Source of the DNA: Pseudanabaena sp. lw0831
GTDB taxonomy: Bacteria > Cyanobacteriota > Cyanobacteriia > Pseudanabaenales > Pseudanabaenaceae
Length of the DNA: 64,000 nucleotides
Direction of reading: 5' to 3'
NCBI RefSeq assembly: GCF_016584665.1
Contig: NZ_BBJB01000108.1
Span: 1-64,000, forward strand
Every line of letters begins with the position of its first letter. Position 1 is the stretch's first letter. The position numbers and the translations under genes are program-made. A model generated the notes under the pieces. It was not told where the DNA came from. It made no database searches and saw nothing but the letters and a program-made list of their open reading frames with translations. Shown here in pieces: positions 1-64,000 of this stretch.

Positions 1-98
1 TGTTGACTTGACTGGGTTTTATGACTTGTGTGTACACGGTAGCCTTTCTCAAGGGGGCTGGGGGGGATCTAGACTGTTCTTAAATGGTTTCTAAGAAT

Positions 99-1994
99 CT
101 AAGCATCTCCTTGTCTATAGCGATCTATTAAACTTGGTAAATGGTCAAATCCATCTACACCAATTAGAGTAATAAAATGCGATCGCTGCTGTTGCAATAG
201 ATTAGAGAAACTCTCTGCTCCTAACTTGCCTTGCAAAATCACCACCAAAGCCGCCGACTGTTGCCAAGCTTTACTGTGGCGCTGCTCTAGCAGATACATT
301 CCCAAACAAGCGTGATAGACGGCAAGTTCTAGTTGATTAAGTTGATAGAAAGTCTCACCAAGATAAGACTGACTGAGTGCTTGCAAATCGCGATCGCCAA
401 TTTGTTGGGTTAGAGTTAAGCCTTTCTCTAAGGCAAGTTGCGCTTGACTTGGCTGCTCGATCGCAATATATGCAGTCCCCAATCCCACCCAACAAAGCGC
501 CTGATTTTGTAAATCATTCATCTTCTCTGATAGTTTTTGTCCGCGCTCCAAATGATTGATCGCAGTTTCTAGTTCCTCTGGCGTAATTGATTCCTGTTGC
601 CGCGCAATCATCACTTCGCTATAGCCTAAATTAGCGAGAGCATTCGCTTCACCTTGGCGATCGCCATTTTGTCGCGCCAAGATCACCGCTCTCTGGGCTT
701 GAGATTCACTAGTGCTGAAATCTTTTTGAATGAGACTAATGCGACTGAGGTGATTGAGATTAGCAATTTCGCAGCGTTGATCGCCGACTTCACGGGCAAG
801 ATTTACCGCTTCTTGATGGAGCGCGATCGCATCTCTGTGATACCCCATCCATGCTTTTGAATAGCCTAAAACGGTGAGAATTCGCGCCTTCTCCTGTGTG
901 TTTTCTGCTTCTTTGAGCGGTTGATCGAGATAGCTAATTGTTTCTCGAAAACTTTCTCCAGAGAAGGAGGCAAATACACCACCATAGAGCGGGAAGTTTT
1001 CACGTTGAGCAAATGTTCTCAAGGTCTGTAAACTCAGGCGGAAACAGATTTTGGCTAGAGATTGGCGATCTCGTTCCGATAGTTGCTGTGCATTTTGAAA
1101 ACCACTACTCAGTTCACCCCAGATCATTGCAAAGGCAACGAAAGTAACCCCAGTCATATGCAATCCTGCTTTGGCATCATAGGGCTGCCGATCGAACCAA
1201 CGCACCAAGCCATTTTGCAAATATCGCAACAAGATCGATAGCTCCACCCAAGCGCTGATATCAATGCTCCGTTGTGCTTGGGCGATCGCTGCTGCCGATT
1301 GGTTACTTGCCTGAGCCGCAAATAGATCGCGGGGTAAAGGACTAGTAATCTGTTGCGCCCAACTATGCCAAGGTCCAGCCACTTTAGATCGTTCAAATCC
1401 CACCTGTCTTTGTGGTTCGTACAACCAACTCACGAGTGAGCCTTCCAATAGATCAAAGTCAGCTAAGCCACGAGTCAGTCCGATCGCAAACTGACGTAAT
1501 GTAAATGCCTCGGAATCATTGGGTAAAGTTTCGGCTGACTTCTGTAGCAATTGCGCGAGCAGTTGAATATGTTGACGCTCGAAAACTGGCGTATGATTTG
1601 GATCGAGAACTTGGATTAATGTCAATAGGCGCTCTTGAGGCTCGGCAGCAAGGATTATTTGTAAACCTCTAGTACAGGTATCTTGAACTTGATAGTTGTT
1701 TTGCCACTGTTCCCAAGCATCTTTGAGAATCTTCATGGCACGGAGTTTCTGATTCGCTTTCGCCTGTTTTACTTCATCAGTTTGAGCCGCTAAATTTGCT
1801 TGAAGTTGATTAGCTTGTTCTTCTAAAGCCCGTTCAAATATTTCCCCTGTTCCCGATTCTAAACTCTCGCTGAGAATTCGATAGACATGTTCTTTTGATA
1901 GCAGTTTGCCATTTTCGATATTAATAATTATGCGATCGACAAAAATAAGATAACGTTCAAGAGTTGTTAACGGTTTACTGGAAGAATCTGACAT
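99..1994 (-). CDS. Tetratricopeptide-repeat protein
   Basis: A 631-residue soluble protein with no signal peptide. The C-terminal half (roughly residues 365-600) is a run of TPR helices with typical A-G-Y-A spacing, for example the segments around ALHQEAVNLAREVGD and ALEKGLTLTQQIGD. The N-terminal half is helical, with a Gln/Ala-rich coiled stretch near residues 55-85, and matches no domain I can name. TPR proteins are scaffolds for protein-protein contacts; the partner cannot be inferred here. It is transcribed toward the left window edge as a single gene. The 98 bases beyond its stop hold no gene I can support. Confidence 0.8.
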   Translation of the reverse strand: MSDSSSKPLTTLERYLIFVDRIIINIENGKLLSKEHVYRILSESLESGTGEIFERALEEQANQLQANLAAQTDEVKQAKANQKLRAMKILKDAWEQWQNNYQVQDTCTRGLQIILAAEPQERLLTLIQVLDPNHTPVFERQHIQLLAQLLQKSAETLPNDSEAFTLRQFAIGLTRGLADFDLLEGSLVSWLYEPQRQVGFERSKVAGPWHSWAQQITSPLPRDLFAAQASNQSAAAIAQAQRSIDISAWVELSILLRYLQNGLVRWFDRQPYDAKAGLHMTGVTFVAFAMIWGELSSGFQNAQQLSERDRQSLAKICFRLSLQTLRTFAQRENFPLYGGVFASFSGESFRETISYLDQPLKEAENTQEKARILTVLGYSKAWMGYHRDAIALHQEAVNLAREVGDQRCEIANLNHLSRISLIQKDFSTSESQAQRAVILARQNGDRQGEANALANLGYSEVMIARQQESITPEELETAINHLERGQKLSEKMNDLQNQALCWVGLGTAYIAIEQPSQAQLALEKGLTLTQQIGDRDLQALSQSYLGETFYQLNQLELAVYHACLGMYLLEQRHSKAWQQSAALVVILQGKLGAESFSNLLQQQRSHFITLIGVDGFDHLPSLIDRYRQGDA

Positions 1995-2101
1995 ATTCGT
2001 TTTAGTATTATTTGCTTAGTTAAGATTTGGTGATACGCTTTTGGCTTAAGGCACGTCATTAAACCTCAATAAGTACCTCGGCATAACTAAAAAACCAGAA
2101 C

Positions 2102-2143
2102 CAAAATCTATACCGCCCGCTATGCTGGCGGTATAGATTTTGG
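2102..2143. repeat. Palindrome, possible terminator
   Basis: Inverted repeat with arms reading CCAAAATCTATACCGCC and its complement around a short loop. It lies between the divergent TPR gene and the small Cys-rich gene, where no transcript is expected to end, so a REP-like repeat is more likely than a terminator. Confidence 0.6.
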
Positions 2144-2270
2144 GGTTTTATATTTAATTGCGCCTAGCTACTTAGTGATCATAATCACAATAAATGCGCT
2201 GATTAATCACACAGTAGCATCACAATAACGGAGAAAGTTGATATGGTTACTACGGGTGTATGGAGCTATT

Positions 2271-2480
2271 ATGAATTGCCGATTTTGTAAAAATTATGAT
2301 TCCACGGGTAGACACGGTGGATACTGCAATCTATTATCTGTGGCTGTACAAGGTAAATGGGAAGCATGTAGATGTTTCTCAAGTAAATTCTCTGAAAATT
2401 CTTTGCCAGAAATAGATTTGCCAGAAATAGAGAAGTCAAAATCTAATTCTAATTTTGTTTTAGAAGCGATCGCTAATTAA
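2271..2480 (+). CDS. Small Cys-rich conserved cyanobacterial protein
   Basis: A 69-residue protein. I start it at the ATG at 2271, just before the CxxC motif and preceded by a GGAG; a longer frame from 2238 adds an unlikely hydrophobic leader. The N-terminal third has Cys at positions 3, 6, 19, 33 and 35 (CxxC, C, CxC) plus a GGYC turn, suggesting a small metal-binding knuckle. I recall similar short proteins in other cyanobacteria, but no function is known to me. The C-terminus is acidic and low-complexity (LPEIDLPEIEKSKS). It converges on the kinase gene with a 3-bp gap. Confidence 0.7.
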   Translation: MNCRFCKNYDSTGRHGGYCNLLSVAVQGKWEACRCFSSKFSENSLPEIDLPEIEKSKSNSNFVLEAIAN

Positions 2481-2483
2481 TCA

Positions 2484-3893
2484 TTAATGATGAGATCGCC
2501 ATGTTTCTAAAAAATCATTAATTTGCTGTAGTAACCATTCCTTCTCAGGACGACTTAGCCCTAAGCCAAATTTATGGGCATAAATGCCTTGATTTAAGCG
2601 CAACTCCATCACTGGCTGATTATTTACCTCGTAGGAACTCTTTAGCTCAATCTGTCGTAAATCTTGGGTTTTGCCTTGGACATGTCGCTTGATGCCTAAA
2701 ATGTCCCAATCAATACTAAATGTGCGATCGCTAATTACTAAGCATACTTTGCCAAACGCAATTGATAAGCCAGCATAGGCTATACCAATGCCAACAATCC
2801 AAAACGGAATTGAGAAAAGCGCAAAAAATCCTGCCCTAAGCGCCATCGATGTCCATACGATCAGAAAGCCATTCCAAAAAACTGCAAATGATAGGATGCT
2901 CACTCCTTCTCCACGCAGACCCGCAGGCGGGATCTCAATTTTCAAACTACTATCAGTCTTTTTAAGTTCAATACGACTTCCCAGCGGTTTGGGGTATTGA
3001 TATTTAGTGTTGGGGCGATCGCTATTTTGGCTAAGTAAACGACTAATTTCTAGATCGCTAATCCGACTTTCTAGCGATGGTAAGATTGGATTTTGCAAAG
3101 CATTAAGCGATTGCTTGGCACTGCTGAAACGATCTTCGATCGCAGGTTCAATCATTTTGTCCAGCCAATCAGCAAAATGGGAAGAAATGTTAACTGAGCC
3201 TCTAAAACTAAGCTTGAGCTTGATCTCAGGTAACTCCGCAGGCGACCGCCCTGTCAGTAAAAACAAAATAGTTGCCCCAAGTGCATACAGATCGGTGGCT
3301 GGGACTGCTTTGCCCCGAAATTGCTCGGGTGGCATATAGCCGTATGTCCCTACGACCGTACTGCCACCCACTTGGGTACTGCGGTAGGTGTCTTGAACTG
3401 CGCCAAAGTCTACCAGCGCAATTTTGAGATCGGGCTGAAGGATAATATTTTGCGGCTTGATATCACGATGGATCACGGGTGGTTTGAGTCCATGGAGATA
3501 GATCAGTACATCCAGAACTTGCTCAGCAATCTGTTTAACGTCTTCTTCACTGCCATGCCAACCATCGGCGATCGCTTGGGCGAGAGATTTTCCCTCTACT
3601 AATTGCTGCACGATATAAAAATCACGATCGCGATCGCGATCGATTTGAAAGTAGTCCAAGTAACGTGGAATGGCAGGATGATCGAGTTGTGCGAGTACTT
3701 TAGCTTCCCGCTCGAATAGTTCCAGCACCTTCCACTCATTTATCCGTCGAAATGATAGAGCTTTGAGAGCAACGCGATCGCCTGTTTGGGTATCTAGAGC
3801 CGCATAGGTAATTCCAATACCGCCTTGTCCTAAAACGCTCGTAATACGGTAGCGAGACTGCACAATTTCGCCAGCTTGATGTAGTTCGGTCAC
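2484..3893 (-). CDS. Membrane-anchored Ser/Thr protein kinase (Hanks type)
   Basis: A 469-residue protein. The kinase domain spans about residues 15-270, with the glycine loop GQGGIG (22-27), ATP lysine K44, catalytic loop HRDIKPQN (142-149), DFG (162-164) and an MPPE variant of APE (187-190). All key residues are present, so it should be active. Two hydrophobic segments near 332-352 and 358-380 suggest anchoring, with a C-terminal cytoplasmic tail of unknown fold. A DRDRDRD run at residues 85-91 is encoded by overlapping HIP1 octamers. The substrate is not deducible. Confidence 0.9.
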   Translation of the reverse strand: MTELHQAGEIVQSRYRITSVLGQGGIGITYAALDTQTGDRVALKALSFRRINEWKVLELFEREAKVLAQLDHPAIPRYLDYFQIDRDRDRDFYIVQQLVEGKSLAQAIADGWHGSEEDVKQIAEQVLDVLIYLHGLKPPVIHRDIKPQNIILQPDLKIALVDFGAVQDTYRSTQVGGSTVVGTYGYMPPEQFRGKAVPATDLYALGATILFLLTGRSPAELPEIKLKLSFRGSVNISSHFADWLDKMIEPAIEDRFSSAKQSLNALQNPILPSLESRISDLEISRLLSQNSDRPNTKYQYPKPLGSRIELKKTDSSLKIEIPPAGLRGEGVSILSFAVFWNGFLIVWTSMALRAGFFALFSIPFWIVGIGIAYAGLSIAFGKVCLVISDRTFSIDWDILGIKRHVQGKTQDLRQIELKSSYEVNNQPVMELRLNQGIYAHKFGLGLSRPEKEWLLQQINDFLETWRSHH

Positions 3894-3969
3894 AAACTTA
3901 TTTCACCTCGTATTTCACATCGTAATACCAATTTTCAAAATGGGGTAGTCCTAAAAAGAAAAGGCTTTA

Positions 3970-4016
3970 AATAGGTAAGGATGGCGGCGCGAAGCGCCGC
4001 CATCCTTACCTATTTA
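3970..4016. repeat. Long perfect palindrome with GCGCGAAGCGC centre
   Basis: Arms beginning AAATAGGTAAGGATGGCG pair around GCGCGAAGCGC. It lies between aat and the divergently placed kinase promoter region, followed by a smaller palindrome AAAATGGCGCTGCCATTTT at 4027-4045. It belongs to the window-wide palindrome class rather than being an obvious terminator. Confidence 0.7.
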
Positions 4017-4059
4017 GCACTACCTAAAATGGCGCTGCCATTTTGAAAATTCAAAAACC

Positions 4060-4713
4060 TTACTGGGTTTGTTTTTTAATTTCCGAAAGTGTAGATACAC
4101 TTTCGGAAATTGGTATGAAGTTACAAGATTTGGTTAATGCTTGCTTTAGCAAGGCTTGATAACTATCATCATCAATCTCAAATGCCCCAAATCTTTCAAG
4201 ATGCGGATTCATCAACTGAGCATCAAATAAACTGTAATCTTGTGTTCTCAAATGATCCACCAATTTTACCATCGCGACCTTAGAGCCTTCAGGAATTTTA
4301 AAAAACATTGATTCACCAATAAATACGCCGCGAATCGCAATCCCCAAAATTCCTCCTGCCAATTGATCCCCTTGCCATGTCTCAAAACTGTGTGCCCAGC
4401 CAGCTTGATGCAAATTGCTATAAAGCGATCGCAGTTCTTTAGAGATCCATGTAGTTTCGCGATCGGCGCAGCCTGCAACTACTTCTTCAAAGGCAGTATC
4501 GATCTTGGCTTCAAAGCGATTTTGATTAATTACTCGTTGCAAAGATTTAGGGTATCGAAAGCGATAATCGAGCGGGATCAAGGTGCGACTATTGGTGTAA
4601 TACCACTCAATCGGCTCTCCATCACCCTCTGACATCAAAAAATACCCTTGGGTATATCCCTCAATCACGCTGCGGATATTAAATCTTTCCACGAATAGAT
4701 TTCCAACTCGCAA
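4060..4713 (-). CDS. aat: Leucyl/phenylalanyl-tRNA--protein transferase
   Basis: A 217-residue protein that transfers Leu or Phe from tRNA to N-terminal Arg/Lys of proteins, marking them for ClpAP/ClpS degradation by the N-end rule. The family signature is clear: YTQGYFLM near residue 20, the AGWAHSFETW block, GGILGIAIRGVFIGESMF, and the LFDAQLMNPHLERFGA segment. The family usually ends soon after the region around residue 200; here about 16 extra residues follow, encoded by a palindrome at 4078-4111. Single gene, no operon partner. Confidence 0.95.
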   Translation of the reverse strand: MRVGNLFVERFNIRSVIEGYTQGYFLMSEGDGEPIEWYYTNSRTLIPLDYRFRYPKSLQRVINQNRFEAKIDTAFEEVVAGCADRETTWISKELRSLYSNLHQAGWAHSFETWQGDQLAGGILGIAIRGVFIGESMFFKIPEGSKVAMVKLVDHLRTQDYSLFDAQLMNPHLERFGAFEIDDDSYQALLKQALTKSCNFIPISESVSTLSEIKKQTQ

Positions 4714-5063
4714 GTAGTAGTTAATTTAGTGATGTTGGTTTGAGCTTAAGTTAACTCTAGAGCAGAAAAGTAAATTAATTATGTGCAAATTAACCCTACT
4801 TGTTTTTAGGTAGGTACCTAACCAACTGTAACTTAATTTATTTCACAATCTCTCAGGATAAAACCCCTTTATTAATTCTCATTATGAAACCAATTTTAGG
4901 GTGTGCAGCTCCTACATCGCTGCACACCCTAAAATTGATTTGGATGAAAGTCCGCCGACATCGGACTTTCATCCAAATCAATCTTCATACTGAGAATTTC
5001 TGCAATCCTTTACAACATGTTGCATTCAATCCCGAATAAAAAATATTGTATGTAAGAAAATGC
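4714..5063. other. Gene-free stretch with two adjacent palindromes
   Basis: No gene is supported. Two back-to-back hairpins occupy 4891-4937 (arms CAATTTTAGGGTGTGCAGC) and 4937-4979 (arms GATTTGGATGAAAGTCCG). Both are almost perfect. The remainder is AT-rich and may include the aat promoter near its start. Confidence 0.6.
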
Positions 5064-5134
5064 TTTCTTGATCTATGTGAGTAGGGGCAATTCATGAATT
5101 GCCCCTACTCACAACTCATTTAGGATTGCTATAT
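5064..5134 (+). repeat. MITE-like palindromic repeat, copy A
   Basis: Central palindrome 5077-5112 (arms GTGAGTAGGGGCAATTC) with conserved flanks: TTCTTGATCTAT before it and AACTCATTTAGGATTGCTATA after it. The same flanks recur in copy C (36956-37024, opposite orientation); a variant is copy B (32711-32790). Conservation beyond the hairpin argues for a small dispersed element rather than independent terminators. Confidence 0.75.
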
Positions 5135-5269
5135 GCGGATTTAAATAGTTTAAAAGGCTTTAAACAGACAATTAAACGAAAATTTAGTCACGCATTAGTT
5201 GTTTCGTTTATGCGAGAATATGATCCAAAAAGTCTCGGACAAAATAAATGGCTTGCTTCTGCTAGGTAA
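5135..5269 (+). pseudogene. 3' fragment of an unidentified gene
   Basis: An open frame of 44 codons ends at TAA 5267-5269 and has a protein-like composition (for example KQTIKRKFSHALVVSF, then MREYDPKSLGQNKWLASAR). Its 5' end abuts MITE copy A, so the start is missing. I do not recognise the family. The last residues NKWLASAR are mirrored by NKWFASIR at the end of the opposite-strand frame, because the two ends form one hairpin (5242-5299). Confidence 0.4.
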
Positions 5270-5299
5270 ATTTACCTGATTGAAGCAAACCATTTATTT
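5242..5299. repeat. Imperfect hairpin, first of a pair
   Basis: Outer arms AAATAAATGG/CCATTTATTT, inner arms TTGCTTC/GAAGCAA, and a GGTAAATTTACC core. A diverged counterpart occurs at 5588-5652 with the same order of elements and the same AGGTA core. Confidence 0.6.
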
Positions 5300-5634
5300 A
5301 TATAAATTATTCTTAAATTGATATTGAGATTCAGAATCTGTAAATAAGCTGATTCCGTTTTAATGAATCTATTTTCCAAGACAGAGAGCAAAAACTGGGA
5401 TCGCTTAACATTTTCTTTATAATCCGAACTAGTAATATTATCTGAGTCAAAATACGTGATTACTGATTCGTTGCTAGTCAAGATTTCAACAAAAAAGTAA
5501 GATACAAAATCACTTACTCTATATATAGAATAAGCTTTGTAATGATTTCGTTGACTGTAACAACAAAATAAAATTATAAAGAATTGAAAAAACAAGTGAC
5601 CTAACATGACTAGGTAGAATTTACCAGTTAACAT
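5272..5634 (-). CDS. Doubtful hypothetical protein
   Basis: A 120-residue frame with a hydrophobic stretch near residues 9-25 and a polar remainder. No family is recognised, HIP1 is absent and the composition is AT-driven. A second, stop-interrupted version of residues about 70-105 is encoded at 5679-5770, matching at KRS, KTE/QTE and AY positions. That is the only reason to think the frame was ever translated. It may equally be part of a non-coding repeat. Confidence 0.2.
   Translation of the reverse strand: MLTGKFYLVMLGHLFFQFFIILFCCYSQRNHYKAYSIYRVSDFVSYFFVEILTSNESVITYFDSDNITSSDYKENVKRSQFLLSVLENRFIKTESAYLQILNLNINLRIIYINKWFASIR
5330..5421 (-). repeat. 92-nt diverged direct repeat, copy 1
   Basis: Same length as copy 2 (5679-5770). 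Conserved at both ends (TTCAGAAYCT.TAWATAAGCTG.YTCCGTTT and GGGATCGCTTAA..TTTTCTTTATA, separated by variable sequence) with a variable 36-nt middle. Each copy sits a short way from one of the two related hairpins. Confidence 0.65.
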
Positions 5635-5652
5635 GTAAGATCACTTGTTTTT
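5588..5652. repeat. Imperfect hairpin, second of a pair
   Basis: Outer arms AAAACAAGTGA/TCACTTGTTTT, with an inner CTAGGTA/TTACCAG pairing. It is the structural counterpart of the hairpin at 5242-5299. Confidence 0.6.
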
Positions 5653-5678
5653 CGTATTTTATTAATTTGTTATTTAAA

Positions 5679-5770
5679 TTCAGAACCTATATATAAGCTG
5701 GCTCCGTTTGAACAATTATATTGTGCTAGAAATTTTGCCAATTTGGGGATCGCTTAAACTTTTCTTTATA
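5679..5770 (-). repeat. 92-nt diverged direct repeat, copy 2
   Basis: Counterpart of 5330-5421. Read on the minus strand it would encode a version of the same peptide with in-frame stops, so it is decayed if it was ever coding. The following 5771-6023 is AT-rich and holds nothing I can name. Confidence 0.65.
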
Positions 5771-6023
5771 CTTCAATTTTAAATCTTAGTTGCTGAGTAA
5801 TTATACTTATCATTTAAATTTCTAAGAATGAGAATTTAAAAAATTATCAGAAAATTATCAGAAAATATGGTTTGACATCTTTTTCTTTGTTATATTATTT
5901 CTTTCTTGTTTACTTCGTTTCTACTCGATATTCATTTTTAAAATATTAGATTATAGTCATAACTCCAAACAATACTTATGTAGGTTGTTTGCGATCGCCC
6001 CCTAATCTCCCCTCTGTCGCCAA

Positions 6024-6311
6024 CTACTTGAGCAATGCATTTGCAACGTTGATGACAACAACAACTATTCCAAAAGCCCAGACAGGCAGGAAGAAAAGTG
6101 TGCCTCCAAATTCTCTTTGGGTAAGCCAGCCATTTGACGGGCGAGAGCGTAATCGCACTAGTAAATCTATGGCAACCAAAGCGACCCCGACACAAGACAT
6201 AGTAATTGGATCGGCTAGTTTGAGGAGAAAGCTACCAATTAAGGCAATGGGACTGACTGCGACAAACATAATCAGCCCTAATATGTTTCCGCGAATTAGC
6301 AAAACGATCAT
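6024..6311 (-). CDS. Small integral membrane protein
   Basis: A 95-residue protein with three hydrophobic helices (about residues 3-28, 32-49 and 70-92) separated by a short basic loop RLRSRPSNGW. It resembles small uncharacterised cyanobacterial membrane proteins; no function is known to me. It lies just downstream of the hybrid kinase, on the same strand with an 84-bp gap, so co-transcription is possible. The start at 6311 is the only ATG giving a complete first helix. Confidence 0.65.
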   Translation of the reverse strand: MIVLLIRGNILGLIMFVAVSPIALIGSFLLKLADPITMSCVGVALVAIDLLVRLRSRPSNGWLTQREFGGTLFFLPVWAFGIVVVVINVANALLK

Positions 6312-6395
6312 AATTTTTTACAAAAAAATACGGGAGTGCGAAAGTCCAATCCTTGATACGAATTCTCAAAATAGTCACACTTTCGAGAATTGGTA

Positions 6396-9300
6396 TTACT
6401 TAGTTGATGAGACTATGAACATTAGTGATTGGATACTAATCGGTTTACTAATGAAATCATCCATACCTGCATCTAAGCAAGCTTGACGATCTTCGGGCAT
6501 GGCATCGGCGGTCATCGCCACAATCCGTACATGACTTTTTAAACTTGTGCGAATCATCTTTGTGGCAGTCAAACCGTCCATTTTTGGCATTTGGACATCC
6601 ATCAAGACCAAATCGTAGCTATCGTTTTGTACTGCTTGCACAGCTTCTAATCCATTATTAGCGATCGCATTAATTTGATAGCCTAGACGTTGGAGCATTA
6701 ATTTTGCCACCATTTGATTAACTTGATTGTCTTCCACTAGCAGAATTCGTAAGGGGAATTTCTCGGCAAATTTTTTGTCAACCACAAACTCTTTTGCTAA
6801 GACTGTTTGTGGTTGATTAAGCGTCTGGTTAATTAATAGAGTGATCGTAAAATAGAAGGTTGAGCCTTGAGGTGTTGATGGAGTAAGAGGTTGTGGTTTC
6901 CATGCTATGGGAGGGCTGCCGCCGATTTGACCGAGACTCTCTACCCAAATTGTGCCGCCCATCAAGTTCACGAGGCGTTTGCTGATTGCCAAACCCAGTC
7001 CAGTACCTCCGTATTCACGGCTGATGGAGTTGTCGGCTTGGGTGAAGGCTTGAAATAAGAGGTCAAGGCGATCGCTGGCAATACCAATACCTGTGTCTGC
7101 GATCGCAAATGTTAGCTCATATTTTCCCTCTAATCCTTTTCCACTAACTGAAATCGAAACATGACCATTTTGAGTGAATTTAACGGCATTACCGACTAGA
7201 TTTAGCAGGATTTGACGGAGACGGGCAAGATCGCCGATTACAGTCTTAGGAATGTTAGGCGCGATCGTATATTTAAGATCAATTTGTTTGGCGATCGCTT
7301 GATTTTCTAGTAGCTTGCAAACTCCTCTGATCACTTCCTCTAGGTCAAAATCTCTTGCTTCTATTTCGAGCATTCCCGATTCAATTTTCGAGAAATCTAG
7401 AATGTCATTGATAATTGTCAACAGATCTTGACCACTATCTTTGATTGTTTTGACAAATTCTTTTTGATCGGTTGTAAGTTCTGTCATTTCTAAGATCTGA
7501 GTCATGCCAATTACTCCGTTCATTGGTGTGCGGATCTCATGACTCATACTTGCGAGAAATTCACCTTTAGCTTTAGTTGCGGCTTCGGCATTTGCCTTGG
7601 CTTCGATCAAGGCAAGTTCTGTTTGTTTGCGAGCAGAAACATCTCTTACAATTACCAAGCATTCATCTATACCACAGGGAAAAACCCGTATTTCTTCATG
7701 ACAGATCTGATCGTTTTTGATGATTTGATGCTCCCATACCTGCAATTCCCCTGTTGCTAAAGCTTGGGCGATCCTTTGCAACTGCAACTTTAGCAAGTCT
7801 GGCGGCAGGACTTCCGAAAGGTGTTTTGTCACTGGTACAAATGTACCAGCTTGATCGATCAAAGGCGGGATAAAGTCCAAGCATGAGCCATCCCGCTTAA
7901 CTCTTAATAGTAAGTCTGGAATGGCACCGAGAATAGCCCGATTTGTCCGCTCGCTTTGCTTTAGGGCAATTTCTACTTGCTTGCGATCGCTGATATCGAC
8001 ATGGATTAACACCACTCCATGTTGCTCTGAAGAAATAGGCGCAGCACTTACATTAAACCAACGCAAAATTCCATCCGCACATACAATCCCCGTTTCCACA
8101 TCATAAACAGGTGCTTTAGTTCTCAAAGCTCTGACACAAGCATATTCTTCGACTGGCATCATTGAGCCGTCAGGACTGATCACATGGAGCGTAGGTTCAC
8201 GCTCTTCACACTCTTCTTGCAATAGTTTCGGCTTTCCAAACCAACCTTCAGTGATGATATTGCTCTCAACTATGCAACCATTTTTATCGGTCATGGAAAT
8301 GCCAATTGGTGCTGTTTGGAAGAGAACTTTATACTTTTCCTGTGATTCTTTGAGGGCAACTTCTACGCGATCAAAGGATAGCGGCACCTGTTTTGTCATT
8401 TGGTTAAAGGACGTAGCCAATATGCTAATCTCGGCGATACCATTGTTCTCTGCTAACGGCTCTTTCCATTCTCCACTGGCGATCGCTTTGCTTGCCTGAC
8501 TAATTCGCAAAATCGGCTTGGTAATCCATCGGGTTGTGATGATGCTAAGCCCTGTTGCGACAAGTAAAGTTATTCCACACAACAGAATCGTCCAGACTTT
8601 ATTGGCTTGGATATCTGCCATAAAGTCTGACTCAGGGATGACAACCACAATTGCCCAATCCAGCCCATTGCGATCGCTGATCGGAGTTACTTGAACGCTC
8701 TGGCGATCGCCATTAATCTCAAATTCAAATTGCTCTGACTGACGAATATTTGCTAAGTTACCATTGCGATCGCGTAAGTATTTCGCCGCACCACTAATTT
8801 GAAGATTTTGGCTGTCAATAGCCTTTAATAATTTCTGATCCTTCGCATTTTGCAAAAGCTGGTATGGCTTCTGGATCATTGATGAAGTTGCCACCAATGT
8901 CTGATCGCGCTCCATGATAAAGACTGTCCCTGTCTTAATATCAATGGTTCGTAGAAACCGACTTATTTCTTCAAGGCTGCGAATTCCATAGGTCACACCC
9001 AAAAAATTTCCATTCTTGGGGGCATAGACTGGCTCAGCTAGAGCAACTAATAATTCTCCTGTATAGATATGGGGATATACATTTGTCCAAGCTGCTTTCT
9101 CAGACTGCACGGCAGCTTTAAACCAAGGACGCTGACGCGAATCAAAGCTAACTGATGTTTCCGTAACTTGATCTGGTGAGCCATCAGGATTAGTCGTAAA
9201 GGTTCTATACTTGCCACCGCCATTGGGTGCTGCCCGAATACTAAATGTGCCATCCTTCAGTAGCTCGACCGCTCGATGTCCTCCCGTAGGAGTTCCAAAC

Positions 9301-9647
9301 CCAATAATTGTAATTGGCGACAAGGAATTAAGCTGCATCTGTTGCCAAGCCTGTCGCTCTTGACTAGAGAAGTCATCAAAACTCCACAGGCTTCGACGGA
9401 GATCGCTGATGTTGTTTTTGTTAACTTGGTCAAGGGCTTGTAGATAGGTTGTGGTCTTTTCTGTAACGCGGGTACTTATTTCTGTCTTGAGTCGAATTGC
9501 TAGCTTATTAGCCGACTCCTGCCCACTTCTATAAGATAAATAAGCAACCATCCCAACCGCGCCAAAAATTTGTACCACGAACGCCAATAATATCAGCCAT
9601 TGCAGTGGGATACTACGTGAACGAAAGTGGTTACGGTCAATAATCAT
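6396..9647 (-). CDS. Hybrid sensor histidine kinase/response regulator
   Basis: A 1083-residue membrane receptor. Order: TM1 (about 13-37), a periplasmic Cache-like sensor (about 40-345) with an RPWFKAA motif, TM2 (351-372), HAMP (373-425), PAS (about 432-556), a second PAS-like region (565-676), HisKA with SHEIRTPMN (phospho-acceptor H703), HATPase (about 800-935) with N, DTGIG and GTGLGL boxes, and a receiver (966-1080) with D1017 in [11 protein letters not shown]. All catalytic residues are present, so internal phosphorelay is expected. No output domain; it must signal to an HPt or another regulator. Its first 40 residues and first PAS resemble the neighbouring diguanylate cyclase. Confidence 0.95.
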
Positions 9648-9696
9648 TGAGGTAGTTGGAAACCATTCCTATTTTGGCATTATTTGGGAGATATGG

Positions 9697-11265
9697 CTAA
9701 TCCGCAAATATCACCGACCGATTACGTCCTTGTTGCTTCGCATAATAGAGTGCTTGATCGACTTGATTGATTAACACATAGGGCGATCGATCAAGTTTGG
9801 GAATGTCAGAAGCTATGCCCATGCTGACTGTGACGACATCACTCACATCTGAATCTTGGTGAGGAATTTGTAAATCAGCGATAGCTTTATGCAGATTTTT
9901 AGCAACTGCGATCGCACCTTCTAAATTAGTATTTGGCAAAATCACAATAAATTCTTCGCCCCCATAACGAGCAACTAGATCCGCAGGACGACATACTAAT
10001 TGATCGACTGCCTGCGCAATTAGTAGAAGAGCCTGATCGCCTAATTGATGACCATAATAATCGTTATAGCGTTTGAAATAATCAACATCAAACATTAGCA
10101 AAGACAAGGGTTGGCGGTCACGATAGAGCCTTTGCCATTCATAAATAACTCTTTCATCAAAACAACGACGATTAGCGATTTGAGTTAAGCTATCAAGATT
10201 AACTAATTTTTGGAGTTCTTGATTCGCTCTCCTAAGATTGGATTCTACTTCTATAAGAGCTATTTCTGATTGTTTGCGATCGCTAATATCGAGATAAATT
10301 CCTGCGATCGCGAAGGGGCTGTCTCGGTCATCCATAAGTGGAAACTTAGTGATGATAAAAGTATGGAGACCATCGGGAAGGGGGACAGTATCTTCAAAGG
10401 TAACGGGAATACCTTCAAAAATTACTTGCAGTTCGTGAGTACGGGAGATTTTAACATTTTCAGCGGGGAAAAGTTCGTAGTCCCGCTTTCCTAAAATATC
10501 TTCAGCAGGAACTTGCATCCAATAGGCAAATTCACTGTTGATTGATAAATACGTTCCTTCTAAATCTTTGATTGAGATCGGTGTCGGAGCATTATTTATG
10601 AAAGCTTGTAATCTTGATTCACTCAGTCGCATTGCTTGTTCAGCAAATTTGCGATCGCTAATATTTACATGAACTAGCACCACCCCATAATTCTCTAAAG
10701 GAATCGGACTGGCACTCACACTAAACCATCGCAAAATTTCATCAGAACAAATAACACCCATTTCCACATCGTAAACAGCTTGATTGGTTTGCAAAGCCTT
10801 AACACAGGGATATTCTTCGACTAACATTGGTGAACCATCAGCACGAATCATCCTAGGATTAATTTCATACTGTGGCGGACAGCTAATATCTGCTAAATCA
10901 GGTATTCCCAACCAAAATTCAGCGATCGCATTGCTTTCGATAATGCGAGACTCTTTGTCCGTAATTGAAATTCCAATGGGAAGGGTTTGGAATAGAACTT
11001 TATATTTTTCCTGTGACTCTTTAAGGGAAACTTCGACTTGAGCTAAGGATTGATATCGCTGACTAATCCAATTCGCTACGATTGTACCAAACCCGATGGA
11101 TAGCATAAGTGTCCATCCATAAGCCCAGATCGACCAATGACTATGGGACAGATAATCCGTCAGCCCCATAATAACCATAGCTTGTACCACAAACGGCAAC
11201 ATCATCGCCAATTGCAAAGGGATGCTATGAAATAGAAAATGTGGCGTAGATAAACTAATAGTCAT
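9697..11265 (-). CDS. PAS-PAS-GGDEF diguanylate cyclase
   Basis: A 522-residue protein that makes cyclic di-GMP from two GTP. Two N-terminal hydrophobic helices (about 17-38 and 48-66), PAS (about 83-206), a second PAS (214-332), then a GGDEF domain (about 350-522) with an intact GGEEF at 435-439. An RxxD inhibitory I-site (R426-D429) lies exactly five residues before it, so product feedback is expected. It sits 49 bp upstream of the hybrid kinase on the same strand, and its N-terminus and first PAS are clearly paralogous to that kinase. Confidence 0.95.
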   Translation of the reverse strand: MTISLSTPHFLFHSIPLQLAMMLPFVVQAMVIMGLTDYLSHSHWSIWAYGWTLMLSIGFGTIVANWISQRYQSLAQVEVSLKESQEKYKVLFQTLPIGISITDKESRIIESNAIAEFWLGIPDLADISCPPQYEINPRMIRADGSPMLVEEYPCVKALQTNQAVYDVEMGVICSDEILRWFSVSASPIPLENYGVVLVHVNISDRKFAEQAMRLSESRLQAFINNAPTPISIKDLEGTYLSINSEFAYWMQVPAEDILGKRDYELFPAENVKISRTHELQVIFEGIPVTFEDTVPLPDGLHTFIITKFPLMDDRDSPFAIAGIYLDISDRKQSEIALIEVESNLRRANQELQKLVNLDSLTQIANRRCFDERVIYEWQRLYRDRQPLSLLMFDVDYFKRYNDYYGHQLGDQALLLIAQAVDQLVCRPADLVARYGGEEFIVILPNTNLEGAIAVAKNLHKAIADLQIPHQDSDVSDVVTVSMGIASDIPKLDRSPYVLINQVDQALYYAKQQGRNRSVIFAD

Positions 11266-11319
11266 GGATTAAGGACTAGCAAATGCAAATGAAAGCACAT
11301 GCTTTAAGCTTACCTATAA

Positions 11320-12975
11320 TTACTTCAGAATTAAGAAAAATTCACCATTCTGCACACTTTTATCGCTACTAGTAATCGCAAAACCACTTACTTCCATATG
11401 TTTAAGAGCTTGTGCTAGGGGAGAATTACTGATGTTTTGAGGGATTTCACTTGCCCCCTTGAGATTTAATAGACTTGCCTGTAGCCAAGACAGATCGAGA
11501 TTTTTGTCAATATATCCATAGGTTAAGCGATCGCTAGGCAACTTCGCTGAAATAGTTTTGAAGCTCCTCGATGCAGCGATCGATTCACTATTCTTTAGCG
11601 TTAAACTGGATTCTAAAACTGCTAGTGAATTTGATAAATACACGTAATCTTTGGTTTGGGTATGCGCCGCCACCACATTTCCCGATACTCCAGAATTATC
11701 GTTTGCCGAGAGATTTGTCCAGATGGTCACTGGTTGAGCCTTCAGTGAGATTTCGCCGACTGTAAGCTTATTTCTTACGAGACGATCTAGATCGGCGATC
11801 GCTTCTTTCGTAACATTAGCATCTTCCACTTTTGCCACTAACAACCAATAGAGATCGTGATTGGATTTAGGAAGTAAGGCGATCGCGTAGTCATGCTGCG
11901 CCCATGCCAAAGTATTGCTATCCAAGGTAATTGGTGCGATCGCCTTCTCAAGTGCTTGTTGCCATTCAGGAATCAGCGAATCTTTCAATTCTGCTAAGGT
12001 TTGACCGAGATCAGTGCCAACGATGACGGAGCTTCCTGAAGGGATCGTATTAGCAATATTGACAGAGGTTTTTTTAGCAGCTTTGGTCTTTGAGAATTGG
12101 GGATCAATAGCAGCTTCGCTCTTTTCTCCGTTACTTGGCAGGGTCAATGCTGTTTTGGCTCTAATTCCTGACTTGTCAAAACTGAGGCTCATTAACAGGC
12201 TTTCTTTGGGTAGTTCCTCACCTAACTCGGCAAGATTTACATAAGCTACACCAACTTTGCCTACATTTTTGCCCTCATTAAATTGTTCTAGACGATCGCG
12301 ATAGTTTGCCAGATTCGTCAGCGCCAAGTCAGGTTTTTGTAGCGCATCTATGGCTTTGCGTAATACCCGCGTATCGTTGGCAAACAGTACAAAATTATCT
12401 AAAGTTGTCCCCGCGATCGCAGGTTTATCTTCAGCAAAACTAGTATTTAAAATCGAGATCCCCTGATATTGCTCAAACCCTAAATCTGAGCCATTTACCG
12501 CCAATCTCTGCCAAAAATCATCAATACTTGCTTTGGCAAGGTCAGCATCTTTAGCCGCAAATGCTAATAGATAGCCTGTTTGCAAACCATTAGCAGGTTG
12601 CCGATCAAGATCGATATCGGTCACAGCTAAGGTGATTTCTTGATCGAGCCATGGCAGAATATCGCGATCGTAGTCCAGTAGCCAGTTTTGGCGCAATTGC
12701 TGTTTGAGGTTAGCCAATTCCTGACGCACATCGCCGCGATCGCTTGGTTTTGCCGCCAACTGGGTGAATAATTCTAATTTTTCTGGATTTATCAAAAATG
12801 ATAAGAACAATGGCGATCGCTGCGGTAAAAACTTCACAGCTAGTGGCTGAGTTTTGACTCCCGCCAAAACATCACGGGGATTTACTCCAAAAATCTTGCC
12901 CACCGCGCTCAAGCTCAGCACAAGTAGCAAAATTCCAACTACCGCAATCCCAACAAAAATAGGTTTTATCTTCAT
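11320..12975 (-). CDS. DUF3352-family membrane-anchored protein
   Basis: I start this at the ATG at 12975 (MKIKPIF), giving 551 residues; an upstream ATG at 13029 lies in the loop-side arm of a terminator hairpin and is unlikely. One N-terminal TM (about residues 5-25) is followed by a large extracytoplasmic domain with two related halves, typical of the cyanobacterial DUF3352 family. The features seen are a repeated pattern of LPSDRLTYGYID-like strands and no enzyme motif. The role is unknown. It is separated from the upstream permease gene by the terminator, so it is probably its own transcript. Confidence 0.85.
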   Translation of the reverse strand: MKIKPIFVGIAVVGILLLVLSLSAVGKIFGVNPRDVLAGVKTQPLAVKFLPQRSPLFLSFLINPEKLELFTQLAAKPSDRGDVRQELANLKQQLRQNWLLDYDRDILPWLDQEITLAVTDIDLDRQPANGLQTGYLLAFAAKDADLAKASIDDFWQRLAVNGSDLGFEQYQGISILNTSFAEDKPAIAGTTLDNFVLFANDTRVLRKAIDALQKPDLALTNLANYRDRLEQFNEGKNVGKVGVAYVNLAELGEELPKESLLMSLSFDKSGIRAKTALTLPSNGEKSEAAIDPQFSKTKAAKKTSVNIANTIPSGSSVIVGTDLGQTLAELKDSLIPEWQQALEKAIAPITLDSNTLAWAQHDYAIALLPKSNHDLYWLLVAKVEDANVTKEAIADLDRLVRNKLTVGEISLKAQPVTIWTNLSANDNSGVSGNVVAAHTQTKDYVYLSNSLAVLESSLTLKNSESIAASRSFKTISAKLPSDRLTYGYIDKNLDLSWLQASLLNLKGASEIPQNISNSPLAQALKHMEVSGFAITSSDKSVQNGEFFLILK

Positions 12976-13000
12976 ACCACTAGCACCAAAAAAGAAGATT

Positions 13001-13047
13001 AAATAAGAATAATAAACGACACTTTGCATCGTTTATTATTCTTATTT
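13001..13047 (-). terminator. Hairpin terminator behind the permease gene
   Basis: Perfect 19-bp arms (AAATAAGAATAATAAACGA and complement) around a 9-nt loop, immediately after the permease stop at 13056. The stem is AT-rich and the trailing T-run is weak. Confidence 0.6.
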
Positions 13048-13055
13048 AATAACGT

Positions 13056-14084
13056 TTAATAACGAATCCTTGGATCGATCCAAGCATTAACAATGTCTAC
13101 GAGAATACTTGCGATCGTGACGATGATCGCAAAAAACACGACAATCCCCTGCACCACTGGATAATCGCGCCCTGAGATTGCCTCAAACAATCGATTCGCC
13201 AGCCCTGGCCAAGAAAAAGTCACTTCAGTCAGTACCGCGCCGCCCAACAACGAAGCCAATGTTAAGCCCAAAATTGTAATTACGGGGATCATCGCATTTT
13301 TCAGCGCATGATTAAACAAGATCGATCTAGGATTAATTCCTCTCGCTTTAGCAGCTTCCACATAGTCCGACAGCAAAGTTTGGCGCAAATTTACCCGCAC
13401 GATTCGCTCAAAAATGCCACTAATCACAATCCCTAAACTTGCCGCAGGTAAAATCAAATATTGAATACTAGTCCAAAGACTTTGCCAATTACCCTTAATC
13501 AAGGCATCAATCGTATATAGTCCAAAAACCTGTATAGGCGGCTCTGCACCAGCAGGAAAGCGCGTTCCTATTGGTAGCCATCCCAACTGCACCGAAAATA
13601 CTAATTGCAATATCATTCCCACCCAAAACAGTGGCAATGAGTAGGTAATAATCCCAAATAATCTACCGCCCACATCCCATTTAGTGTTGGGACGTAGAGC
13701 CGCCACGATGCCTACAGTTAGCCCAACCACCAAAGCCACAATCAGGGCATACATCGCCAGTTCAGCAGTGGCTGGGAAAAAGTTTTTAATGATCTGCCAA
13801 ACGGTTTGTTCGCGGGTACTAATCGATTTACCGAGATTAAAACGGGACAAATCCTGTATATATTCCCAGTACTGAGAAAATAGAGAACCCGTCAACCCCA
13901 CTTGTTCGCGCAGAGCCACCTTAACTTCTTCAGGAGCGCGAGGGCCTAAAATCGCATCGATCGGATCGCCAGGGGTAGCCCGCATTAACAGAAATACGAC
14001 GGTAGCGATCGCCCACAACATGATCGGTGCAAGTAACAACCGTGCCGTAATGTAATAAAACAGGGCTTTGAGGCGGCTAGACAT
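13056..14084 (-). CDS. ABC transporter permease, DppB/OppB type
   Basis: A 342-residue inner-membrane subunit of a dipeptide/oligopeptide/nickel-type importer. Features: the N-terminal helix followed by the family motif MRATPGDPIDAILGP, six hydrophobic helices, and the EAA loop near residue 235 (YVEAAKARGINPRSILFNHALKNA) that contacts the ATPase. The C-terminal VNAWIDPRIRY tail is standard. The ATPase, partner permease and binding protein are not adjacent, as is common in cyanobacteria, so the substrate is not fixed by context. Confidence 0.93.
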   Translation of the reverse strand: MSSRLKALFYYITARLLLAPIMLWAIATVVFLLMRATPGDPIDAILGPRAPEEVKVALREQVGLTGSLFSQYWEYIQDLSRFNLGKSISTREQTVWQIIKNFFPATAELAMYALIVALVVGLTVGIVAALRPNTKWDVGGRLFGIITYSLPLFWVGMILQLVFSVQLGWLPIGTRFPAGAEPPIQVFGLYTIDALIKGNWQSLWTSIQYLILPAASLGIVISGIFERIVRVNLRQTLLSDYVEAAKARGINPRSILFNHALKNAMIPVITILGLTLASLLGGAVLTEVTFSWPGLANRLFEAISGRDYPVVQGIVVFFAIIVTIASILVDIVNAWIDPRIRY

Positions 14085-14116
14085 AGGTTGAAGCTTTACT
14101 AGACGAGTTTTTTTAC

Positions 14117-14219
14117 TATAGCGCTTTGCGCTCTAGGCAAACTCAAAAAATATAAGAGCATTGCTTTGCAATGCTCTTATATTTTTGTTGAGAGTGTTGC
14201 CAAGCAACACTCTCAACAA
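14117..14219. repeat. Compound palindrome cluster (MITE-like)
   Basis: Starts with TATAGCGCTTTGCGCTC, the end sequence seen in other dispersed elements here. Then come two hairpins: 14144-14186 (arms ending GAGCATTGC, loop TTT) and 14185-14219 (arms TTGTTGAGAGTGTTGC, loop CAA). It lies between pfkA and the permease gene. Confidence 0.65.
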
Positions 14220-14244
14220 AAATATTGGGTTTTGTTTTTTAGGC

Positions 14245-15342
14245 TTAGGAAGATAGTTGATCGATTTCCCCAACGTAAGTCCCTAATCCGATCGCAGTGT
14301 GAACCAATGTGCCATGCACATCAACAGCGCTATATTTAGCGATCGCATCGGCAATTGGCACATCGATCACTTCTCGATTTGACCAAGCTACCATGCGGTC
14401 ATATTTGTCCTGTGCGACTAAATCCACCGCAGCCACACCAAATGCTGCACCAAGGATGCGATCGAGTGGTGATGGCGTACTACCTCTCTGAACATGTCCC
14501 AAAACGCTGACGCGGCTCTCCATACCCGTGCGCGTACTTATCTGATCTCCCAGATATTGACCGATGCCACCATAGAGAGTCTGACCAAGACTATTCGTAT
14601 ATGTGACAGGCTCACCTGTAGGGGTTTTTACCGCTTCAGCGACCACCACTGTACTGAAATTAAAACCACGTAAAGCGCGATTCATCAAGCGATCGCATAT
14701 TTCATCGAGGTCATAGGGAATCTCTGGGATCAAGATAATATGCGCTCCACCTGCAATTCCTGCGCTGACGGCGATATGTCCTGCATCCCGTCCCATTACT
14801 TCTAAAATCATCACGCGACTGTGACTGATGGCAGTATAGGTCAAGCGATCGAGTGCTTCCACCGCCACACTCACCGCCGTGTTAAATCCAATCGAGTTTT
14901 CCGTCACACCTAAATCATTGTCAATGGTTTTCGGCACTGCTACGAGATTCATCTTTCCCTGCTGGGCAAGGCGGCGCAAGATCGCCAAGCTACCGTCACC
15001 ACCAATACCAATCAGTCCATCCAGTCCGAGTTTGTGATATCCCTCAATCACTTCCTCAGAGCGATCGAGAATTGAGCCATCGGGCATGGGGTAAGCAAAG
15101 GGATTGCCTTTATTCACAGTTCCTAAAATTGTGCCGCCGTAGCGAAGAATTCCTGAAACCTTTTTCATGTCCAGCAATTCCGCTTCCACTGGACGATTCA
15201 TCAATCCTTGGGTTGCACCTTTAATGCCATAAATCTCTATGTCGTAGTCACGGGCGCGGCGCACTACTGCCCGAATCACTGCATTTAGTCCACCACAGTC
15301 ACCACCACTTGTCAAAATACCAATACGCTTAGGCTTTGTCAT
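14245..15342 (-). CDS. pfkA: 6-phosphofructokinase
   Basis: A 365-residue glycolytic enzyme phosphorylating fructose 6-phosphate. Seen: SGGDCGGLNAVIRA (12-25), GGDGS (114-118), PKTIDND with the catalytic Asp, MGRDAGHIA and the HVQRGSTPSPLDR effector-side block. The glycine in GGDGS favours ATP as donor; pyrophosphate-dependent enzymes carry Asp there. The Lys in PKTIDND is also found in pyrophosphate enzymes, so donor choice is inferred, not certain. Single gene flanked by palindromes. Confidence 0.95.
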   Translation of the reverse strand: MTKPKRIGILTSGGDCGGLNAVIRAVVRRARDYDIEIYGIKGATQGLMNRPVEAELLDMKKVSGILRYGGTILGTVNKGNPFAYPMPDGSILDRSEEVIEGYHKLGLDGLIGIGGDGSLAILRRLAQQGKMNLVAVPKTIDNDLGVTENSIGFNTAVSVAVEALDRLTYTAISHSRVMILEVMGRDAGHIAVSAGIAGGAHIILIPEIPYDLDEICDRLMNRALRGFNFSTVVVAEAVKTPTGEPVTYTNSLGQTLYGGIGQYLGDQISTRTGMESRVSVLGHVQRGSTPSPLDRILGAAFGVAAVDLVAQDKYDRMVAWSNREVIDVPIADAIAKYSAVDVHGTLVHTAIGLGTYVGEIDQLSS

Positions 15343-15668
15343 AAATCTTTTAATAGTTTCTCAATGTTGATCGAGCGTCGAGGAACAGCGATACTTTTGC
15401 ATCGACCAGCCTCAACCCCAATCCTGCTATTCTGCTTTAACTTATTATCCCGACAAGATCTGTGTCGAGATTTTAAATATTTGTGAACTACGTCTATTAT
15501 TGAGGACAATTACACGCGAATTTCAGCGATCATCAAATTCTGTAAGGTTGACTCTAAAGGTTGCTGCGACTAGCATTTAACGTAACAGGTACTGATAGTC
15601 TTAATAAATCGATGGGAACCAGAGAAATATCAAGTTCATTGCGAAAAGCCTTGCTGCACGGAGAAAGT
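15343..15668. other. Intergenic region with divergent promoters
   Basis: 326 bases between the divergent pfkA and the small gene at 15669. No gene, hairpin or riboswitch is recognised. An in-frame extension of the 15669 gene back to 15561 lacks a ribosome-binding site. Confidence 0.5.
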
Positions 15669-16010
15669 ATGTCTCTAGTGCTTTATCAAGACAAACTAGC
15701 AAAAAATATAGATGAATGGCACGAAGAATTAATCTCTGAGAGTGGAGATTTTGCCTTTGTGATCACTTCAAGAGATGGCGATGTGGCAATGACCATGATT
15801 GATAAAGATAAAAACATCTACGTCAATGAAGAAGCAAGAGATCAACTATCAAAGCTATGGGCTAAAAACTACGTCAAAAATGCGAAGTTCCTACTTCCTG
15901 GAATTGCTGATCATATCAATGAATATGGTTTGGCAATAACTGGAATTACAGTCCAGAAAACATCCAAGCGTTCAAAGGCGATCGGCATGGGGAAAAGGTT
16001 TTTATACTAA
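15669..16010 (+). CDS. Conserved hypothetical protein
   Basis: A 113-residue soluble protein. The ATG at 15669 follows GGAG with good spacing, so I prefer it to in-frame starts at 15561 and 15612. The sequence is a mixed alpha/beta pattern with a strand-rich centre (FAFVITSRDGDVAMTMIDKD) and a basic tail (KTSKRSKAIGMGKRF). No catalytic motif or membrane segment. It precedes cpcS by 75 bp on the same strand, so a shared transcript is possible; a link to pigment assembly is speculation. Confidence 0.7.
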   Translation: MSLVLYQDKLAKNIDEWHEELISESGDFAFVITSRDGDVAMTMIDKDKNIYVNEEARDQLSKLWAKNYVKNAKFLLPGIADHINEYGLAITGITVQKTSKRSKAIGMGKRFLY

Positions 16011-16085
16011 AAATTGAGGTTTGGAATGTTTTCAATAGTAAACTTAGGCATAGATATCTGAATCGGCAAGTATAAAAAACAAAAT

Positions 16086-16685
16086 ATGAATGCTTTAGAA
16101 TTTTTTCAAAAAAGTGCGGGCAAATGGAAATCGCAACGAACTACTCATCATCTCGCTTTTCGCAGAGCCGAAAAAGGTGGCTCGGAAATTATTGTGAATC
16201 CACTGAGTGCTGATGATCCAAAGGTAATCGAAATCTGTCAAATGCATGAAGTCGAACCAACCACTGCGATCGGCGGAGCCTATGTCAAGTGGGATGGAAC
16301 GATGGCATGGGATAAAGAAGATGATGAGAATCATTCAGGCGAAACTGTATTTGCACTTGTGCCAGATGATGAAACAGGTCGTAAAGGTAAGCTTCTACGC
16401 GAACGTGGCTATGCAGAAATTATGCCCGTGATTGGTCGCTATGAAATCGATGACGAAGAAGCGCTGGTATTAATCACTGATTATCCTTCTATGAGTTCCT
16501 ATGAGCGGTTTTGGTTCCCAGCTCCTAATGTGCGGATGAGGGCAAGCTCAGTCAAGCAATTTGGTGGATTTACTCAGGCGACTTTCTGCACTGAAGAACT
16601 GATTGAAGAATCTAATAGTACTGAGATATCAGAAGAGATTAGTCCTGTGGCTCAACCTGCGATCACTTCTATTTTTGGCTGGTAA
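16086..16685 (+). CDS. cpcS: Phycobiliprotein chromophore lyase, CpcS/CpeS family
   Basis: A 199-residue protein that attaches phycocyanobilin to a Cys of phycobiliprotein subunits (Cys84-type sites in the characterised family). The family opening MNALEFFQKSAGKWKSQRTTHH, the AFRRAEKGGSEI strand, the GGAYVKWDGTMAWD segment and the SYERFWFPAPNVRMRAS block are all present, consistent with the lipocalin-like beta-barrel. An extra acidic tail of about 25 residues follows the core. Phycobilisome structural genes are not in the window. It is followed by a strong terminator. Confidence 0.92.
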   Translation: MNALEFFQKSAGKWKSQRTTHHLAFRRAEKGGSEIIVNPLSADDPKVIEICQMHEVEPTTAIGGAYVKWDGTMAWDKEDDENHSGETVFALVPDDETGRKGKLLRERGYAEIMPVIGRYEIDDEEALVLITDYPSMSSYERFWFPAPNVRMRASSVKQFGGFTQATFCTEELIEESNSTEISEEISPVAQPAITSIFGW

Positions 16686-16689
16686 GAAT

Positions 16690-16722
16690 AACAAAGAGAA
16701 TCGCTAAGCGATTCTCTTTGTT
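16690..16722 (+). terminator. Rho-independent-like terminator of cpcS
   Basis: Perfect 15-bp stem (AACAAAGAGAATCGC) with a TAA loop directly behind the cpcS stop. A second hairpin follows at once. Confidence 0.75.
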
Positions 16723-16752
16723 AAAAAAAGGAGCGCGAAGCGCTCTTTTTTT
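16723..16752 (-). terminator. Terminator of the amino-acid-binding protein gene
   Basis: Stem GGAGCGC/GCGCTCx with A7 and T7 on the two sides, so it can end transcripts from either direction. It overlaps the stop codon of the minus-strand gene by two bases. Confidence 0.75.
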
Positions 16753-17884
16753 ATCGAAATGGTGGTGCGTACATTAATCCGCCATTTTTCCAGAGTTCAT
16801 TTTGTCCGCGTGGCAATTTGAATGGACTATCTTTGCCAAGATTGCGATCGTAAATTTCGGCATAATTCCCAACATGCTTAACCACTCGCGCTGTGAAGTC
16901 ATTGGCGATGCCCATATCTTTACCCAAACTGCCATCAACTCCTAGAAATCTACGAATTTCTGCATTTTTACTTTGTAATTGAGTCGTGAGATTCGTCGAA
17001 GAAATATCTAAATCTTCCGCCTCGATCGCAGAAAATATTATCCACTTGACAATATCTGACCACTTCGAGTCTCCATCACCAACCGCAGGGGCTAGCGGCT
17101 CCTTTGAAATCACAAAATCTAAAACTACATGATTTTCAGGATCAGCAAGTCGGGTACGACGTACTACCAGCGCAGAGCGATCGGCGGTAATCGCCGCACA
17201 ACGACCCGATTGGTAAGCTGCAAAAGTAGCATTCACATCTTCATAAACTACAGGCTTATAGGCAAGATTACGCTTACGCATTTGATCAGCGAGATTTTGC
17301 TCTGTCGTTGTCCCAGTTTGGGCGCAAATATCGGCATCCTTAAGATCTGCGATCGCCTTAATATTGCTGTCCTTTCTCACCATTACGCCCTGACCGTCAT
17401 AAAAAACTACGGGCATAAAGGCAAGACGAGAGGCTGTATCTCGGCTTAATGTCCATGTCGTATTACGACTAAGTACATCGATTTCGCCAGACTGTAAAGC
17501 TGTAAAACGCTCCTTAGCATTAAGGTTGCGAAACTGAACAGCTTCAGGATTGTCAAATATCGCCGATGCGATCGCCCGACAAATATCGACATCCAGCCCC
17601 GAATATTTGCCCTCTTTGTTTACAAAGCTAAATCCTGGTAGCTCGCCACTGACACCGCAAACTAGTTTGCCGCGACTAAGTACATTTTTGAGACGATTGG
17701 TACTGCCAACTGTGGCTTGATTTGGCTCTGGGATTGGCTCACAGGCAGCTAGCGCGAAGAGACATAAACCTGCTAATAACAAAGCGATCGCCTTTTGCCA
17801 GAATGCGCTATGAATTAGCCTATTCAGAAACTTTTTCCAGAAGTGCCAGAGACCTTGATTAGGCGATCGCTTTTGATAATGCAT
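16751..17884 (-). CDS. Amino-acid ABC transporter substrate-binding lipoprotein
   Basis: A 377-residue periplasmic binding protein of the general L-amino-acid type (AapJ/BztA family). A basic N-terminus and TM segment lead to the lipobox LAAC with C48 as the lipidated residue. The mature part has the bilobed fold signatures GVSGELPGFSFV, GLDVDICRAIASAIF, ALQSGEIDVLSRNTTW and ADICAQTGTTTEQN, followed by the family-specific C-terminal FLGVDGSLGKDMGI segment. Permease and ATPase genes are not nearby. The leader before the lipobox is long (about 30 residues), so a later start is possible. Confidence 0.92.
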   Translation of the reverse strand: MHYQKRSPNQGLWHFWKKFLNRLIHSAFWQKAIALLLAGLCLFALAACEPIPEPNQATVGSTNRLKNVLSRGKLVCGVSGELPGFSFVNKEGKYSGLDVDICRAIASAIFDNPEAVQFRNLNAKERFTALQSGEIDVLSRNTTWTLSRDTASRLAFMPVVFYDGQGVMVRKDSNIKAIADLKDADICAQTGTTTEQNLADQMRKRNLAYKPVVYEDVNATFAAYQSGRCAAITADRSALVVRRTRLADPENHVVLDFVISKEPLAPAVGDGDSKWSDIVKWIIFSAIEAEDLDISSTNLTTQLQSKNAEIRRFLGVDGSLGKDMGIANDFTARVVKHVGNYAEIYDRNLGKDSPFKLPRGQNELWKNGGLMYAPPFR

Positions 17885-17899
17885 GAATGTTTTTTAGAT

Positions 17900-17939
17900 G
17901 CTTTTTTGAATGCATTATAGCGGCTTGTCCAAAAATCCA
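17900..17939. repeat. 40-bp direct repeat, left copy
   Basis: Begins GCTTTTTTGAATGCATTA and matches 21710-21749 at 37 of 40 positions. It lies just upstream of the amino-acid-binding protein gene. The two copies bracket the IS and amidase block. Confidence 0.85.
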
Positions 17940-18087
17940 AATAAAAAGACTGAGAATATTGCGATCGCGTGATTGTTGAAATTGTTAGCGATCTCTCACT
18001 CGATCCAGCAATTTCCGAGGTGGCGGCTCAGTTTGTATAATGAAATTATAAAGTAAATAATCTGAATAATACATTTTATTGTCGGAC

Positions 18088-18166
18088 TAACACGCTATTT
18101 GGGCGATTAGCCAGAATTTTTCTGTCTAACATCCCGTACAGGGCAAATAGCCAGAATTTTTCTGCC
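18088..18166. repeat. 39-40-bp tandem repeats interrupted by an IS
   Basis: Two units begin at TAA 18088 and TAA 18127. Each runs TAACAYSC..., a GG-containing palindrome-like CCCGTAYAGGG segment, ATTAGCC/AATAGCC, then CAGAATTTTTCTG. A third, more diverged unit continues after the IS at 19495-19540. The IS therefore inserted inside the array. Confidence 0.75.
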
Positions 18167-18188
18167 TAAGGGACTTCCAGATAAAAAA

Positions 18189-18941
18189 TCATTCCAGTTT
18201 TAATGTTGGTACGTACAAAATATCGACAAACCATTTGCCAAGGTCTAATTGTTTACCATTAACCTCTAGATATGTCATTCTTTGAATCTGATTTTCTACT
18301 TCAGCCATCGCCTGTTTTGTTAACTTAACCCCTGTTTTGTAGGTTTCGGTTACAAGTTTGACTACAGGATGCACACCTTTCCATGTCATAGTTTGGGCAA
18401 ACTTCACAACGGTGTTAATTTCATCTAAGATGCTGCCATTCCAGTGGTTTTCTAAAATTCCCCAAGTGCGTTCGATGGGATTATACTTACTGTGATAAGG
18501 CGGATAGTAAGCTAATCTCAAATTCAATTGATGAGTTTGGGCAAAATCCACAACTCGCTTCATAAACTGAGTACGGCGGGAATGATTTTCGGGTCCGTTA
18601 TCTTGGTTGAGTAGTAGCGTTTTGACTAATGAAAACCGATGGCGATTCTCTGACCACCAAGCCGCCAACATATCCACAATAAAATCACTGGTTACTTTAG
18701 AGGTTGTAAAATACAGAAATAATTCATCTAATTCTGGTAGAAAGATCCCATAAGGAGTTACCCCTGAACTGGGCTTGAAGTCGTGGTCACAAGCTTGAGT
18801 ATCAACGCGATTTTTGCCATCACGCGAGAAGTTCCCGACCTTAACCACTGCTTTTGCGTCTAATGACAGTCTTAAAATTGTCGGGTCTGCTTCTGCTTTT
18901 TCATTCTCAATCGCAAGTTGGTCAAAAATAGCATCGGTCAT
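18189..18941 (-). CDS. ISAzo13 transposase, catalytic part (ORF B)
   Basis: A 250-residue DDE transposase domain of the family also called Rhodopirellula-type transposase. Acidic residues are visible in LSLDAKAVVKVG (first Asp), LLLNQDNGPENHSRR (second Asp) and HSKYNPIERTWG (Glu), so the triad looks intact. Its ATG overlaps the ORF A stop by 4 bp (ATGA), and an A8 tract just upstream would allow a -1 frameshift to make a fusion of about 410 residues, the usual size for the family. Confidence 0.9.
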   Translation of the reverse strand: MTDAIFDQLAIENEKAEADPTILRLSLDAKAVVKVGNFSRDGKNRVDTQACDHDFKPSSGVTPYGIFLPELDELFLYFTTSKVTSDFIVDMLAAWWSENRHRFSLVKTLLLNQDNGPENHSRRTQFMKRVVDFAQTHQLNLRLAYYPPYHSKYNPIERTWGILENHWNGSILDEINTVVKFAQTMTWKGVHPVVKLVTETYKTGVKLTKQAMAEVENQIQRMTYLEVNGKQLDLGKWFVDILYVPTLKLE

Positions 18942-19429
18942 GGCAATTTTTTTTGAGGTTTTGTTTTACCAACTTTACTTGGGAAATACCCTAGCCGATT
19001 CAACCGAGTACGAATCGTTTCTGCACTGGGTAATTCTTCGGTACTGTAGCCTTTTTGAGCAATCAATTGTCGCCGAACTTCGGCTGCACTCAGGCGAGTA
19101 TACAGTCGGTTAGTTTGGAATTTCGGATCTGTTTGGCTTTGACCATCTACCAAACTCTTGATGTCGGTTAGCAAGTTGGGTAATCGTTCTTCTGTCGATT
19201 TTCTTCCTCGTAGATTAAAAGCATCCACACAGATAATTCCACTCTCTACCTCTCGCTTGCCTTTGCGGATGAGATTTCGATCCCAACCTAACTCTCTTTC
19301 TGCTAGTCTCTGCCCTCCTTTACCTAGTTCTTTTACGGTTTGGGCGATGTATCGTCGATGCTCACTACCTTTTAGCTGTTTTGCTGTTTCTTGAAATAGT
19401 GTCTTGAGCGAGTCTGTAAGTTTTATCAC
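18938..19429 (-). CDS. ISAzo13 transposase, N-terminal DNA-binding part (ORF A)
   Basis: A 163-residue frame with the family's helix-turn-helix region (LAERELGWDRNLIRKGKREVESG) and a second DNA-binding helix near TRLSAAEVRRQLIAQKGYS. It ends KTKPQKKLP at the A8 slippery tract at 18947-18954 (plus-strand T8). Alone it lacks any catalytic residue. Expression of an active enzyme presumably needs frameshifting or coupled translation of ORF B. Confidence 0.85.
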   Translation of the reverse strand: MIKLTDSLKTLFQETAKQLKGSEHRRYIAQTVKELGKGGQRLAERELGWDRNLIRKGKREVESGIICVDAFNLRGRKSTEERLPNLLTDIKSLVDGQSQTDPKFQTNRLYTRLSAAEVRRQLIAQKGYSTEELPSAETIRTRLNRLGYFPSKVGKTKPQKKLP

Positions 19430-19497
19430 TTTATGTTAAATATGTTTAGTATCCCATAAAGTGCTTTTGGATTTATTTATTTCTTGCAAGTCCCTAA

Positions 19498-19929
19498 CAC
19501 CCCGTATAGGGTGATTAGCCCGAAACTTGACATTCAGGCTATATCGCTTATAGTCGTACTAGACAGAAAATTTCCGTCTAATACATAGTTATGCGGCTAA
19601 ATTCTTAGCATGAGCGGAGCCTGAAAACGTCCCAAGATTGCTAGATTTCTGCTCAACCTTCTCCTTGCTTCGATTTCATAAAGTCATTCAATTTCTTTAG
19701 CTCAAGGAGTAAAGTTGACTGACTACATCGACTAAAAAAAATCTGCATCCAAGCACTTAAATAATGGACCGTATACTTCGTTACAGATTAAAGTTAGATA
19801 CCTGTTTTAAACATACACATCTAGATACAATTGGTAATAATAAGGAATAAATTTATAATATAAGAAACTCGAACAGAAAGAGATTATTATTATCAAATCA
19901 TTAGCTTTTAATTCAATGCTATTAAATTT
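19498..19929. other. Gene-free region between IS and amidase
   Basis: Contains the tail of the interrupted tandem repeat and a short inverted repeat TAGACAGAAAATTTCCGTCTA near 19569-19589. The rest is AT-rich with no frame I can support. HIP1 is absent. Confidence 0.5.
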
Positions 19930-21399
19930 ATGACACAAGACAATATTTTATTTCTGTCTGCCACTGAAATAGCAAATAAAATCAGGAACAAGGAAGTTAC
20001 TTCATATGAAGTTGTGTCAACTTATCTACAGCAAATAGAAGAACAAAACGGCATCTTTAATGCAGTGGTATTAATTGACAAGGAAAATGCCTTACGCCAA
20101 GCAAAATTAGCGGATGAAGCAATTAAAAGTGCTAATAATTGGGGTAAATTGCATGGTGTCCCTATTACGATTAAGGATAATTATTTGACACAGGGACTGA
20201 CAACTACATCGGGATATGAACCGTTGAGAAACCATATCCCGACAAAAGATGCTGAACTTGTAAAACTTCTCAAGTCAGAAGGTGCCATTACTATAGGTAA
20301 AACTAATTTATCGGTTTTAGCTATGGATATGCAGACTGATAATGCTATTTTCGGAAAAACGAATAATGCTTGGGATATTAATAGAACCAGTGGAGGGAGT
20401 AGTGGTGGTTGTGCGGTAGCACTTGCAACAGGTATGATTCCTTTATCATTCGGGAACGATTTGGCAGGGTCTATTAGAATTCCGTCAGCATATTGCGGAG
20501 TATATGGCTTTAAACCAACATTTGGAGTTGTGTCAGTTAATGGTATTCAAACTGACCCTAAAGAACTTGTTAATGGTCTCAAGTCATTGGCGGTTGCAGG
20601 ACCACTAGCGAGAACTATTGAAGATTTGCAGTTAGCGATGGATGTAATCGCTCAGACTACCGATACCGATAAAAAACTAATACCAATAAACAGATGTAAG
20701 GACACTGTTGATATAAAGAATTTAAAAATTGGATGGACTGATGAGTTTGGTAATGTTCCCGTTGATAATGAAATCAAAAAGGCGATTCAGAATTACATTG
20801 TAAAGTTAGAGAAATCAGGTGCTACTGTTGTTGAAATCGCTCCACCAATTGACTTTCACTTGGCATGGAAAACATGGGGAAGTTTTGTAGGTATGCAGGG
20901 TGGTTACAGTACTCCAAATTTTCTAAAATGGATAGGGCTTCCATTTATAAAAGGAGTATTAAAAAATGTGCCAATGCATCAGAACGTTGTAAAACCAACG
21001 TCGGTGAAAAAATATATGGAAGCATTAAACATACAGGAATCGTTAATTACTCAGATGGAGAATTTCTTAGACGATTTTGATGTATTTATTTGTCCAGCAA
21101 GCTCTGTAAATGCATTCCCACATCATAAACCAACTAAAAAGTTAGGTGATTTTAATATTTACAATAATTCGATAGAAGTAAATAATGAGCTAATTCATTA
21201 TTATATGGCAACACAAGCGTATACTACGCCGTTTACATTAACAGAAAATCCTGTTTTGAGTATGCCAATTTCACTCAGTAAAGATTCATTACCTATCGGT
21301 GTTCAGGTAATTGGTAAACGGTATTCAGACTTCAGACTTCTGAAAATTGGAATTGTATTAGATGGCTATTCTGAAAAGTTTGAATATCCATTAGAATAA
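19930..21399 (+). CDS. Amidase (amidase-signature family)
   Basis: A 489-residue hydrolase of carboxamides; the natural substrate is not predictable. The Ser-cisSer-Lys triad is in place: Lys in PITIKDN (about residue 83), the glycine-rich GGSSGGCAVALATG with the cis-Ser, and the nucleophile Ser in GNDLAGSIRIPSAYCG. Length is normal. The base composition is markedly AT-rich and no GCGATCGC occurs in the gene, unlike neighbouring genes, which suggests horizontal acquisition. It stands alone between the IS and the right direct repeat. A GatA role is unlikely because length and context differ. Confidence 0.9.
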   Translation: MTQDNILFLSATEIANKIRNKEVTSYEVVSTYLQQIEEQNGIFNAVVLIDKENALRQAKLADEAIKSANNWGKLHGVPITIKDNYLTQGLTTTSGYEPLRNHIPTKDAELVKLLKSEGAITIGKTNLSVLAMDMQTDNAIFGKTNNAWDINRTSGGSSGGCAVALATGMIPLSFGNDLAGSIRIPSAYCGVYGFKPTFGVVSVNGIQTDPKELVNGLKSLAVAGPLARTIEDLQLAMDVIAQTTDTDKKLIPINRCKDTVDIKNLKIGWTDEFGNVPVDNEIKKAIQNYIVKLEKSGATVVEIAPPIDFHLAWKTWGSFVGMQGGYSTPNFLKWIGLPFIKGVLKNVPMHQNVVKPTSVKKYMEALNIQESLITQMENFLDDFDVFICPASSVNAFPHHKPTKKLGDFNIYNNSIEVNNELIHYYMATQAYTTPFTLTENPVLSMPISLSKDSLPIGVQVIGKRYSDFRLLKIGIVLDGYSEKFEYPLE

Positions 21400-21479
21400 G
21401 TTGTAATGGAGATATGCTAGAAAATATTGCTTTCATCATTTCTCAGTTTCTCAAATAATCGGATGAATTATCGGAAAAA

Positions 21480-21706
21480 CATTTTTTGGTATACCAAACC
21501 GAAACGCCCGTTGAGGTTATCTATTTCTCTCCGAAATTAAGCACTCAAAAATGATTTGCTTCGTTGATGAGTTCCGAGAAGTTATTGGCGATCTCAAAGA
21601 CAAATAGTTGATAAGAGATCGGGGCATAACACATCATTGGAGCGGACAAAAGCGTGATATTTTAGTTGAGAGCAAGGGTTTTCTTGCCGCTCAATTAAGC
21701 CGTTAG
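21480..21706 (+). pseudogene. Decayed coding remnant, family unknown
   Basis: Two consecutive frames look translated: one reading VYQTETPVEVIYFSPKLSTQK and ending at TGA 21552, and a +2/-1 shifted one from ATG 21551 (MICFVDEFREVIGDLKDK), interrupted by TAG at 21605 and resuming as an open stretch ending at TAG 21704. The composition is less AT-biased than flanking DNA. I do not recognise the parent gene. Confidence 0.35.
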
Positions 21707-21709
21707 ACT

Positions 21710-21749
21710 GCTTTTTTGAATGAATTATAGCGGCTTGTCAAAAATTCCA
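21710..21749. repeat. 40-bp direct repeat, right copy
   Basis: Second copy of the repeat at 17900-17939 (three mismatches). It sits just downstream of cysE, so the two copies mark the edges of the inserted block. Confidence 0.85.
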
Positions 21750-21750
21750 T

Positions 21751-21779
21751 AAAAAAGGCTCGCGTTGCGAGCCTTTTTT
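21751..21779 (-). terminator. cysE terminator
   Basis: Stem AAAAAAGGCTCGC/GCGAGCCTTTTTT with a GTT loop, immediately behind the cysE stop. Classical GC stem with T-run on both strands. Confidence 0.85.
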
Positions 21780-21780
21780 A

Positions 21781-22557
21781 TTAAATACCACCGCCTTCAG
21801 AAAAACCTTCATATTCTGGAGGATGTTCAAAACGATCAGTACGATCGCATGGCGTAAGGTGGCGAGGGCGGACATTCTTGAGCAACTCTGAATCAATAAT
21901 GTAGTTGTTAATGGGATGTAAGGTATTAGCCTCAGCATGTCTCTCCAACTGCTCAACGCGACCAATAAGCGATCGGATGACATCGCCTTCAGGATCGGGA
22001 ACCTGAAAGTGATCGAGAGCGGAAACCTTTACGCCATGACGATGCACAATCCGCCCAGGAATACCAACCACAGTGCAATCGGGAGGAACGCATTTCAAAA
22101 CGACGGAGCCAGCACCAATCCGCGAATTGCTACCAATTTCAATATTGCCTAAGACCTTTGCGCCAGCGCCGATGACAACGTTATCGCCAAGGGTAGGGTG
22201 ACGCTTGCCCGATTGTTTGCCAGTACCACCAAGGGTGACACCTTGATAAATCAATACATATTCACCAACGATCGCAGTTTCACCAATTACCACGCCCATA
22301 CCGTGATCGATAAATGCACCCATGCCAATTCTCGCGCCTGGGTGAATCTCGATGCCCGTTAGGAATCTAGCAAATTGCGAGATCATACGGGGAATCACGG
22401 GTAACTTAAGAGTGTGCAGCCAATGAGCAAAGCGATATAAGACGATCGCATGGAGTCCTGGGTAGCATAACAGCACTTCTAGCCAGTTACGCGCAGCAGG
22501 ATCGCGTTCAAAAATGATTGCGAAGTCAGCTCGCAGTGTTTTGATAATATTTTTCAA
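21781..22557 (-). CDS. cysE: Serine O-acetyltransferase
   Basis: A 258-residue enzyme making O-acetylserine from serine and acetyl-CoA, the first step of cysteine synthesis. The short helical N-terminus ([16 protein letters not shown]) is followed by left-handed beta-helix hexapeptides: [24 protein letters not shown] with the catalytic Asp-His pair, and the [28 protein letters not shown] block. This is the short bacterial/cyanobacterial SrpH/NifP-like form. The C-terminal 40 residues are less conserved. Feedback control by cysteine is usual in the family but cannot be seen here. Confidence 0.95.
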
Positions 22558-22695
22558 CGGTTTTAAAACCCTTTTTTAAATGCTACTGCTGATTTTAAGA
22601 TCCTAACGGATGCTTTGTATCAAAAGTAACTACCCTTTGGAGTGAGTATTTGTTGAAGTATTGTGAAGTAACTCCTTTATTTTCTAATTAGCTTA

Positions 22696-22785
22696 GATCA
22701 AACGAAGCGCACAATTCCTTGAAAGAGCTGCTTTGCAACACTCTCAAGGAATTGTACGCTTCGAGTTTAAGCGCAAAGCGTTATA
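22696..22785. repeat. Palindromic element upstream of cysE
   Basis: Inverted arms CGAAGCG..CAATTCCTTGA and complement around AGAGCTGCTTTGCAACACTCT, followed by the GCGCAAAGCGTTATAG end shared with other dispersed elements. It lies between the esterase stop and the cysE start. Confidence 0.6.
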
Positions 22786-22787
22786 GT

Positions 22788-23420
22788 TCAAAAACCACAA
22801 TAATGCTTGATGTTTTGCCAAATGCTTTCTAAATCTTTTCCAAGAGCATGGTCATCGTCTAGTAGTTTTAAAGTAACTTGCGATCGCCTTTTAGCAAACT
22901 CTTCACTGAGAGATGCTGGCACAACATCATCATGAATGCCATGAAAGATAAGAATAGGTAGCGATCGCGTAAGCTTTTCTTCTGAATAATTCTTGGCATC
23001 AACAAAAAATTGAAATTGTAAATTTACATTACGCTTCAGCCCGTAATGATAAAACTCGCGAATATCATCTTGTTGCCATTTAGTAACATTCTCTTCACCT
23101 AAGGCTTTGGCAATTCTCTGACTAAATCCAAAAGCAGGGGCAAACAAAACTAGTTTTTGGACTTGTGTTTTTTTGGCGGCAAGTTGCACAGCTAAAAATC
23201 CACCAAGGCTAGAACCAATCACCACAAGTGGTTCGCTGTTATGGAGATAAGTGCGATCGAGATACGCTAATTGATCTGAGAGGGTCGTGGTTGAGAAATC
23301 TGTGAGATTTAAGTCTGGAATATGCAACGTTAGCCCGATGTCAGTAAACCTTTGTCTCATGTACTGCGCCTTGTAAGAGTTGGGACTAGACGCAAAGCCA
23401 TGTAAATAGAGATATTTCAT
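22788..23420 (-). CDS. YqiA/YcfP-type alpha/beta-hydrolase
   Basis: A 210-residue small esterase-like hydrolase. Seen: the opening YLHGFASSPNSYKA oxyanion segment, the nucleophile elbow GSSLGG near residue 73, an acid in the HGIHDDVVP loop and a final His in DDDHALGKD. That is a complete Ser-Asp-His triad. Family members hydrolyse short acyl esters in vitro; the physiological substrate is unknown. Single gene on the minus strand, ended by the element at 22696-22785. Confidence 0.88.
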   Translation of the reverse strand: MKYLYLHGFASSPNSYKAQYMRQRFTDIGLTLHIPDLNLTDFSTTTLSDQLAYLDRTYLHNSEPLVVIGSSLGGFLAVQLAAKKTQVQKLVLFAPAFGFSQRIAKALGEENVTKWQQDDIREFYHYGLKRNVNLQFQFFVDAKNYSEEKLTRSLPILIFHGIHDDVVPASLSEEFAKRRSQVTLKLLDDDHALGKDLESIWQNIKHYCGF

Positions 23421-23850
23421 TTTCTCCGCGATTGCACTTTACCTGAAATTATAACTGACCAGAAACTGCTCTAAAGCGATCGCTTATTTTGAGCAGCAAT
23501 TCTCATTATAAAAATCGGTTTCATAATGAGAATTACTGTATTTAGAGAGTGCTTGAGAAGTTTTTGGCAATGAAAAAGGTGTAAAAAAGCTCCCATCGGC
23601 GAATGTTACCCCACGATTTTCCTGTATGGCAAACTGTATACTCCCTCCCCACCGAAAGAATAGACGTTGTAAAATGAAGAATTAGTGGTGCGCGGCGAAG
23701 CTGCGCACCACTAATTCTTCACTGGGAAGGGATTATACAGTGTGGATTTGCGTACATTTATGCTGTAATGACAGGTGAAGCTTGCGCTCTGCGTAACAAG
23801 CATCTGTTATTACACTTTTTTAGGCGCACAGCGCTATATTGCAATCAAAC
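23421..23850. other. Intergenic region with a dispersed palindrome
   Basis: Between the divergent esterase and methyltransferase genes. It holds a palindrome at 23675-23721 (arms TGAAGAATTAGTGGTGCGC) whose relative occurs at 37049-37103, and a GCGCACAGCGCTATA end-like motif at 23823-23838 just before the methyltransferase start. Confidence 0.65.
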
Positions 23851-24606
23851 ATGGTGATTTCATCTCCTACGCCGACTTTCTTGGAAGGATATTGGCAAGA
23901 CGGCTTTAGATTAGAGCAGCACTTGCAAGATTTCTTAAAGCTAGATGCAGAAACGATTACCGAGAAACTGCAAAATTGTCGTTACGATTTAGAAAATTTA
24001 GGAAATACCGACTTTGACTGGGAAGAAGCCACAGCTTTTTACAAGGACAAAGTTGGTGAGATGTATCTATTTAAACTAGGTACTTGGCATCTTGAGAGTC
24101 AAGACTATATTGGCGGTACTCTCAAACTAATTGCCGATCAAGCTAAGGGGCGGGTGCTTGATTTTGGTGGCGGCATTGGTACTCATGCGATCGCAACTGC
24201 GATGTGTCCAAATGTCGATTCGGTGATCTATTGCGATATTAATCCGATTAATCGCGGCTTTGTCGAGCATCGAGTAGCGCAGTTAGGACTAAGCCACAAA
24301 ATATCTTTTCGTTCCGAAATTCCATTAGAAGAAGCTTTGGAAGGATATTTTGATACGGTCTTGTGTTTTGACGTGCTGGAGCATTTACCCGATCCTAGTG
24401 GTCAGTTGATGCAGTTTCACAAGATGCTTTCATCTCAAGGAAAAATTATTGTTAATTGGTATTTCTTTAAGGGTTTTGAAAATGAGCATCCCATTCATTT
24501 AGACGATCCAGAAACAGTAGATACTTTCTTCAGCACCTTACAAGCTAATTTTCTTGAGGTATTTCAGCCTCATTTAATTACAGCCCGATGTTATCGTAAA
24601 GTTTAA
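23851..24606 (+). CDS. Class I SAM-dependent methyltransferase
   Basis: A 251-residue enzyme started at ATG 23851; the in-frame TTG at 23839 is less likely. The Rossmann motif I reads VLDFGGGIGTHAIA, with motif II acid in VIYCDINPIN and the VLCFDVLEHLPDP post-motif typical of small-molecule methyltransferases. The substrate is unknown. An N-terminal helical region of about 95 residues precedes the catalytic core. It is followed by the large palindrome at 24610-24664. Confidence 0.85.
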   Translation: MVISSPTPTFLEGYWQDGFRLEQHLQDFLKLDAETITEKLQNCRYDLENLGNTDFDWEEATAFYKDKVGEMYLFKLGTWHLESQDYIGGTLKLIADQAKGRVLDFGGGIGTHAIATAMCPNVDSVIYCDINPINRGFVEHRVAQLGLSHKISFRSEIPLEEALEGYFDTVLCFDVLEHLPDPSGQLMQFHKMLSSQGKIIVNWYFFKGFENEHPIHLDDPETVDTFFSTLQANFLEVFQPHLITARCYRKV

Positions 24607-24609
24607 CTA

Positions 24610-24664
24610 AAACCCAAAAAAGGTAAGGGGGGCGCGTAGCGCCCCCCTTACCTTTTTTGGGTTT
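24610..24664. repeat. Perfect 26-bp-arm palindrome
   Basis: Arms start AAACCCAAAAAAGGTAAGG and pair around GCGCGTAGCGC. It may end the methyltransferase transcript, but the same architecture (AACCCAAAA outer arms) recurs at 25100-25152, pointing to a repeat family. Confidence 0.75.
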
Positions 24665-24693
24665 AATGAAATATGACTTAGGTAGGTGGAAAA

Positions 24694-25161
24694 ATGACCC
24701 TTACTATTAATCGAAAGGCTTATGGCGATTTGCTAGCCGAGATTCAGCCTCATGTGATTACTAATGATGCTGAAAATGAAATTGCGTTGCAAAATATGGA
24801 AAGATTGCTAGCACTTCCTCAGCCAACTGCTGAAGAAGAGAGGATTTTGCAACTGCTGCTGACATTGATTGAAAAATATGAAGATGAACATTATCCAATG
24901 GATGATGCTTCACCTCTTGATGTTCTCTTGCATTTAATGGAAGCAAATGATTTGAAACAAGCCGATCTAGTGAATGTGATTGGCTCAAGTGGTATTGTCT
25001 CGGAAGTGGTAAACGGCAAGCGTCAAATCAGCGAAAATCAGGCTCAAGCGCTTGGTAAATTTTTTCACGTCGATCCTAAATTGTTTTTATCGCTGTATCA
25101 AAACCCAAAAGAGAGTTGCGGCGCTTCGCGCCGCAATTCTCTTTTGGGTTTTAAGTCCTGA
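24694..25161 (+). CDS. HigA-like HTH antitoxin, no toxin partner
   Basis: A 155-residue protein. Residues about 78-130 form an XRE-like helix-turn-helix with DLKQADLVNVIGSSGIVSEVVNGKRQIS, typical of HigA antitoxins; the N-terminal helical part carries the LLTLIEKYEDEHYP motif common to this group. No HigB-like toxin frame lies on either side. The last 18 or so residues are encoded by the palindrome at 25100-25152 and have no counterpart in the family, so the natural end was probably overwritten. Confidence 0.85.
   Translation: MTLTINRKAYGDLLAEIQPHVITNDAENEIALQNMERLLALPQPTAEEERILQLLLTLIEKYEDEHYPMDDASPLDVLLHLMEANDLKQADLVNVIGSSGIVSEVVNGKRQISENQAQALGKFFHVDPKLFLSLYQNPKESCGASRRNSLLGFKS
25100..25152. 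repeat. Palindrome inside the 3' end of the HigA-like gene
   Basis: Perfect 25-bp arms starting AAAACCCAAAAGAGAGTTGC with a TTC loop in GCGCTTCGCGC. It encodes the C-terminal tail of the HTH protein. Confidence 0.8.
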
Positions 25162-25176
25162 TAGACTTGGCGACAA

Positions 25177-25776
25177 CTATATAGTCACGAAATCTAAAAG
25201 AACACCAAGAATTTTGCCAATGTCAGTGATGTAGTAGTCAGTAAGATCGATCGCAACTGTTTGCTTAGTTATTTTGAGAAACTTCCAGATTTCTCCTGTA
25301 GTGACAATGCCGTAAATTGAGGTAATCACATTGTTTTCTATTTCGTTAAATAACTGAGCAGCAACCATTTCCGCAATACATTGCCCTAATCCTGACTTGA
25401 TATCTTCATTTTTTGCTTCGACAATGGCGATCGCAGGAGCGCTAATCCTTAGTTGTTGCTTCGATAGGCTGATTAAATAATCACAATAGCCTGTTAAACC
25501 TTGTTCGGGACTGACATTAAATTCTGTGCCAGAAAATAGGCTGATGGGAACTGGCGATCTCCTTCTTAGCTCCAGTAACATCGGCGCAATCAGAAACTCC
25601 GATCGCGCTTTTTCGGTATTAATCGCAAGTGCAAGGGGAATGTTCTCGGCTAATAATTTTTTGATTTCGTCACTAGGTGCGATCGCATTGATATGAGCAA
25701 ATAGATCAATTTGTTCTTCGATTTGTAAATGAAAATCTTTTTCGACCTGCCTTAGAGTGAAGTTACTGTAAGCCAT
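25177..25776 (-). CDS. Predicted PD-(D/E)XK nuclease-like protein
   Basis: A 199-residue protein started at ATG 25776 (MAYSNF). The core has the cyanobacterial type I restriction R-like motif: EFLIAPMLLELRRR, an Asp in GYCDYLIS (D99) and EAK (120-122) in IAIVEAKNEDIKSGLGQC, consistent with a D-(E)xK nuclease fold. Such stand-alone proteins are common in cyanobacteria and their role is unknown. It lies 20 bp behind crr7 and may be co-transcribed with it. Confidence 0.75.
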   Translation of the reverse strand: MAYSNFTLRQVEKDFHLQIEEQIDLFAHINAIAPSDEIKKLLAENIPLALAINTEKARSEFLIAPMLLELRRRSPVPISLFSGTEFNVSPEQGLTGYCDYLISLSKQQLRISAPAIAIVEAKNEDIKSGLGQCIAEMVAAQLFNEIENNVITSIYGIVTTGEIWKFLKITKQTVAIDLTDYYITDIGKILGVLLDFVTI

Positions 25777-25796
25777 GAAATTCTCGCATTTATTAC

Positions 25797-26051
25797 TTAT
25801 TTGTCGAGGCGGACGACGTACCATTGCCATGTGCCGCGATCGCCACAATCTAGATCGCAAGCAGTTTTAATCAGGCGTTGGACTTGTTCGCTAATTGCAA
25901 GATTTTGTAAATCGTAGGGCAGCGCATCTTGGATATCGATTAGCAGATCGTGCAAAATTTGTTCTAGTTCTGGCTGAGTGACAAATTGCTCTTGCATATC
26001 TGGAGGCAGCACCACATAAGTGTCTTCGTAGTACATCATGCTGCTTGGCAT
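25797..26051 (-). CDS. CRR7-like protein (chlororespiratory reduction 7)
   Basis: An 84-residue protein. The YYEDTYVVLPP start, the central LPYDLQNL and the closing WQWYVVRL segment match cyanobacterial homologues of plant CRR7, a factor for the plastid NDH complex. In cyanobacteria its function has not been defined to my knowledge. Identification is from memory of the family pattern, not from a search. It is divergent from scpB with an 86-bp gap. Confidence 0.7.
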   Translation of the reverse strand: MPSSMMYYEDTYVVLPPDMQEQFVTQPELEQILHDLLIDIQDALPYDLQNLAISEQVQRLIKTACDLDCGDRGTWQWYVVRLDK

Positions 26052-26137
26052 ATGGTTTCTCAGCTAATACAATTTTTTGTTTAATTTAAGAATAAAAGCA
26101 TTGTATTGCAACGCCTTCCCTCGGTTAAAATCTTAGC

Positions 26138-26869
26138 ATGACGAATGAATTGCCTTTAGACCAAACTGTAGAGCCAATTGAGCTAGTGCTTGAAGAGTCT
26201 GTCGAGCCTAAAGAGCCAGTTGATCGTGTTGAGCTAGTGCTCGAAGAATCTGTCGAGCTTGAAGATCCAGTTGATCGTGTTGAGCTAGTGCTCGAAGAAT
26301 CTGTCGAGCTTGAAGATCCAGTTGATCATGTTGAGCTATTAGAACCATTGTCTTTATCAATGGATGGTTTTGAGCAGCCAGAATTACCGATCGCCAATTC
26401 TCTCAAGCAAAAAGTAGAGGCAGTGTTGTATCTGAAGGGGCAACCGATGAATTTGGCTGCGATCGCCGAGGCTTTGGGTTGCGAGGTCGAAGATGCAGAA
26501 ATGGGACTGATCGACTTAATTACTGAATATGCCCATCGAGACAGTGCTTTAGAAATTATGGAAACCGATGTGGGCTTTTCGCTCAGGTTGCGATCGGAGT
26601 TTGAGGATTTGGTGCATAAACTGATTCCAGTCGATTTGGGGCGCGGTGTTTTGCGAACATTGGCTGCGATCGCGCTGAAAAAAAATATTGTACAGTCAGA
26701 GCTAATCGAGTTACGCGGCGCTGGAGCCTATCAACATGTACAGGAATTAGTCGAGCAAGGATTTGTGAGAAAGAAAAGGCAAGCAGAAGGAGGGCGATCG
26801 TCAGTTTTACATGTGACTACAAAATTTCATCAATATTTTGAAATCGACGATTTAACTAAGCTGATTTAG
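26138..26869 (+). CDS. scpB: Segregation and condensation protein B
   Basis: A 243-residue protein; residues about 85-240 are the ScpB core (two winged helices), with the diagnostic LKQKVEAVLYLKGQPMNLAAIAEALG start and the AIALKKNIVQSELIELRGAGAY segment. ScpB binds ScpA on SMC in chromosome condensation. The N-terminal 85 residues are an unusual acidic leader built from about 3.3 copies of the 17-residue unit VELVLEESVELEDPVDR. The scpA and smc genes are not in the window. Confidence 0.93.
   Translation: MTNELPLDQTVEPIELVLEESVEPKEPVDRVELVLEESVELEDPVDRVELVLEESVELEDPVDHVELLEPLSLSMDGFEQPELPIANSLKQKVEAVLYLKGQPMNLAAIAEALGCEVEDAEMGLIDLITEYAHRDSALEIMETDVGFSLRLRSEFEDLVHKLIPVDLGRGVLRTLAAIALKKNIVQSELIELRGAGAYQHVQELVEQGFVRKKRQAEGGRSSVLHVTTKFHQYFEIDDLTKLI
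26168..26337 (+). repeat. 51-bp in-frame tandem repeat within scpB
   Basis: Units at 26168-26218 (diverged), 26219-26269 and 26270-26320 (nearly identical) and a partial one from 26321. The period of 51 bp keeps the reading frame. Confidence 0.9.
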
Positions 26870-26933
26870 TAGCATTTGATATTCATACCCTCACGCTCAT
26901 GTAATCTTGCCATAATTTATTGCGAGAAAAATC

Positions 26934-27596
26934 ATGGGATATAACAAAGGCGATAATTATGAGCAAAATATTTTTGATTTATTGACTGCAAAGGGATTAA
27001 TTGCCATTGGCTCAACTAGAGGTGGGGCAGGAAATACAACGGATATAAAATTTCTGCATGATTTTCAAGAATATAATCTAGAGGTTAAACTCGATCTTGA
27101 GGCTGATTACGGACAAAAAATGTTGCGCTGGAATGATGGCATTTGGAGTTGGTGTGTTGATGATGCTGTAACTTCGTTTTATACATCTGTTGGAGTTTTA
27201 GATATTGTCAATGCTAAAAACTTCATTCCTAATCGATACTCCATCGCCAGAGATGAAATCACCGCTCAACATAAAAATCAAGATCAAAAAGCTTTTGAAG
27301 ACAAAGTGGAAATCGATATTAATAGTTTGTACAATTTTTATAGTGGTAAAGATTGCTACTATATCCAGATTGGAGGATACGGTTTTTATCATCTTAAACA
27401 AGATATTCTCTCATTAGGAACCCCGCAATTTGATTGTAGAATGAAGTTGAGATTGAGAGCTAAAACCATCCATAGTATTCCAGTCTATAAGTATGGATTC
27501 TATGCAGTTCTGAAAGTAGATAAAAAGGAAAAGCCCAAAAAATCTTGTTATGATCTTGAACAAAAATATGGGCGTGAATTTCCACCAATCATCTAG
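26934..27596 (+). CDS. Putative type II restriction endonuclease
   Basis: A 220-residue protein with no close family I can name. A PD-(D/E)XK-like signature is visible: D37 in NTTDIKF and EVK at 50-52 in YNLEVKLD. The size and the convergent C5-cytosine methyltransferase 19 bp downstream make a restriction enzyme the best guess. The gene is AT-rich with no HIP1 octamer that I see. The recognition site is unknown. An alternative is a plasmid-type PD-(D/E)XK protein unrelated to restriction. Confidence 0.65.
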   Translation: MGYNKGDNYEQNIFDLLTAKGLIAIGSTRGGAGNTTDIKFLHDFQEYNLEVKLDLEADYGQKMLRWNDGIWSWCVDDAVTSFYTSVGVLDIVNAKNFIPNRYSIARDEITAQHKNQDQKAFEDKVEIDINSLYNFYSGKDCYYIQIGGYGFYHLKQDILSLGTPQFDCRMKLRLRAKTIHSIPVYKYGFYAVLKVDKKEKPKKSCYDLEQKYGREFPPII

Positions 27597-27615
27597 TTCT
27601 GATGTGTTTTGTAAT

Positions 27616-28806
27616 TCAAAATAATACAAGCTGAGTAGATTTCGATTTATCAAGTTTTTTGAATTTATTAAAAGCATTTTCTTTATAAGAAAATGCTTTG
27701 GCTCTAATTGATTGAATATCTTCAATTGAGTTCGTTATTTCCATATCATTTTTTAAGAAATCTAGGCAAAGTATAGATTCACCGATCGCTTTTGCAAGAA
27801 GTGGTGGGACAGCATTGCCAATTTGTCTCCATTGTTGGGTTACAGTGCCACAGAAAAAATAATTAGCTGGAAAAGATTGAATTGCTGCTGCTTCCCTAGC
27901 CGTTAAATAGCGATTTTCAACTGGATGATAATAAGTTGTGCGACTGGTATTAATTGTATTTGCACAATCGTAGCGATCGAGTCGATTTAATTTGGCTTCT
28001 CGAAATCGTTCTTCATGAATACTTTGCCAATCGACATCAAACCATAGATTTTTAGGCAAATATGCTAACTGATCTTTTTCATATCTGACACTTTTGCCTT
28101 CGGGTACATGGCTAATTCTTTCTCTTTCTAAATCATTAGCTATTTGCGATCGCTTGATATCGTGATTAAGAATTTTACCATCTGATTCTAATAAGTTATC
28201 AAAAGCCCATTCTACATTTCTCGGCAAAGGTAAATCTTGATGATCTTTCTCAGAATCCTTGAACATTTTATCTGGATAAATATTTTTTACGCCAAAGCGA
28301 TTGCCTAAAAATATTGTGCGTCTTCTCTTCTCTGGAACTCCATAATGTTGAGCTGATAGTACCTTGACATCTATCGTGTAGCCTAAATCGGTAAAACTTT
28401 TGATTATTGCTTTTAAGACATTTTCATTTTTTTTTGATAAAAGTCCTGTTACATTTTCGACAATGATGTAATCAGGCGCTAATGCTTCCACAATTCTTAG
28501 AAATTCAAGAAATAGAAAGTTCCGTTCGTCTTGGTGATCGTTTTGTCCAATTGTCGAAAAGCCTTGACAAGGCGGTCCACCGCAGATCAAGTCAACTTTT
28601 TGATGCTCGATTATTGCTTGAATTTGTTGGTTAGATATCTCCCGAATATCGCCAGCGATCGCAGGCACTTGTGGATGATTATGCTGAAAAGTTTCAATGG
28701 CGGCGCGATCGTGGTCAATTCCTAGCAAGCAAGCCCAGCCAGCCATTTCCAACCCACAAGACATTCCACCTGCACCAGAGAACAAATCTATAAATGTCTT
28801 TTTCAT
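27616..28806 (-). CDS. C5-cytosine DNA methyltransferase
   Basis: A 396-residue Dcm-family enzyme started at ATG 28806 (MKKTFID); an upstream TTG is possible. Motif I FSGAGGMSCG, motif IV GGPPCQGFS with the catalytic Cys, motif VI VENV, motif VIII EKRRRTIFLG and motif X GNAVPPLLA are all present, so it should be active. It most likely protects DNA from the convergently encoded putative endonuclease. The target-recognition region (about residues 190-310) gives no clue to specificity. Confidence 0.93.
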   Translation of the reverse strand: MKKTFIDLFSGAGGMSCGLEMAGWACLLGIDHDRAAIETFQHNHPQVPAIAGDIREISNQQIQAIIEHQKVDLICGGPPCQGFSTIGQNDHQDERNFLFLEFLRIVEALAPDYIIVENVTGLLSKKNENVLKAIIKSFTDLGYTIDVKVLSAQHYGVPEKRRRTIFLGNRFGVKNIYPDKMFKDSEKDHQDLPLPRNVEWAFDNLLESDGKILNHDIKRSQIANDLERERISHVPEGKSVRYEKDQLAYLPKNLWFDVDWQSIHEERFREAKLNRLDRYDCANTINTSRTTYYHPVENRYLTAREAAAIQSFPANYFFCGTVTQQWRQIGNAVPPLLAKAIGESILCLDFLKNDMEITNSIEDIQSIRAKAFSYKENAFNKFKKLDKSKSTQLVLF

Positions 28807-28895
28807 ACGTATATTAAACAAGCTAATTAGCCAATTGTCAAATTATATACTTAGCTATGGTATATTAGTGAGATTAATTAATTGCTAAGTTAAAG

Positions 28896-29099
28896 ATGGC
28901 GCAAACACAGAGGAAGCCTGTATATATTTTGCCAGAACATCACGATATTCTAAGACGCATTGCTTATGAGCAGCGTTGCAATCTATCGGATGTGTTGGAT
29001 GCTGTGCTAGAAAATGCTGATTGGGAAGTAATTGAAAGCAGTGCTAAGAATAAGCCTTTGCAAAGAGCTAATGAAAGAGGCAGTTCTTATAGAGTTTGA
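28896..29099 (+). CDS. Small DNA-binding-like protein
   Basis: A 67-residue protein. The pattern RKPVYILPEHHDILRRIAYEQRCNLSDVLDAVLENA is a strand followed by two helices, as in ribbon-helix-helix repressors and antitoxins. It is 24 bp upstream of the nucleotidyltransferase gene on the same strand and divergent from the methyltransferase, so it may regulate this cluster. A short AT-rich promoter region lies at 28807-28895. Confidence 0.65.
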   Translation: MAQTQRKPVYILPEHHDILRRIAYEQRCNLSDVLDAVLENADWEVIESSAKNKPLQRANERGSSYRV

Positions 29100-29123
29100 G
29101 CGTACTTATTCCTTAAATAAACT

Positions 29124-30221
29124 ATGAAAAGACTGGAAGTTGAAACGAGAACAATTTTGCTGGCTTTAACGGGATCTAGACTATATAGAGTCCACAATGA
29201 GAATAGCGACTATGACTACAAAGGAATCTGCATTCCCACGCTACCTTATTTTATTGGCTCCCAAAATTTTGAGCAACTAGATAGTTTTTCTGACCCAAAC
29301 TGTCTGTATCCATCTTTGACTGATACCGATAGTAATATCTACAACATCAAAAAGTTTTGTCATTTGGCAACACTCAACAATCCAAACATTTTGGAACTGC
29401 TATGGATAGATAGAAGTGAATATCTTGTGCTAACCCGTTTTGGCGAATCTTTGATTGAAATTCGCGATGCTTTTTTAAGTCAAAAAGTTTTTTATAGCTA
29501 TTCTGGATATGCTCATGCTCAAATCAAAAAGGTGCAGACGCATAGAAAATGGTTGTTGCGATATAAGGAAGATCCAGATTTTTTCTCTTTGCCGCCAAAC
29601 CCCAAGGACTATGGACTAGAGGAAAATCCATTACGGAAAGAACAGTTAAATGCTTTTCTTGAATTTCTCTATATTTTAATTAAAGATGCCAGCCAATATA
29701 GCGAAGTAGCTACCGAATTGTTATCTCATGTTGATTTCAAAGGGCTACTCAAGCAATATCCCTTAGCTGAAGATATTCTACCCGCAGTGCAATACTATAC
29801 GAGGTCAACCAATGAATTTGTGACCTTGCTGCACAACACTCAAACCTATCGGCAAGCATTGCAAGAATATGATGCTTTTCAATCATGGCGCAAAAATCGC
29901 AATTCAAAACGCGCCGAAATCGAGGAGAAGGTGGGATATGACAGCAAGCATTCTGGTCATTGCTATCGCTTACTTAAATCTGGTATTGAGATTTTGAATG
30001 GTGATGGTGTTATTCCTAATCGGGAAATAACTGGTGATGCCCAATTCATCCGCCAAATCCGCAATGGAGAAATCCCATATGAGACCCTAATTGCTGAGGT
30101 AAGCAATCTTGAGATCGCGCTTGAATCAGCCATGAAAAACACAAAACTACCTAAATATCCAAATCAAAAGCTGATAGAAGAAAAGCAGATTGAGATTATT
30201 AAGGAATATCTTAATTTTTAA
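29124..30221 (+). CDS. RlaP/YcgL-type nucleotidyltransferase (DNA polymerase beta superfamily)
   Basis: A 365-residue protein of the COG3541-type family. The GS...D.D signature of the polymerase-beta fold is present as TGSRLYRVHNENSDYDYKG (residues 15-33), and NPNILELLWID and the YSGYAHAQIKK helical segment are typical. The C-terminal half is helical. Family members are seen in phages and bacterial accessory regions; the acceptor is not known. Here it follows a small putative repressor and lies beside restriction-modification genes. Confidence 0.85.
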   Translation: MKRLEVETRTILLALTGSRLYRVHNENSDYDYKGICIPTLPYFIGSQNFEQLDSFSDPNCLYPSLTDTDSNIYNIKKFCHLATLNNPNILELLWIDRSEYLVLTRFGESLIEIRDAFLSQKVFYSYSGYAHAQIKKVQTHRKWLLRYKEDPDFFSLPPNPKDYGLEENPLRKEQLNAFLEFLYILIKDASQYSEVATELLSHVDFKGLLKQYPLAEDILPAVQYYTRSTNEFVTLLHNTQTYRQALQEYDAFQSWRKNRNSKRAEIEEKVGYDSKHSGHCYRLLKSGIEILNGDGVIPNREITGDAQFIRQIRNGEIPYETLIAEVSNLEIALESAMKNTKLPKYPNQKLIEEKQIEIIKEYLNF

Positions 30222-30369
30222 CTAAGTAGGTAGGCATAATTACAAGTTCAACTAAGTAAGTTGTTGGAATTGAACGTAGGATGGGTTAGCGATCGCGTAA
30301 CCCATCATTACTGACTATATTGATACGTTACGTTGCACTAACTCATCCTACATTTAAAGGAATTTTATT
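30222..30369. repeat. Short palindrome region before pyrC
   Basis: Contains GTAGGATGGGTTAGCGATCGC and a complementary AACCCATC, with an outer GTAGGAT/ATCCTAC pairing spanning 30271-30353. AAGGA at 30357-30361 serves pyrC. Confidence 0.5.
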
Positions 30370-31758
30370 TTGAGTATATTAATTAGACAAAGCACGATTA
30401 TTTTGCCCGATCGCCAAACGTTACTAGGTGATGTTTATCTGAGGGATGGCAAAATTGCCGCGATCGCACCGACCCTTGATTCCAATGATCTAAGCGCTGA
30501 CGATCAACCTTTAGAAATTATCGAAGCCAAAGGTTTGACATTAATGGCGGGAGTGATTGATCCTCAAGTACATTTTCGGGAGCCGGGGCTAGAGCATAAA
30601 GAGGATTTGCGATCGGCTAGTCATGCTTGCGCCAAGGGCGGGGTGACTAGCTTTTTAGAAATGCCAAATACTCGCCCACTTACAATTACGCAAGCGGCGC
30701 TGGATGACAAACTTAGTCGGGCGGCTAGCAAATGTGTCGTTAATTACGGTTTCTTTATTGGGGCAACTGGCGAAGTTTTGCCAGACTTGCTCACTGCTAA
30801 TCCCACCTGTGGCATCAAGATATTTATGGGATCGATGCATGGAGCCTTGCTGGTCGATCAAGAGGAAGTTTTGGATCGGATTTTTTCGGAAGGCGATCGC
30901 CTAATTGCAGTTCATGCTGAGGATCAAGCAAGAATTGCCCAACGCCGCATCGAATTTGCTGATAGCAAAGATCCTGCTAAGCATTCACTAATTCAGGACA
31001 ATCAAGCAGCGCTCAATGCGACTAAACTCGCGGTTAAGCTTTCTAAGAAATATCAGAGACGATTGCATATATTGCATATGTCCACGGGTGAAGAGGCAGA
31101 ATTTTTGCGCCAAGAAAAACCTGCATGGGTTACAGCTGAGGTGACCCCGCAGCATTTGCTGATGAATATTGGAGCTTACGAGAAAATTGGCTCTTTAGCG
31201 CAAATGAATCCACCTTTGCGATCGCCTCGCGATCAAGAAATATTGTGGCAGGCTCTATTAGATGGCGTGATTGACTTTATTGCGACGGATCATGCGCCGC
31301 ATACCTTAGCGGAGAAAGGACTAGCCGCCAGTGAAGATATGCAACCTAACCAATCCGAAAAATCTTCCAAAGATACCGTATTGCTGGAACCAGCCAACGT
31401 GCCATCGGGAATGCCAGGGGTGGAAACCTCGTTGCCGTTAATGCTGACGGAAGCAATGAAAGGACGTTGTACTGTGCATCAGGTCAGTGAATGGATGAGC
31501 AAAAATGTTGCTATTGGGTATAAAATCGCCAATAAAGGCGAAATTCGGATTGGTTGGAATGCTGACTTAGTATTAGTCGATCTCCATAACTATAAACCTG
31601 TAAAAAACGAAGATTTGTTGACTAAATGTGGCTGGAGTTCCTTTGCTGGATGGGAACTCACGGGCTGGGCGGAGACAACGATTGTCGGTGGTCAAGTCGT
31701 GTATGCCAATGGTAAGGTCAATCCTGATGTGCGCGGTCAAGCATTGCAGTTTGGCTAG
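30370..31758 (+). CDS. pyrC: Dihydroorotase
   Basis: A 462-residue enzyme of pyrimidine synthesis that cyclises carbamoyl aspartate. It starts at a TTG (30370) with AAGGA before it. Seen: DPQVHFREPG (first metal motif, with Gln replacing the first His of HxH), GIKIFMGSM (the Lys position that is carboxylated in type I enzymes), HILHMST and ATDHAPHT with the catalytic Asp. I recall QVH in other cyanobacterial dihydroorotases, so it is probably lineage-typical. The linker near residues 315-345 is longer than usual. Confidence 0.92.
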   Translation: MSILIRQSTIILPDRQTLLGDVYLRDGKIAAIAPTLDSNDLSADDQPLEIIEAKGLTLMAGVIDPQVHFREPGLEHKEDLRSASHACAKGGVTSFLEMPNTRPLTITQAALDDKLSRAASKCVVNYGFFIGATGEVLPDLLTANPTCGIKIFMGSMHGALLVDQEEVLDRIFSEGDRLIAVHAEDQARIAQRRIEFADSKDPAKHSLIQDNQAALNATKLAVKLSKKYQRRLHILHMSTGEEAEFLRQEKPAWVTAEVTPQHLLMNIGAYEKIGSLAQMNPPLRSPRDQEILWQALLDGVIDFIATDHAPHTLAEKGLAASEDMQPNQSEKSSKDTVLLEPANVPSGMPGVETSLPLMLTEAMKGRCTVHQVSEWMSKNVAIGYKIANKGEIRIGWNADLVLVDLHNYKPVKNEDLLTKCGWSSFAGWELTGWAETTIVGGQVVYANGKVNPDVRGQALQFG

Positions 31759-31791
31759 ATTCGCGACACAATGGATAATCATGAATGAGCA

Positions 31792-31826
31792 AATTTAAAA
31801 GCCTTGCAAAGCAAGGCTTTTAAATT
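31792..31826 (+). terminator. pyrC terminator
   Basis: Arms AATTTAAAAGCCTTGC and complement with an AAA loop, 33 bp after the pyrC stop and followed by AT-rich sequence. Confidence 0.7.
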
Positions 31827-31863
31827 ATCTGGGTTTGATTAGAACGTAACATCACTCAACATT

Positions 31864-32574
31864 ATGTTTCTCTCTCGAAGGCTATCGATTTTATTCCTAA
31901 CAGCGATCGCGACAGGCTTATTTACAGCCTGTGGTAGTTCTGGTGCTGGTAATAATAATTTTTCTATGCCCGCAAACGATACTACAAAGGTTTCTCCTAC
32001 ACCAATCCCCACGCCGACTGCAACTCCAAGCCCCTCACCAACTAGTTCGCCTAGCCCGAAACCCACAATCTCTCCCATTAATTTGCCTGAACTAGAAATA
32101 AAAGCGCTTGAACCTTACAAACATCGTTCGGGGCTTCTGGAAATAGATGTACCGAAGGGCTGGAAATTAATTGATAAGAGTCAAACGGGCGAATTACTGT
32201 TGACTTGGAATGAACAGGCAGGAAGAGCGACTATTTCCGTAAATATTTTTGTACCTCCAAGCGAAATTCCTGACAATCGATTAAGTGGTGTTTTCGCAGT
32301 AATTGTTAAAGAGATGTACAGCAACCAAACAGATTTTGAGATGAAGGCTCCTGTAACTGAGGCAACAGGAAATATTGTGATTGAATGGACATCAACTGTG
32401 GCTGTGGGAAACAAGAAAACTAAATTTCAAGCCAATAGCAAATTACAGCGTCGTAATAACAAGTTTATGATTTTAACTTATGGAGCGCTCGAACCAAAGT
32501 TTGCAGAACTAAAAGATTACTTCTTTAAAATATCTAACAACCAAGTTGTAAATGCCGATTTGGCTATTCCTTAA
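31864..32574 (+). CDS. Secreted lipoprotein with Pro/Thr/Ser linker
   Basis: A 236-residue protein. A basic start and hydrophobic core lead to the lipobox LFTAC (lipidated C23). Residues about 45-75 are a Pro-Thr-Ser linker (TPIPTPTATPSPSP). The C-terminal domain (about 90-236) begins LLEIDVPKGWKLID and has a PsbP/DUF1795-like beta pattern, which is a weak identification. Its location outside the cytoplasmic membrane is well supported; its function is not. Single gene. Confidence 0.75.
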   Translation: MFLSRRLSILFLTAIATGLFTACGSSGAGNNNFSMPANDTTKVSPTPIPTPTATPSPSPTSSPSPKPTISPINLPELEIKALEPYKHRSGLLEIDVPKGWKLIDKSQTGELLLTWNEQAGRATISVNIFVPPSEIPDNRLSGVFAVIVKEMYSNQTDFEMKAPVTEATGNIVIEWTSTVAVGNKKTKFQANSKLQRRNNKFMILTYGALEPKFAELKDYFFKISNNQVVNADLAIP

Positions 32575-32589
32575 TCTTTCGATCTAATT

Positions 32590-32710
32590 TTTTGGTAGCG
32601 CGGCAAAGCCGCGCCACTCATATAGCGCTTTTCAAGCAAGCGACGTACACAGGTTTGTTTCCCCGCCTGCGGCGGGGAAACAAACCTGTGCTTCACTAGA
32701 CTGAGAAACG
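32590..32710. repeat. Nested inverted repeats
   Basis: A small GCGCGGCAAAGCCGCGC hairpin near 32598-32615, then a long one at 32650-32692 (arms CACAGGTTTGTTTCCCCGCC, loop TGC), framed by ATATAGCGCTTTTCA and TGAGAAACGCTATAT outer arms. The nested frame resembles a MITE with its own internal hairpin. Confidence 0.7.
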
Positions 32711-32790
32711 CTATATAAGATTAAATGGTTTGTGAGTAGGGGGAATTCATGAATTCCCCCTACTCACAAACCATTTAGGATTGCTATATA
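32711..32790 (+). repeat. MITE-like palindromic repeat, copy B
   Basis: Full-length inverted repeat: AAATGGTTTGTGAGTAGGGG and complement around GAATTCATGAATTC, with TATATA at both ends. The right flank CCATTTAGGATTGCTATA matches copies A and C and supplies the AGGA before the phzF-like start codon. Confidence 0.75.
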
Positions 32791-33614
32791 TGCAACTTGC
32801 GATCGCCATTATTGATGCATTCACCAATCAAACATTTCGTGGTAATCCTGCGGCAACGATATTAGTTGACCAATTTCCCGAAGAGGCGAAAATGCAGCAA
32901 ATTGCTGCTGAGATGAATCTTTCAGAAACTGCCTTTGTTAAACCTTTAGATAAAAATTCCTCTCAGAACCATTTCCAATTGCGATGGTTTACGCTGAAGC
33001 AGGAAGTGCCTCTCTGCGGTCATGCCACCCTCGCGATCGCACATTATTTGCGCCAACTAGACGTAATTGATACCAAATTGCCACTCGTTTTCTCTACGTT
33101 GAGTGGAGATTTAACCATTAGCTTTGAAGAGCAGCTAATCGTGATGGATTTTCCTGCTACTTTTTATCGAACTTGCTCAGAGCGATCGCAGCAATTATTA
33201 GCAGAGATGTTTGGCGATCGCCCTTATGAAATTCTGGGTCAGGCTGAAGATTATTTAACAGTTTTATTAGAGTCTGAGTCCGCCGTCCAAAATTTTCAAC
33301 CGCAACATGAGCGCATTGCCGAACTAGATGGTTTTGGCTTTATCATCACCGCGATCGCAGATCCCGATCAACCCTATGATTTTGTGTCGCGATTTTTCGC
33401 ACCAAAAGCAGGAATTCTTGAAGATCCTGTGACTGGCTCAGCCCATTGTAGTTTGACTCCCTATTGGGCAAAGCGTCTCGGTAAGAGCAATCTCAGAGCC
33501 AAACAGTTATCATCGCGGACTGGCGAACTTATAGTTAGCGATCGCGGAGCTAGGGTTTTACTGAAAGGTGAAGCTATGACCTTCTTGCGGGGCAAGATCA
33601 ATTTATTTAATTAA
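32790..33614 (+). CDS. PhzF-family isomerase-like protein
   Basis: A 274-residue protein started at ATG 32790. It has the family opening AIIDAFTNQTFRGNPAATIL, the catalytic Glu in NLSETAFV (about residue 46), and the C-terminal half with GDPVTGSAHCSL-like EDPVTGSAHCSLTPYWAK. PhzF relatives are cofactor-free isomerases; outside phenazine clusters the substrate is unknown. No phenazine genes are nearby. Its ribosome-binding site lies in MITE copy B. The 3' end overlaps the convergent small gene by 8 bp. Confidence 0.9.
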   Translation: MQLAIAIIDAFTNQTFRGNPAATILVDQFPEEAKMQQIAAEMNLSETAFVKPLDKNSSQNHFQLRWFTLKQEVPLCGHATLAIAHYLRQLDVIDTKLPLVFSTLSGDLTISFEEQLIVMDFPATFYRTCSERSQQLLAEMFGDRPYEILGQAEDYLTVLLESESAVQNFQPQHERIAELDGFGFIITAIADPDQPYDFVSRFFAPKAGILEDPVTGSAHCSLTPYWAKRLGKSNLRAKQLSSRTGELIVSDRGARVLLKGEAMTFLRGKINLFN

Positions 33615-33840
33615 ATGACTCCGAAAAATACCACCACTGAGAAAGGCGATCGCCCTCATCGACAATGATCGAGAGCATTCCCAACTCTAAGTCTTGCCGA
33701 CAAGCTGCGATCGCTTCTTGTTGATTTGCATGAATATTGATCGGTAAAAAGGTCTTTCCTAAATAACAAATTCCTTTCTCGCTTCCCCATGGAGTTGAGA
33801 AATTAGTCGTTTGAATTTCAGACAAAGATAAAATAATCAT
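33607..33840 (-). CDS. Conserved small hypothetical protein
   Basis: A 77-residue protein with a compact hydrophobic pattern: an opening MIILSLSEIQTTNFSTPW, a CYLGKTFLPINIHA segment and a closing SQWWYFSESFN. No known motif. It overlaps the phzF-like gene tail by 8 bp in convergent orientation. The regular codon use and HIP1 site inside support a real gene. Confidence 0.6.
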   Translation of the reverse strand: MIILSLSEIQTTNFSTPWGSEKGICYLGKTFLPINIHANQQEAIAACRQDLELGMLSIIVDEGDRLSQWWYFSESFN

Positions 33841-34412
33841 AACTAGCTAACATATGACGCTCTTCACATCTCCTATGTTTGACTAATTAGCTTGAGAAGT
33901 CTGTGATGACTAGCTGAGCTTACTGTGATAGGTCAGATACTCAAGCGTGACCACAGAACTTTATGGGCGTGATTGAAATCACAAACTTACAGCGCAAAGC
34001 GCTCAAACCCGAACCAGTTTTTTGTGGCGCGGCGAAGCCGCGCCACAAAAAACTGGTTCTTTATTACAGCAATTTCCGAGCAAACGAACCACACTGAACC
34101 ACTATGCACTGGAAGTGCATAGGTTCGACTAGGACTGAAAGTCCTAAATCTGTAGTTTCGTCCAAACTCTATTTAGTTTTCCTGTTTTGGTAATGTAACT
34201 GTGATGATAATACAGATTTTACTCATGCTAAAGTTCTGCAAAGAAATCATAGCAACTACTTTAGAGGTTGTCAGCTAAAGCCTTGCACTAAAAGTGCATA
34301 GTTTTTACTAACGCTTTGGGACAATAAATTTTTAAAAAGTGTTGCAAAGCAACACTTTTTAAAAATTTATTGGTTCGGGTTTGAGCGCAAAGCGCTATAA
34401 ATCGGATAACAA
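33841..34412. other. Gene-free region packed with palindromic elements
   Basis: Element 33987-34058 has the shared end TTACAGCGCAAAGCGCTCAA followed by a GGCGCGGCGAAGCCGCGCC hairpin. A related half-end TTACAGCAATTTCCGAGCAA begins at 34064. Element 34313-34400 has a hairpin with GTGTTGCAAAGCAACAC and ends TTTGAGCGCAAAGCGCTATA. Small hairpins TATGCACTGGAAGTGCATA and GGACTGAAAGTCC lie between. No gene is seen. Confidence 0.7.
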
Positions 34413-35513
34413 TTACTTACGACTACTCAATGGTAAAAAAGCTCTGATCGCAGTTAACTCATAGGGAATGCTCTCGATTTCTAACCTACCGCCATGCAGT
34501 TCGAGCAATCGCTTGGCGATCGCCAACCCCAACCCAGTACCCTGCTGAATATAAAGCTTTTTCTCAAACTTCATATATGCACCAAAATTAGCAATCTGCT
34601 CTGGTTCAATCCCCTGACCACGATCAGTAATACTCAGACAATAGTAATTCTCATCACAACTACCGACAACATCTACCTCAGTTCCTTCTGAAGAGAATTT
34701 GAACCCATTATCAACAAGTTCCTTAACAATTACATTTAAGTATGAGTCTGAGATTTGAATACTGGCATCATTAATATCAACATGCAAATCAGAAACTCGA
34801 TTATAGTTTTCAGCGATTTTTTTGGCGCAACTTGCAATCTCAATATCAACAAAAGTTGCCCTACTAGTACGGATTTGGTTAATCCATTCTGTATTGCTCT
34901 CTGTTGACTCTAACTCAGCATATAGTAGAAATTTTTTCACCATTTCATGCATATCTCGCCCCGCTTTGCGAATGCGCTTGCCAATATCTGGTACTTCATG
35001 CGCTTGCATCGCATGATAATTTTTGACCAAAATATCCGCCAAACCCATGACTTCGATCGCAGGAAATAGCAACTGGTGAGGCAGTGACTTAGATATATTG
35101 CCACGCAAGTTAGCTAACTCTTGCTTGTAATAACTATTAATTACTTCTTGTTTCTTAAACTGAGCATTGATTGCTCCCAATAGCTCATCTCTAGTAAAAG
35201 GTTTAGTTAAATAATCATCTGATCCCAATTCCATACCTTGTCGAAAGTCATTTTTGTCAGACTTGGCACTAAGAAATATAAAAGGGATTGTCGTTGTCGA
35301 AGGGTTATTCCGAAGAGCTGTAATAACTCCATAGCCATCGATTTCAGGCATCATAATATCGCAGATGATCAAGCTAGGAATATGCTGCTGCGCCATCTCT
35401 AAACCAACACGTCCATTATCAGCACCGATCACCATATACCCTTCGGCTTGCAGCATTCTGGTGGTATTTAGCAGGACGTTTGGATTATCTTCGATGAGGA
35501 GAATTTTTTTCAT
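34413..35513 (-). CDS. Response regulator-histidine kinase hybrid
   Basis: A 366-residue protein: receiver (1-120) with phospho-acceptor Asp in LIICDIMMPEIDG, a dimerisation region with a non-standard H-box (SLPHQLLFPAIEV, His present), and an HATPase domain (about 235-362) with N box VDNGFKFSS, DRGQG and GTGLGLAI. Kinase activity is plausible but the H-box differs from HExxTP. It follows the next kinase gene on the same strand 129 bp downstream, suggesting an operon in which one regulates the other. Confidence 0.9.
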   Translation of the reverse strand: MKKILLIEDNPNVLLNTTRMLQAEGYMVIGADNGRVGLEMAQQHIPSLIICDIMMPEIDGYGVITALRNNPSTTTIPFIFLSAKSDKNDFRQGMELGSDDYLTKPFTRDELLGAINAQFKKQEVINSYYKQELANLRGNISKSLPHQLLFPAIEVMGLADILVKNYHAMQAHEVPDIGKRIRKAGRDMHEMVKKFLLYAELESTESNTEWINQIRTSRATFVDIEIASCAKKIAENYNRVSDLHVDINDASIQISDSYLNVIVKELVDNGFKFSSEGTEVDVVGSCDENYYCLSITDRGQGIEPEQIANFGAYMKFEKKLYIQQGTGLGLAIAKRLLELHGGRLEIESIPYELTAIRAFLPLSSRK

Positions 35514-35642
35514 GCTAGCTGATGAGTATCTTTATGCAACATTATACTGACAGAGATTGTTAGTAAATCTAAGACATAATACACAGAAAATATTGCGATC
35601 GCAAAAATGATCGCCATTTATAAGCCATCATCACAAGAGCCT

Positions 35643-36917
35643 CTAGCTAGAGGGGTTTGATTCTAGAAGTGGTTCATCGGAAATTGGCAAAACCACAGTA
35701 AATTTAGTGCCGATCTCTAACTTACTCTCAACAGATATCGAGCCATTGTGAATATCGATACAGTTTTTGACAATTGATAGTCCCAATCCAGTACCAGGCA
35801 ATATCCCTACATTTTTACCACGATAGAATGCACCGAATAGATTTTCTAAATCTTCTTCTGGAATGCCAATACCCTGATCGCTAATAACAAAACTCACCTG
35901 TTCTTGATCCACAGTAATTTGAAAATCAACTGTTTTATTTTGTGGAGAATACTTAATTGCATTTGTGAGCAGATTGGTCAAGATTTGACGCAATAATTTC
36001 TCATCCATTTTTACGATTAAGGCTGGGAGATCATTTTGAAGATGAGGGTTCTCAATGGATGTACTAGTTAAATCTATATATATAGATGAATTTAGAGTAT
36101 AGTCAGATGCAAAAGTTCTTTGCGCTTGCCGTAAGAGTTGTTTACAAAAGCTTAAAAGATCGAATTTAGTAAGATTTAGTTTAGCTTTACTTGTATTACT
36201 TCGACTCAGAAATAATACATCTTCCATCAGAGCCGTCATATGCTTAACTTCTGATTGGATTTGATGCAATTGTTCGACCTTTTCTTCCTTTGACCATTCG
36301 TAATGTTCGAGCAGTTCTGATGCACTTTGAATCGTCGTTAGAGGTGTACGAAATTCATGGGATACGACTGATATAAAGTCTGTTTTCATCTGACTAAGTT
36401 CGCGTTCTTGATTAAGCGATCGCGATAATACCTCAGCCGATAGTTGTAACTGTTCATTTTGTTCTTGAAGCTTTTTTTGTAATGAACATAACCGCAAGTG
36501 TGTTTCGATTCTAGCTAATACTTCAATCAACTGAAACGGTTTGCTAATATAATCTACTCCGCCCACAGAAAATGCTTCTACTTTATCAGATGACTCTTCT
36601 ATCGAACTAATAAAAATAATTGGCACATCTTTAGTCACTGGATTAGCCTTTAGTCTTGTACATACTTCATAGCCATTAATGTCAGGCATCCGAATATCTA
36701 GTAAAATTATGTCAGGTAATTGTTGATTAACTTTATCTAATGCTTCTAATCCACTAGTAGCTTTTTGCACTTCATAGCCTTGTTTAATTAACAGTAATGA
36801 TAAAAGTTGAACATTGTAAATGGTGTCATCAACTATAAGGATAGAAGCATTTTTAGAGTGTTGATAATCTTCAGATATTTCAGTTTGTTCAGGTTGATTT
36901 AGATTTTGAATAGTCAT
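35643..36917 (-). CDS. Response regulator-histidine kinase hybrid
   Basis: A 424-residue protein: receiver (about 24-145) with Asp in IILLDIRMPDINGYEV, a coiled-coil linker (148-180), HisKA with VVSHEFRTPLTTI, and HATPase (about 300-415) with N box LTNAIKYS, DQGIG and GTGLGLSI. All catalytic motifs are canonical. It is a soluble two-component hub with the receiver first, typical of cyanobacteria. It lies upstream of, and probably co-transcribed with, the gene at 34413-35513. Confidence 0.93.
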   Translation of the reverse strand: MTIQNLNQPEQTEISEDYQHSKNASILIVDDTIYNVQLLSLLLIKQGYEVQKATSGLEALDKVNQQLPDIILLDIRMPDINGYEVCTRLKANPVTKDVPIIFISSIEESSDKVEAFSVGGVDYISKPFQLIEVLARIETHLRLCSLQKKLQEQNEQLQLSAEVLSRSLNQERELSQMKTDFISVVSHEFRTPLTTIQSASELLEHYEWSKEEKVEQLHQIQSEVKHMTALMEDVLFLSRSNTSKAKLNLTKFDLLSFCKQLLRQAQRTFASDYTLNSSIYIDLTSTSIENPHLQNDLPALIVKMDEKLLRQILTNLLTNAIKYSPQNKTVDFQITVDQEQVSFVISDQGIGIPEEDLENLFGAFYRGKNVGILPGTGLGLSIVKNCIDIHNGSISVESKLEIGTKFTVVLPISDEPLLESNPSS

Positions 36918-36955
36918 AGTAAGTATCTTTTTATTGTTGTTATTATAACATCGTC

Positions 36956-37024
36956 ATAGCAATCCTAAATGAGTTGTGAGTAGGGGCAATTCATGAATTG
37001 CCCCTACTCACATAGATCAAGAAA
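36956..37024 (-). repeat. MITE-like palindromic repeat, copy C
   Basis: Reverse orientation of copy A, including both flanks (TAGCAATCCTAAATGAGTT before and ATAGATCAAGAAAA after the palindrome). It lies in the divergent gap between the kinase and glycosyltransferase genes. Confidence 0.8.
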
Positions 37025-37048
37025 ATAGTTTGTGTAAGAACTCCCTTT

Positions 37049-37103
37049 CCAGTGAATAATTAATGGTGCGTGGCAAAGCTGCGCACCATTAATTATTCAC
37101 TGG
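37049..37103. repeat. Palindrome related to 23675-23721
   Basis: Arms CCAGTGAATAATTAATGGTG with core GCGTGGCAAAGCTGCGC. The shared pattern is CAGTGAA.AATTARTGGTGCG, present in both copies. It ends 11 bp before the glycosyltransferase start. Confidence 0.75.
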
Positions 37104-37114
37104 GGAATAGCTAT

Positions 37115-37858
37115 ATGCGCTTATCTATAATTCTGCCCTGTTTTAATGAAATTCGACATGGGTATTTAGACCGAATTCTCACGAATCTAATTGCTCAATC
37201 AGTTCCTCAAAATTGTGAAAAAGAAATTATTGCCGTAGTCAGTGCCAGTGATGATGGGACAGATCTAGTTTTGGATGAATATGCAGCGCGATCTCCTGAA
37301 ATTCAAGTTATCCGATCGCTCGCCAAAAATCGCGCCCAGAGGCTAAATGATGGTATTGCCGCCAGCACGGGCGACATAATTTTGTTACATCATCCAGCAA
37401 CGCTTTTACCAGAAGGCATAGCCCTACAGCTAATTGAGCAGACTTTAGTCTCAGGAAATCATTGGGGTGCATTTTCCCATAGCTTTGACTTTACACATTG
37501 GTTGTTGCATTTTACGTCTTGGTACTCTGACAATATTCGCGTAAAGCAAAAAGGGATTGTTTATTTAGATCACTGTCCGTTTATTGTTCGCCAAGTATTA
37601 GCTGAAATTGGGAATGTCCCCGATCTCGATATTTTTGAAGATACGGTGTTAAGCGATCGCCTATGCCAATTCTCGAAGCCATTGCTGGTTCAAGGCAAGG
37701 TTGTTACCTCCGCAAGGCGGTTTCATCAGAGAGGAATATATCGACATGCTATGCTCAATCAGTTGTTAAAAATTTGCTATCACTTCAACATTGACCCTCG
37801 ATCGCTTAATCATTTGTACGAACAAAAAGCTAGTATTAACGTCAAGTATGGTGATTGA
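37115..37858 (+). CDS. Family 2 glycosyltransferase
   Basis: A 247-residue GT-A enzyme started at ATG 37115 (MRLSIILPCFNE); the longer frame would run through the palindrome. Seen: LSIILPCFNEIRHG, the sugar-nucleotide region ASDDGTD, and HHPATLLPEGI in place of a canonical DxD. The C-terminal region has FEDTVLSDRL, which resembles the ED motif and catalytic base of TIGR04283-type enzymes. Donor and acceptor unknown. It is ended by the hairpin at 37857. Confidence 0.85.
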   Translation: MRLSIILPCFNEIRHGYLDRILTNLIAQSVPQNCEKEIIAVVSASDDGTDLVLDEYAARSPEIQVIRSLAKNRAQRLNDGIAASTGDIILLHHPATLLPEGIALQLIEQTLVSGNHWGAFSHSFDFTHWLLHFTSWYSDNIRVKQKGIVYLDHCPFIVRQVLAEIGNVPDLDIFEDTVLSDRLCQFSKPLLVQGKVVTSARRFHQRGIYRHAMLNQLLKICYHFNIDPRSLNHLYEQKASINVKYGD

Positions 37859-37895
37859 AGATGAGATTGTGGACTGCGCCCACAATCTCATCTTC
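37857..37895 (+). terminator. Terminator between glycosyltransferase and mltA
   Basis: Stem GAAGATGAGATTGTGG with a six-base loop, overlapping the last bases of the stop codon. No T-run follows, so strength is uncertain. Confidence 0.55.
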
Positions 37896-37927
37896 CGGCT
37901 AGATTATTTAGTGAGGAGTTTTTAAGG

Positions 37928-39187
37928 GTGATTGGTTCCCATAAGTTCGGTAAAAGTAAATACGATCTATTCGGTAAGAAAAAGGGGTTTCTAGAGCAGA
38001 AATCTTGGACTTCGACCTTATATCGTGGTGGGGATATCTTATTTGCAACTTGGGTCGGCTTGATCTGCGCTGTGCCACCTTGCTATATGCAAACCGATTT
38101 TCAAAGACCAGCCGAAGCTGCGGAACTTAAACTTGCTCAATCTATTGTCCCAATATCACCGCGTGCGGTTAATCCTCTCGCCCTTGACCTCACGGATGAT
38201 CTATTAGAGAGCGATCGCCAAAATCTCCTTCAAGCGATCGATCATAGTATTCAGTACATCCGCACCCCATCCGCCGCTAAGCGCTATCCTGTCGCTGGAA
38301 TTAGTCAAGATCTGATGGAGCGTAGTTTGGTGCGATTTCGTCGGCTCGTACAAGTGTCCCGAACTGCCAAAGATCTCCAGCAAGCTGTGAATCGTGAATT
38401 TGATCTTTATCAGTCAGTAGGGCGTGATGGTAATGGCGGCGTTCAATTTACGGGCTATTACGAGGCATTGTACAAAGCCAGTCGTACTCGTACTGACGAA
38501 TTTAAATACCCGCTTTATAACTTGCCACCAGACTTTGCTCAATGGCAATCACCCCATCCTACCCGCGCCATGCTTGAAGGTAGTAAGCAAATGGCAGGTT
38601 TAGAAGTTGCATGGTTAAGCGATCGCTTCCAAGCTTTCTTAGTGCATGTCCAAGGCTCAGCAAGGTTTGAGTTACCCGATGGCAATTTATTGACTGTTGG
38701 TTATGCAGGTAAAACCGATCAACCCTATCGTTCGGTGGGTGCTGAGCTAGTCAGAGATGGCAAAATGCGTCTTGAAGATGTGACTTTGCAAACGCTCATC
38801 AAATATTTTCAAAAAAATCCCCAAGATTTAATTAAGTATCTCAATCGCAACCCCAGTTTTGTCTTTTTTCGCGAAACCAATGGTAAACCTGCGACGGGTA
38901 GTCTCGGTGCGCCAGTCAGTGCAGAGCGATCGATTGCTACTGATAAAAAAATCTTTCCCTCTGGCGGCATTGCCCTAATCCGCACTGAAATTCCGTTTGA
39001 GAATCCCACCACAGGTAAGCTCGAATTGCGGCAAGTGCAACGCTTTGCGCTCGATCAAGATACTGGCGGCGCGATTCGTGGTGCGGGACGAGTGGATATT
39101 TTTATGGGAACAGGCGATCGGGCTAAGCAACGGGCTGGGCTAATCAAAGGCGAAGGCGAGTTGTATTATCTTGTATTAAAAAAATAA
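37928..39187 (+). CDS. mltA: Membrane-bound lytic murein transglycosylase A
   Basis: A 419-residue peptidoglycan-cleaving enzyme starting at GTG 37928 after AAGG. A hydrophobic segment near residues 36-58 should direct export. The MltA domain has GYYEALYKASR, the VHVQGSARFELPDG block, VGYAGKTDQPY and SFVFFRE; the 3D domain closes with the FALDQDTGGAIRGAGRVDIFMGTGD motif holding the catalytic Asp. The leader of about 35 residues is longer than usual. Confidence 0.93.
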   Translation: MIGSHKFGKSKYDLFGKKKGFLEQKSWTSTLYRGGDILFATWVGLICAVPPCYMQTDFQRPAEAAELKLAQSIVPISPRAVNPLALDLTDDLLESDRQNLLQAIDHSIQYIRTPSAAKRYPVAGISQDLMERSLVRFRRLVQVSRTAKDLQQAVNREFDLYQSVGRDGNGGVQFTGYYEALYKASRTRTDEFKYPLYNLPPDFAQWQSPHPTRAMLEGSKQMAGLEVAWLSDRFQAFLVHVQGSARFELPDGNLLTVGYAGKTDQPYRSVGAELVRDGKMRLEDVTLQTLIKYFQKNPQDLIKYLNRNPSFVFFRETNGKPATGSLGAPVSAERSIATDKKIFPSGGIALIRTEIPFENPTTGKLELRQVQRFALDQDTGGAIRGAGRVDIFMGTGDRAKQRAGLIKGEGELYYLVLKK

Positions 39188-39190
39188 ACA

Positions 39191-39239
39191 CAATATTTTT
39201 ATTAAAAGTGTTGCAAAGCAACACTTTTAATAAAAATAT
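39191..39239. repeat. Palindrome with TTGCAAAGCAA core
   Basis: Perfect arms starting AATATTTTTATTAAAAGTG around GTTGCAAAGCAAC, just behind the mltA stop. It may act as its terminator. The core is shared with 34331-34365 and 57059-57103. Confidence 0.7.
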
Positions 39240-39279
39240 TGGTTTGGATTTCAGAAAAAAGCAATGTAAGGAAAAAATT

Positions 39280-39540
39280 ATGCCACAAGTAAATCCTTTT
39301 ACGATCAGAATGCAAGTATCAAGGATGTTTGAGCAAGGTCAATCACTCTTTGCGGAACTCAAAGTCCAAGACTGGCTAAAAGAGCGCAATCATAATCCTA
39401 AAGATTATGTGATTCGATTCCATCAAAAAATGGCTCCAGTTGGTGCAAATTCTTCTGTAATGATAGAGATAGAACTCATTCGCAAAGATGGTCAACCCGT
39501 TGACGAGTGGCTATTACAAGAAATTAACCGTCAAAGCTAG
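39280..39540 (+). CDS. Small conserved hypothetical protein
   Basis: An 86-residue protein started at ATG 39280 with AAGGA in front; the longer frame from 39208 begins in the palindrome. It is helical then beta (VIRFHQKMAPVG, MIEIELIRKDG) with no known motif. It stands 92 bp behind mltA. Confidence 0.65.
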   Translation: MPQVNPFTIRMQVSRMFEQGQSLFAELKVQDWLKERNHNPKDYVIRFHQKMAPVGANSSVMIEIELIRKDGQPVDEWLLQEINRQS

Positions 39541-39637
39541 AATGTTCTAGAACTTGACTAAGCGATCGCAGTTTGATTGATTTTTTGGATGTGCGATCGC
39601 GATTTATAGAATGAGTGAGCGATCGCACACCAAACAA

Positions 39638-42418
39638 CTATGAGCTAGAAAGGGGCAAAATTAGACGGCTGAGGATGCGATTATCTTCTAGTTGATAGAG
39701 AGATAGCTCTCCACCTGCCTCCACCATCAGGGTCTGACAGATTGCAAGATGCAAGCCAGGGGGCTGATCTAATAGCGAAGGAGATAGAGGATCGATCGCT
39801 CTGCCTTGGTGTAACTCCTGCAATAAGGACGCATCAACTACGCCATAATCGGTAATTGATAACTCTAGAAGCTTTTCATCAATCTGACGACACCAAATAT
39901 CAATTCTGCCACCAACATCCGATCGCCCACAGGCAAATAACAACAACTCATTTAAAATCATCTCCATCTTAGCGATGTCACCACCAACGACTACATTGGC
40001 TTGGTTATGCACCTGCGACCAGATTTGGCGCTGTTTTATAAGCGAATCCACTCTTTCTAAAGCCCGTTTGAGCATACCCGCTAGTGGAGCAGTCTCATAG
40101 TTGGGACGTAAGCGCCATTGCTCTTTGCGGATAATCTGTGGGAGTGGAGATAGAGACCCCTGTAATTGCTTAAGAGAACTTTGCAAGGTAATATTGTTGA
40201 TACCTCCAGTTCCATTAGCACGAGCATCAGCATCCAATAAACGCTGGACTCCCGAACTAACTGTACGATAGATGTCTTCCAAACGACGATGCTTGTACCA
40301 ATTAAGGCGTTCCAGTTCTTGACGATTATGTTTGAGATGATCGACGAGCAATAGGTGGCGACGAGACCAAGATAGTTGATTTGCCAACATATTAAACGCC
40401 TGTAATTGGCGATCAACCCAACGCCGCCCTACGCGATCGGCAACCAAAATCATTCCTGTTGGCTGGTGATCAGGAGTTGTGCGTAATGCAGTCACCAATA
40501 AATGTCCAAGAGCAGGAGCATTTAGCCAAGCCTTAGTCTGTTCTGGTAAGTCATGAATACTCAGCGGCAAAATTCCCTCACTTTGGATCGCCCACTGTGC
40601 AAGCGGATCTTCTTCGATCGCAAGTAGAGTTTCGCTGATCGTAAGCTGATACTCATCACGGCTAGCAAACACTGAAGCTATTTGTCCACCTTGCCGACCT
40701 GGTAGCCATACTACTAATACAGCCAGAGGAGATTGCGTAACCTGAGCCATCAATTGCGTCGCCGTGTGATGTAGCTTCTCAAGAGCATTGCATTGTTGGA
40801 GTGCTACTAAACCAAATTGAACAGCTTGATGAGACTTTTGGCGTTCATCAGATAAGCGCTGCAACTCATTTTGGTGAACGATTAGCCCAATCTGTTGAGC
40901 AACAGCTTGCACCATTTCTCTTTCTGGGCGAGACCATGTACGTGGGGCTTCATGGGCAACCGCGAGAATACCCTCGAGAGACTTCCCAATCGAAGTGCTA
41001 CTGACAATCATCGATCGCACATCAAGATCGATTAATGAATTTCGCCATGACAGAAATTTAAAATCGCTGTCGAGATTCTCGACAGTTGCAGCATCGTTAG
41101 ATTGCTCCATCATCTGCACATCAACGGGAGCTAATCCTGGTAAAACAGATGGAATGGGGCGGCGATTTTTGGGGTGATACTGAAAATCGATCCGAAACAT
41201 GTCATTGTCTTTATCATAGGTTGCCACCCAGAATCGTTCTAGCCCTAGTCGCTGACATAGCTGTTCCGCCGCTTGATCGAGGGCTTTTTGCCAATCGTTA
41301 TCAGAATATATAGCTCTGGCAATTCCTGCGGTGAGAATTTGATCGGAAGCAATGCGATCGAGGGTAACTTCCATCTCTTCTAGAGGCGAGGTAATTGCCG
41401 CAAGCTGAGCTGCACCACGGACAAAATTGCGCTCGTCATCAGTCCAGAGTCGAGGTTCATCACCTTCTACTGACAAAAAGCCTAATAGTTCTGATTGGAA
41501 AAATATGGGAGCAATAATTATAGAAACTGCCCCAAATTGTTCCATAACGCGATTACTAACTTCGCCTTTGGTCATGGACTTAGCATCAACTACCACCACC
41601 ACCTGATCTTTGGATAGCGCCTGATACAAACTAGGGGCATTTTGGACAGTTACTCCAGCCGTATTGTCAGCTGCTTGCTTAATTTTTGGGCCAGGCTGAC
41701 GATTGGCAATCCGTCGCCAAAAATATTGATGCTCGCGTTCAAACCAGTAAATATTGGTGTGATCGGGCATAACAAAGCTATGGGTTTCCTGAACAATCTC
41801 TTCAAGGCGTTCAGTGAGTGCTGGTACATTCCGAATTTTCGAGAGGATTTGCAGTAATGGTTCATCAGGACGCTTGGTGTTGTGATGATGCCACTCGTCA
41901 TCAAGACGGCTCAGGGTAGACCCAAGACCACCAAGTACTACAGAGAGTCTGGCTCTTTCTTCATTGCGCGGGGTGACATTCCACAGATTGGAGCCTAAGA
42001 GGACTACACCAAAACTGCGATCGCGATGATAGATCGGCCAAAGCAATGTGCCTTGGATATCAAATTTTTGGGCTAATTTTTGCCATTCGCCACTACGTTT
42101 CTCTTGACGTAGATCGGCGATCGGCACAGGCTTGCGTTGCAAAATCACCTGATCGAGCAAATCGCCCGCATTGAGATTAAATCGCTCTTTTAAAAATTTA
42201 ATTTCACCCTGAGGTGTTGTACCACCTTTACCTGTAAGTCGGTGGTTTTCTGCGTCATAAAGCCCAATCCAAAGCAGTTTGTAATCAAAATTGTCTCGAA
42301 GATAATCGAGAGTTGCCGTCAATAGGTTGTCAATACTATCTTCATCACGCAAGAACTGCATGATTCGCCCAAGGTTAACAAATTGGCGATCCCATGGGTT
42401 AGCTCCTGCTTGACTCAT
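39638..42418 (-). CDS. Multi-GAF domain protein with degenerate kinase end
   Basis: A 926-residue soluble protein. At least three GAF domains can be followed: about 10-170 (LLTATLDYLRDNFDYKLLWIGLYD), 195-345 and 365-515, with a fourth GAF-like region about 530-690. The C-terminal 200 residues recall a histidine kinase: a helical hairpin (LNWYKHRRLEDIYRTV) and an HATPase-like fold with ILNELLLFACGRSDVGG, but no standard H-, G1- or G2-box. It is probably a signalling protein without kinase activity. No Cys of bilin-binding type (CHxx) is evident. Confidence 0.8.
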   Translation of the reverse strand: MSQAGANPWDRQFVNLGRIMQFLRDEDSIDNLLTATLDYLRDNFDYKLLWIGLYDAENHRLTGKGGTTPQGEIKFLKERFNLNAGDLLDQVILQRKPVPIADLRQEKRSGEWQKLAQKFDIQGTLLWPIYHRDRSFGVVLLGSNLWNVTPRNEERARLSVVLGGLGSTLSRLDDEWHHHNTKRPDEPLLQILSKIRNVPALTERLEEIVQETHSFVMPDHTNIYWFEREHQYFWRRIANRQPGPKIKQAADNTAGVTVQNAPSLYQALSKDQVVVVVDAKSMTKGEVSNRVMEQFGAVSIIIAPIFFQSELLGFLSVEGDEPRLWTDDERNFVRGAAQLAAITSPLEEMEVTLDRIASDQILTAGIARAIYSDNDWQKALDQAAEQLCQRLGLERFWVATYDKDNDMFRIDFQYHPKNRRPIPSVLPGLAPVDVQMMEQSNDAATVENLDSDFKFLSWRNSLIDLDVRSMIVSSTSIGKSLEGILAVAHEAPRTWSRPEREMVQAVAQQIGLIVHQNELQRLSDERQKSHQAVQFGLVALQQCNALEKLHHTATQLMAQVTQSPLAVLVVWLPGRQGGQIASVFASRDEYQLTISETLLAIEEDPLAQWAIQSEGILPLSIHDLPEQTKAWLNAPALGHLLVTALRTTPDHQPTGMILVADRVGRRWVDRQLQAFNMLANQLSWSRRHLLLVDHLKHNRQELERLNWYKHRRLEDIYRTVSSGVQRLLDADARANGTGGINNITLQSSLKQLQGSLSPLPQIIRKEQWRLRPNYETAPLAGMLKRALERVDSLIKQRQIWSQVHNQANVVVGGDIAKMEMILNELLLFACGRSDVGGRIDIWCRQIDEKLLELSITDYGVVDASLLQELHQGRAIDPLSPSLLDQPPGLHLAICQTLMVEAGGELSLYQLEDNRILSRLILPLSSS

Positions 42419-42606
42419 ATTTTTGACCTGAGGTATTTAGACTTAGGTATAGCTAGAGCGATGTAACTTAATAAAATGAAATTTTATGAAAATCAAGGTT
42501 ATAAAAAGTATTACAACACAATCGTACAATCTTTAGCTTAGAAAGTCAGCAACACACCATACTTTTATTGCTTGTGTTAACTTTTATAGCATTTACTCCC
42601 TTTTTA

Positions 42607-42650
42607 ACCAAGAATTGGTGGTACTTTCCACCGCACCACCAATTCTTGGT
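42607..42650 (-). terminator. Hairpin behind the DUF3067 gene
   Basis: Arms ACCAAGAATTGGTGGT around a 12-nt loop, four bases after the stop at 42654. Confidence 0.6.
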
Positions 42651-42653
42651 GTA

Positions 42654-42968
42654 TTAATTTCCTATGAGCCACTCTAGCGATCGCTCACCAATTTGGAGGG
42701 GAATGCTCACAGCTTTGCCAAGACGGGGGCGCTCCTTGGTGGTTTCGATAAATTTTTGAACTTGCTCAACTACAGCCCAATCGCTCAGATATGAGGCAAT
42801 CACATCAAGATGCTGAATAAATTCTGCCTCACTCATCGAAAAAGACTGTTGCTCTTGATAGCGCCACATTACCTGCAAGAAAATTTTGCCTTGGGTTTTG
42901 CGTAATTGTACGTCATAAGAGTAGTCCCATTTATTGGCGATCGCCTGACGAAGTTCTGCGCCTGTCAT
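42654..42968 (-). CDS. DUF3067 protein
   Basis: A 104-residue protein of a family shared by cyanobacteria and plastid-bearing eukaryotes. The family start MTGAELRQAIANKWDYSYDVQLRK and the MWRYQEQQSFSMSEAEF and RLGKAVSIPL segments are clear. No biochemical role is known to me. Single gene, separate from murQ by about 100 bp and a hairpin. Confidence 0.88.
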   Translation of the reverse strand: MTGAELRQAIANKWDYSYDVQLRKTQGKIFLQVMWRYQEQQSFSMSEAEFIQHLDVIASYLSDWAVVEQVQKFIETTKERPRLGKAVSIPLQIGERSLEWLIGN

Positions 42969-43034
42969 AGTTTCTACATTTTTTGCTTAACATATCTTAC
43001 TTTAACGGCGATTTGTGCCATGTTTCACTGGCTA

Positions 43035-43075
43035 ATGGTGTAGATGAGGGCGCTTAGCGCCCTCATCTACACCAT
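43035..43075. repeat. Palindrome overlapping the murQ stop
   Basis: Perfect 19-bp arms starting ATGGTGTAGATGAGGGCGC with a TTA loop. The murQ stop codon (43067-43069) lies inside it, so the last codons of murQ are part of the repeat. Confidence 0.7.
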
Positions 43076-43978
43076 GGCTTTTCCTAGATGACCTTGAGTA
43101 TTTTGCAACAATTGCTCGGCGGTGGCGACATCTACGCTCTTCCACTGCATTAATAAAGCTAATTTGACTCGTTTGCCCGATCGCTCTAGCAATTTTGCGG
43201 ACTCCTCACGACTGAGCGATGTGAGATCGCTAATAATCCGAATGGCGCGGTCTTCGAGTTTGCTATTGGTGACAGAGACATCAATCATCCGATTGCCATA
43301 AACCTTGCCTAGCTGCACCATTACCCCTGTCGAAACCGTATTTAAAACTAATTTTGTAGCTGTCCCTGCTTTAAGTCTGGTAGATCCCGCCAAGATCTCT
43401 GCCCCAACTAGCGGACGAATCTCAATATCGTACTGAATCGGAAATTGGTCAGGCGGTACACAGCAAAAAAAGATCGTTTTTGCACCCCGATGCTTAGCTT
43501 CCTTGAGCGCTCCATGGACATAGGGTGTGGTTCCCCCTGCGGTAATGCCAAAAACAACATCGCGATCGCTAATATTTCTTTCCGCGATCGCATTTGCCCC
43601 ATCATCTTCGCGATCTTCGAGGGCTTCAGAGCTGCGTACCATCGCATTCATCCCTCCCGCCAAAATCCCTTGAATCAACTCAGGGTCGCTGCAAAAAGTG
43701 GGTGGACATTCAGCAGCATCAAGGACACCAAGTCGCCCACTTGTGCCAGCGCCAACATAAAACAATCTGCCACCATGTTTTATTGCTTCAGCAATAGTGT
43801 TAATCGCGGCGGCGATCGCTTCTTTTTCTTGTCCAACTGCGGCAACAGCCTTGGCATCCTCTTGGTTAAACAGTTCGACAATTTCTAAAGCACTTAACCG
43901 ATCTAAATTTTGGCTATGGGGATTCGCTTGCTCGGTCAACAAATAACCGCGATCATGATTTTTCACTGCACTTTTCAC
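43067..43978 (-). CDS. murQ: N-acetylmuramic acid 6-phosphate etherase
   Basis: A 303-residue SIS-fold enzyme that removes lactate from MurNAc-6P in cell-wall recycling. Starts with GTG 43978. Seen: [27 protein letters not shown], the [17 protein letters not shown] loop with the catalytic Glu/Asp region, [15 protein letters not shown] and [19 protein letters not shown]. It overlaps the upstream 61-residue gene by 4 bp (GTGA), so the two are translationally coupled. An anmK or kinase partner is not in the window. Confidence 0.95.
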
Positions 43979-44160
43979 TGGCCGAACTCAATCCTTGCTT
44001 TTTCGACAATTTCTGCGGTGATCGTATCACTACCTGCGGCTTGAGCTAGTTGCTCGATTTTCAGGCGAGCCTGCGATCGCACAAAGTAGGGAATATTTTT
44101 GTACTTGATTTTTGCTTCTGCTGTCCAAGTGAAGCCCTCATCGTAATCTGATTTTTGCAT
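43975..44160 (-). CDS. PCP-reductase-domain small protein
   Basis: A 61-residue protein matching the C-terminal domain of light-independent protochlorophyllide reductase subunit B (PCP_red): [30 protein letters not shown] and [13 protein letters not shown]. Stand-alone copies occur in cyanobacteria; their role is unknown. It overlaps murQ by 4 bp, an odd pairing of a pigment-like domain with cell-wall recycling. Confidence 0.85.
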
Positions 44161-44244
44161 GGTTTTCTCTATAAACTAGCGATCGCTAGTATGCCATCCC
44201 CTTCGTTTTCATCAAAATTTGCTTCGTGTAGATTTACAATCCTG

Positions 44245-44293
44245 CTATAAAACCGAAAAGACAGCGCAAAGTGCTGTCTTTTCGGTTTTATAG
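44245..44293 (-). terminator. Hairpin at the 3' end of the CHAT gene
   Basis: Arms CTATAAAACCGAAAAGACAGC around GCAAAGT. It overlaps the CHAT stop codon (44288-44290). The T-rich side suits termination of the minus-strand gene. Confidence 0.6.
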
Positions 44294-45892
44294 CCAGTTG
44301 CCAACTAAAGTAAACGAAGACCAAAAGAAAGGATGCTTCAGATCAACGCCTCTTGTATCAATGAGAAAGGGAATATTCGGGAATCCTTTCACACCAATAA
44401 TCTGATTATTCTTAATGGTTACTTCCCCGCGCAAAAATGCCAACTGAGCCTCTTGCAGGGCGATCGCTTTACTCGGTGCTGTGGGTAAGCCACGATAAAA
44501 ACGAATCATCAAGGGAGCCGTGCCTGCATCACTGACTGTCCATAGAGAAGCCAAAACACTCTTAGCACCCGAATCTACCGCCAAACCTGCTAAGCCCAGA
44601 TTTTGACCAACGGCAGTTTCGCAAGCACTGAGAGTTAACAGATCGGTTACAAGATTCATTTTGGAGATTTGATTCATTTGTAAGCGATCGCCCCAAAATT
44701 GAATGAAAGATTCCTGTGGTGAATTTTTGACAAATTTGGCATGGGTCGCTAGATGGATTATTCCAAAATTCTGACTGCTGATTTGCGATCGCAGATTATC
44801 CTTGGTAAAGGCACTATTCATAAAAGTTTTACCAACTAGAACTTGCGAGGATATCGTCTCAACCTCTACTTTCGTGGCCGGCAATGGCGACCAGCCTTCG
44901 ACAGACTCAGACAGTCCCATGGCTAAGATTTGCGGAATCAGCGCACGATCTGGACGGTTGGGTTCCGTTAACTGCCATGATGGAATCGTCACAACGGCAT
45001 ATTTCTCGACGAGATAACGCTTGCCATCATGAAAGGCTGCTGGCGGTACTACGCGCAAATTACCATTCATCACGAATACCAACGTTTTCACCTGTGCCTT
45101 TTCTAGCTCAGGTTCCATCGGGCGCACCACCCAATCATAAAGCTGCTGTGACTGGGGTAAAAAGTCATTGGAACTGGTATCACGTAAATTATTGCGAAAG
45201 TCAATGATCACGCGATCGACTTCTTCAGTGGTGACATTGTAGGCAACCTTCCGAAACGGAGTGCCGTTGCTTTGATTGGTTTGAGAGATCGGTAGTCCAA
45301 ATTTTTCTTGTAAAGACTTTGCGCCAATTCGAGTGCGTGAAAATATTCCCGCAGGTTTATTTGGGCTAGATGGCGGTACGCCAATTAGTTCTAAACCTCC
45401 TTTAGAAGTAGTGACATAAATCAGGGCAGTCGGGCTTCCTGTCAGTTGTGAGATGCGCTGCACTTCTGAGGCATAGCAGTCATCACTATCAGGGTTCAGC
45501 GATCTCATTCGTTTGTGTAAATAAGCTTCCAACTCAGCACCATAGCCTTTTTCAAGCGCATTACAAGCCTGAGGTAATTGGTTCTGAGCAGCATATTGCC
45601 GCGCTAAGAGAAAATACAATCGCCCAATTTGTCCACGAATTTCGGCGATATCAGGGGACAAATCAACTTGCTGTTGATCGTTATTGCCAGAACGACTTAA
45701 GGAATTGATCAGGTTTAAAATTATTAACGGATTAAAGCCACCACTAGAAGGGTTTCTTGAAGGGGAATCAGGATATCGCTGGGAATCAGGAAATTGCGAT
45801 GGGGAATTAGATTGCGATCGCGCAGGTTTGGAGAAACTTAGCGACATCATCGCAAACATTAAGGAAAGAAACCATAACAGAAAATATCGCAT
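44288..45892 (-). CDS. Secreted CHAT-domain protein
   Basis: A 534-residue protein started at ATG 45892 (MRYFLLWF). A signal peptide of about 27 residues ends near ARS. Residues about 85-160 are helical and TPR-like; a linker follows; the CHAT caspase-like domain occupies about 230-534 with the catalytic His in IIHLATHAKF and Cys in LLTLSACETAVGQ, so the dyad looks intact. The closing KHPFFWSSFTLVGNWL is typical of CHAT. Predicted export is notable because most CHAT proteases are cytoplasmic. The substrate is unknown. Confidence 0.9.
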   Translation of the reverse strand: MRYFLLWFLSLMFAMMSLSFSKPARSQSNSPSQFPDSQRYPDSPSRNPSSGGFNPLIILNLINSLSRSGNNDQQQVDLSPDIAEIRGQIGRLYFLLARQYAAQNQLPQACNALEKGYGAELEAYLHKRMRSLNPDSDDCYASEVQRISQLTGSPTALIYVTTSKGGLELIGVPPSSPNKPAGIFSRTRIGAKSLQEKFGLPISQTNQSNGTPFRKVAYNVTTEEVDRVIIDFRNNLRDTSSNDFLPQSQQLYDWVVRPMEPELEKAQVKTLVFVMNGNLRVVPPAAFHDGKRYLVEKYAVVTIPSWQLTEPNRPDRALIPQILAMGLSESVEGWSPLPATKVEVETISSQVLVGKTFMNSAFTKDNLRSQISSQNFGIIHLATHAKFVKNSPQESFIQFWGDRLQMNQISKMNLVTDLLTLSACETAVGQNLGLAGLAVDSGAKSVLASLWTVSDAGTAPLMIRFYRGLPTAPSKAIALQEAQLAFLRGEVTIKNNQIIGVKGFPNIPFLIDTRGVDLKHPFFWSSFTLVGNWL

Positions 45893-46023
45893 ACGAGTTT
45901 GCTCCCAAACTTCCTTAGATCTATTGTGACCCAAATAATCGTCGATCGCATTTTCTAATTCGCTTGAATCAGCATAGATAAACTTATTAGGCTCATCTCA
46001 ATAAGGCTATAAATCCTACTTCC

Positions 46024-46098
46024 TCAAAATGTTTCATAGGCGATCGCATCTAAAATATTTCTTGCTTGTTGTTGTATTTCAGATGCGTTTGGTGTCAT
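46024..46098 (-). pseudogene. Truncated duplicate of the GIY-YIG gene start
   Basis: Reads MTPNASEIQQQARNILDAIA then four more codons and TGA. The functional gene at 47197-47565 starts MSESEIQKQARNILDAIAF. Similarity continues upstream on DNA through 46139, the same distance to the adjacent HIP1 array as in the intact copy. Confidence 0.75.
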
Positions 46099-46138
46099 GG
46101 AAAGTAAATTTTCAATATTTTGCTAGGTATTCTAACTT

Positions 46139-46246
46139 GCGATCGCCCCCCAACCAAATATCAAAAACAGCGATTGCACCAATCAAATATCAACAACATG
46201 CGATCGCACCAATCAGAAATCAACAAATAGCGATCGCCATTAGTAT
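46139..46246. repeat. 30-nt HIP1-centred tandem repeat, array 1
   Basis: HIP1 or near-HIP1 octamers start at 46139, 46169, 46199 and 46229, exactly 30 nt apart. The spacers read like ACCAATCAAATATCAACAAC. A 73-codon open frame through here on the plus strand is a by-product of the repeat. Confidence 0.85.
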
Positions 46247-46265
46247 TTGATTAGATAATCTAGAG

Positions 46266-46517
46266 TTACGGATTTTCAGATTTCACTAACAACTGGTCGT
46301 CTAATTGTGATGAATTTTGGTTAATTAATCGCATTAGCAATCTTAGTCCTTCATTGACTGATCCCGAATTTGGGAATAACTTAGCAACATCAGGATCTAG
46401 ACTGACGGTGACAGTGCTTTTCTTTCTTCCCTGACCACGAGCAACAACGGTCATTTGAGTAAAATCATATTCAGGAAGTAAATCATCTTCCATGTTAATC
46501 TCAAAGTTCTGATTCAT
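46266..46517 (-). CDS. brnA: BrnA-like antitoxin
   Basis: An 83-residue protein with an RHH-type core: GRKKSTVTVSLDPDVAKLFPNSGSVNEGLRLLMRLI. It follows brnT with a 17-bp overlap, the standard toxin-first order of BrnTA. BrnA binds BrnT and represses the operon. The C-terminal DQLLVKSENP is variable. Confidence 0.82.
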   Translation of the reverse strand: MNQNFEINMEDDLLPEYDFTQMTVVARGQGRKKSTVTVSLDPDVAKLFPNSGSVNEGLRLLMRLINQNSSQLDDQLLVKSENP

Positions 46518-46776
46518 ATGCTTTACGTTCTTTACGAGTAGCTGGACGGACGCTAATTAGACGTTTTGTATTTTGTCTTTCTGTATAAGATACGACTAGT
46601 AGTCTACCTCTAGCCGATTCTCCTATGATAATAAAACGTTGTTCTTGGATGGAATGTGTCGGATCGGCAAAAGTTAAAAACAAAGGATCGTCAAAGACAG
46701 AGGTTGCTTCATCAAAGGATACTCCATGTTTAGATAGATTACTTTTGGCTTTGGTTTCGTCCCAATCAAATAGCAT
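46501..46776 (-). CDS. brnT: BrnT-like ribonuclease toxin
   Basis: A 91-residue RelE-fold toxin: FDWDETKAKSNLSKHGVSFDEATSVFDDP, then RFIIIGESARGRLLVVSYTERQ and the closing ISVRPATRKERKAYE. These are the BrnT family blocks, including the conserved KHGVSF and the basic R-x-A-T-K-E-R tail. It should inhibit translation by cleaving RNA when unbound by BrnA. The pair is flanked by HIP1 arrays. Confidence 0.9.
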   Translation of the reverse strand: MLFDWDETKAKSNLSKHGVSFDEATSVFDDPLFLTFADPTHSIQEQRFIIIGESARGRLLVVSYTERQNTKRLISVRPATRKERKAYESEL

Positions 46777-46811
46777 GGGTTAATTTTTTAACATTATTCT
46801 TAGAATTATAA

Positions 46812-46979
46812 TGGATCGCCACCAACCAAATATCAAAAACAGCGATCGCAAATTCCCTCTCATAAAACAAAGCGATCGCACCAACCAAATATCAACAAAC
46901 AGCGATCGCAAATTCATCTCCCCACAACAAAGCGATCGCACCCAATCAAATACAAACAAACTGCGATCACCTACTACCT
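46812..46979. repeat. 30-nt HIP1-centred tandem repeat, array 2
   Basis: Octamers (first one incomplete) at 46812, 46842, 46872, 46902 and 46932, all 30 nt apart, then a degenerate GCGATCAC near 46973. Spacers alternate between type A (ACCAACCAAATATCAA.AAAC) and type B (AAATTC.TCTC..ACAACAA), giving a 60-nt higher-order period. Confidence 0.9.
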
Positions 46980-46982
46980 TGA

Positions 46983-47189
46983 TTAATATCCGCGATTTGG
47001 TTTACAGTCTGCAAAACTTATTGCTTCTATATCCAAAAAACTAGCGATCGCCATTTCAAGTGTTGCTTCAATTGGATAGTCAATTTCTTTGGAACGAGCT
47101 ATGATTGCTGCTCGAATTCTCTCAGGCAGAAACTTTAAAATAACATCTGCATCTTTGGACGAGATTCGCTCTAAAACTTCTACTTGCAT
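46983..47189 (-). CDS. Small hypothetical protein behind GIY-YIG gene
   Basis: A 68-residue protein started at ATG 47189 (MQVEVLERIS) with GGAG in front; longer starts overlap the GIY-YIG frame. Two predicted helices (DADVILKFLPERIRAAIIARS, PIEATLEMAIASFLDI) and no known motif. It begins 7 bp after the GIY-YIG stop, so the two form an operon. It could be an immunity or antitoxin-like partner, but that is speculation. Confidence 0.6.
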   Translation of the reverse strand: MQVEVLERISSKDADVILKFLPERIRAAIIARSKEIDYPIEATLEMAIASFLDIEAISFADCKPNRGY

Positions 47190-47196
47190 AAATTTA

Positions 47197-47565
47197 CTAC
47201 TCCATTGGGATTTGGACATTGTATGGAGGCTCAGTAGCACGAAGAATTATTGCCTCTAGCTCCAATAGTAACGCAGGATTCCTTGAATATGGGATTATTT
47301 GTATAGCAATACGCACATCTTCATCTTTGTATTGATCAAGCCATGCCCACAGGAAGGCTTTATGACCACCCTTAAAACGACTTCTTAAACTTTTAGTTTT
47401 ACCAATGTAAAGCAAATCTTCATATTTGTGTCTAATTGCATAAATGCCAGGGAGATCGGGAATATTGCTAAAATCGCGATTTAAGGATTGACATTCTTCA
47501 AAGGGAGTGAAAGCGATCGCATCTAAAATATTTCTTGCTTGTTTTTGTATTTCAGATTCGCTCAT
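47197..47565 (-). CDS. GIY-YIG endonuclease-like protein
   Basis: A 122-residue protein started at ATG 47565. The GIY-YIG core is PGIYAIRHKYEDLLYIGKTKSLRSRFKGGHKA, with the catalytic Arg in the RSRF stretch and a later Glu in LLLELEAIILRATEPP. All core residues are present. Single-domain GIY-YIG proteins can be nicking enzymes or mobile endonucleases. The partial duplicate at 46024-46098 shows that this locus has been copied. Confidence 0.85.
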   Translation of the reverse strand: MSESEIQKQARNILDAIAFTPFEECQSLNRDFSNIPDLPGIYAIRHKYEDLLYIGKTKSLRSRFKGGHKAFLWAWLDQYKDEDVRIAIQIIPYSRNPALLLELEAIILRATEPPYNVQIPME

Positions 47566-47610
47566 TGGTATAGAAATCAATTTTGAATAATGTGCTGAGT
47601 ATTTTAACCT

Positions 47611-47726
47611 GCGATCACCTATTCATATTTCCCCACAAAGCGATCGCCCCTAACCAAATATCAAACCTGTGATCGCAAATTCGTCTTCCCACAAAAAAGC
47701 GATCGCACTTCATCAAATATGATCGC
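47611..47726. repeat. 30-nt HIP1-centred tandem repeat, array 3
   Basis: HIP1-like octamers at 47611, 47640, 47669, 47699 and 47719, with periods 29, 29, 30 and 20. The spacers carry the same type A and type B motifs as array 2. It lies upstream of the GIY-YIG gene; 47727-47923 holds no gene. Confidence 0.8.
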
Positions 47727-47923
47727 ATCCAAAAACATCAATGTAACGCACTAATTTATCAATTACACATTCATATAGAGTGCGCGATACATTTCAGCAC
47801 ATTGCAAGAAAGATGATCGCACTTCAATCTTTTTAATAAAGCTAACCCAACTAACTGTAGCCCAAAATCTAATCTATCGAGCAAAAGCGATACAATTTAA
47901 ATTGATACAATTAGGAAAAAGTT

Positions 47924-48280
47924 ATGTCAGATGAACCAATTTGGATTATGACACGCGATGATGCTGATAGCGAAGATAGTGGAGGAGGAAAAGGCTGGAA
48001 AGAAAACTGGACTCAAAAAGCTTCTTCAATCCTGCATCTTAAGCCTATAGATCCTGTAAAGCTACAACATGAGTGGAATCGAACAATGCGCTTTGTGGGA
48101 CAACTAATTCATCAGGCAGAGAGGGAAGCAGGCGGCGAGTTTGGGATGCAGTTAGATGAAGTAACACTTGCGGTTGAAATCAACGGTCGTGGACAAGTTA
48201 ATTTGCTAGGAGCATGTACCACCGAAGGAAGTGGTAAAGGTGCAATCACTCTAAAGTTTAAGCGAACTGAATCAAAGTGA
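47924..48280 (+). CDS. Pepco-domain protein
   Basis: A 118-residue protein with no membrane segment. The order PIWIMTRDDADS, a Gly/Ser-rich loop, WKENWTQKASSILHLKPIDPVKL, a long helix ending IHQAEREA, then MQLDEVTLAVEINGRGQVNLLG and GKGAITLKFKR is the pattern I know for Pepco (peptidase-co-occurring) domains of cyanobacterial conflict systems. Such small proteins are thought to act as constant components linking a sensor to an effector protease. Its stop is one base before the caspase start, so the pair is tightly coupled. Identification is from memory. Confidence 0.75.
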   Translation: MSDEPIWIMTRDDADSEDSGGGKGWKENWTQKASSILHLKPIDPVKLQHEWNRTMRFVGQLIHQAEREAGGEFGMQLDEVTLAVEINGRGQVNLLGACTTEGSGKGAITLKFKRTESK

Positions 48281-48281
48281 T

Positions 48282-49994
48282 ATGGCAGAGAGTAACTGGG
48301 CGATCTCAATTGGTGTAAATCAATATGATTATATTTCTGACCATCTTGAGTATGCAGTAAATGATGCTGAAAAAGTCAGTCATTTTTTGAGTACCCAATT
48401 AGGATTCGAGGTATTACTCTATACGGACACTTCAAAAACATTAGGGCAAACCCAAACAAGACCATCTCGGAATAACTTATGGTATTTACTGAAAAATTTA
48501 ATTGGTCAAGCTAGAAGAGCAGATAACTTTTTGTTTTTTTTCAGTGGACATGGAGCTTTAGGGAAGGATTTACATGAGTATTTACTGACTTCTGATCATT
48601 CCCCTAGCGACATAGAGAATACGGCTCTTCCTTTGAGTTTTGTGATTCAATGTTTGATAGAGTGTCAAGCTAGAAACACCGTGCTTGTCCTAGATATGTG
48701 TAGGAGTAGACAGCCAGACTGGAGCAAAGGTGATGAGAGAGTTAGTATGGAAACTTTAAACCAAGCAAGGCAGCAAGGAATTACTGTTGTCTTCTCCTGT
48801 AATCGTGGAGAAAGATCTTACGAAATCCCCTCAATTCAACAAGGCTCATTTACATATGCATTCCTAGAAGGATTAAAGTTTTGCGTAACGACAGCAGAAC
48901 TGGAAAGGTATCTGATGCGAAGGGTATCGCAAATTAACCAAGAAAATGGTAAGCCTCCGCAACACCCTCTAATCGGAGTTGAATCGACGCTTAAGTACGA
49001 TTTGCCATTGATAGTTACTCAATCAAGGCAACTAAATCAATTTCAAGAGAATATCCGTTCACCCGCTAAAAGCGATCGCGATATTAGAAGTGTAGAGTTG
49101 CAATCAGAGACAAATATAACTCTGCGAGAATCATCCCACCAATTTATAATCCCTGCTATTGAAGGTAAACAGGCTTTTGAATTTGAAGTGATAGTAGTAG
49201 ATGTATATGGTCAAAAACTTAAGCAACATCATGGGGAGTCTATTTATCTCTTAGAAGAATTAGGCACATCTTCGCTACAAATGGTGGTTATTCCTAGTGG
49301 CACTTTCGTGATGGGATCTTCAGAACGTAGACCATCTTCTAATGAATTACCCTTGCACTCAGTGACGATCAAACCTTTCCTGACGAGCAAGTACCCAATT
49401 ACAAAATCTCAATGGAAAGCTGTTGCAAAACTAGAACAAGTTAAGATTCCCCTAAAACTGCAACCATCTCGATCTGGCGGAGCAAAGCATCCAATCGTAG
49501 AAATCTCTTGGGATGAAGCAGTTGAGTTTTGCGATCGCTTATCACGAAAGACAGGTCACGTTTATCGGTTGCCCTCTGAAGCTGAATGGGAATTTGCCTG
49601 TCGAGCAGGAACAACCACCCCATTTCATTTCGGTGAAACAATTACCCCAAATCTCGCCAACTATGACGGAACTTTCCCCTATCGCTCAGAACCGAAAGGA
49701 GAAAATCGAAAAAAAGCTATTGACGTTGGCAGTTTCCCATTTGCAAATGCTTTTGGGTTATTCGACATGCATGGTAACGTGTGGGAATGGTGTTTAGATC
49801 ACTGGCACGAAACTTACTATGAAACTCCAACAGATGGACGAGCTTGTTTCAAAAAACCTGAGAGTCGTGATCGAGTTATACGTGGCGGTTCGTGGCGTAA
49901 CGAACCAAAGTTATGTCGATCTAGCTCCCGATTCTTCGATCAGGCAGATAGTAAATCAAACAATATTAGTTTCAGAGTAATTCGTGAACTTTGA
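48282..49994 (+). CDS. Caspase-like protease with C-terminal FGE-sulfatase domain
   Basis: A 570-residue fusion. The C14 caspase domain (1-245) has the catalytic His in FFFSGHG (H90) and Cys in VLVLDMCRS (C140), both intact. A linker (245-325) leads to an FGE-sulfatase/SUMF1 fold (about 330-570) with MVVIPSGTFVMGSS, the YRLPSEAEWEFACRAG motif, GNVWEWC and the closing VIRGGSWRNEPKLCRSSSR. In conflict systems the FGE part is usually a ligand-binding C-type-lectin-like sensor. Expected role: proteolysis on perception of a trigger, possibly causing cell suicide. Confidence 0.93.
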   Translation: MAESNWAISIGVNQYDYISDHLEYAVNDAEKVSHFLSTQLGFEVLLYTDTSKTLGQTQTRPSRNNLWYLLKNLIGQARRADNFLFFFSGHGALGKDLHEYLLTSDHSPSDIENTALPLSFVIQCLIECQARNTVLVLDMCRSRQPDWSKGDERVSMETLNQARQQGITVVFSCNRGERSYEIPSIQQGSFTYAFLEGLKFCVTTAELERYLMRRVSQINQENGKPPQHPLIGVESTLKYDLPLIVTQSRQLNQFQENIRSPAKSDRDIRSVELQSETNITLRESSHQFIIPAIEGKQAFEFEVIVVDVYGQKLKQHHGESIYLLEELGTSSLQMVVIPSGTFVMGSSERRPSSNELPLHSVTIKPFLTSKYPITKSQWKAVAKLEQVKIPLKLQPSRSGGAKHPIVEISWDEAVEFCDRLSRKTGHVYRLPSEAEWEFACRAGTTTPFHFGETITPNLANYDGTFPYRSEPKGENRKKAIDVGSFPFANAFGLFDMHGNVWEWCLDHWHETYYETPTDGRACFKKPESRDRVIRGGSWRNEPKLCRSSSRFFDQADSKSNNISFRVIREL

Positions 49995-50008
49995 GTAGAT
50001 TCTCTGAT

Positions 50009-51364
50009 TTAAGCGCTTTGTGTATTTACAGCAGTATGATCGTCCTTTCGCTTAATCGCGATAGTTCTTCGGTACTCAAGGGCTTGTGGTGCTTTCTCAT
50101 ATTGAATGTTTTTCAATGCTCCAGTTTCTTTTTTTATGTCTTCAACGGCTTGAGCAATTTCATCGATAGAAATTTCAAAAAATTCTCTTCTAAGATTGAT
50201 TGCATTCACTCGTCGATCTTTAAAACGCTCATGCAATCTACGTAACGTGTCTGATGCATCCTCTGAGATGAACTTGAAATGAACGTCAAATGGAAATGGA
50301 ACTTCAGGAGACATATCCTTAATGTATCCATCTTCATTTGTACTTCTCTTGGTCATGCATATCCTATAAACATCGCGTCCCAAAGAACCAATGTTTGAGA
50401 TGATGTAGATGTAGCCAGCCTTAACCATTGCTGAGCGGGATATCGCTGCTTCTTTGTCACTAATAGCTTTAGCCAAATTTTGTCTCAATTGCTCAATTTG
50501 AACTTCCAGTTGCCTTTGCTCTTGTTTTGCAACAGATTCTTGCTGACGCAATGCAATTTCCAATTGCTGTCGATATTGACTCTCATTTTCTTCTGCCTCT
50601 CTAATTTTTTTAGTTTCCTCTTCTAATTTTCGGCGATCTTTCTCTTCTTGCCTCATTTGGATAAGTATTTCTTGCTCCTGCTCTTTTTCTTCTTGTTTTT
50701 TACACTCTAATTCATATTTTAAATGTAATTCCCATATTTTCAATTTTAAGTATGCTTCAGTAATCTCACAGTTGATTATCTTGGATTTCTTGTTTAAATC
50801 ATTAAAATTTCTTTCGATTTTTTCTTGTGACTTATCTATGTTACTTGTCTTAACTTTATTGATAACTGTGTCACATTCACTATTAAAGATTGTTAAAATC
50901 AATTTTAGAAAATTTTGAGAAAGCTTTTGACCTTCTTTCTCACTATCGTTTAAAGATAGTGAAATATTACAGATTGCAGCACCATTATTCTTAATCATCT
51001 CCCTTTGTTGTGCTTTAATTCGCTTAAGCTGAACTTCATAATCCCCAGAATTAATAAAGTTATACTTTGCTTGATAAAATCCAAAGGATTGGACGTATAA
51101 CTCCTCTTCAAAGTCAGGAATCTGCTGTCTAAGTTGACTAACCTGCTTCTTTAAACTAGAACATTGTTGGTCGAGGTTCAGTAGTTCTCTTTGTCTATTA
51201 TGAATATCTAAATTCAATTGCTCTATAAAATTTTCCTGAGATGACAGGCTGTCATATTGACGTAAAGCCTTCCGCGATCGATTCAGTTCGCCCAGCGTGT
51301 AAATAATCCCCGCACTGCTTAAAGCTAGCAAAAACAGTAAAAAAAGATTCATAAATCTCAGCAC
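50009..51364 (-). CDS. Membrane-anchored coiled-coil DUF4041/GIY-YIG (T5orf172) protein
   Basis: A 451-residue protein: TM helix (about residues 5-25), coiled coil, DUF4041 (about 85-200), a long charged coiled coil (215-305, many KEEKEQ repeats) and a C-terminal T5orf172-type GIY-YIG domain (about 320-430) with GYIYIISNIG, VPFPFDVHFKF and RREFFEI. The usual VYKIGMTRR reads VYRICMTKR and the DRV helix that normally follows reads EDGYIKD, so the active site is altered. It converges on the caspase gene with a 14-bp gap. Confidence 0.85.
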   Translation of the reverse strand: MLRFMNLFLLFLLALSSAGIIYTLGELNRSRKALRQYDSLSSQENFIEQLNLDIHNRQRELLNLDQQCSSLKKQVSQLRQQIPDFEEELYVQSFGFYQAKYNFINSGDYEVQLKRIKAQQREMIKNNGAAICNISLSLNDSEKEGQKLSQNFLKLILTIFNSECDTVINKVKTSNIDKSQEKIERNFNDLNKKSKIINCEITEAYLKLKIWELHLKYELECKKQEEKEQEQEILIQMRQEEKDRRKLEEETKKIREAEENESQYRQQLEIALRQQESVAKQEQRQLEVQIEQLRQNLAKAISDKEAAISRSAMVKAGYIYIISNIGSLGRDVYRICMTKRSTNEDGYIKDMSPEVPFPFDVHFKFISEDASDTLRRLHERFKDRRVNAINLRREFFEISIDEIAQAVEDIKKETGALKNIQYEKAPQALEYRRTIAIKRKDDHTAVNTQSA

Positions 51365-51443
51365 CTCTACTTAAGGAATCTTTACATAGTTTAAGAGATT
51401 TTTCTGTAATTAGTATAAATGCTCAGTACTAAGTTAACAATCA

Positions 51444-51490
51444 AACAGACAAAAGAAAGCCCCGCATTGCGGGGCTTTCTTTTGTCTGTT
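51444..51490 (-). terminator. RuBisCO operon terminator
   Basis: Long stem AACAGACAAAAGAAAGCCCCGC with an ATT loop, behind rbcS, with T-rich sequence on the distal side. One of the strongest terminators in the window. Confidence 0.85.
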
Positions 51491-51495
51491 AAAGC

Positions 51496-51831
51496 TTAGT
51501 AACGAGCAGCGTTAGGCTTGTGTACGATAAAGCTTTGGACTTGGCACTGTTTGATGTTGTCGAATGCAACAACGCGGATGAAACTACCAGGATAGCTAGA
51601 GCGGCAAGCTTGAACTTCGGTCAAAACTTCTTGAGGAGTTCTGGCGTTGAACAAGGGCAACTTCCAAAGAGTCCAGTAGTGGATTGCGGGATCGGAATCT
51701 TCGTTAAATTCGATCGCAGGGTAGAAACCTTGTTGAAGGGTGTACTCGATTTGACGAGTGATTTGAGCATCGCTCAAAGGTGGAAGATAGGAAAGAGTTT
51801 CGTAATGACGCTCTTTTGGCAAAGTTTGCAT
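51496..51831 (-). CDS. rbcS: RuBisCO small subunit
   Basis: A 111-residue subunit. The cyanobacterial form IB pattern is complete: [26 protein letters not shown], the WTLWKLPLF segment and [22 protein letters not shown]. It is the last gene of rbcL-rbcX-rbcS and is followed by a strong terminator. The gap to rbcX is 27 bp. Confidence 0.97.
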
Positions 51832-51858
51832 TATTTTCTCGCGATTATAATTATGTTT

Positions 51859-52368
51859 CTATTGATTTTGTTGAGTGGTAGCGCGATCGCTATCAACATC
51901 TGAATCCACAACTGCTTCTAAAAGCTCTTCTAAAGGATGATCGAGACTAACTTCTAAACTAGATTCTGGATTGCTTTTCTGATCAACCACAGCGTCTAGA
52001 TTCTCGCATTCTGCATATCCTTCAGAAACCTGAACACTCATGATGTGTTCAAAATGTTGACGGCGAAGTTGCATATTTGATTGCTGGATTCCAGTTCGAG
52101 TCATCTCTGGCAAAAATTCTAAAATTTCATTTGCCAGATGTTCTCGCACTGTCATTACCCGAAAAGCCATCTCTTGGTTGACCGCGAATAGGTCTTTGAT
52201 ATAAAGCTCGCCGTTTTGGAGTCTTTCGCGCGTCGAGAATTGATTAAACCAAAGAGCTTTTAACTTATCGGTTTCTTGCAACTGCTCACCAATAGTCTTG
52301 ACAGCCTCGAAGGTCAAAAAATTGATCAACATATTGGCTGTGGACTTAGTACTGCGCTTAATATCCAT
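51859..52368 (-). CDS. rbcX: RuBisCO assembly chaperone RbcX
   Basis: A 169-residue protein; the first 125 or so are the RbcX helical fold (KSTANMLINFLTFEAVKTIGEQL, RLQNGELYIKDLF, REHLANEILEFLPEMTRTGIQQSNM). It binds the RbcL C-terminal tail and helps form the L8 core. The remaining 40 residues are an acidic, Ser/Asp-rich tail, longer than the usual 130-135-residue family. A hairpin at 52394-52424 separates it from rbcL. Confidence 0.95.
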   Translation of the reverse strand: MDIKRSTKSTANMLINFLTFEAVKTIGEQLQETDKLKALWFNQFSTRERLQNGELYIKDLFAVNQEMAFRVMTVREHLANEILEFLPEMTRTGIQQSNMQLRRQHFEHIMSVQVSEGYAECENLDAVVDQKSNPESSLEVSLDHPLEELLEAVVDSDVDSDRATTQQNQ

Positions 52369-52393
52369 AGGCTGAACTTAACCAAGAATTTTT

Positions 52394-52424
52394 TTGTGAG
52401 AATGGGCGTAGCCCATTCTCACAA
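52394..52424 (-). promoter_or_regulatory. Intercistronic hairpin between rbcL and rbcX
   Basis: Perfect stem TTGTGAGAATGGGC with a GTA loop, 12 bp after the rbcL stop. It could attenuate transcription or stabilise rbcL mRNA, giving more RbcL than RbcX. No strong T-run, so full termination is unlikely. Confidence 0.55.
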
Positions 52425-52435
52425 TAGCAAATCGA

Positions 52436-53866
52436 TTAGACGGTATCCATTGCTTCAAATTCAAACTTGATTTCTTTCCAGAGTTCAAGAGCAACGTTCA
52501 ATTCAGGAGACCAACGACCAGCTTCACGGAGGATGTCGCCACCTTCACGCATCATGTCGCGACCTTCGTTACGAGCTTGAACGCAAGCTTCGAGCGCAAC
52601 GCGGTTAGCGGTTGCACCAGGTGCAGCACCCCAAGGATGTCCCAAAGTACCACCACCGAACTGGAGGCAAGAATCATCGCCGAAGATTTCGACGAGCGCA
52701 GGCATGTGCCATACGTGGATACCACCCGAAGCAACGGGCATAACACCAGGCATAGAAGCCCAATCTTGAGTGAAGTAGATACCACGTTCGCGATCGAGTT
52801 CGATGTGGTCTTCACGCATTAGGTCAACAAAGCCCATGGTGATTCCCTTTTCGCCTTCGAGCTTACCGACAACGGTTCCAGAGTGGAGGTGATCGCCACC
52901 AGACATACGCAGACACTTAGCCAAAACGCGGAAGTGAATACCGTGGGTTTTTTGACGGTCAATAACTGCGTGCATTGCGCGGTGAATGTGCAATAGCAAG
53001 CCATTGTCGCGGCAATACTTAGCAAGAGTGGTGTTAGCTGTGAAGCCACCAGTCAAGAAGTCATGCATGATGATCGGTGTGCCGATTTCCTTTGCGAATT
53101 CTGCACGCTGCATCATTTGCTCACAGGTTGGAGCGGTGACGTTCAAGTAGTGACCCTTGATTTCGCCAGTTTCAGCTTGAGCTTTTTCGATTGCTTCTTG
53201 TACAAACAGGAAGCGATCGCGCCAACGCATGAAAGGCTGAGAGTTGATGTTTTCGTCGTCTTTGGTGAAGTCCAAACCGCCGCGCAAACATTCATATACT
53301 GCACGACCGTAGTTCTTGGCAGACAAGCCTAATTTAGGCTTGATGGTACAACCCAATAGAGGACGACCGTACTTGTTCAGTTTGTCGCGCTCAACTTGAA
53401 TACCGTGAGGAGGACCTTGGAATGTCTTTAGGTAAGCAATAGGCACACGAATGTCTTCTAGACGAAGTGCGCGAAGAGCTTTGAAACCGAATACGTTACC
53501 AACCAATGAGGTTAGCAAGTTGGTTACAGAACCTTCTTCAAACAAGTCAAGAGGATATGCAATGTATGCAATATATTGATTGTCTTCGTTGGGTACTGGT
53601 TCGACATCATAGCAACGACCTTTGTAGCGATCGAGGTCGGTCAACAAATCTGTCCATACAGTTGTCCATGTACCTGTCGAAGATTCAGCAGCTACAGCAG
53701 CAGCAGCTTCTTCTGGAGGTACGCCTGGTTGAGGCACGAAGCGGAAAGCAGCGAGAAGGTCAGTATCTCTGGGTGTGTAATCGGGGGTATAGTACTTTAG
53801 TTTATAGTCCTGAACACCTGCGTCGTACCCAGCCTTGGCTTTAGACTGTGTTTTTGAGTAAGACAT
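52436..53866 (-). CDS. rbcL: RuBisCO large subunit, form IB
   Basis: A 476-residue CO2-fixing enzyme. Catalytic landmarks: [35 protein letters not shown] with the carbamylated Lys, HRAMHAV loop, [17 protein letters not shown] (loop 6) and [25 protein letters not shown]. Length and sequence are typical form IB. The C-terminus ends [12 protein letters not shown], the tail recognised by RbcX. First gene of rbcL-rbcX-rbcS. Confidence 0.98.
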
Positions 53867-54611
53867 TAATATCTCCTTACTATGGTTGAATGAAAATTAA
53901 TAGATTGCAAACGGGAATCTGCAAATTGCGCTGCAAAAAGAACTAAAGAGTCAGAGTCAGTAGTCAAATCGAGAATTAAAGAAAGATTGAAAATCTATTA
54001 AAAATCTAATTAGCCTTTTGATATCTGCTTCTTTGGTGGAATACTTTTTTGCTTTATATAAGTTAATCCTATCAGGAATTCTTCGTGAGAAGTCCTTGAG
54101 CGATGTCTCTAATTTAAACATAAAGTGCGTATCTGCATTTACTTTTTTTGAAAAAAAATTTTTGAAACCCTCTGTTTTTGGCGACAAATTCATATAAAAG
54201 ATTGATATGACTCTAATAAGCTAGATATATCCTCTAGTACTTGTTTTTGCGAGATATTTCTAAACTGATATGCGCAAACCCTCTAAATACAAGGATCAGT
54301 TCGCAAGTCAGAGAGGCAGTTTATGTTAAGAAAAATAGCAATTTATCAATATGATTTTGCGATCGCCCGATGCATACTGATACAAAAACTAATATTAATA
54401 GTCAGTAATCTTAATAGGATTAAAACAATATTAGAAATTCTAATGACTTGTATATAAATACAGAATCAATCGATTTGATAGGACTTTGTTGTTACGTTCA
54501 ATGTTGATTTCATTAGAGTATTTTTACTCATTGCTACAGCTATAAAAAACAAATGCAGCGCTTTGCGCTGCATATCCTAAAAAAGAGGTGGAGCTTTGGC
54601 TAAACTTTTTT
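53867..54611. promoter_or_regulatory. Long AT-rich rbcL leader and promoter region
   Basis: 745 bases upstream of rbcL with AAGGAGAT (53871-53878 on the plus strand, complement side reading ...AGTAAGGAGATATTAATG) providing a strong ribosome-binding site. A 78-codon frame at 53957-54193 exists but has no recognisable features. At 54550-54566 there is a GCAGCGCTTTGCGCTGC hairpin and at 54572-54620 an ATATCCTAAAAAA inverted pair that overlaps the stop of the DUF1350 gene. Exact promoter elements cannot be assigned by eye. Confidence 0.5.
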
Positions 54612-55385
54612 TTAGGATATCTGCTTAGCCAGCCATGCTAGTAAGACTAGTTCTAAGCTCTGGTTGTTTTTGTGCATTTCTTGCTTAACCCATTGCGCGA
54701 TCGCATCGATCGCCGAGAAACTAGAACCAGCTTGCCATTTCATATCGATACCCATAGAGGTGAGGTGAGTGCCTTCGAGGGTCTGCAAGCTAACGGTTTT
54801 AGGGAATTTTTGGGTGAGTAGCTGGGAAAGGGTCGAAATTTCATCAATGCTATCGTCTACAAATTTGACTAATAAGTTATTTGCGGTCTGATAATTGGCG
54901 GTGACTAGTTGCTCAGTTTCCTTTGGTGTGGGCGTAAACTCCATTGATGACATTTCGGGAATCGTGCCTGCTAGCTCCTTAAAAAATGGAATCGAGCGAT
55001 CGGCGCTGTAGTTGTTATAGGCGATGTAAATATTGCCAGCGCGAGTGGGTTTATAGAGGCTATTGATCAATAGGTGGATTTTACAGCCCATGCTATGCCC
55101 CATACCAAATACTGGAAAATAATCAAGAAACAATTTGCTGCGTACTTTCCGAAATGAGGTGTTGACTTCACGAGCGATTTGGCGATGATCGAAAGTATTA
55201 TTCAGAAAAGGGGTAGCGACAATCGCATAATTATTTTTAGCAAGCTGTTCTAGTACGCGCCCATAGGCTACATGAGGAGCAGCCGCAAAAAATGCACCAC
55301 CCAAAAAGTGAATTACGCCTTTGGGTTTGGGCGGTGTCAGCACCCAATTTTCTTCGATCTGCTTCCACTCCATCAGTTTTGCCAC
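54612..55385 (-). CDS. DUF1350 alpha/beta-hydrolase-like protein
   Basis: A 257-residue protein of a family in cyanobacteria and plants. The opening KPKGVIHFLGGAFFAAAPHVAYGRVLEQLA, the nucleophile-like elbow FGMGHSMGCKIHLL and the acidic FVDDSIDE stretch suggest an alpha/beta-hydrolase. The GHSMG has the Ser in place. Its substrate is unknown. It lies downstream of the DUF3611 gene on the same strand, with a terminator between them. Confidence 0.88.
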   Translation of the reverse strand: MAKLMEWKQIEENWVLTPPKPKGVIHFLGGAFFAAAPHVAYGRVLEQLAKNNYAIVATPFLNNTFDHRQIAREVNTSFRKVRSKLFLDYFPVFGMGHSMGCKIHLLINSLYKPTRAGNIYIAYNNYSADRSIPFFKELAGTIPEMSSMEFTPTPKETEQLVTANYQTANNLLVKFVDDSIDEISTLSQLLTQKFPKTVSLQTLEGTHLTSMGIDMKWQAGSSFSAIDAIAQWVKQEMHKNNQSLELVLLAWLAKQIS

Positions 55386-55420
55386 TATTTACATTTCTTT
55401 ATATTCATTATAAGTACTCA

Positions 55421-55459
55421 AATAAAAAGAAGCCCGCCTTCGGCGGGCTTCTTTTTATT
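55421..55459 (-). terminator. Terminator of the DUF3611 gene
   Basis: Stem AATAAAAAGAAGCCCGCC with a TTC loop. Strong GC stem with T-run on both sides, overlapping the stop codon of the DUF3611 gene. Confidence 0.85.
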
Positions 55460-56069
55460 CACGATTTGGTTTGTCAGTAGCACGGTTGAGTAGCAAGAGT
55501 GAGCAGACTAAGCCAACAAAATGGGCAAAAATAATATTGAAACTAGCTTGAATAATTTGAAAATCGAGGGGCTGAATTACTGAGTTAAAGCTGCCTGCAC
55601 CAGGTAATATTGCTTGTCCTTGTCCTGCTCTAAGCGTTAACGCGCCAATAATCGCAAAGGCTCCCAGTAAAGTAACAAACATCCCAATCAGATTAATAAT
55701 CAATCCGATTTTGATTTGAAATACGGTTTGGCTTTTGGTGGGACGATCGGGCGATCGCAGCTTTTTCGCCATTTGCGTATAACGAAAATTCCAGAAAATG
55801 CTTGCGCCTAGCACCGCTACGCCAACCCAAGCAAAGCTAAGTCCTGGTAGTGAGGCAGGGCTAGTATCTAATCCTGTGGGGCTAATTTGACCAGCCCTAG
55901 GAAACAAAAAAAGTTGTAATAGCACCACCGATGAAACTACGCACAAAACTACTTGCGTCCAAAAGGCTGTCCAGCCCCAGCGCCGAAATGCTAAAACAAC
56001 CCGCAATACGTTGGGCGAAACGTCACCGTTGTCTTCTTCGTTTTTGACGTTTTTTAGTTCTCTGGGCAT
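55455..56069 (-). CDS. DUF3611 membrane protein
   Basis: A 204-residue four-helix membrane protein of cyanobacteria and plastids. Hydrophobic segments lie near residues 33-55, 71-93, 122-145 and 170-195, with the LRVVLAFRRWGWTAFWTQVVL start typical of the family. The N-terminal 20 residues are charged. No function is known to me. Confidence 0.9.
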   Translation of the reverse strand: MPRELKNVKNEEDNGDVSPNVLRVVLAFRRWGWTAFWTQVVLCVVSSVVLLQLFLFPRAGQISPTGLDTSPASLPGLSFAWVGVAVLGASIFWNFRYTQMAKKLRSPDRPTKSQTVFQIKIGLIINLIGMFVTLLGAFAIIGALTLRAGQGQAILPGAGSFNSVIQPLDFQIIQASFNIIFAHFVGLVCSLLLLNRATDKPNRE

Positions 56070-56103
56070 TTTTTTAGTGGGGCTGCTAGTAAAACCAGTA
56101 AAT

Positions 56104-56273
56104 ACTATAGCGTTTTACGCTTTCATAAAATCCAGAAAATCAAAGTGGCGCTTAGCGCCACTTTAACTACAGAAATTTTCGATTAACCGAACCACAAGAA
56201 ATTTTTTGAAAGTGTTGCTTTGCAACACTTTCAAAAAATTTCTTGTTTTGGGTTTGATCGGAAATTTCTGTAA
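56104..56273. repeat. Two palindromic MITE-like elements
   Basis: The first (56104-56166) has TATAGCGTTTTACGC followed by an AAAGTGGCGCTTAGCGCCACTTT hairpin. The second (56168-56273) has imperfect inverted ends (TACAGAAATTTTCGAT / ATCGGAAATTTCTGTA) enclosing a hairpin with GTGTTGCTTTGCAACAC. The gap from DUF3611 to the TerB gene is filled by these. Confidence 0.75.
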
Positions 56274-56277
56274 CAAA

Positions 56278-56925
56278 TTAACAATATTTTGATACATCTT
56301 CGCCTTTGTCGGCAAGGTAACTTAGCGATCGAAACCGCAAACCTACCAGTTGATCGTATAGAGGATTAATCTCGCACATAGCGGGAATATGCATGATTTT
56401 GCGTCCAAATAAAACTACATCGCGCTCAAAGGGACATTGAGCAGGAACGACTTTACAAATTAAATTAGCAAGGCGGGAATCATGAATATCCATGTGATCG
56501 AGCCATTCTTTGACAGGCTCTAACAGATTTGGGTGATGTTCTTCATGGTGCGATGATGATTCTAGTTTTTGCCGCAAATCATTAATTGGCTTAATTTCTT
56601 GATTTAGCGCTTTGCAAAATTCTTGGATAATACAATCTTCTGTGTCTGTATATTTACCATCGGCAAGTGCCATCATCACAGCCATCCGTAAAAAGTTTTC
56701 GCCTACCTTGCGATCGCTACCTAATGCATCAGCCAAGTCTTGAGCGCTAATCGGTTCAAAGTTAGAGATAGTTACTTCTTCGCCCCATTCTTCACTATGG
56801 CTAATTTGATCGAAGAGGATGCGCTCTTGCTCACTGTACTCATTGTCTGCGAGAGCAATGCTCATGAGTCCTCGAAACCAAGCTGAAATCTGTTCTTGCG
56901 TATAAGCCGTATGATTTTTTTGCAT
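56278..56925 (-). CDS. TerB-like and Mo-nitrogenase C-terminal domain protein
   Basis: A 215-residue two-domain protein. Residues about 12-125 resemble TerB (SIALADNEYSEQERILFDQIS, VMMALADGKYTDTEDCIIQEFC). Residues about 130-210 match the cyanobacterial Mo-dependent nitrogenase C-terminal domain: VKEWLDHMDIHDSRLANLICKVVPAQCPFERDVVLFGRKIMHIPAMCEINPLYDQL. Despite the name, this domain is found in many non-nitrogen-fixers and has no proven link to nitrogenase. Confidence 0.85.
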   Translation of the reverse strand: MQKNHTAYTQEQISAWFRGLMSIALADNEYSEQERILFDQISHSEEWGEEVTISNFEPISAQDLADALGSDRKVGENFLRMAVMMALADGKYTDTEDCIIQEFCKALNQEIKPINDLRQKLESSSHHEEHHPNLLEPVKEWLDHMDIHDSRLANLICKVVPAQCPFERDVVLFGRKIMHIPAMCEINPLYDQLVGLRFRSLSYLADKGEDVSKYC

Positions 56926-56966
56926 AACAAGTCAGTCTACAGGTTGAATAAATCATATAGCAATTT

Positions 56967-57019
56967 AAAACCCAGAGATTAGAGTCGGTGCTTTGCACCG
57001 ACTCTAATCTCTGGGTTTT
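56967..57019. repeat. Palindrome with GTGCTTTGCAC core
   Basis: Arms AAAACCCAGAGATTAGAGTC and complement around GGTGCTTTGCACC. It belongs to the AACCC-outer-arm type also seen at 24610 and 25100. Confidence 0.7.
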
Positions 57020-57023
57020 ATAC

Positions 57024-57130
57024 TTACAGCAATTTTCGATCAAACGAACCATCTAAAAAATTTTGAAAGTGTTGTTTTGCAACACTTTCAAAATTTTTTG
57101 GGGTTCGGATTTGAGCACAAAGCGTTGTAA
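57024..57130. repeat. 107-bp MITE-like element
   Basis: Ends TTACAGCAATTTTCGATCAA and, in reverse, TTACAACGCTTTGTGCTCAA, enclosing a 45-bp hairpin (arms AAAAAATTTTGAAAGTGTTG with loop around TTTTGC). This is the best-preserved full-length example of the family. Confidence 0.75.
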
Positions 57131-57159
57131 TATCTATTACTTATTGCTTGATCTCGAAT

Positions 57160-57978
57160 ATGACTAGTTTTGATAGTTCGCAAATACCGATCGCGATGAC
57201 AATCGCTGGTTCTGATAGTGGAGGTGGTGCGGGGATACAAGCTGATTTACGTACTTTTGCTTTTCATCAGGTGCATGGCACAAATGTCCTTACTTGCATT
57301 ACTGCCCAAAATACGCAGGGCGTAACAAGGGTGGATGCGATGTCAACCGAGTCTGTGGCAGCACAATTTGAAGCAGTGATGATCGATATGCGGATTGGGG
57401 CGATCAAAACGGGAATGTTGCTCAATCAAGAGATTATTAAAACCGTGACAAAAAAGCTAGTTGCTTTTGGTTTTGGGAATGTGGTGGTCGATCCTGTAAT
57501 GGTTTCGCGGACTGGGGCGCAGTTAATTGATAATGATGCCGTGAAAACCATGAGCGATCTGTTGATTCCCATTGCTGCGATCGCAACGCCTAATCGCTAT
57601 GAGGCGCAGATTCTGGCTGAGATGGAAATTCATACGCTGGAAGATATGCAAGCTGCGGCTCAGAAAATTTATAAGCTGGGAGCGCGATCGGTACTGGTGA
57701 AAGGCGGTGGAATGACGGGCGATCTCAAAGCGGTTGATGTGTGGTTTGATGGCGATCGCCTTGAGGTGTTGCAGACTGAAGTAATTGATACGATACATAC
57801 CCACGGCACTGGTTGCACTCTGTCAGCCGCGATCGCCGCAAATCTAGCGTTAGGGAAATCACGTTTTCAAGCCATGCAGGACGCGAAGAACTATGTAACC
57901 GAAGCTTTGAAATATGCTTTAGCGATCGGTAAAGGACAGGGGCCAGTCGGGCATTTCTTTCCATTGCTGAAAAAGTAG
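57160..57978 (+). CDS. thiD: Hydroxymethylpyrimidine/phosphomethylpyrimidine kinase
   Basis: A 272-residue thiamine-biosynthesis enzyme that phosphorylates HMP twice. I start at ATG 57160; the TTG at 57148 is an alternative. Seen: AMTIAGSDSGGGAGIQADLRTFAF, the GMLLNQEII segment, VVDPVMVSRTGAQL, and the anion-hole DTIHTHGTGCTLSAAIAANLA with the catalytic Asp/Cys region. Length is normal. No TPP riboswitch is recognised upstream; the 57024-57130 element fills that space. Confidence 0.95.
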   Translation: MTSFDSSQIPIAMTIAGSDSGGGAGIQADLRTFAFHQVHGTNVLTCITAQNTQGVTRVDAMSTESVAAQFEAVMIDMRIGAIKTGMLLNQEIIKTVTKKLVAFGFGNVVVDPVMVSRTGAQLIDNDAVKTMSDLLIPIAAIATPNRYEAQILAEMEIHTLEDMQAAAQKIYKLGARSVLVKGGGMTGDLKAVDVWFDGDRLEVLQTEVIDTIHTHGTGCTLSAAIAANLALGKSRFQAMQDAKNYVTEALKYALAIGKGQGPVGHFFPLLKK

Positions 57979-58030
57979 AGTAATTGTGTTGTGAGCGCTT
58001 TGCGCTCACAACACAATTACTCTACTTTTT
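57970..58030. terminator. Bidirectional terminator between thiD and GNAT genes
   Basis: Perfect 29-bp arms beginning AAAAAGTAGAGTAATTGTG around GAGCGCTTTGCGCTC. It overlaps the 3' ends of both convergent genes (thiD stop 57978, GNAT stop 58030). Confidence 0.75.
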
Positions 58031-58542
58031 TAAATAATTTTGCCAAAAATTACTAAACTTTGATCGATGCCATCTAATTCGGCGACTTTGGGCAAAAAGC
58101 CCCATTCCGTAAAGCCAAATCTTTCAAATAGACGACGACTAGCAGCATTATGGGCAAATACAAAACCGACTAATTTAGTAATATTCAACTTAGGACATTG
58201 GGCGATCGCATAACTAAGCAATTCTTTTCCGATTCCGTTACCTTGACACAGAGGATCTATGTAAATACTTACTTCGGCGGTTTTGTGATAGGCGGGGCGA
58301 CCATAGAACATTTGCAAGCTAATCCAGCCGACGATCTTCTCATTTTGGGCACTTTGAATATTGCGATCGCCAATTGCGATCACCCAGACAGGATAGCGAT
58401 CGCCATGCGATCGAAACCAAGTGCGGCGGCTCTCAACGGAGATTGGCTCAAGATCGGCAGTGGCAAGACGACTGGGAATAGCAGCATTATAAATCTCAAT
58501 GATTGCGGGTAAATCTGCCTCTATTGCCAACCGAATTTGCAT
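58030..58542 (-). CDS. GNAT N-acetyltransferase (phosphinothricin acetyltransferase-like)
   Basis: A 170-residue enzyme of the PAT/MddA type. Opening IRLAIEADLPAIIEIYNAAIPSR, the acetyl-CoA loop QGNGIGKELLSYAI near residue 108, and the VGFVFAHNAASRRLFERFGFTEWGFLPKVAELDG C-terminus identify it. Relatives acetylate methionine sulfone/sulfoximine or phosphinothricin. The substrate here is not predicted. Confidence 0.9.
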   Translation of the reverse strand: MQIRLAIEADLPAIIEIYNAAIPSRLATADLEPISVESRRTWFRSHGDRYPVWVIAIGDRNIQSAQNEKIVGWISLQMFYGRPAYHKTAEVSIYIDPLCQGNGIGKELLSYAIAQCPKLNITKLVGFVFAHNAASRRLFERFGFTEWGFLPKVAELDGIDQSLVIFGKII

Positions 58543-58603
58543 AAATTCATGCTCCTAAGTTTCTGTATTATTTCATTAAAACTAGGACTTATGTAAAAAC
58601 AAC

Positions 58604-58660
58604 TTGAAACCCTACCCTACGGTAGGGGAAATTCATGAATTTCCCCTACCGCTTTTAATT
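58604..58660. repeat. Palindrome related to the GTAGGGG family (copy D)
   Basis: Core GGTAGGGGAAATTC/GAATTTCCCCTACC with ATGAATT-type centre, similar to copies A to C, but with different flanks. It lies between the GNAT and DUF2993 genes. Confidence 0.6.
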
Positions 58661-58704
58661 TCTGGGTTTTGGTTTATGATCGCAGAGTCACTCATCTCCT
58701 TTTT

Positions 58705-59502
58705 ATGGAACTATTTGCTGGGTTACTCACAACGGTTTTAGGTTTAGCGGGCACACCAGGAATTGCGATCGATAAAATCGCGACGGACTTTTTGCGCGGG
58801 CAAATTGTTCGGGCTGATGTCCTAGAAGTACGAGTTGATAATGCTCCTAACTATCAGATTCTTTTGGGTAACGTAGATCGCATCCGTGTCGCAGGTCGTG
58901 GAGTTTACGTTTTAGAATTTTTGCGAATCGATCAGGTTGATCTGGAAACCGATCCGATTAGCATCGATCCTAACTTGTTGCAATCTGGCAAAATTGTCTT
59001 GCGTCGTCCATTGCAGGCTGCTGCACGTGTAGTTTTACGTTCCGAAGATATTAATACGGCTTTGCGATCGCCAAACGTTCAACCTTCCTTTAAAAACCTC
59101 AGCATTGATATTACAGGAACTAATAAAAATCCCGAAATTTTCGATCTAGTCAATCCAGAAGTAACGTTTTTGGAAGGCGATCACATCCGTCTCTCGGCTA
59201 CATTAAAGTCGCAACCAACAGCAGCTAAGCCTAAAGTCACCAGTCTAGATGTTTCAGTGAATGCGCAACTAAAAACTATTAGCGGCACAAAACTGCAAAT
59301 CATCAATCCTAAAATCGAATTGGCAGGAACGCCAGTGCCCGATCGCATTGCCAGAGCTTTTACAGAAGGATTGAATAAAGTCTTAGATTTGCGGCAATTA
59401 GAAAGTAAAGGCATCACAGCGCGAGTTCTCAAACTAGAACTTACAGAAGGAAAAATGCAAGTGATTGGCTTTGCCAAGATGGATTCTATTCCTGAGCAAT
59501 AG
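58705..59502 (+). CDS. DUF2993 (LmeA-like) lipid-associated protein
   Basis: A 265-residue protein started at ATG 58705 (MELFAGLL); an earlier in-frame start gives an unlikely leader. The DUF2993 core has a beta-rich pattern: VDNAPNYQILLGNVDRIRVAGRGVYVLEFLRIDQVDLET, ALRSPNVQPSFKNLSIDI and IINPKIELAGTPVPDRIARAFTEG. Relatives bind phospholipids at the envelope. It ends 8 bp before the kinase-FGE gene, so the two are likely co-transcribed. Confidence 0.88.
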   Translation: MELFAGLLTTVLGLAGTPGIAIDKIATDFLRGQIVRADVLEVRVDNAPNYQILLGNVDRIRVAGRGVYVLEFLRIDQVDLETDPISIDPNLLQSGKIVLRRPLQAAARVVLRSEDINTALRSPNVQPSFKNLSIDITGTNKNPEIFDLVNPEVTFLEGDHIRLSATLKSQPTAAKPKVTSLDVSVNAQLKTISGTKLQIINPKIELAGTPVPDRIARAFTEGLNKVLDLRQLESKGITARVLKLELTEGKMQVIGFAKMDSIPEQ

Positions 59503-59510
59503 CTGCAACT

Positions 59511-61403
59511 ATGAGTCAATGCCTCAACCCTAACTGCAATTGTCAAAATCTAGATCCCAGACTTAGTTTTTGTAGTCAATGTGGCTCAAAGCTAAAGATC
59601 GGAGATCGCTATCTGGCGTTGAAAATTCTTGGTCAAGGTGGCTTTGGCAGAACTTTTATTGGTGTTGATGAGGCTCTTCCTTCCCAACCTCACTGTGTCA
59701 TTAAACAGTTCTTTCCTGCTGATCTCAGTAGCGCGGTGAAAGCAGCCGAATTATTTCAGCAGGAAGCTGTTCGCCTTGATGACTTGGGCAAACATCCGCA
59801 AATACCGACATTATTTGCCCATTTGGAACATGAAGGTTGTCAATACCTGATTCAAGAATTTGTGGATGGACAGGATCTGTTAAAGGAACTCCAAGAACAG
59901 GGAGCTTTTAGTGAAGCCAAAATTCGGATGTTGTTGGCAGACTTACTGCCAGTTCTGCAATTTATTCACGATCGCAATGTGATCCATCGAGACATCAAGC
60001 CCGAAAATATTATCCGTAGGAGATCGCCTAGTGCCTCTGGCTCTTTAGCTGGCTCAATGGCGACTGGGAATCATGTGTTAGTTGATTTTGGAGCGGCGAA
60101 ATTTGTGACGGCTGCTGCCATGATGGAGACAGGAACCCACATTGGTAGCGCGGTGTATGTTGCACCAGAACAAGTGCGCGGGAAGGCAATCTTTGCCAGT
60201 GATCTATATAGTTTAGGTGTGACCTGTATTCATCTGCTCACTAATGCGTCGCCATTTGAGTTAATGGATATGGATGGAACTTGGATATGGCGTGATTTTT
60301 TAGAAAACACGTCCATTAGTCCTCTCCTTGGTCAAGTTCTAGATCGGATGATTGTTCCAGCACCAAGTCAGCGTTATCAGACGGCTCAGGCTGTGTTAAA
60401 CGATCTAAAAAATTTAACTTCTTCATCCTCGCAATCTCATAGACCAATATTTCAACGATCTAATTACTTAAAAGCAGGTGCTAAAACGCAGATTACGCCG
60501 ATCTCTGCCCCAAAATCTCAACCAAATTATGCGATCGCGCCGCCGTTATCGCAATTTTCCTTTGAGACTGCCATCGTTACAGTTAATCGGAACGCGATCG
60601 GCAAACTCACCAAAAATCAGTTGCAGGTTAGCACGCGACAAAAAATAGGGAAAATCTATATCGAAACTCTGGGTAATATCCAAGGCAAACCTGTTGGGTT
60701 GGAAATGGTATTTATACCAGCAGGAAAATTTCAGATTGGGTCGCCGATGAATGAGTTAGAACATAGCGAGGAAGAAAGTCCCCGCCATATCGTTAACATT
60801 CCACCGTTCTTTATGTCGCGATTCCCAATTACACAGAGGCAATGGAAAATCTTGATGGATAATAATCCTGCAATTTTTATTGGCAATGGAGATCGCCCTG
60901 TGGAAACTGTGACTTGGGATGACACACAGGGCTTTTGTCAGAAACTAGCAGAGTATACTGGCAGACCCTATCGCTTGCCCAGTGAGTCGGAATGGGAATA
61001 TGCCTGTCGAGCAGGAACGCTGACAGCTTTTGGCTTTGGGGAAACGATCGCCGCAAATTTAGCTAATTACAATGGTGCAATTCCTTACAAATATGCACTG
61101 CAAGCTAATAGCAATTCCTCAACAAGCGAAGTTGGAACATACCCTGCGAATGCCTTTGGATTGCATGATATGCATGGCAATGTGTGGGAATGGTGTGCAG
61201 ATAATTGGCATGATGATTATGACTTGTTGCCCAAGGATGGCAGCGCATGGACTCAAGGTGGCGATCGCAGTTGTCGAGTCATACGTGGCGGTTCTTGGCG
61301 CGATCCTGCTCATTATTGTCGCTCGGCTAAGCGTTCTAGAAATGCAGCAAATCAAGGCGATCGCAGCACAGGTTTTCGCATCGCTGTTACTTTGATAACT
61401 TGA
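59511..61403 (+). CDS. Zinc-ribbon Ser/Thr kinase fused to an FGE-sulfatase domain
   Basis: A 630-residue protein. An N-terminal zinc-ribbon-like set of Cys (4, 9, 11, 21, 24) precedes a Hanks kinase (about 32-310) with GQGGFG, ATP lysine K65, HRDIKPEN (159-166), DFG (192-194) and APE (218-220). A linker leads to an FGE-sulfatase fold (about 393-630) with MVFIPAGKFQIGSP, YRLPSESEWEYACRAG, GNVWEWC and RVIRGGSWRDPAHYCRSAKR. It probably phosphorylates partners in response to a ligand bound by the FGE part. The same C-terminal domain is carried by the caspase at 48282. Confidence 0.93.
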   Translation: MSQCLNPNCNCQNLDPRLSFCSQCGSKLKIGDRYLALKILGQGGFGRTFIGVDEALPSQPHCVIKQFFPADLSSAVKAAELFQQEAVRLDDLGKHPQIPTLFAHLEHEGCQYLIQEFVDGQDLLKELQEQGAFSEAKIRMLLADLLPVLQFIHDRNVIHRDIKPENIIRRRSPSASGSLAGSMATGNHVLVDFGAAKFVTAAAMMETGTHIGSAVYVAPEQVRGKAIFASDLYSLGVTCIHLLTNASPFELMDMDGTWIWRDFLENTSISPLLGQVLDRMIVPAPSQRYQTAQAVLNDLKNLTSSSSQSHRPIFQRSNYLKAGAKTQITPISAPKSQPNYAIAPPLSQFSFETAIVTVNRNAIGKLTKNQLQVSTRQKIGKIYIETLGNIQGKPVGLEMVFIPAGKFQIGSPMNELEHSEEESPRHIVNIPPFFMSRFPITQRQWKILMDNNPAIFIGNGDRPVETVTWDDTQGFCQKLAEYTGRPYRLPSESEWEYACRAGTLTAFGFGETIAANLANYNGAIPYKYALQANSNSSTSEVGTYPANAFGLHDMHGNVWEWCADNWHDDYDLLPKDGSAWTQGGDRSCRVIRGGSWRDPAHYCRSAKRSRNAANQGDRSTGFRIAVTLIT

Positions 61404-61427
61404 ACAGACAATGTGCTGTAACAATGT

Positions 61428-61516
61428 GCTGTAAAAGTGTTGCAAAGCAACACCTTTACAGCACATTACCCAGAAGAGAGTGGCGGCGCAAAGCGCCGAC
61501 ATTCTCTTTTAGGGAA
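61428..61516. repeat. Overlapping hairpins between kinase-FGE and nadB
   Basis: ATGTGCTGTAAAAGTGTTGC and complementary GCAACACCTTTACAGCACAT at 61424-61467, then a GGCGGCGCAAAGCGCC hairpin inside AGAGAGTG/ATTCTCTT arms up to 61509. It lies at the end of both convergent genes. Confidence 0.65.
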
Positions 61517-63101
61517 TGTGCTGTAACAAAGAAGGAGAACGCCTGATTTCTTGACCTTCGATAATTGTGTGTAGCTGCCAACTAGGATCGGTATCAGGAA
61601 AATCGGAACGATAATGAGCGCCGCGACTTTCGGTACGAAATAGAGCCGATCGCATTAACAAATATGCATAGTCCGCCAGATTACGGGTTTCGATCCATAG
61701 GCGTGAGGGTTCAGCAAGTTCAGCTAACTCGGTTTGCCATGCAGAAATTTGAGCCAAAGCAATTTCCAATTCAGATTGAACTCGACTAATTCCTGCCGCT
61801 TGCCAACTCAGATTTTGAATTCCAGATTTAATCTGTTGAATAGTTGCCGAATGATCGCGATCTTCCAGTTTGGGCGCGATCGCCTTCGGAACATTAAAAA
61901 CTTGAGTTTGCTGAGAGCAGACCTGTTCTGCTAAACGTTCACCAAATACAAAGCATTCCAAGAGAGAATTACTCGCTAGGCGATTAGCGCCATGTACGCC
62001 CGTACTTGCCGTTTCACCGACTGAATACAGCCCCCCAATGGAAGTGGCTCCATAAGAATCCACGACAATACCTCCCATACAATAATGGGCTGCGGGAGTT
62101 ACAGGAATCGGCGTGGAGAAAATATCAATTTGCCACTGTTGACAGATTTTGATGATATTGGGAAAGCGATGGGCGATTCTCTCTCTAGGAATTGACTGTA
62201 AATCTAGAAATACGGTTGGTTCTTTGGTCTTTTGGAGATGATTAAATATGGCACGACTGACGACATCTCTAGGTGCTAGCTCACCCTTAGGATGGTAATT
62301 AAAGGCAAAGCGATCGCCCTGATGATCGATCAAATGCGCCCCTTCACCACGTACGGCTTCACTGATCAGAAATCTAGGTGCGTTAGGCAACGCGAGGGCA
62401 GTTGGATGAAACTGCACAAATTCCATATCTCGAATTACGGCTCCTGCACGCCATGCGATCGCGACACCATCGCCCGTGCTTGAGGGTGGATTAGTATTTT
62501 GCGAAAATACTTGAGCACCTCCACCTGTTGCCAAAACGACCACTGGCGAAATCAAGCAGCTAATTTCCTGATCTTGATCTAGATAAAAAACCCCACCACA
62601 ACGTCCATGTTCCATGTACAGATCTAAAACTAGGGTTTTACTCAAAACCTGAATACTAGGATTTTGCAGTACCGCTGCTGCTAGTTTTGACACCAACGCT
62701 CGACCTGTTGTATCTGCCGAGTGCAATACCCTGCGTCTGGAGTGGGCGGCTTCTAAGGTTAGGGCAAGGCTGCCATCTTCATCGCGATCGAAGTCTACAC
62801 CCAAGGCGATCAGTTGTTGAATTTGTCGAGGCGCGGCGTTAACCAATACATCTACTGTCTCGGTTTCACATAAGCCAACTCCAGCGGTCAATGTATCTTT
62901 GCCATGAAACTGAGGCGCATCATTTTTGTCGATAACTGCGGCAATCCCACCTTGCGCCCAGTCACTAGCTGAAGTTGACAAATTATCTTTAGTCACTAAA
63001 CCAATCCGCCAGTTTGGTGCTAAATCTGTAAGTCGAAGCGCAGTATAAAGTCCAGCAGCCCCGCTGCCAACGATCAAAGCATCAAACCTTGTTTGGTTCA
63101 T
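61509..63101 (-). CDS. nadB: L-aspartate oxidase
   Basis: A 530-residue flavoenzyme making iminoaspartate, the first step of NAD synthesis. I start at ATG 63101 (MNQTRFDAL). Seen: the FAD motif ALIVGSGAAGLYTALRL, SDWAQGGIAAV, the ALTLEAAHSRRRVLHSADTTG segment and ATGGGAQVFSQNTNPPSSTGDG, RDVVSRAI and the C-terminal LRMSALFRTESRGAHYR-type block. All catalytic Arg/His motifs look intact. Partner nadA is not in the window. Confidence 0.95.
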   Translation of the reverse strand: MNQTRFDALIVGSGAAGLYTALRLTDLAPNWRIGLVTKDNLSTSASDWAQGGIAAVIDKNDAPQFHGKDTLTAGVGLCETETVDVLVNAAPRQIQQLIALGVDFDRDEDGSLALTLEAAHSRRRVLHSADTTGRALVSKLAAAVLQNPSIQVLSKTLVLDLYMEHGRCGGVFYLDQDQEISCLISPVVVLATGGGAQVFSQNTNPPSSTGDGVAIAWRAGAVIRDMEFVQFHPTALALPNAPRFLISEAVRGEGAHLIDHQGDRFAFNYHPKGELAPRDVVSRAIFNHLQKTKEPTVFLDLQSIPRERIAHRFPNIIKICQQWQIDIFSTPIPVTPAAHYCMGGIVVDSYGATSIGGLYSVGETASTGVHGANRLASNSLLECFVFGERLAEQVCSQQTQVFNVPKAIAPKLEDRDHSATIQQIKSGIQNLSWQAAGISRVQSELEIALAQISAWQTELAELAEPSRLWIETRNLADYAYLLMRSALFRTESRGAHYRSDFPDTDPSWQLHTIIEGQEIRRSPSLLQHIP

Positions 63102-63292
63102 TAAGTAAAGCCAAGTAGTCAATAATCAATATTATCTCACTAGATCAAGATCATTGTTTTGGGTCAATTACGATTTCTACAGCAAGCAAGGAGAAGGGCT
63201 AAGGGTGATGTTTTTAGGAGCTTCTTATTAGTGACATGAGCCGTGAATTAAGCTAATGTAGATACAATATAGATACATTGACGGTGATTTTT

Positions 63293-63535
63293 ATGACTGC
63301 CGCGATCGCTAAGTGGGGTAATAGTTTAGCTGTACGCATTCCTCAAGCTATAGCTGAACAAGTGCAAATTCAAGCTGGAAGCGAAATTAGTATTGAGATT
63401 ATTGATGGCAAGATTGTTTTGACACCGCATCGGCGTAAAAAATATACTCTAGATGAATTACTGGATGGTATGACCTCCGAGCATATCCATGCAGAAATTT
63501 CTACGGGTGTGTCTGTTGGGAATGAGGCATGGTAA
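63293..63535 (+). CDS. mazE: MazE/AbrB-type antitoxin
   Basis: An 80-residue protein started at ATG 63293 with an AbrB/SpoVT swapped-hairpin DNA-binding start (AIAKWGNSLAVRIPQAIAEQ) followed by IQAGSEISIEIIDGKIVLTP. The C-terminal YTLDELLDGMTSEHIHAEI forms the toxin-binding helix. It overlaps mazF by 7 bp (ATGGTAA), so translation is coupled. Confidence 0.9.
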   Translation: MTAAIAKWGNSLAVRIPQAIAEQVQIQAGSEISIEIIDGKIVLTPHRRKKYTLDELLDGMTSEHIHAEISTGVSVGNEAW

Positions 63536-63864
63536 AGCCATACATTCCAGATCGTGGTGATATTGTTTGGTTGGATTTCGATCCACAGGCTGGACATGAA
63601 CAATCTGGGCATCGTCCTGCTTTTGTGATTTCACCGATCGCCTATAATCAAAGGTCAAATTTGGCTCTGCTTTGTCCGATTACTTCTAAAACTAAGGGAT
63701 GGAAGTTTGAGGTTCTACTCACGGATACCAAAACTAAGGGAGTGATTCTTGCCGATCGGATTAAGAGTTTGGATTGGCAAGCGAGAAAGATAGATTTTAT
63801 TGAGAAGGCTTCTGTAAATATTATTGATGAAGTTATTGGCAAAATTGAGGCGTTATTAATCTAG
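63529..63864 (+). CDS. mazF: MazF/PemK-type endoribonuclease toxin
   Basis: A 111-residue toxin: DRGDIVWLDFDPQAGHEQSGHRPAFVISP, then LLCPITSKTKGWKFEVLL and the VILADRIKSLDWQARKI block, all typical of MazF. It cleaves mRNA at short sequences when MazE is lost; the cut site is not predictable. The MazEF pair lies at the right edge of the window next to nadB. Confidence 0.93.
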   Translation: MVKPYIPDRGDIVWLDFDPQAGHEQSGHRPAFVISPIAYNQRSNLALLCPITSKTKGWKFEVLLTDTKTKGVILADRIKSLDWQARKIDFIEKASVNIIDEVIGKIEALLI

Positions 63865-63963
63865 TGGTTAAGCTGGGAGGAATCAATGCGATCGCCTAAA
63901 TCCATCATCACGAATTAGCAAGGCGATCGCTTTAGGTTGCTTTAAATAGTCCAAGGATTCACA

Positions 63964-64000
63964 ATGGTTACTTCTATCCCCGCAAAATCTTTTTCATTAC
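63964..64000 (+). CDS. Possible start of a gene cut by the window edge
   Basis: ATG at 63964 opens a frame reading MVTSIPAKSFSL up to the edge, preceded by AAGGATTCACA. Too short to identify. The stretch 63865-63963 between it and mazF holds two HIP1-like motifs and no gene. Confidence 0.3.
   Translation, partial: MVTSIPAKSFSL

Follow-up and report, generated by a model that had tools for sequence, protein, structure and literature searches.

The closest described counterpart of the locus reported here is the sedentary chromosomal integron at ilvD of Xanthomonas, which occupies a single ancestral site with species-specific cassettes and in which, according to the excerpted account, many intI genes have been inactivated or deleted while the cassette arrays remain (PMC12444791). 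The site between a solute-binding protein (SBP) gene and cysE in Pseudanabaena is alike in having one ancestral position, cassettes that differ between species, a decaying intI and arrays left behind. In contrast, a promoter segment is doubled around the Pseudanabaena integron, whereas the excerpted Xanthomonas account carries no mention of a doubled flank; also unlike that account, one Pseudanabaena species seems to have lost the element via the doubled segment (PMC12444791). Both intI and attC have been reported from Cyanobacteria at the level of the phylum, for which an attC model exists as well (PMC9668308, PMC8352920, PMC8618304, PMC2426708, PMC9176274); in their excerpted form, these reports neither treat Pseudanabaena as a genus nor describe this site. 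Among the literature matches listed (titles and abstract openings, with subscription journals mostly outside), none was a paper on a Pseudanabaena integron. Integrons in Cyanobacteria are already known; unusual here is the flank duplication. The integrase is further described as acting at secondary sites, joining integron sites to genomic GTT-type sites (PMC10127599, PMC2426708). The off-target events in those excerpts are experimental and consist of inversions or single cassette insertions, whereas the event considered here is inferred and concerns a flank duplication only.

The window (the whole 64-kb stretch of Pseudanabaena sp. lw0831 that was analysed) contains between the SBP gene and cysE a block with a direct repeat at its edges (Table 1). 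The repeat had been described in the earlier note as a 40-mer at 17900-17939 and 21710-21749, and this was confirmed (37 of 40 bases the same). Starting from this pair, the ungapped repeat comprises 48 nt (90% identical); when one gap is allowed, it begins with TTAGA and comprises ∼54 nt (88.9%, E 5.5e-12). A dispersed repeat is out, as the 5.26-Mb genome contains only two good matches (E 2e-36 and 8e-13; third best, E 0.2). The left copy carries a TATAAT on the minus strand (17919-17914), 30 bp upstream of the SBP start. The right copy begins at the attC crossover base 21703 and is therefore the DNA beyond the last attC. The repeats are a duplicated native segment with the promoter-like element of the SBP gene.

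Table 1. Features of the SBP-cysE interval in the window.
Feature	Coordinates	Strand	Basis or remark
SBP gene, left flank; extracellular solute-binding protein family 3 (amino-acid ABC transporter type)	16751..17884	-	Pfam SBP_bac_3; 20/20 relatives
Left repeat copy	17894..17946		native, contiguous with SBP gene
GATCGC/GCGATC scar, bulk of intI gone	17988..17993		comparison with G005 and G010
intI remnant, 17 codons; IQTEPPPRKLLDRVRDR, then stop; start ATG now ATA	17991..18038	-	tblastn, syntenic position
attI region, IS-split; crossover after G 19588	18060..19588	+	comparison with L063
ISAzo13-family IS, 1,325 bp, within attI repeats	18170..19494	-	ends by comparison with L063
Cassette promoter (Pc-like), TTGACA-16-TATAGT	19527..19554	+	layout in 15/15 loci compared
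Sole gene cassette, 2,114 bp	19589..21702	+	start/attC closure
Amidase gene, 489 aa	19930..21399	+	Pfam Amidase, E 2.2e-103
attC, structure on bottom strand	21624..21708	+	closure and covariance model
Right repeat copy	21703..21756		first base is attC crossover base
cysE terminator	21749..21781	-	terminator-like site
cysE, right flank; serine acetyltransferase	21781..22557	-	Pfam Hexapep and SATase_N

In our view, the block very likely represents a sedentary chromosomal integron in decay, with one amidase cassette left. In a Pseudanabaena clade, an integron is located between the SBP gene and cysE and consists of an intI reading leftward, attI, cassettes reading rightward and a last attC; in the window, intI has shrunk to a stub, attI is split by an IS, and a single amidase cassette, still with its attC, lies beside a conserved promoter. 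An IntI family gene is complete at the SBP site of two relatives (454 bits in G010 and 471 bits in G005; TIGR02249, cut-off 265), and intI is in pieces in G014, G017, G019, G012, G022 and the window. The stub in the window is matched by the G010 IntI in tblastn (16 residues, 87.5%, E 0.003); for G012 and G022, the remnants span no more than 15-16 codons (E 0.2 and 0.025), are weak when taken alone and owe their assignment to position. The part absent from the window is bounded by GATCGC at both ends in G005; in G010, GATCGC stands only at the 3′ end, the 5′ end having GATTGC. The earlier statement that no integrase is present thus holds insofar as none is intact in the block, but the cause is decay, and the 17-codon stub persists. 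With no functional intI in cis, the window copy is an intI-less remnant. No cognate intI is left in this genome either; its single full-length intI (C55) is 53% identical and lacks the attI motif of the SBP site. As its own integrase is lacking, the cassette array is presumably frozen. Somewhere in the genome, TIGR02249 is exceeded above cut-off in 13 of 26 genomes of the genus and in none of the 14 control genomes.

The element's own predicted recombination sites are attI, with its crossover at G 19588, and attC. Beside intI, attI has a conserved end, TAATACATAG before and TT after the crossover, followed by the cassette starts; this motif is found at 15 loci and is missing from seven other intI loci. 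The cassette in the window opens with TTATGC directly after the attI crossover base, and R'' of its attC (GCATAAC) is the exact reverse complement of the cassette start GTTATGC. Because the attC pattern scanner was unspecific (16 and 20 matches per strand at threshold 10), this closure and a covariance model were used instead. With the first attC model, this genome gave 13 sites at E < 1e-3, including that of the window. A held-out model (R2), built from 18 attC sites without that of the window, recovered the window attC with 64.6 bits (E 3.2e-14) as the only match at E ≤ 5 in the whole 64 kb. When 20 attC were aligned, 90.1% of the cells paired compared with 79.3% in shuffles, and 38 cells were changed on both sides compared with 13.8 in shuffles. 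Cassette closure, covariation and model matches thus agree on attC-bounded cassettes. Cassette chaining overran the true end of the array in the window and some relatives, where later “cassettes” were left out, and missed the attC of G017 and G022. The amidase stayed under the cut-off for all 25 NCBIfam models listed, and its GC content is 0.358 compared with 0.416 for the window.

The cassette promoter of the window belongs to a layout, TTGAC[AT]-16-TATA[GT]T in the attI region, that was present at all 15 loci compared; the promoter scan overall was at chance level (13 found versus 12.6 expected). The amidase is probably expressed from this conserved Pc-like promoter. Splitting the attI region is an IS with a DDE transposase, terminal inverted repeats (GGGACTT ends) and a short target duplication (TAA at 18167-18169 and 19495-19497), as in the ISAzo13 family. 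Its transposase is spread over two ORFs (18938-19429 and 18189-18941), both above cut-off for Pfam DDE_Tnp_ISAZ013; with NCBIfam ISAzo13, the larger ORF scored 191.1 bits, just below the cut-off of 200. An IS and an amidase gene between the repeats had already been noted from the sequence, and both are borne out by the Pfam profile matches. The “decayed coding remnants” mentioned alongside them correspond to the intI stub together with the attI region and the cassette's 3′ portion. The block had also been called free of HIP1; one GCGATCGC lies inside it (17961-17968), and HIP1 is absent over the rest. The HIP1-free stretch (17969-22879) extends 1.1 kb past the right repeat across cysE, and no other gap between the 123 HIP1 sites is as large (4,919 bases from start to start; p = 0.006 if the sites are assumed to be placed uniformly).

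A search with the left edge in 38 genomes, own included, gave matches in 23, all of them Pseudanabaena. The stretches of 20 relatives were compared; all contained the SBP gene, and 11 also cysE, so that occupied and empty sites were counted among these 11 (the other nine stretches being without cysE). From the records we infer that G008 is sp. UWO311, G012 Phormidium tenue FACHB-1050, G005 sp. SR411, G014 P. frigida ULC066bin1 and G010 isolate ULC068bin1. Six of the 11 sites are occupied (G017, G010, G014, G019, G012 and G022); in these, the two genes are 0.9-10 kb apart and each edge has a copy of the repeat. Their cassette genes differ from one another and from that of the window, except for one common to G012 and G022; according to our own reading, made without a family search, a cassette of G010 carries a BrnT/BrnA-like pair. 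The five remaining sites are empty and contain one copy of the repeat, the SBP gene and cysE being 87 (G008), 180 (G003), 116 (G002), 116 (G020) and 115 bp (G021) apart, start and stop letters included; the single copy of G003 is diverged. The empty site predicted in the earlier note, with adjacent flank genes and a single repeat copy, therefore exists. That the repeats are a chance resemblance, or an older promoter duplication independent of the block, is hardly conceivable given the E value of the second copy in the genome (8e-13), edges that in seven genomes fall together with those of the element, and five empty sites with one copy each; this reading is refuted in substance.

A native segment that is doubled at the edges and single at empty sites would also be left if an integrative element with its own recombinase had carried the integron as cargo and then been lost, the repeats being its attL and attR. 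This we regard as very improbable. In the six occupied relatives, only some tens of bases separate the left copy from intI or its stub, and attC is directly adjoined by the right copy. The ORFs of at least 70 aa in occupied sites included no further recombinase, and no tRNA gene is present at the site (nor in the 64-kb window). Rfam gave eight matches at 15000-24000 up to E 1, every one well under its gathering score. At the occupied sites, neither a recombinase belonging to such an island nor a recognisable att target was found. The edges of the block are a target duplication. Of the proposal of an island with att-like edges, the inserted block, the duplicated edges and the single-copy empty site hold up, but the edges are unlikely to be att sites of an integrative element.

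The copies on either side bear on when the target duplication arose. Identity is 93.5% among left copies and 82.6% among right copies, compared with 77.6% between left and right; higher identity within than between sides suggests one old duplication event. The TATAAT is intact in seven of seven left copies but in only five of eight right copies aligned, as expected if the left copy alone serves the SBP gene. A single duplication would have occurred at the time when the element settled between the SBP gene and cysE, its attC end becoming joined between the SBP promoter and start codon and its intI end near the cysE terminator; with the joins at those two points, the SBP gene and cysE would both keep their signals. 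In making the right junction, the integrase would have joined attC to a secondary site of TTAG type within the SBP leader. The flank duplication may be the work of the integrase at such a site in the promoter region. No more than two cases speak to this origin, namely, the single ancestral event and the further duplication seen in G010. There, attC is followed by TTAGG, the 40-mer, the terminator and a 3′-terminal piece of cysE (76 residues, 82% identical), and further to the right by other sequence, the BrnT/A-like cassette with its attC, and again TTAGG, the 40-mer, the terminator and an intact cysE. Pseudanabaena, as a cyanobacterium, is probably polyploid. Joining of attC to TTAG, probably between chromosome copies, would yield the left/right duplication as well as that of G010. 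That the integrase in this way reshapes its own address, by recombining attC with a TTAG-type leader site between the chromosome copies of a polyploid cyanobacterium, is a tentative proposal that we think rather unlikely.

It has to be weighed against the reading that the integron is real but that some process other than the integrase duplicated its flanks. Illegitimate or homologous recombination could have done so, for example, with a circular or foreign piece containing the SBP promoter region, or by template switching. To this reading we give an even chance. The right junction of the SBP site is exactly the attC crossover, and G010 has the TTAGG junction again after another attC, both of which argue against it. 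Flank duplications without attC at the edge, however, occur elsewhere in the genus. At the uvrC site of G011, the duplication (152 bp, 87.5%) has a right edge that is not at attC; at the radA site of G014, G000 and G011, duplications of about 145-220 bp were seen and no attC was found there; the flank duplication at the aroQ site of G008 is likewise without attC at its edge; and an 880-bp, 99.9% repeat in G040 (flank, intI piece and attI) has the attI crossover at one edge and no attC at the other. Such duplications at other loci make ordinary recombination a serious rival.

When 18 intI loci off the SBP site were tested for direct repeats against the sequence to the right of intI, as far as this was available, three were positive, namely, uvrC in G011, one locus in G040 and one in G001, the last consisting of short dispersed intergenic repeats. 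None of the three has attC at the edge, so that a general rule by which integrons double their flanks with attC at the edge is unsupported. In a weak test, eight of nine such sites were compared with relatives that have no intI there, and the right junction was located at none of the eight within the stretches compared. Copies of the sequence following attC, with no listed attC before them, were found for the SBP site (seven genomes) and for L111, L112, L124, L118 and L228. In L112 and L124 these are copies of cassettes that come behind attI or behind a GTTATGC end, that of L111 comes after the attI G, and those of L118 and L228 are 84% and 73% identical, respectively.

In the tree of the SBP gene, cysE and cpcS, the empty G008 groups with G017 (support 81), then with the window (93), inside a group of eight genomes (99); the branches that put it inside the integron-bearing group have supports of 81, 93 and 100. 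Outside the main eight, at poorly supported nodes, lie G014, which is occupied, and G016, the site of which is decayed. As G008 is empty yet inside the integron-bearing group, it has probably lost the element. Over the 33 columns of the 5′ part of its scar, identity is highest with G017 and G019 left copies (93.9%) compared with 78.8-90.9% for right copies, that of G014 (90.9%) being near the best left copies; the 3′ part (about 20 columns) is 65-90% identical to right copies compared with 40-45% for left copies. Recombination between the repeats is the simplest account of this loss. Because the scar resembles left copies in its 5′ part, albeit over few columns, an excision at TTAG through the integrase is less likely.

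It is poorly understood how chromosomal integrons, with no transposon to carry them, get into a chromosomal site and out of it again. In Pseudanabaena, one orthologous site is found intact, decayed, IS-broken and empty, so that entry, decay and exit can be compared directly, and further intI sites in the genus add to this comparison. An “island without integrase” can be the remnant of an integron that ordinary gene annotation overlooks. If the integrase does reshape its own address, the promoter of the neighbouring gene would be doubled, so that the integron would sit in the leader without silencing that gene, and the direct repeats would offer a clean exit via homologous recombination, as in UWO311.

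The genome of another Pseudanabaena (G040) contained a large cyanobacterial integron (locus L111), where 15 closed cassettes, as judged by the cassette-closure test, were chained beside a complete integrase gene (intI; see the table), the chain running to the end of the fetched stretch. Genome-wide, the covariance-model search yielded 70 attC matches, many of them within 3.49-3.53 Mb. At L112 of the same genome, a nearly perfect direct repeat comprised flank, a piece of intI and the attI site beside it, the attI crossover forming the end of the repeat on one side; its two copies were separated by a gene-bearing stretch of 1,054 bp.

The sequence CATCTA|GCGATC, or a close variant of it, was common to the intI stop regions of eight loci (L109, L110, L113, L115, L117, L119, L121 and L125) with unrelated flanks, as if intI belonged to a unit with a fixed left end. 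Elsewhere in the genome of strain lw0831, only one full-length intI was present (on contig C55), adjoining a gene that we read as aroQ; its product was 53% identical to the IntI of the integron between the SBP gene and cysE. An inverted repeat (loop of 3 nt) was observed to the right of cysE.

Coordinates of the features described
Feature	Location	Details
Direct repeat	L112 (G040), 7484-8363 and 9418-10297	880 bp, 99.9%
Complete intI	L111 (G040 C1:3524900-3544800), 3,533,942-3,534,883	
Full-length intI	L108 (contig C55), 9009-9980	450.7 bits
Inverted repeat	Window, 22703-22763	29 nt, 86% complementary

Another insertion hotspot with a doubled flank is radA: in P. frigida ULC066bin1 (G014) and two further Pseudanabaena genomes (G000 and G011), a short insert lay between two copies of its 5′ end (∼145-220 bp; loci L208, L209 and L210). 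No attC was found at these three duplications. Dispersed attC sites are present in other cyanobacteria: two genomes of the same class but other families (G030 and G037) each gave 34 matches (E <= 0.001), spread across many contigs.
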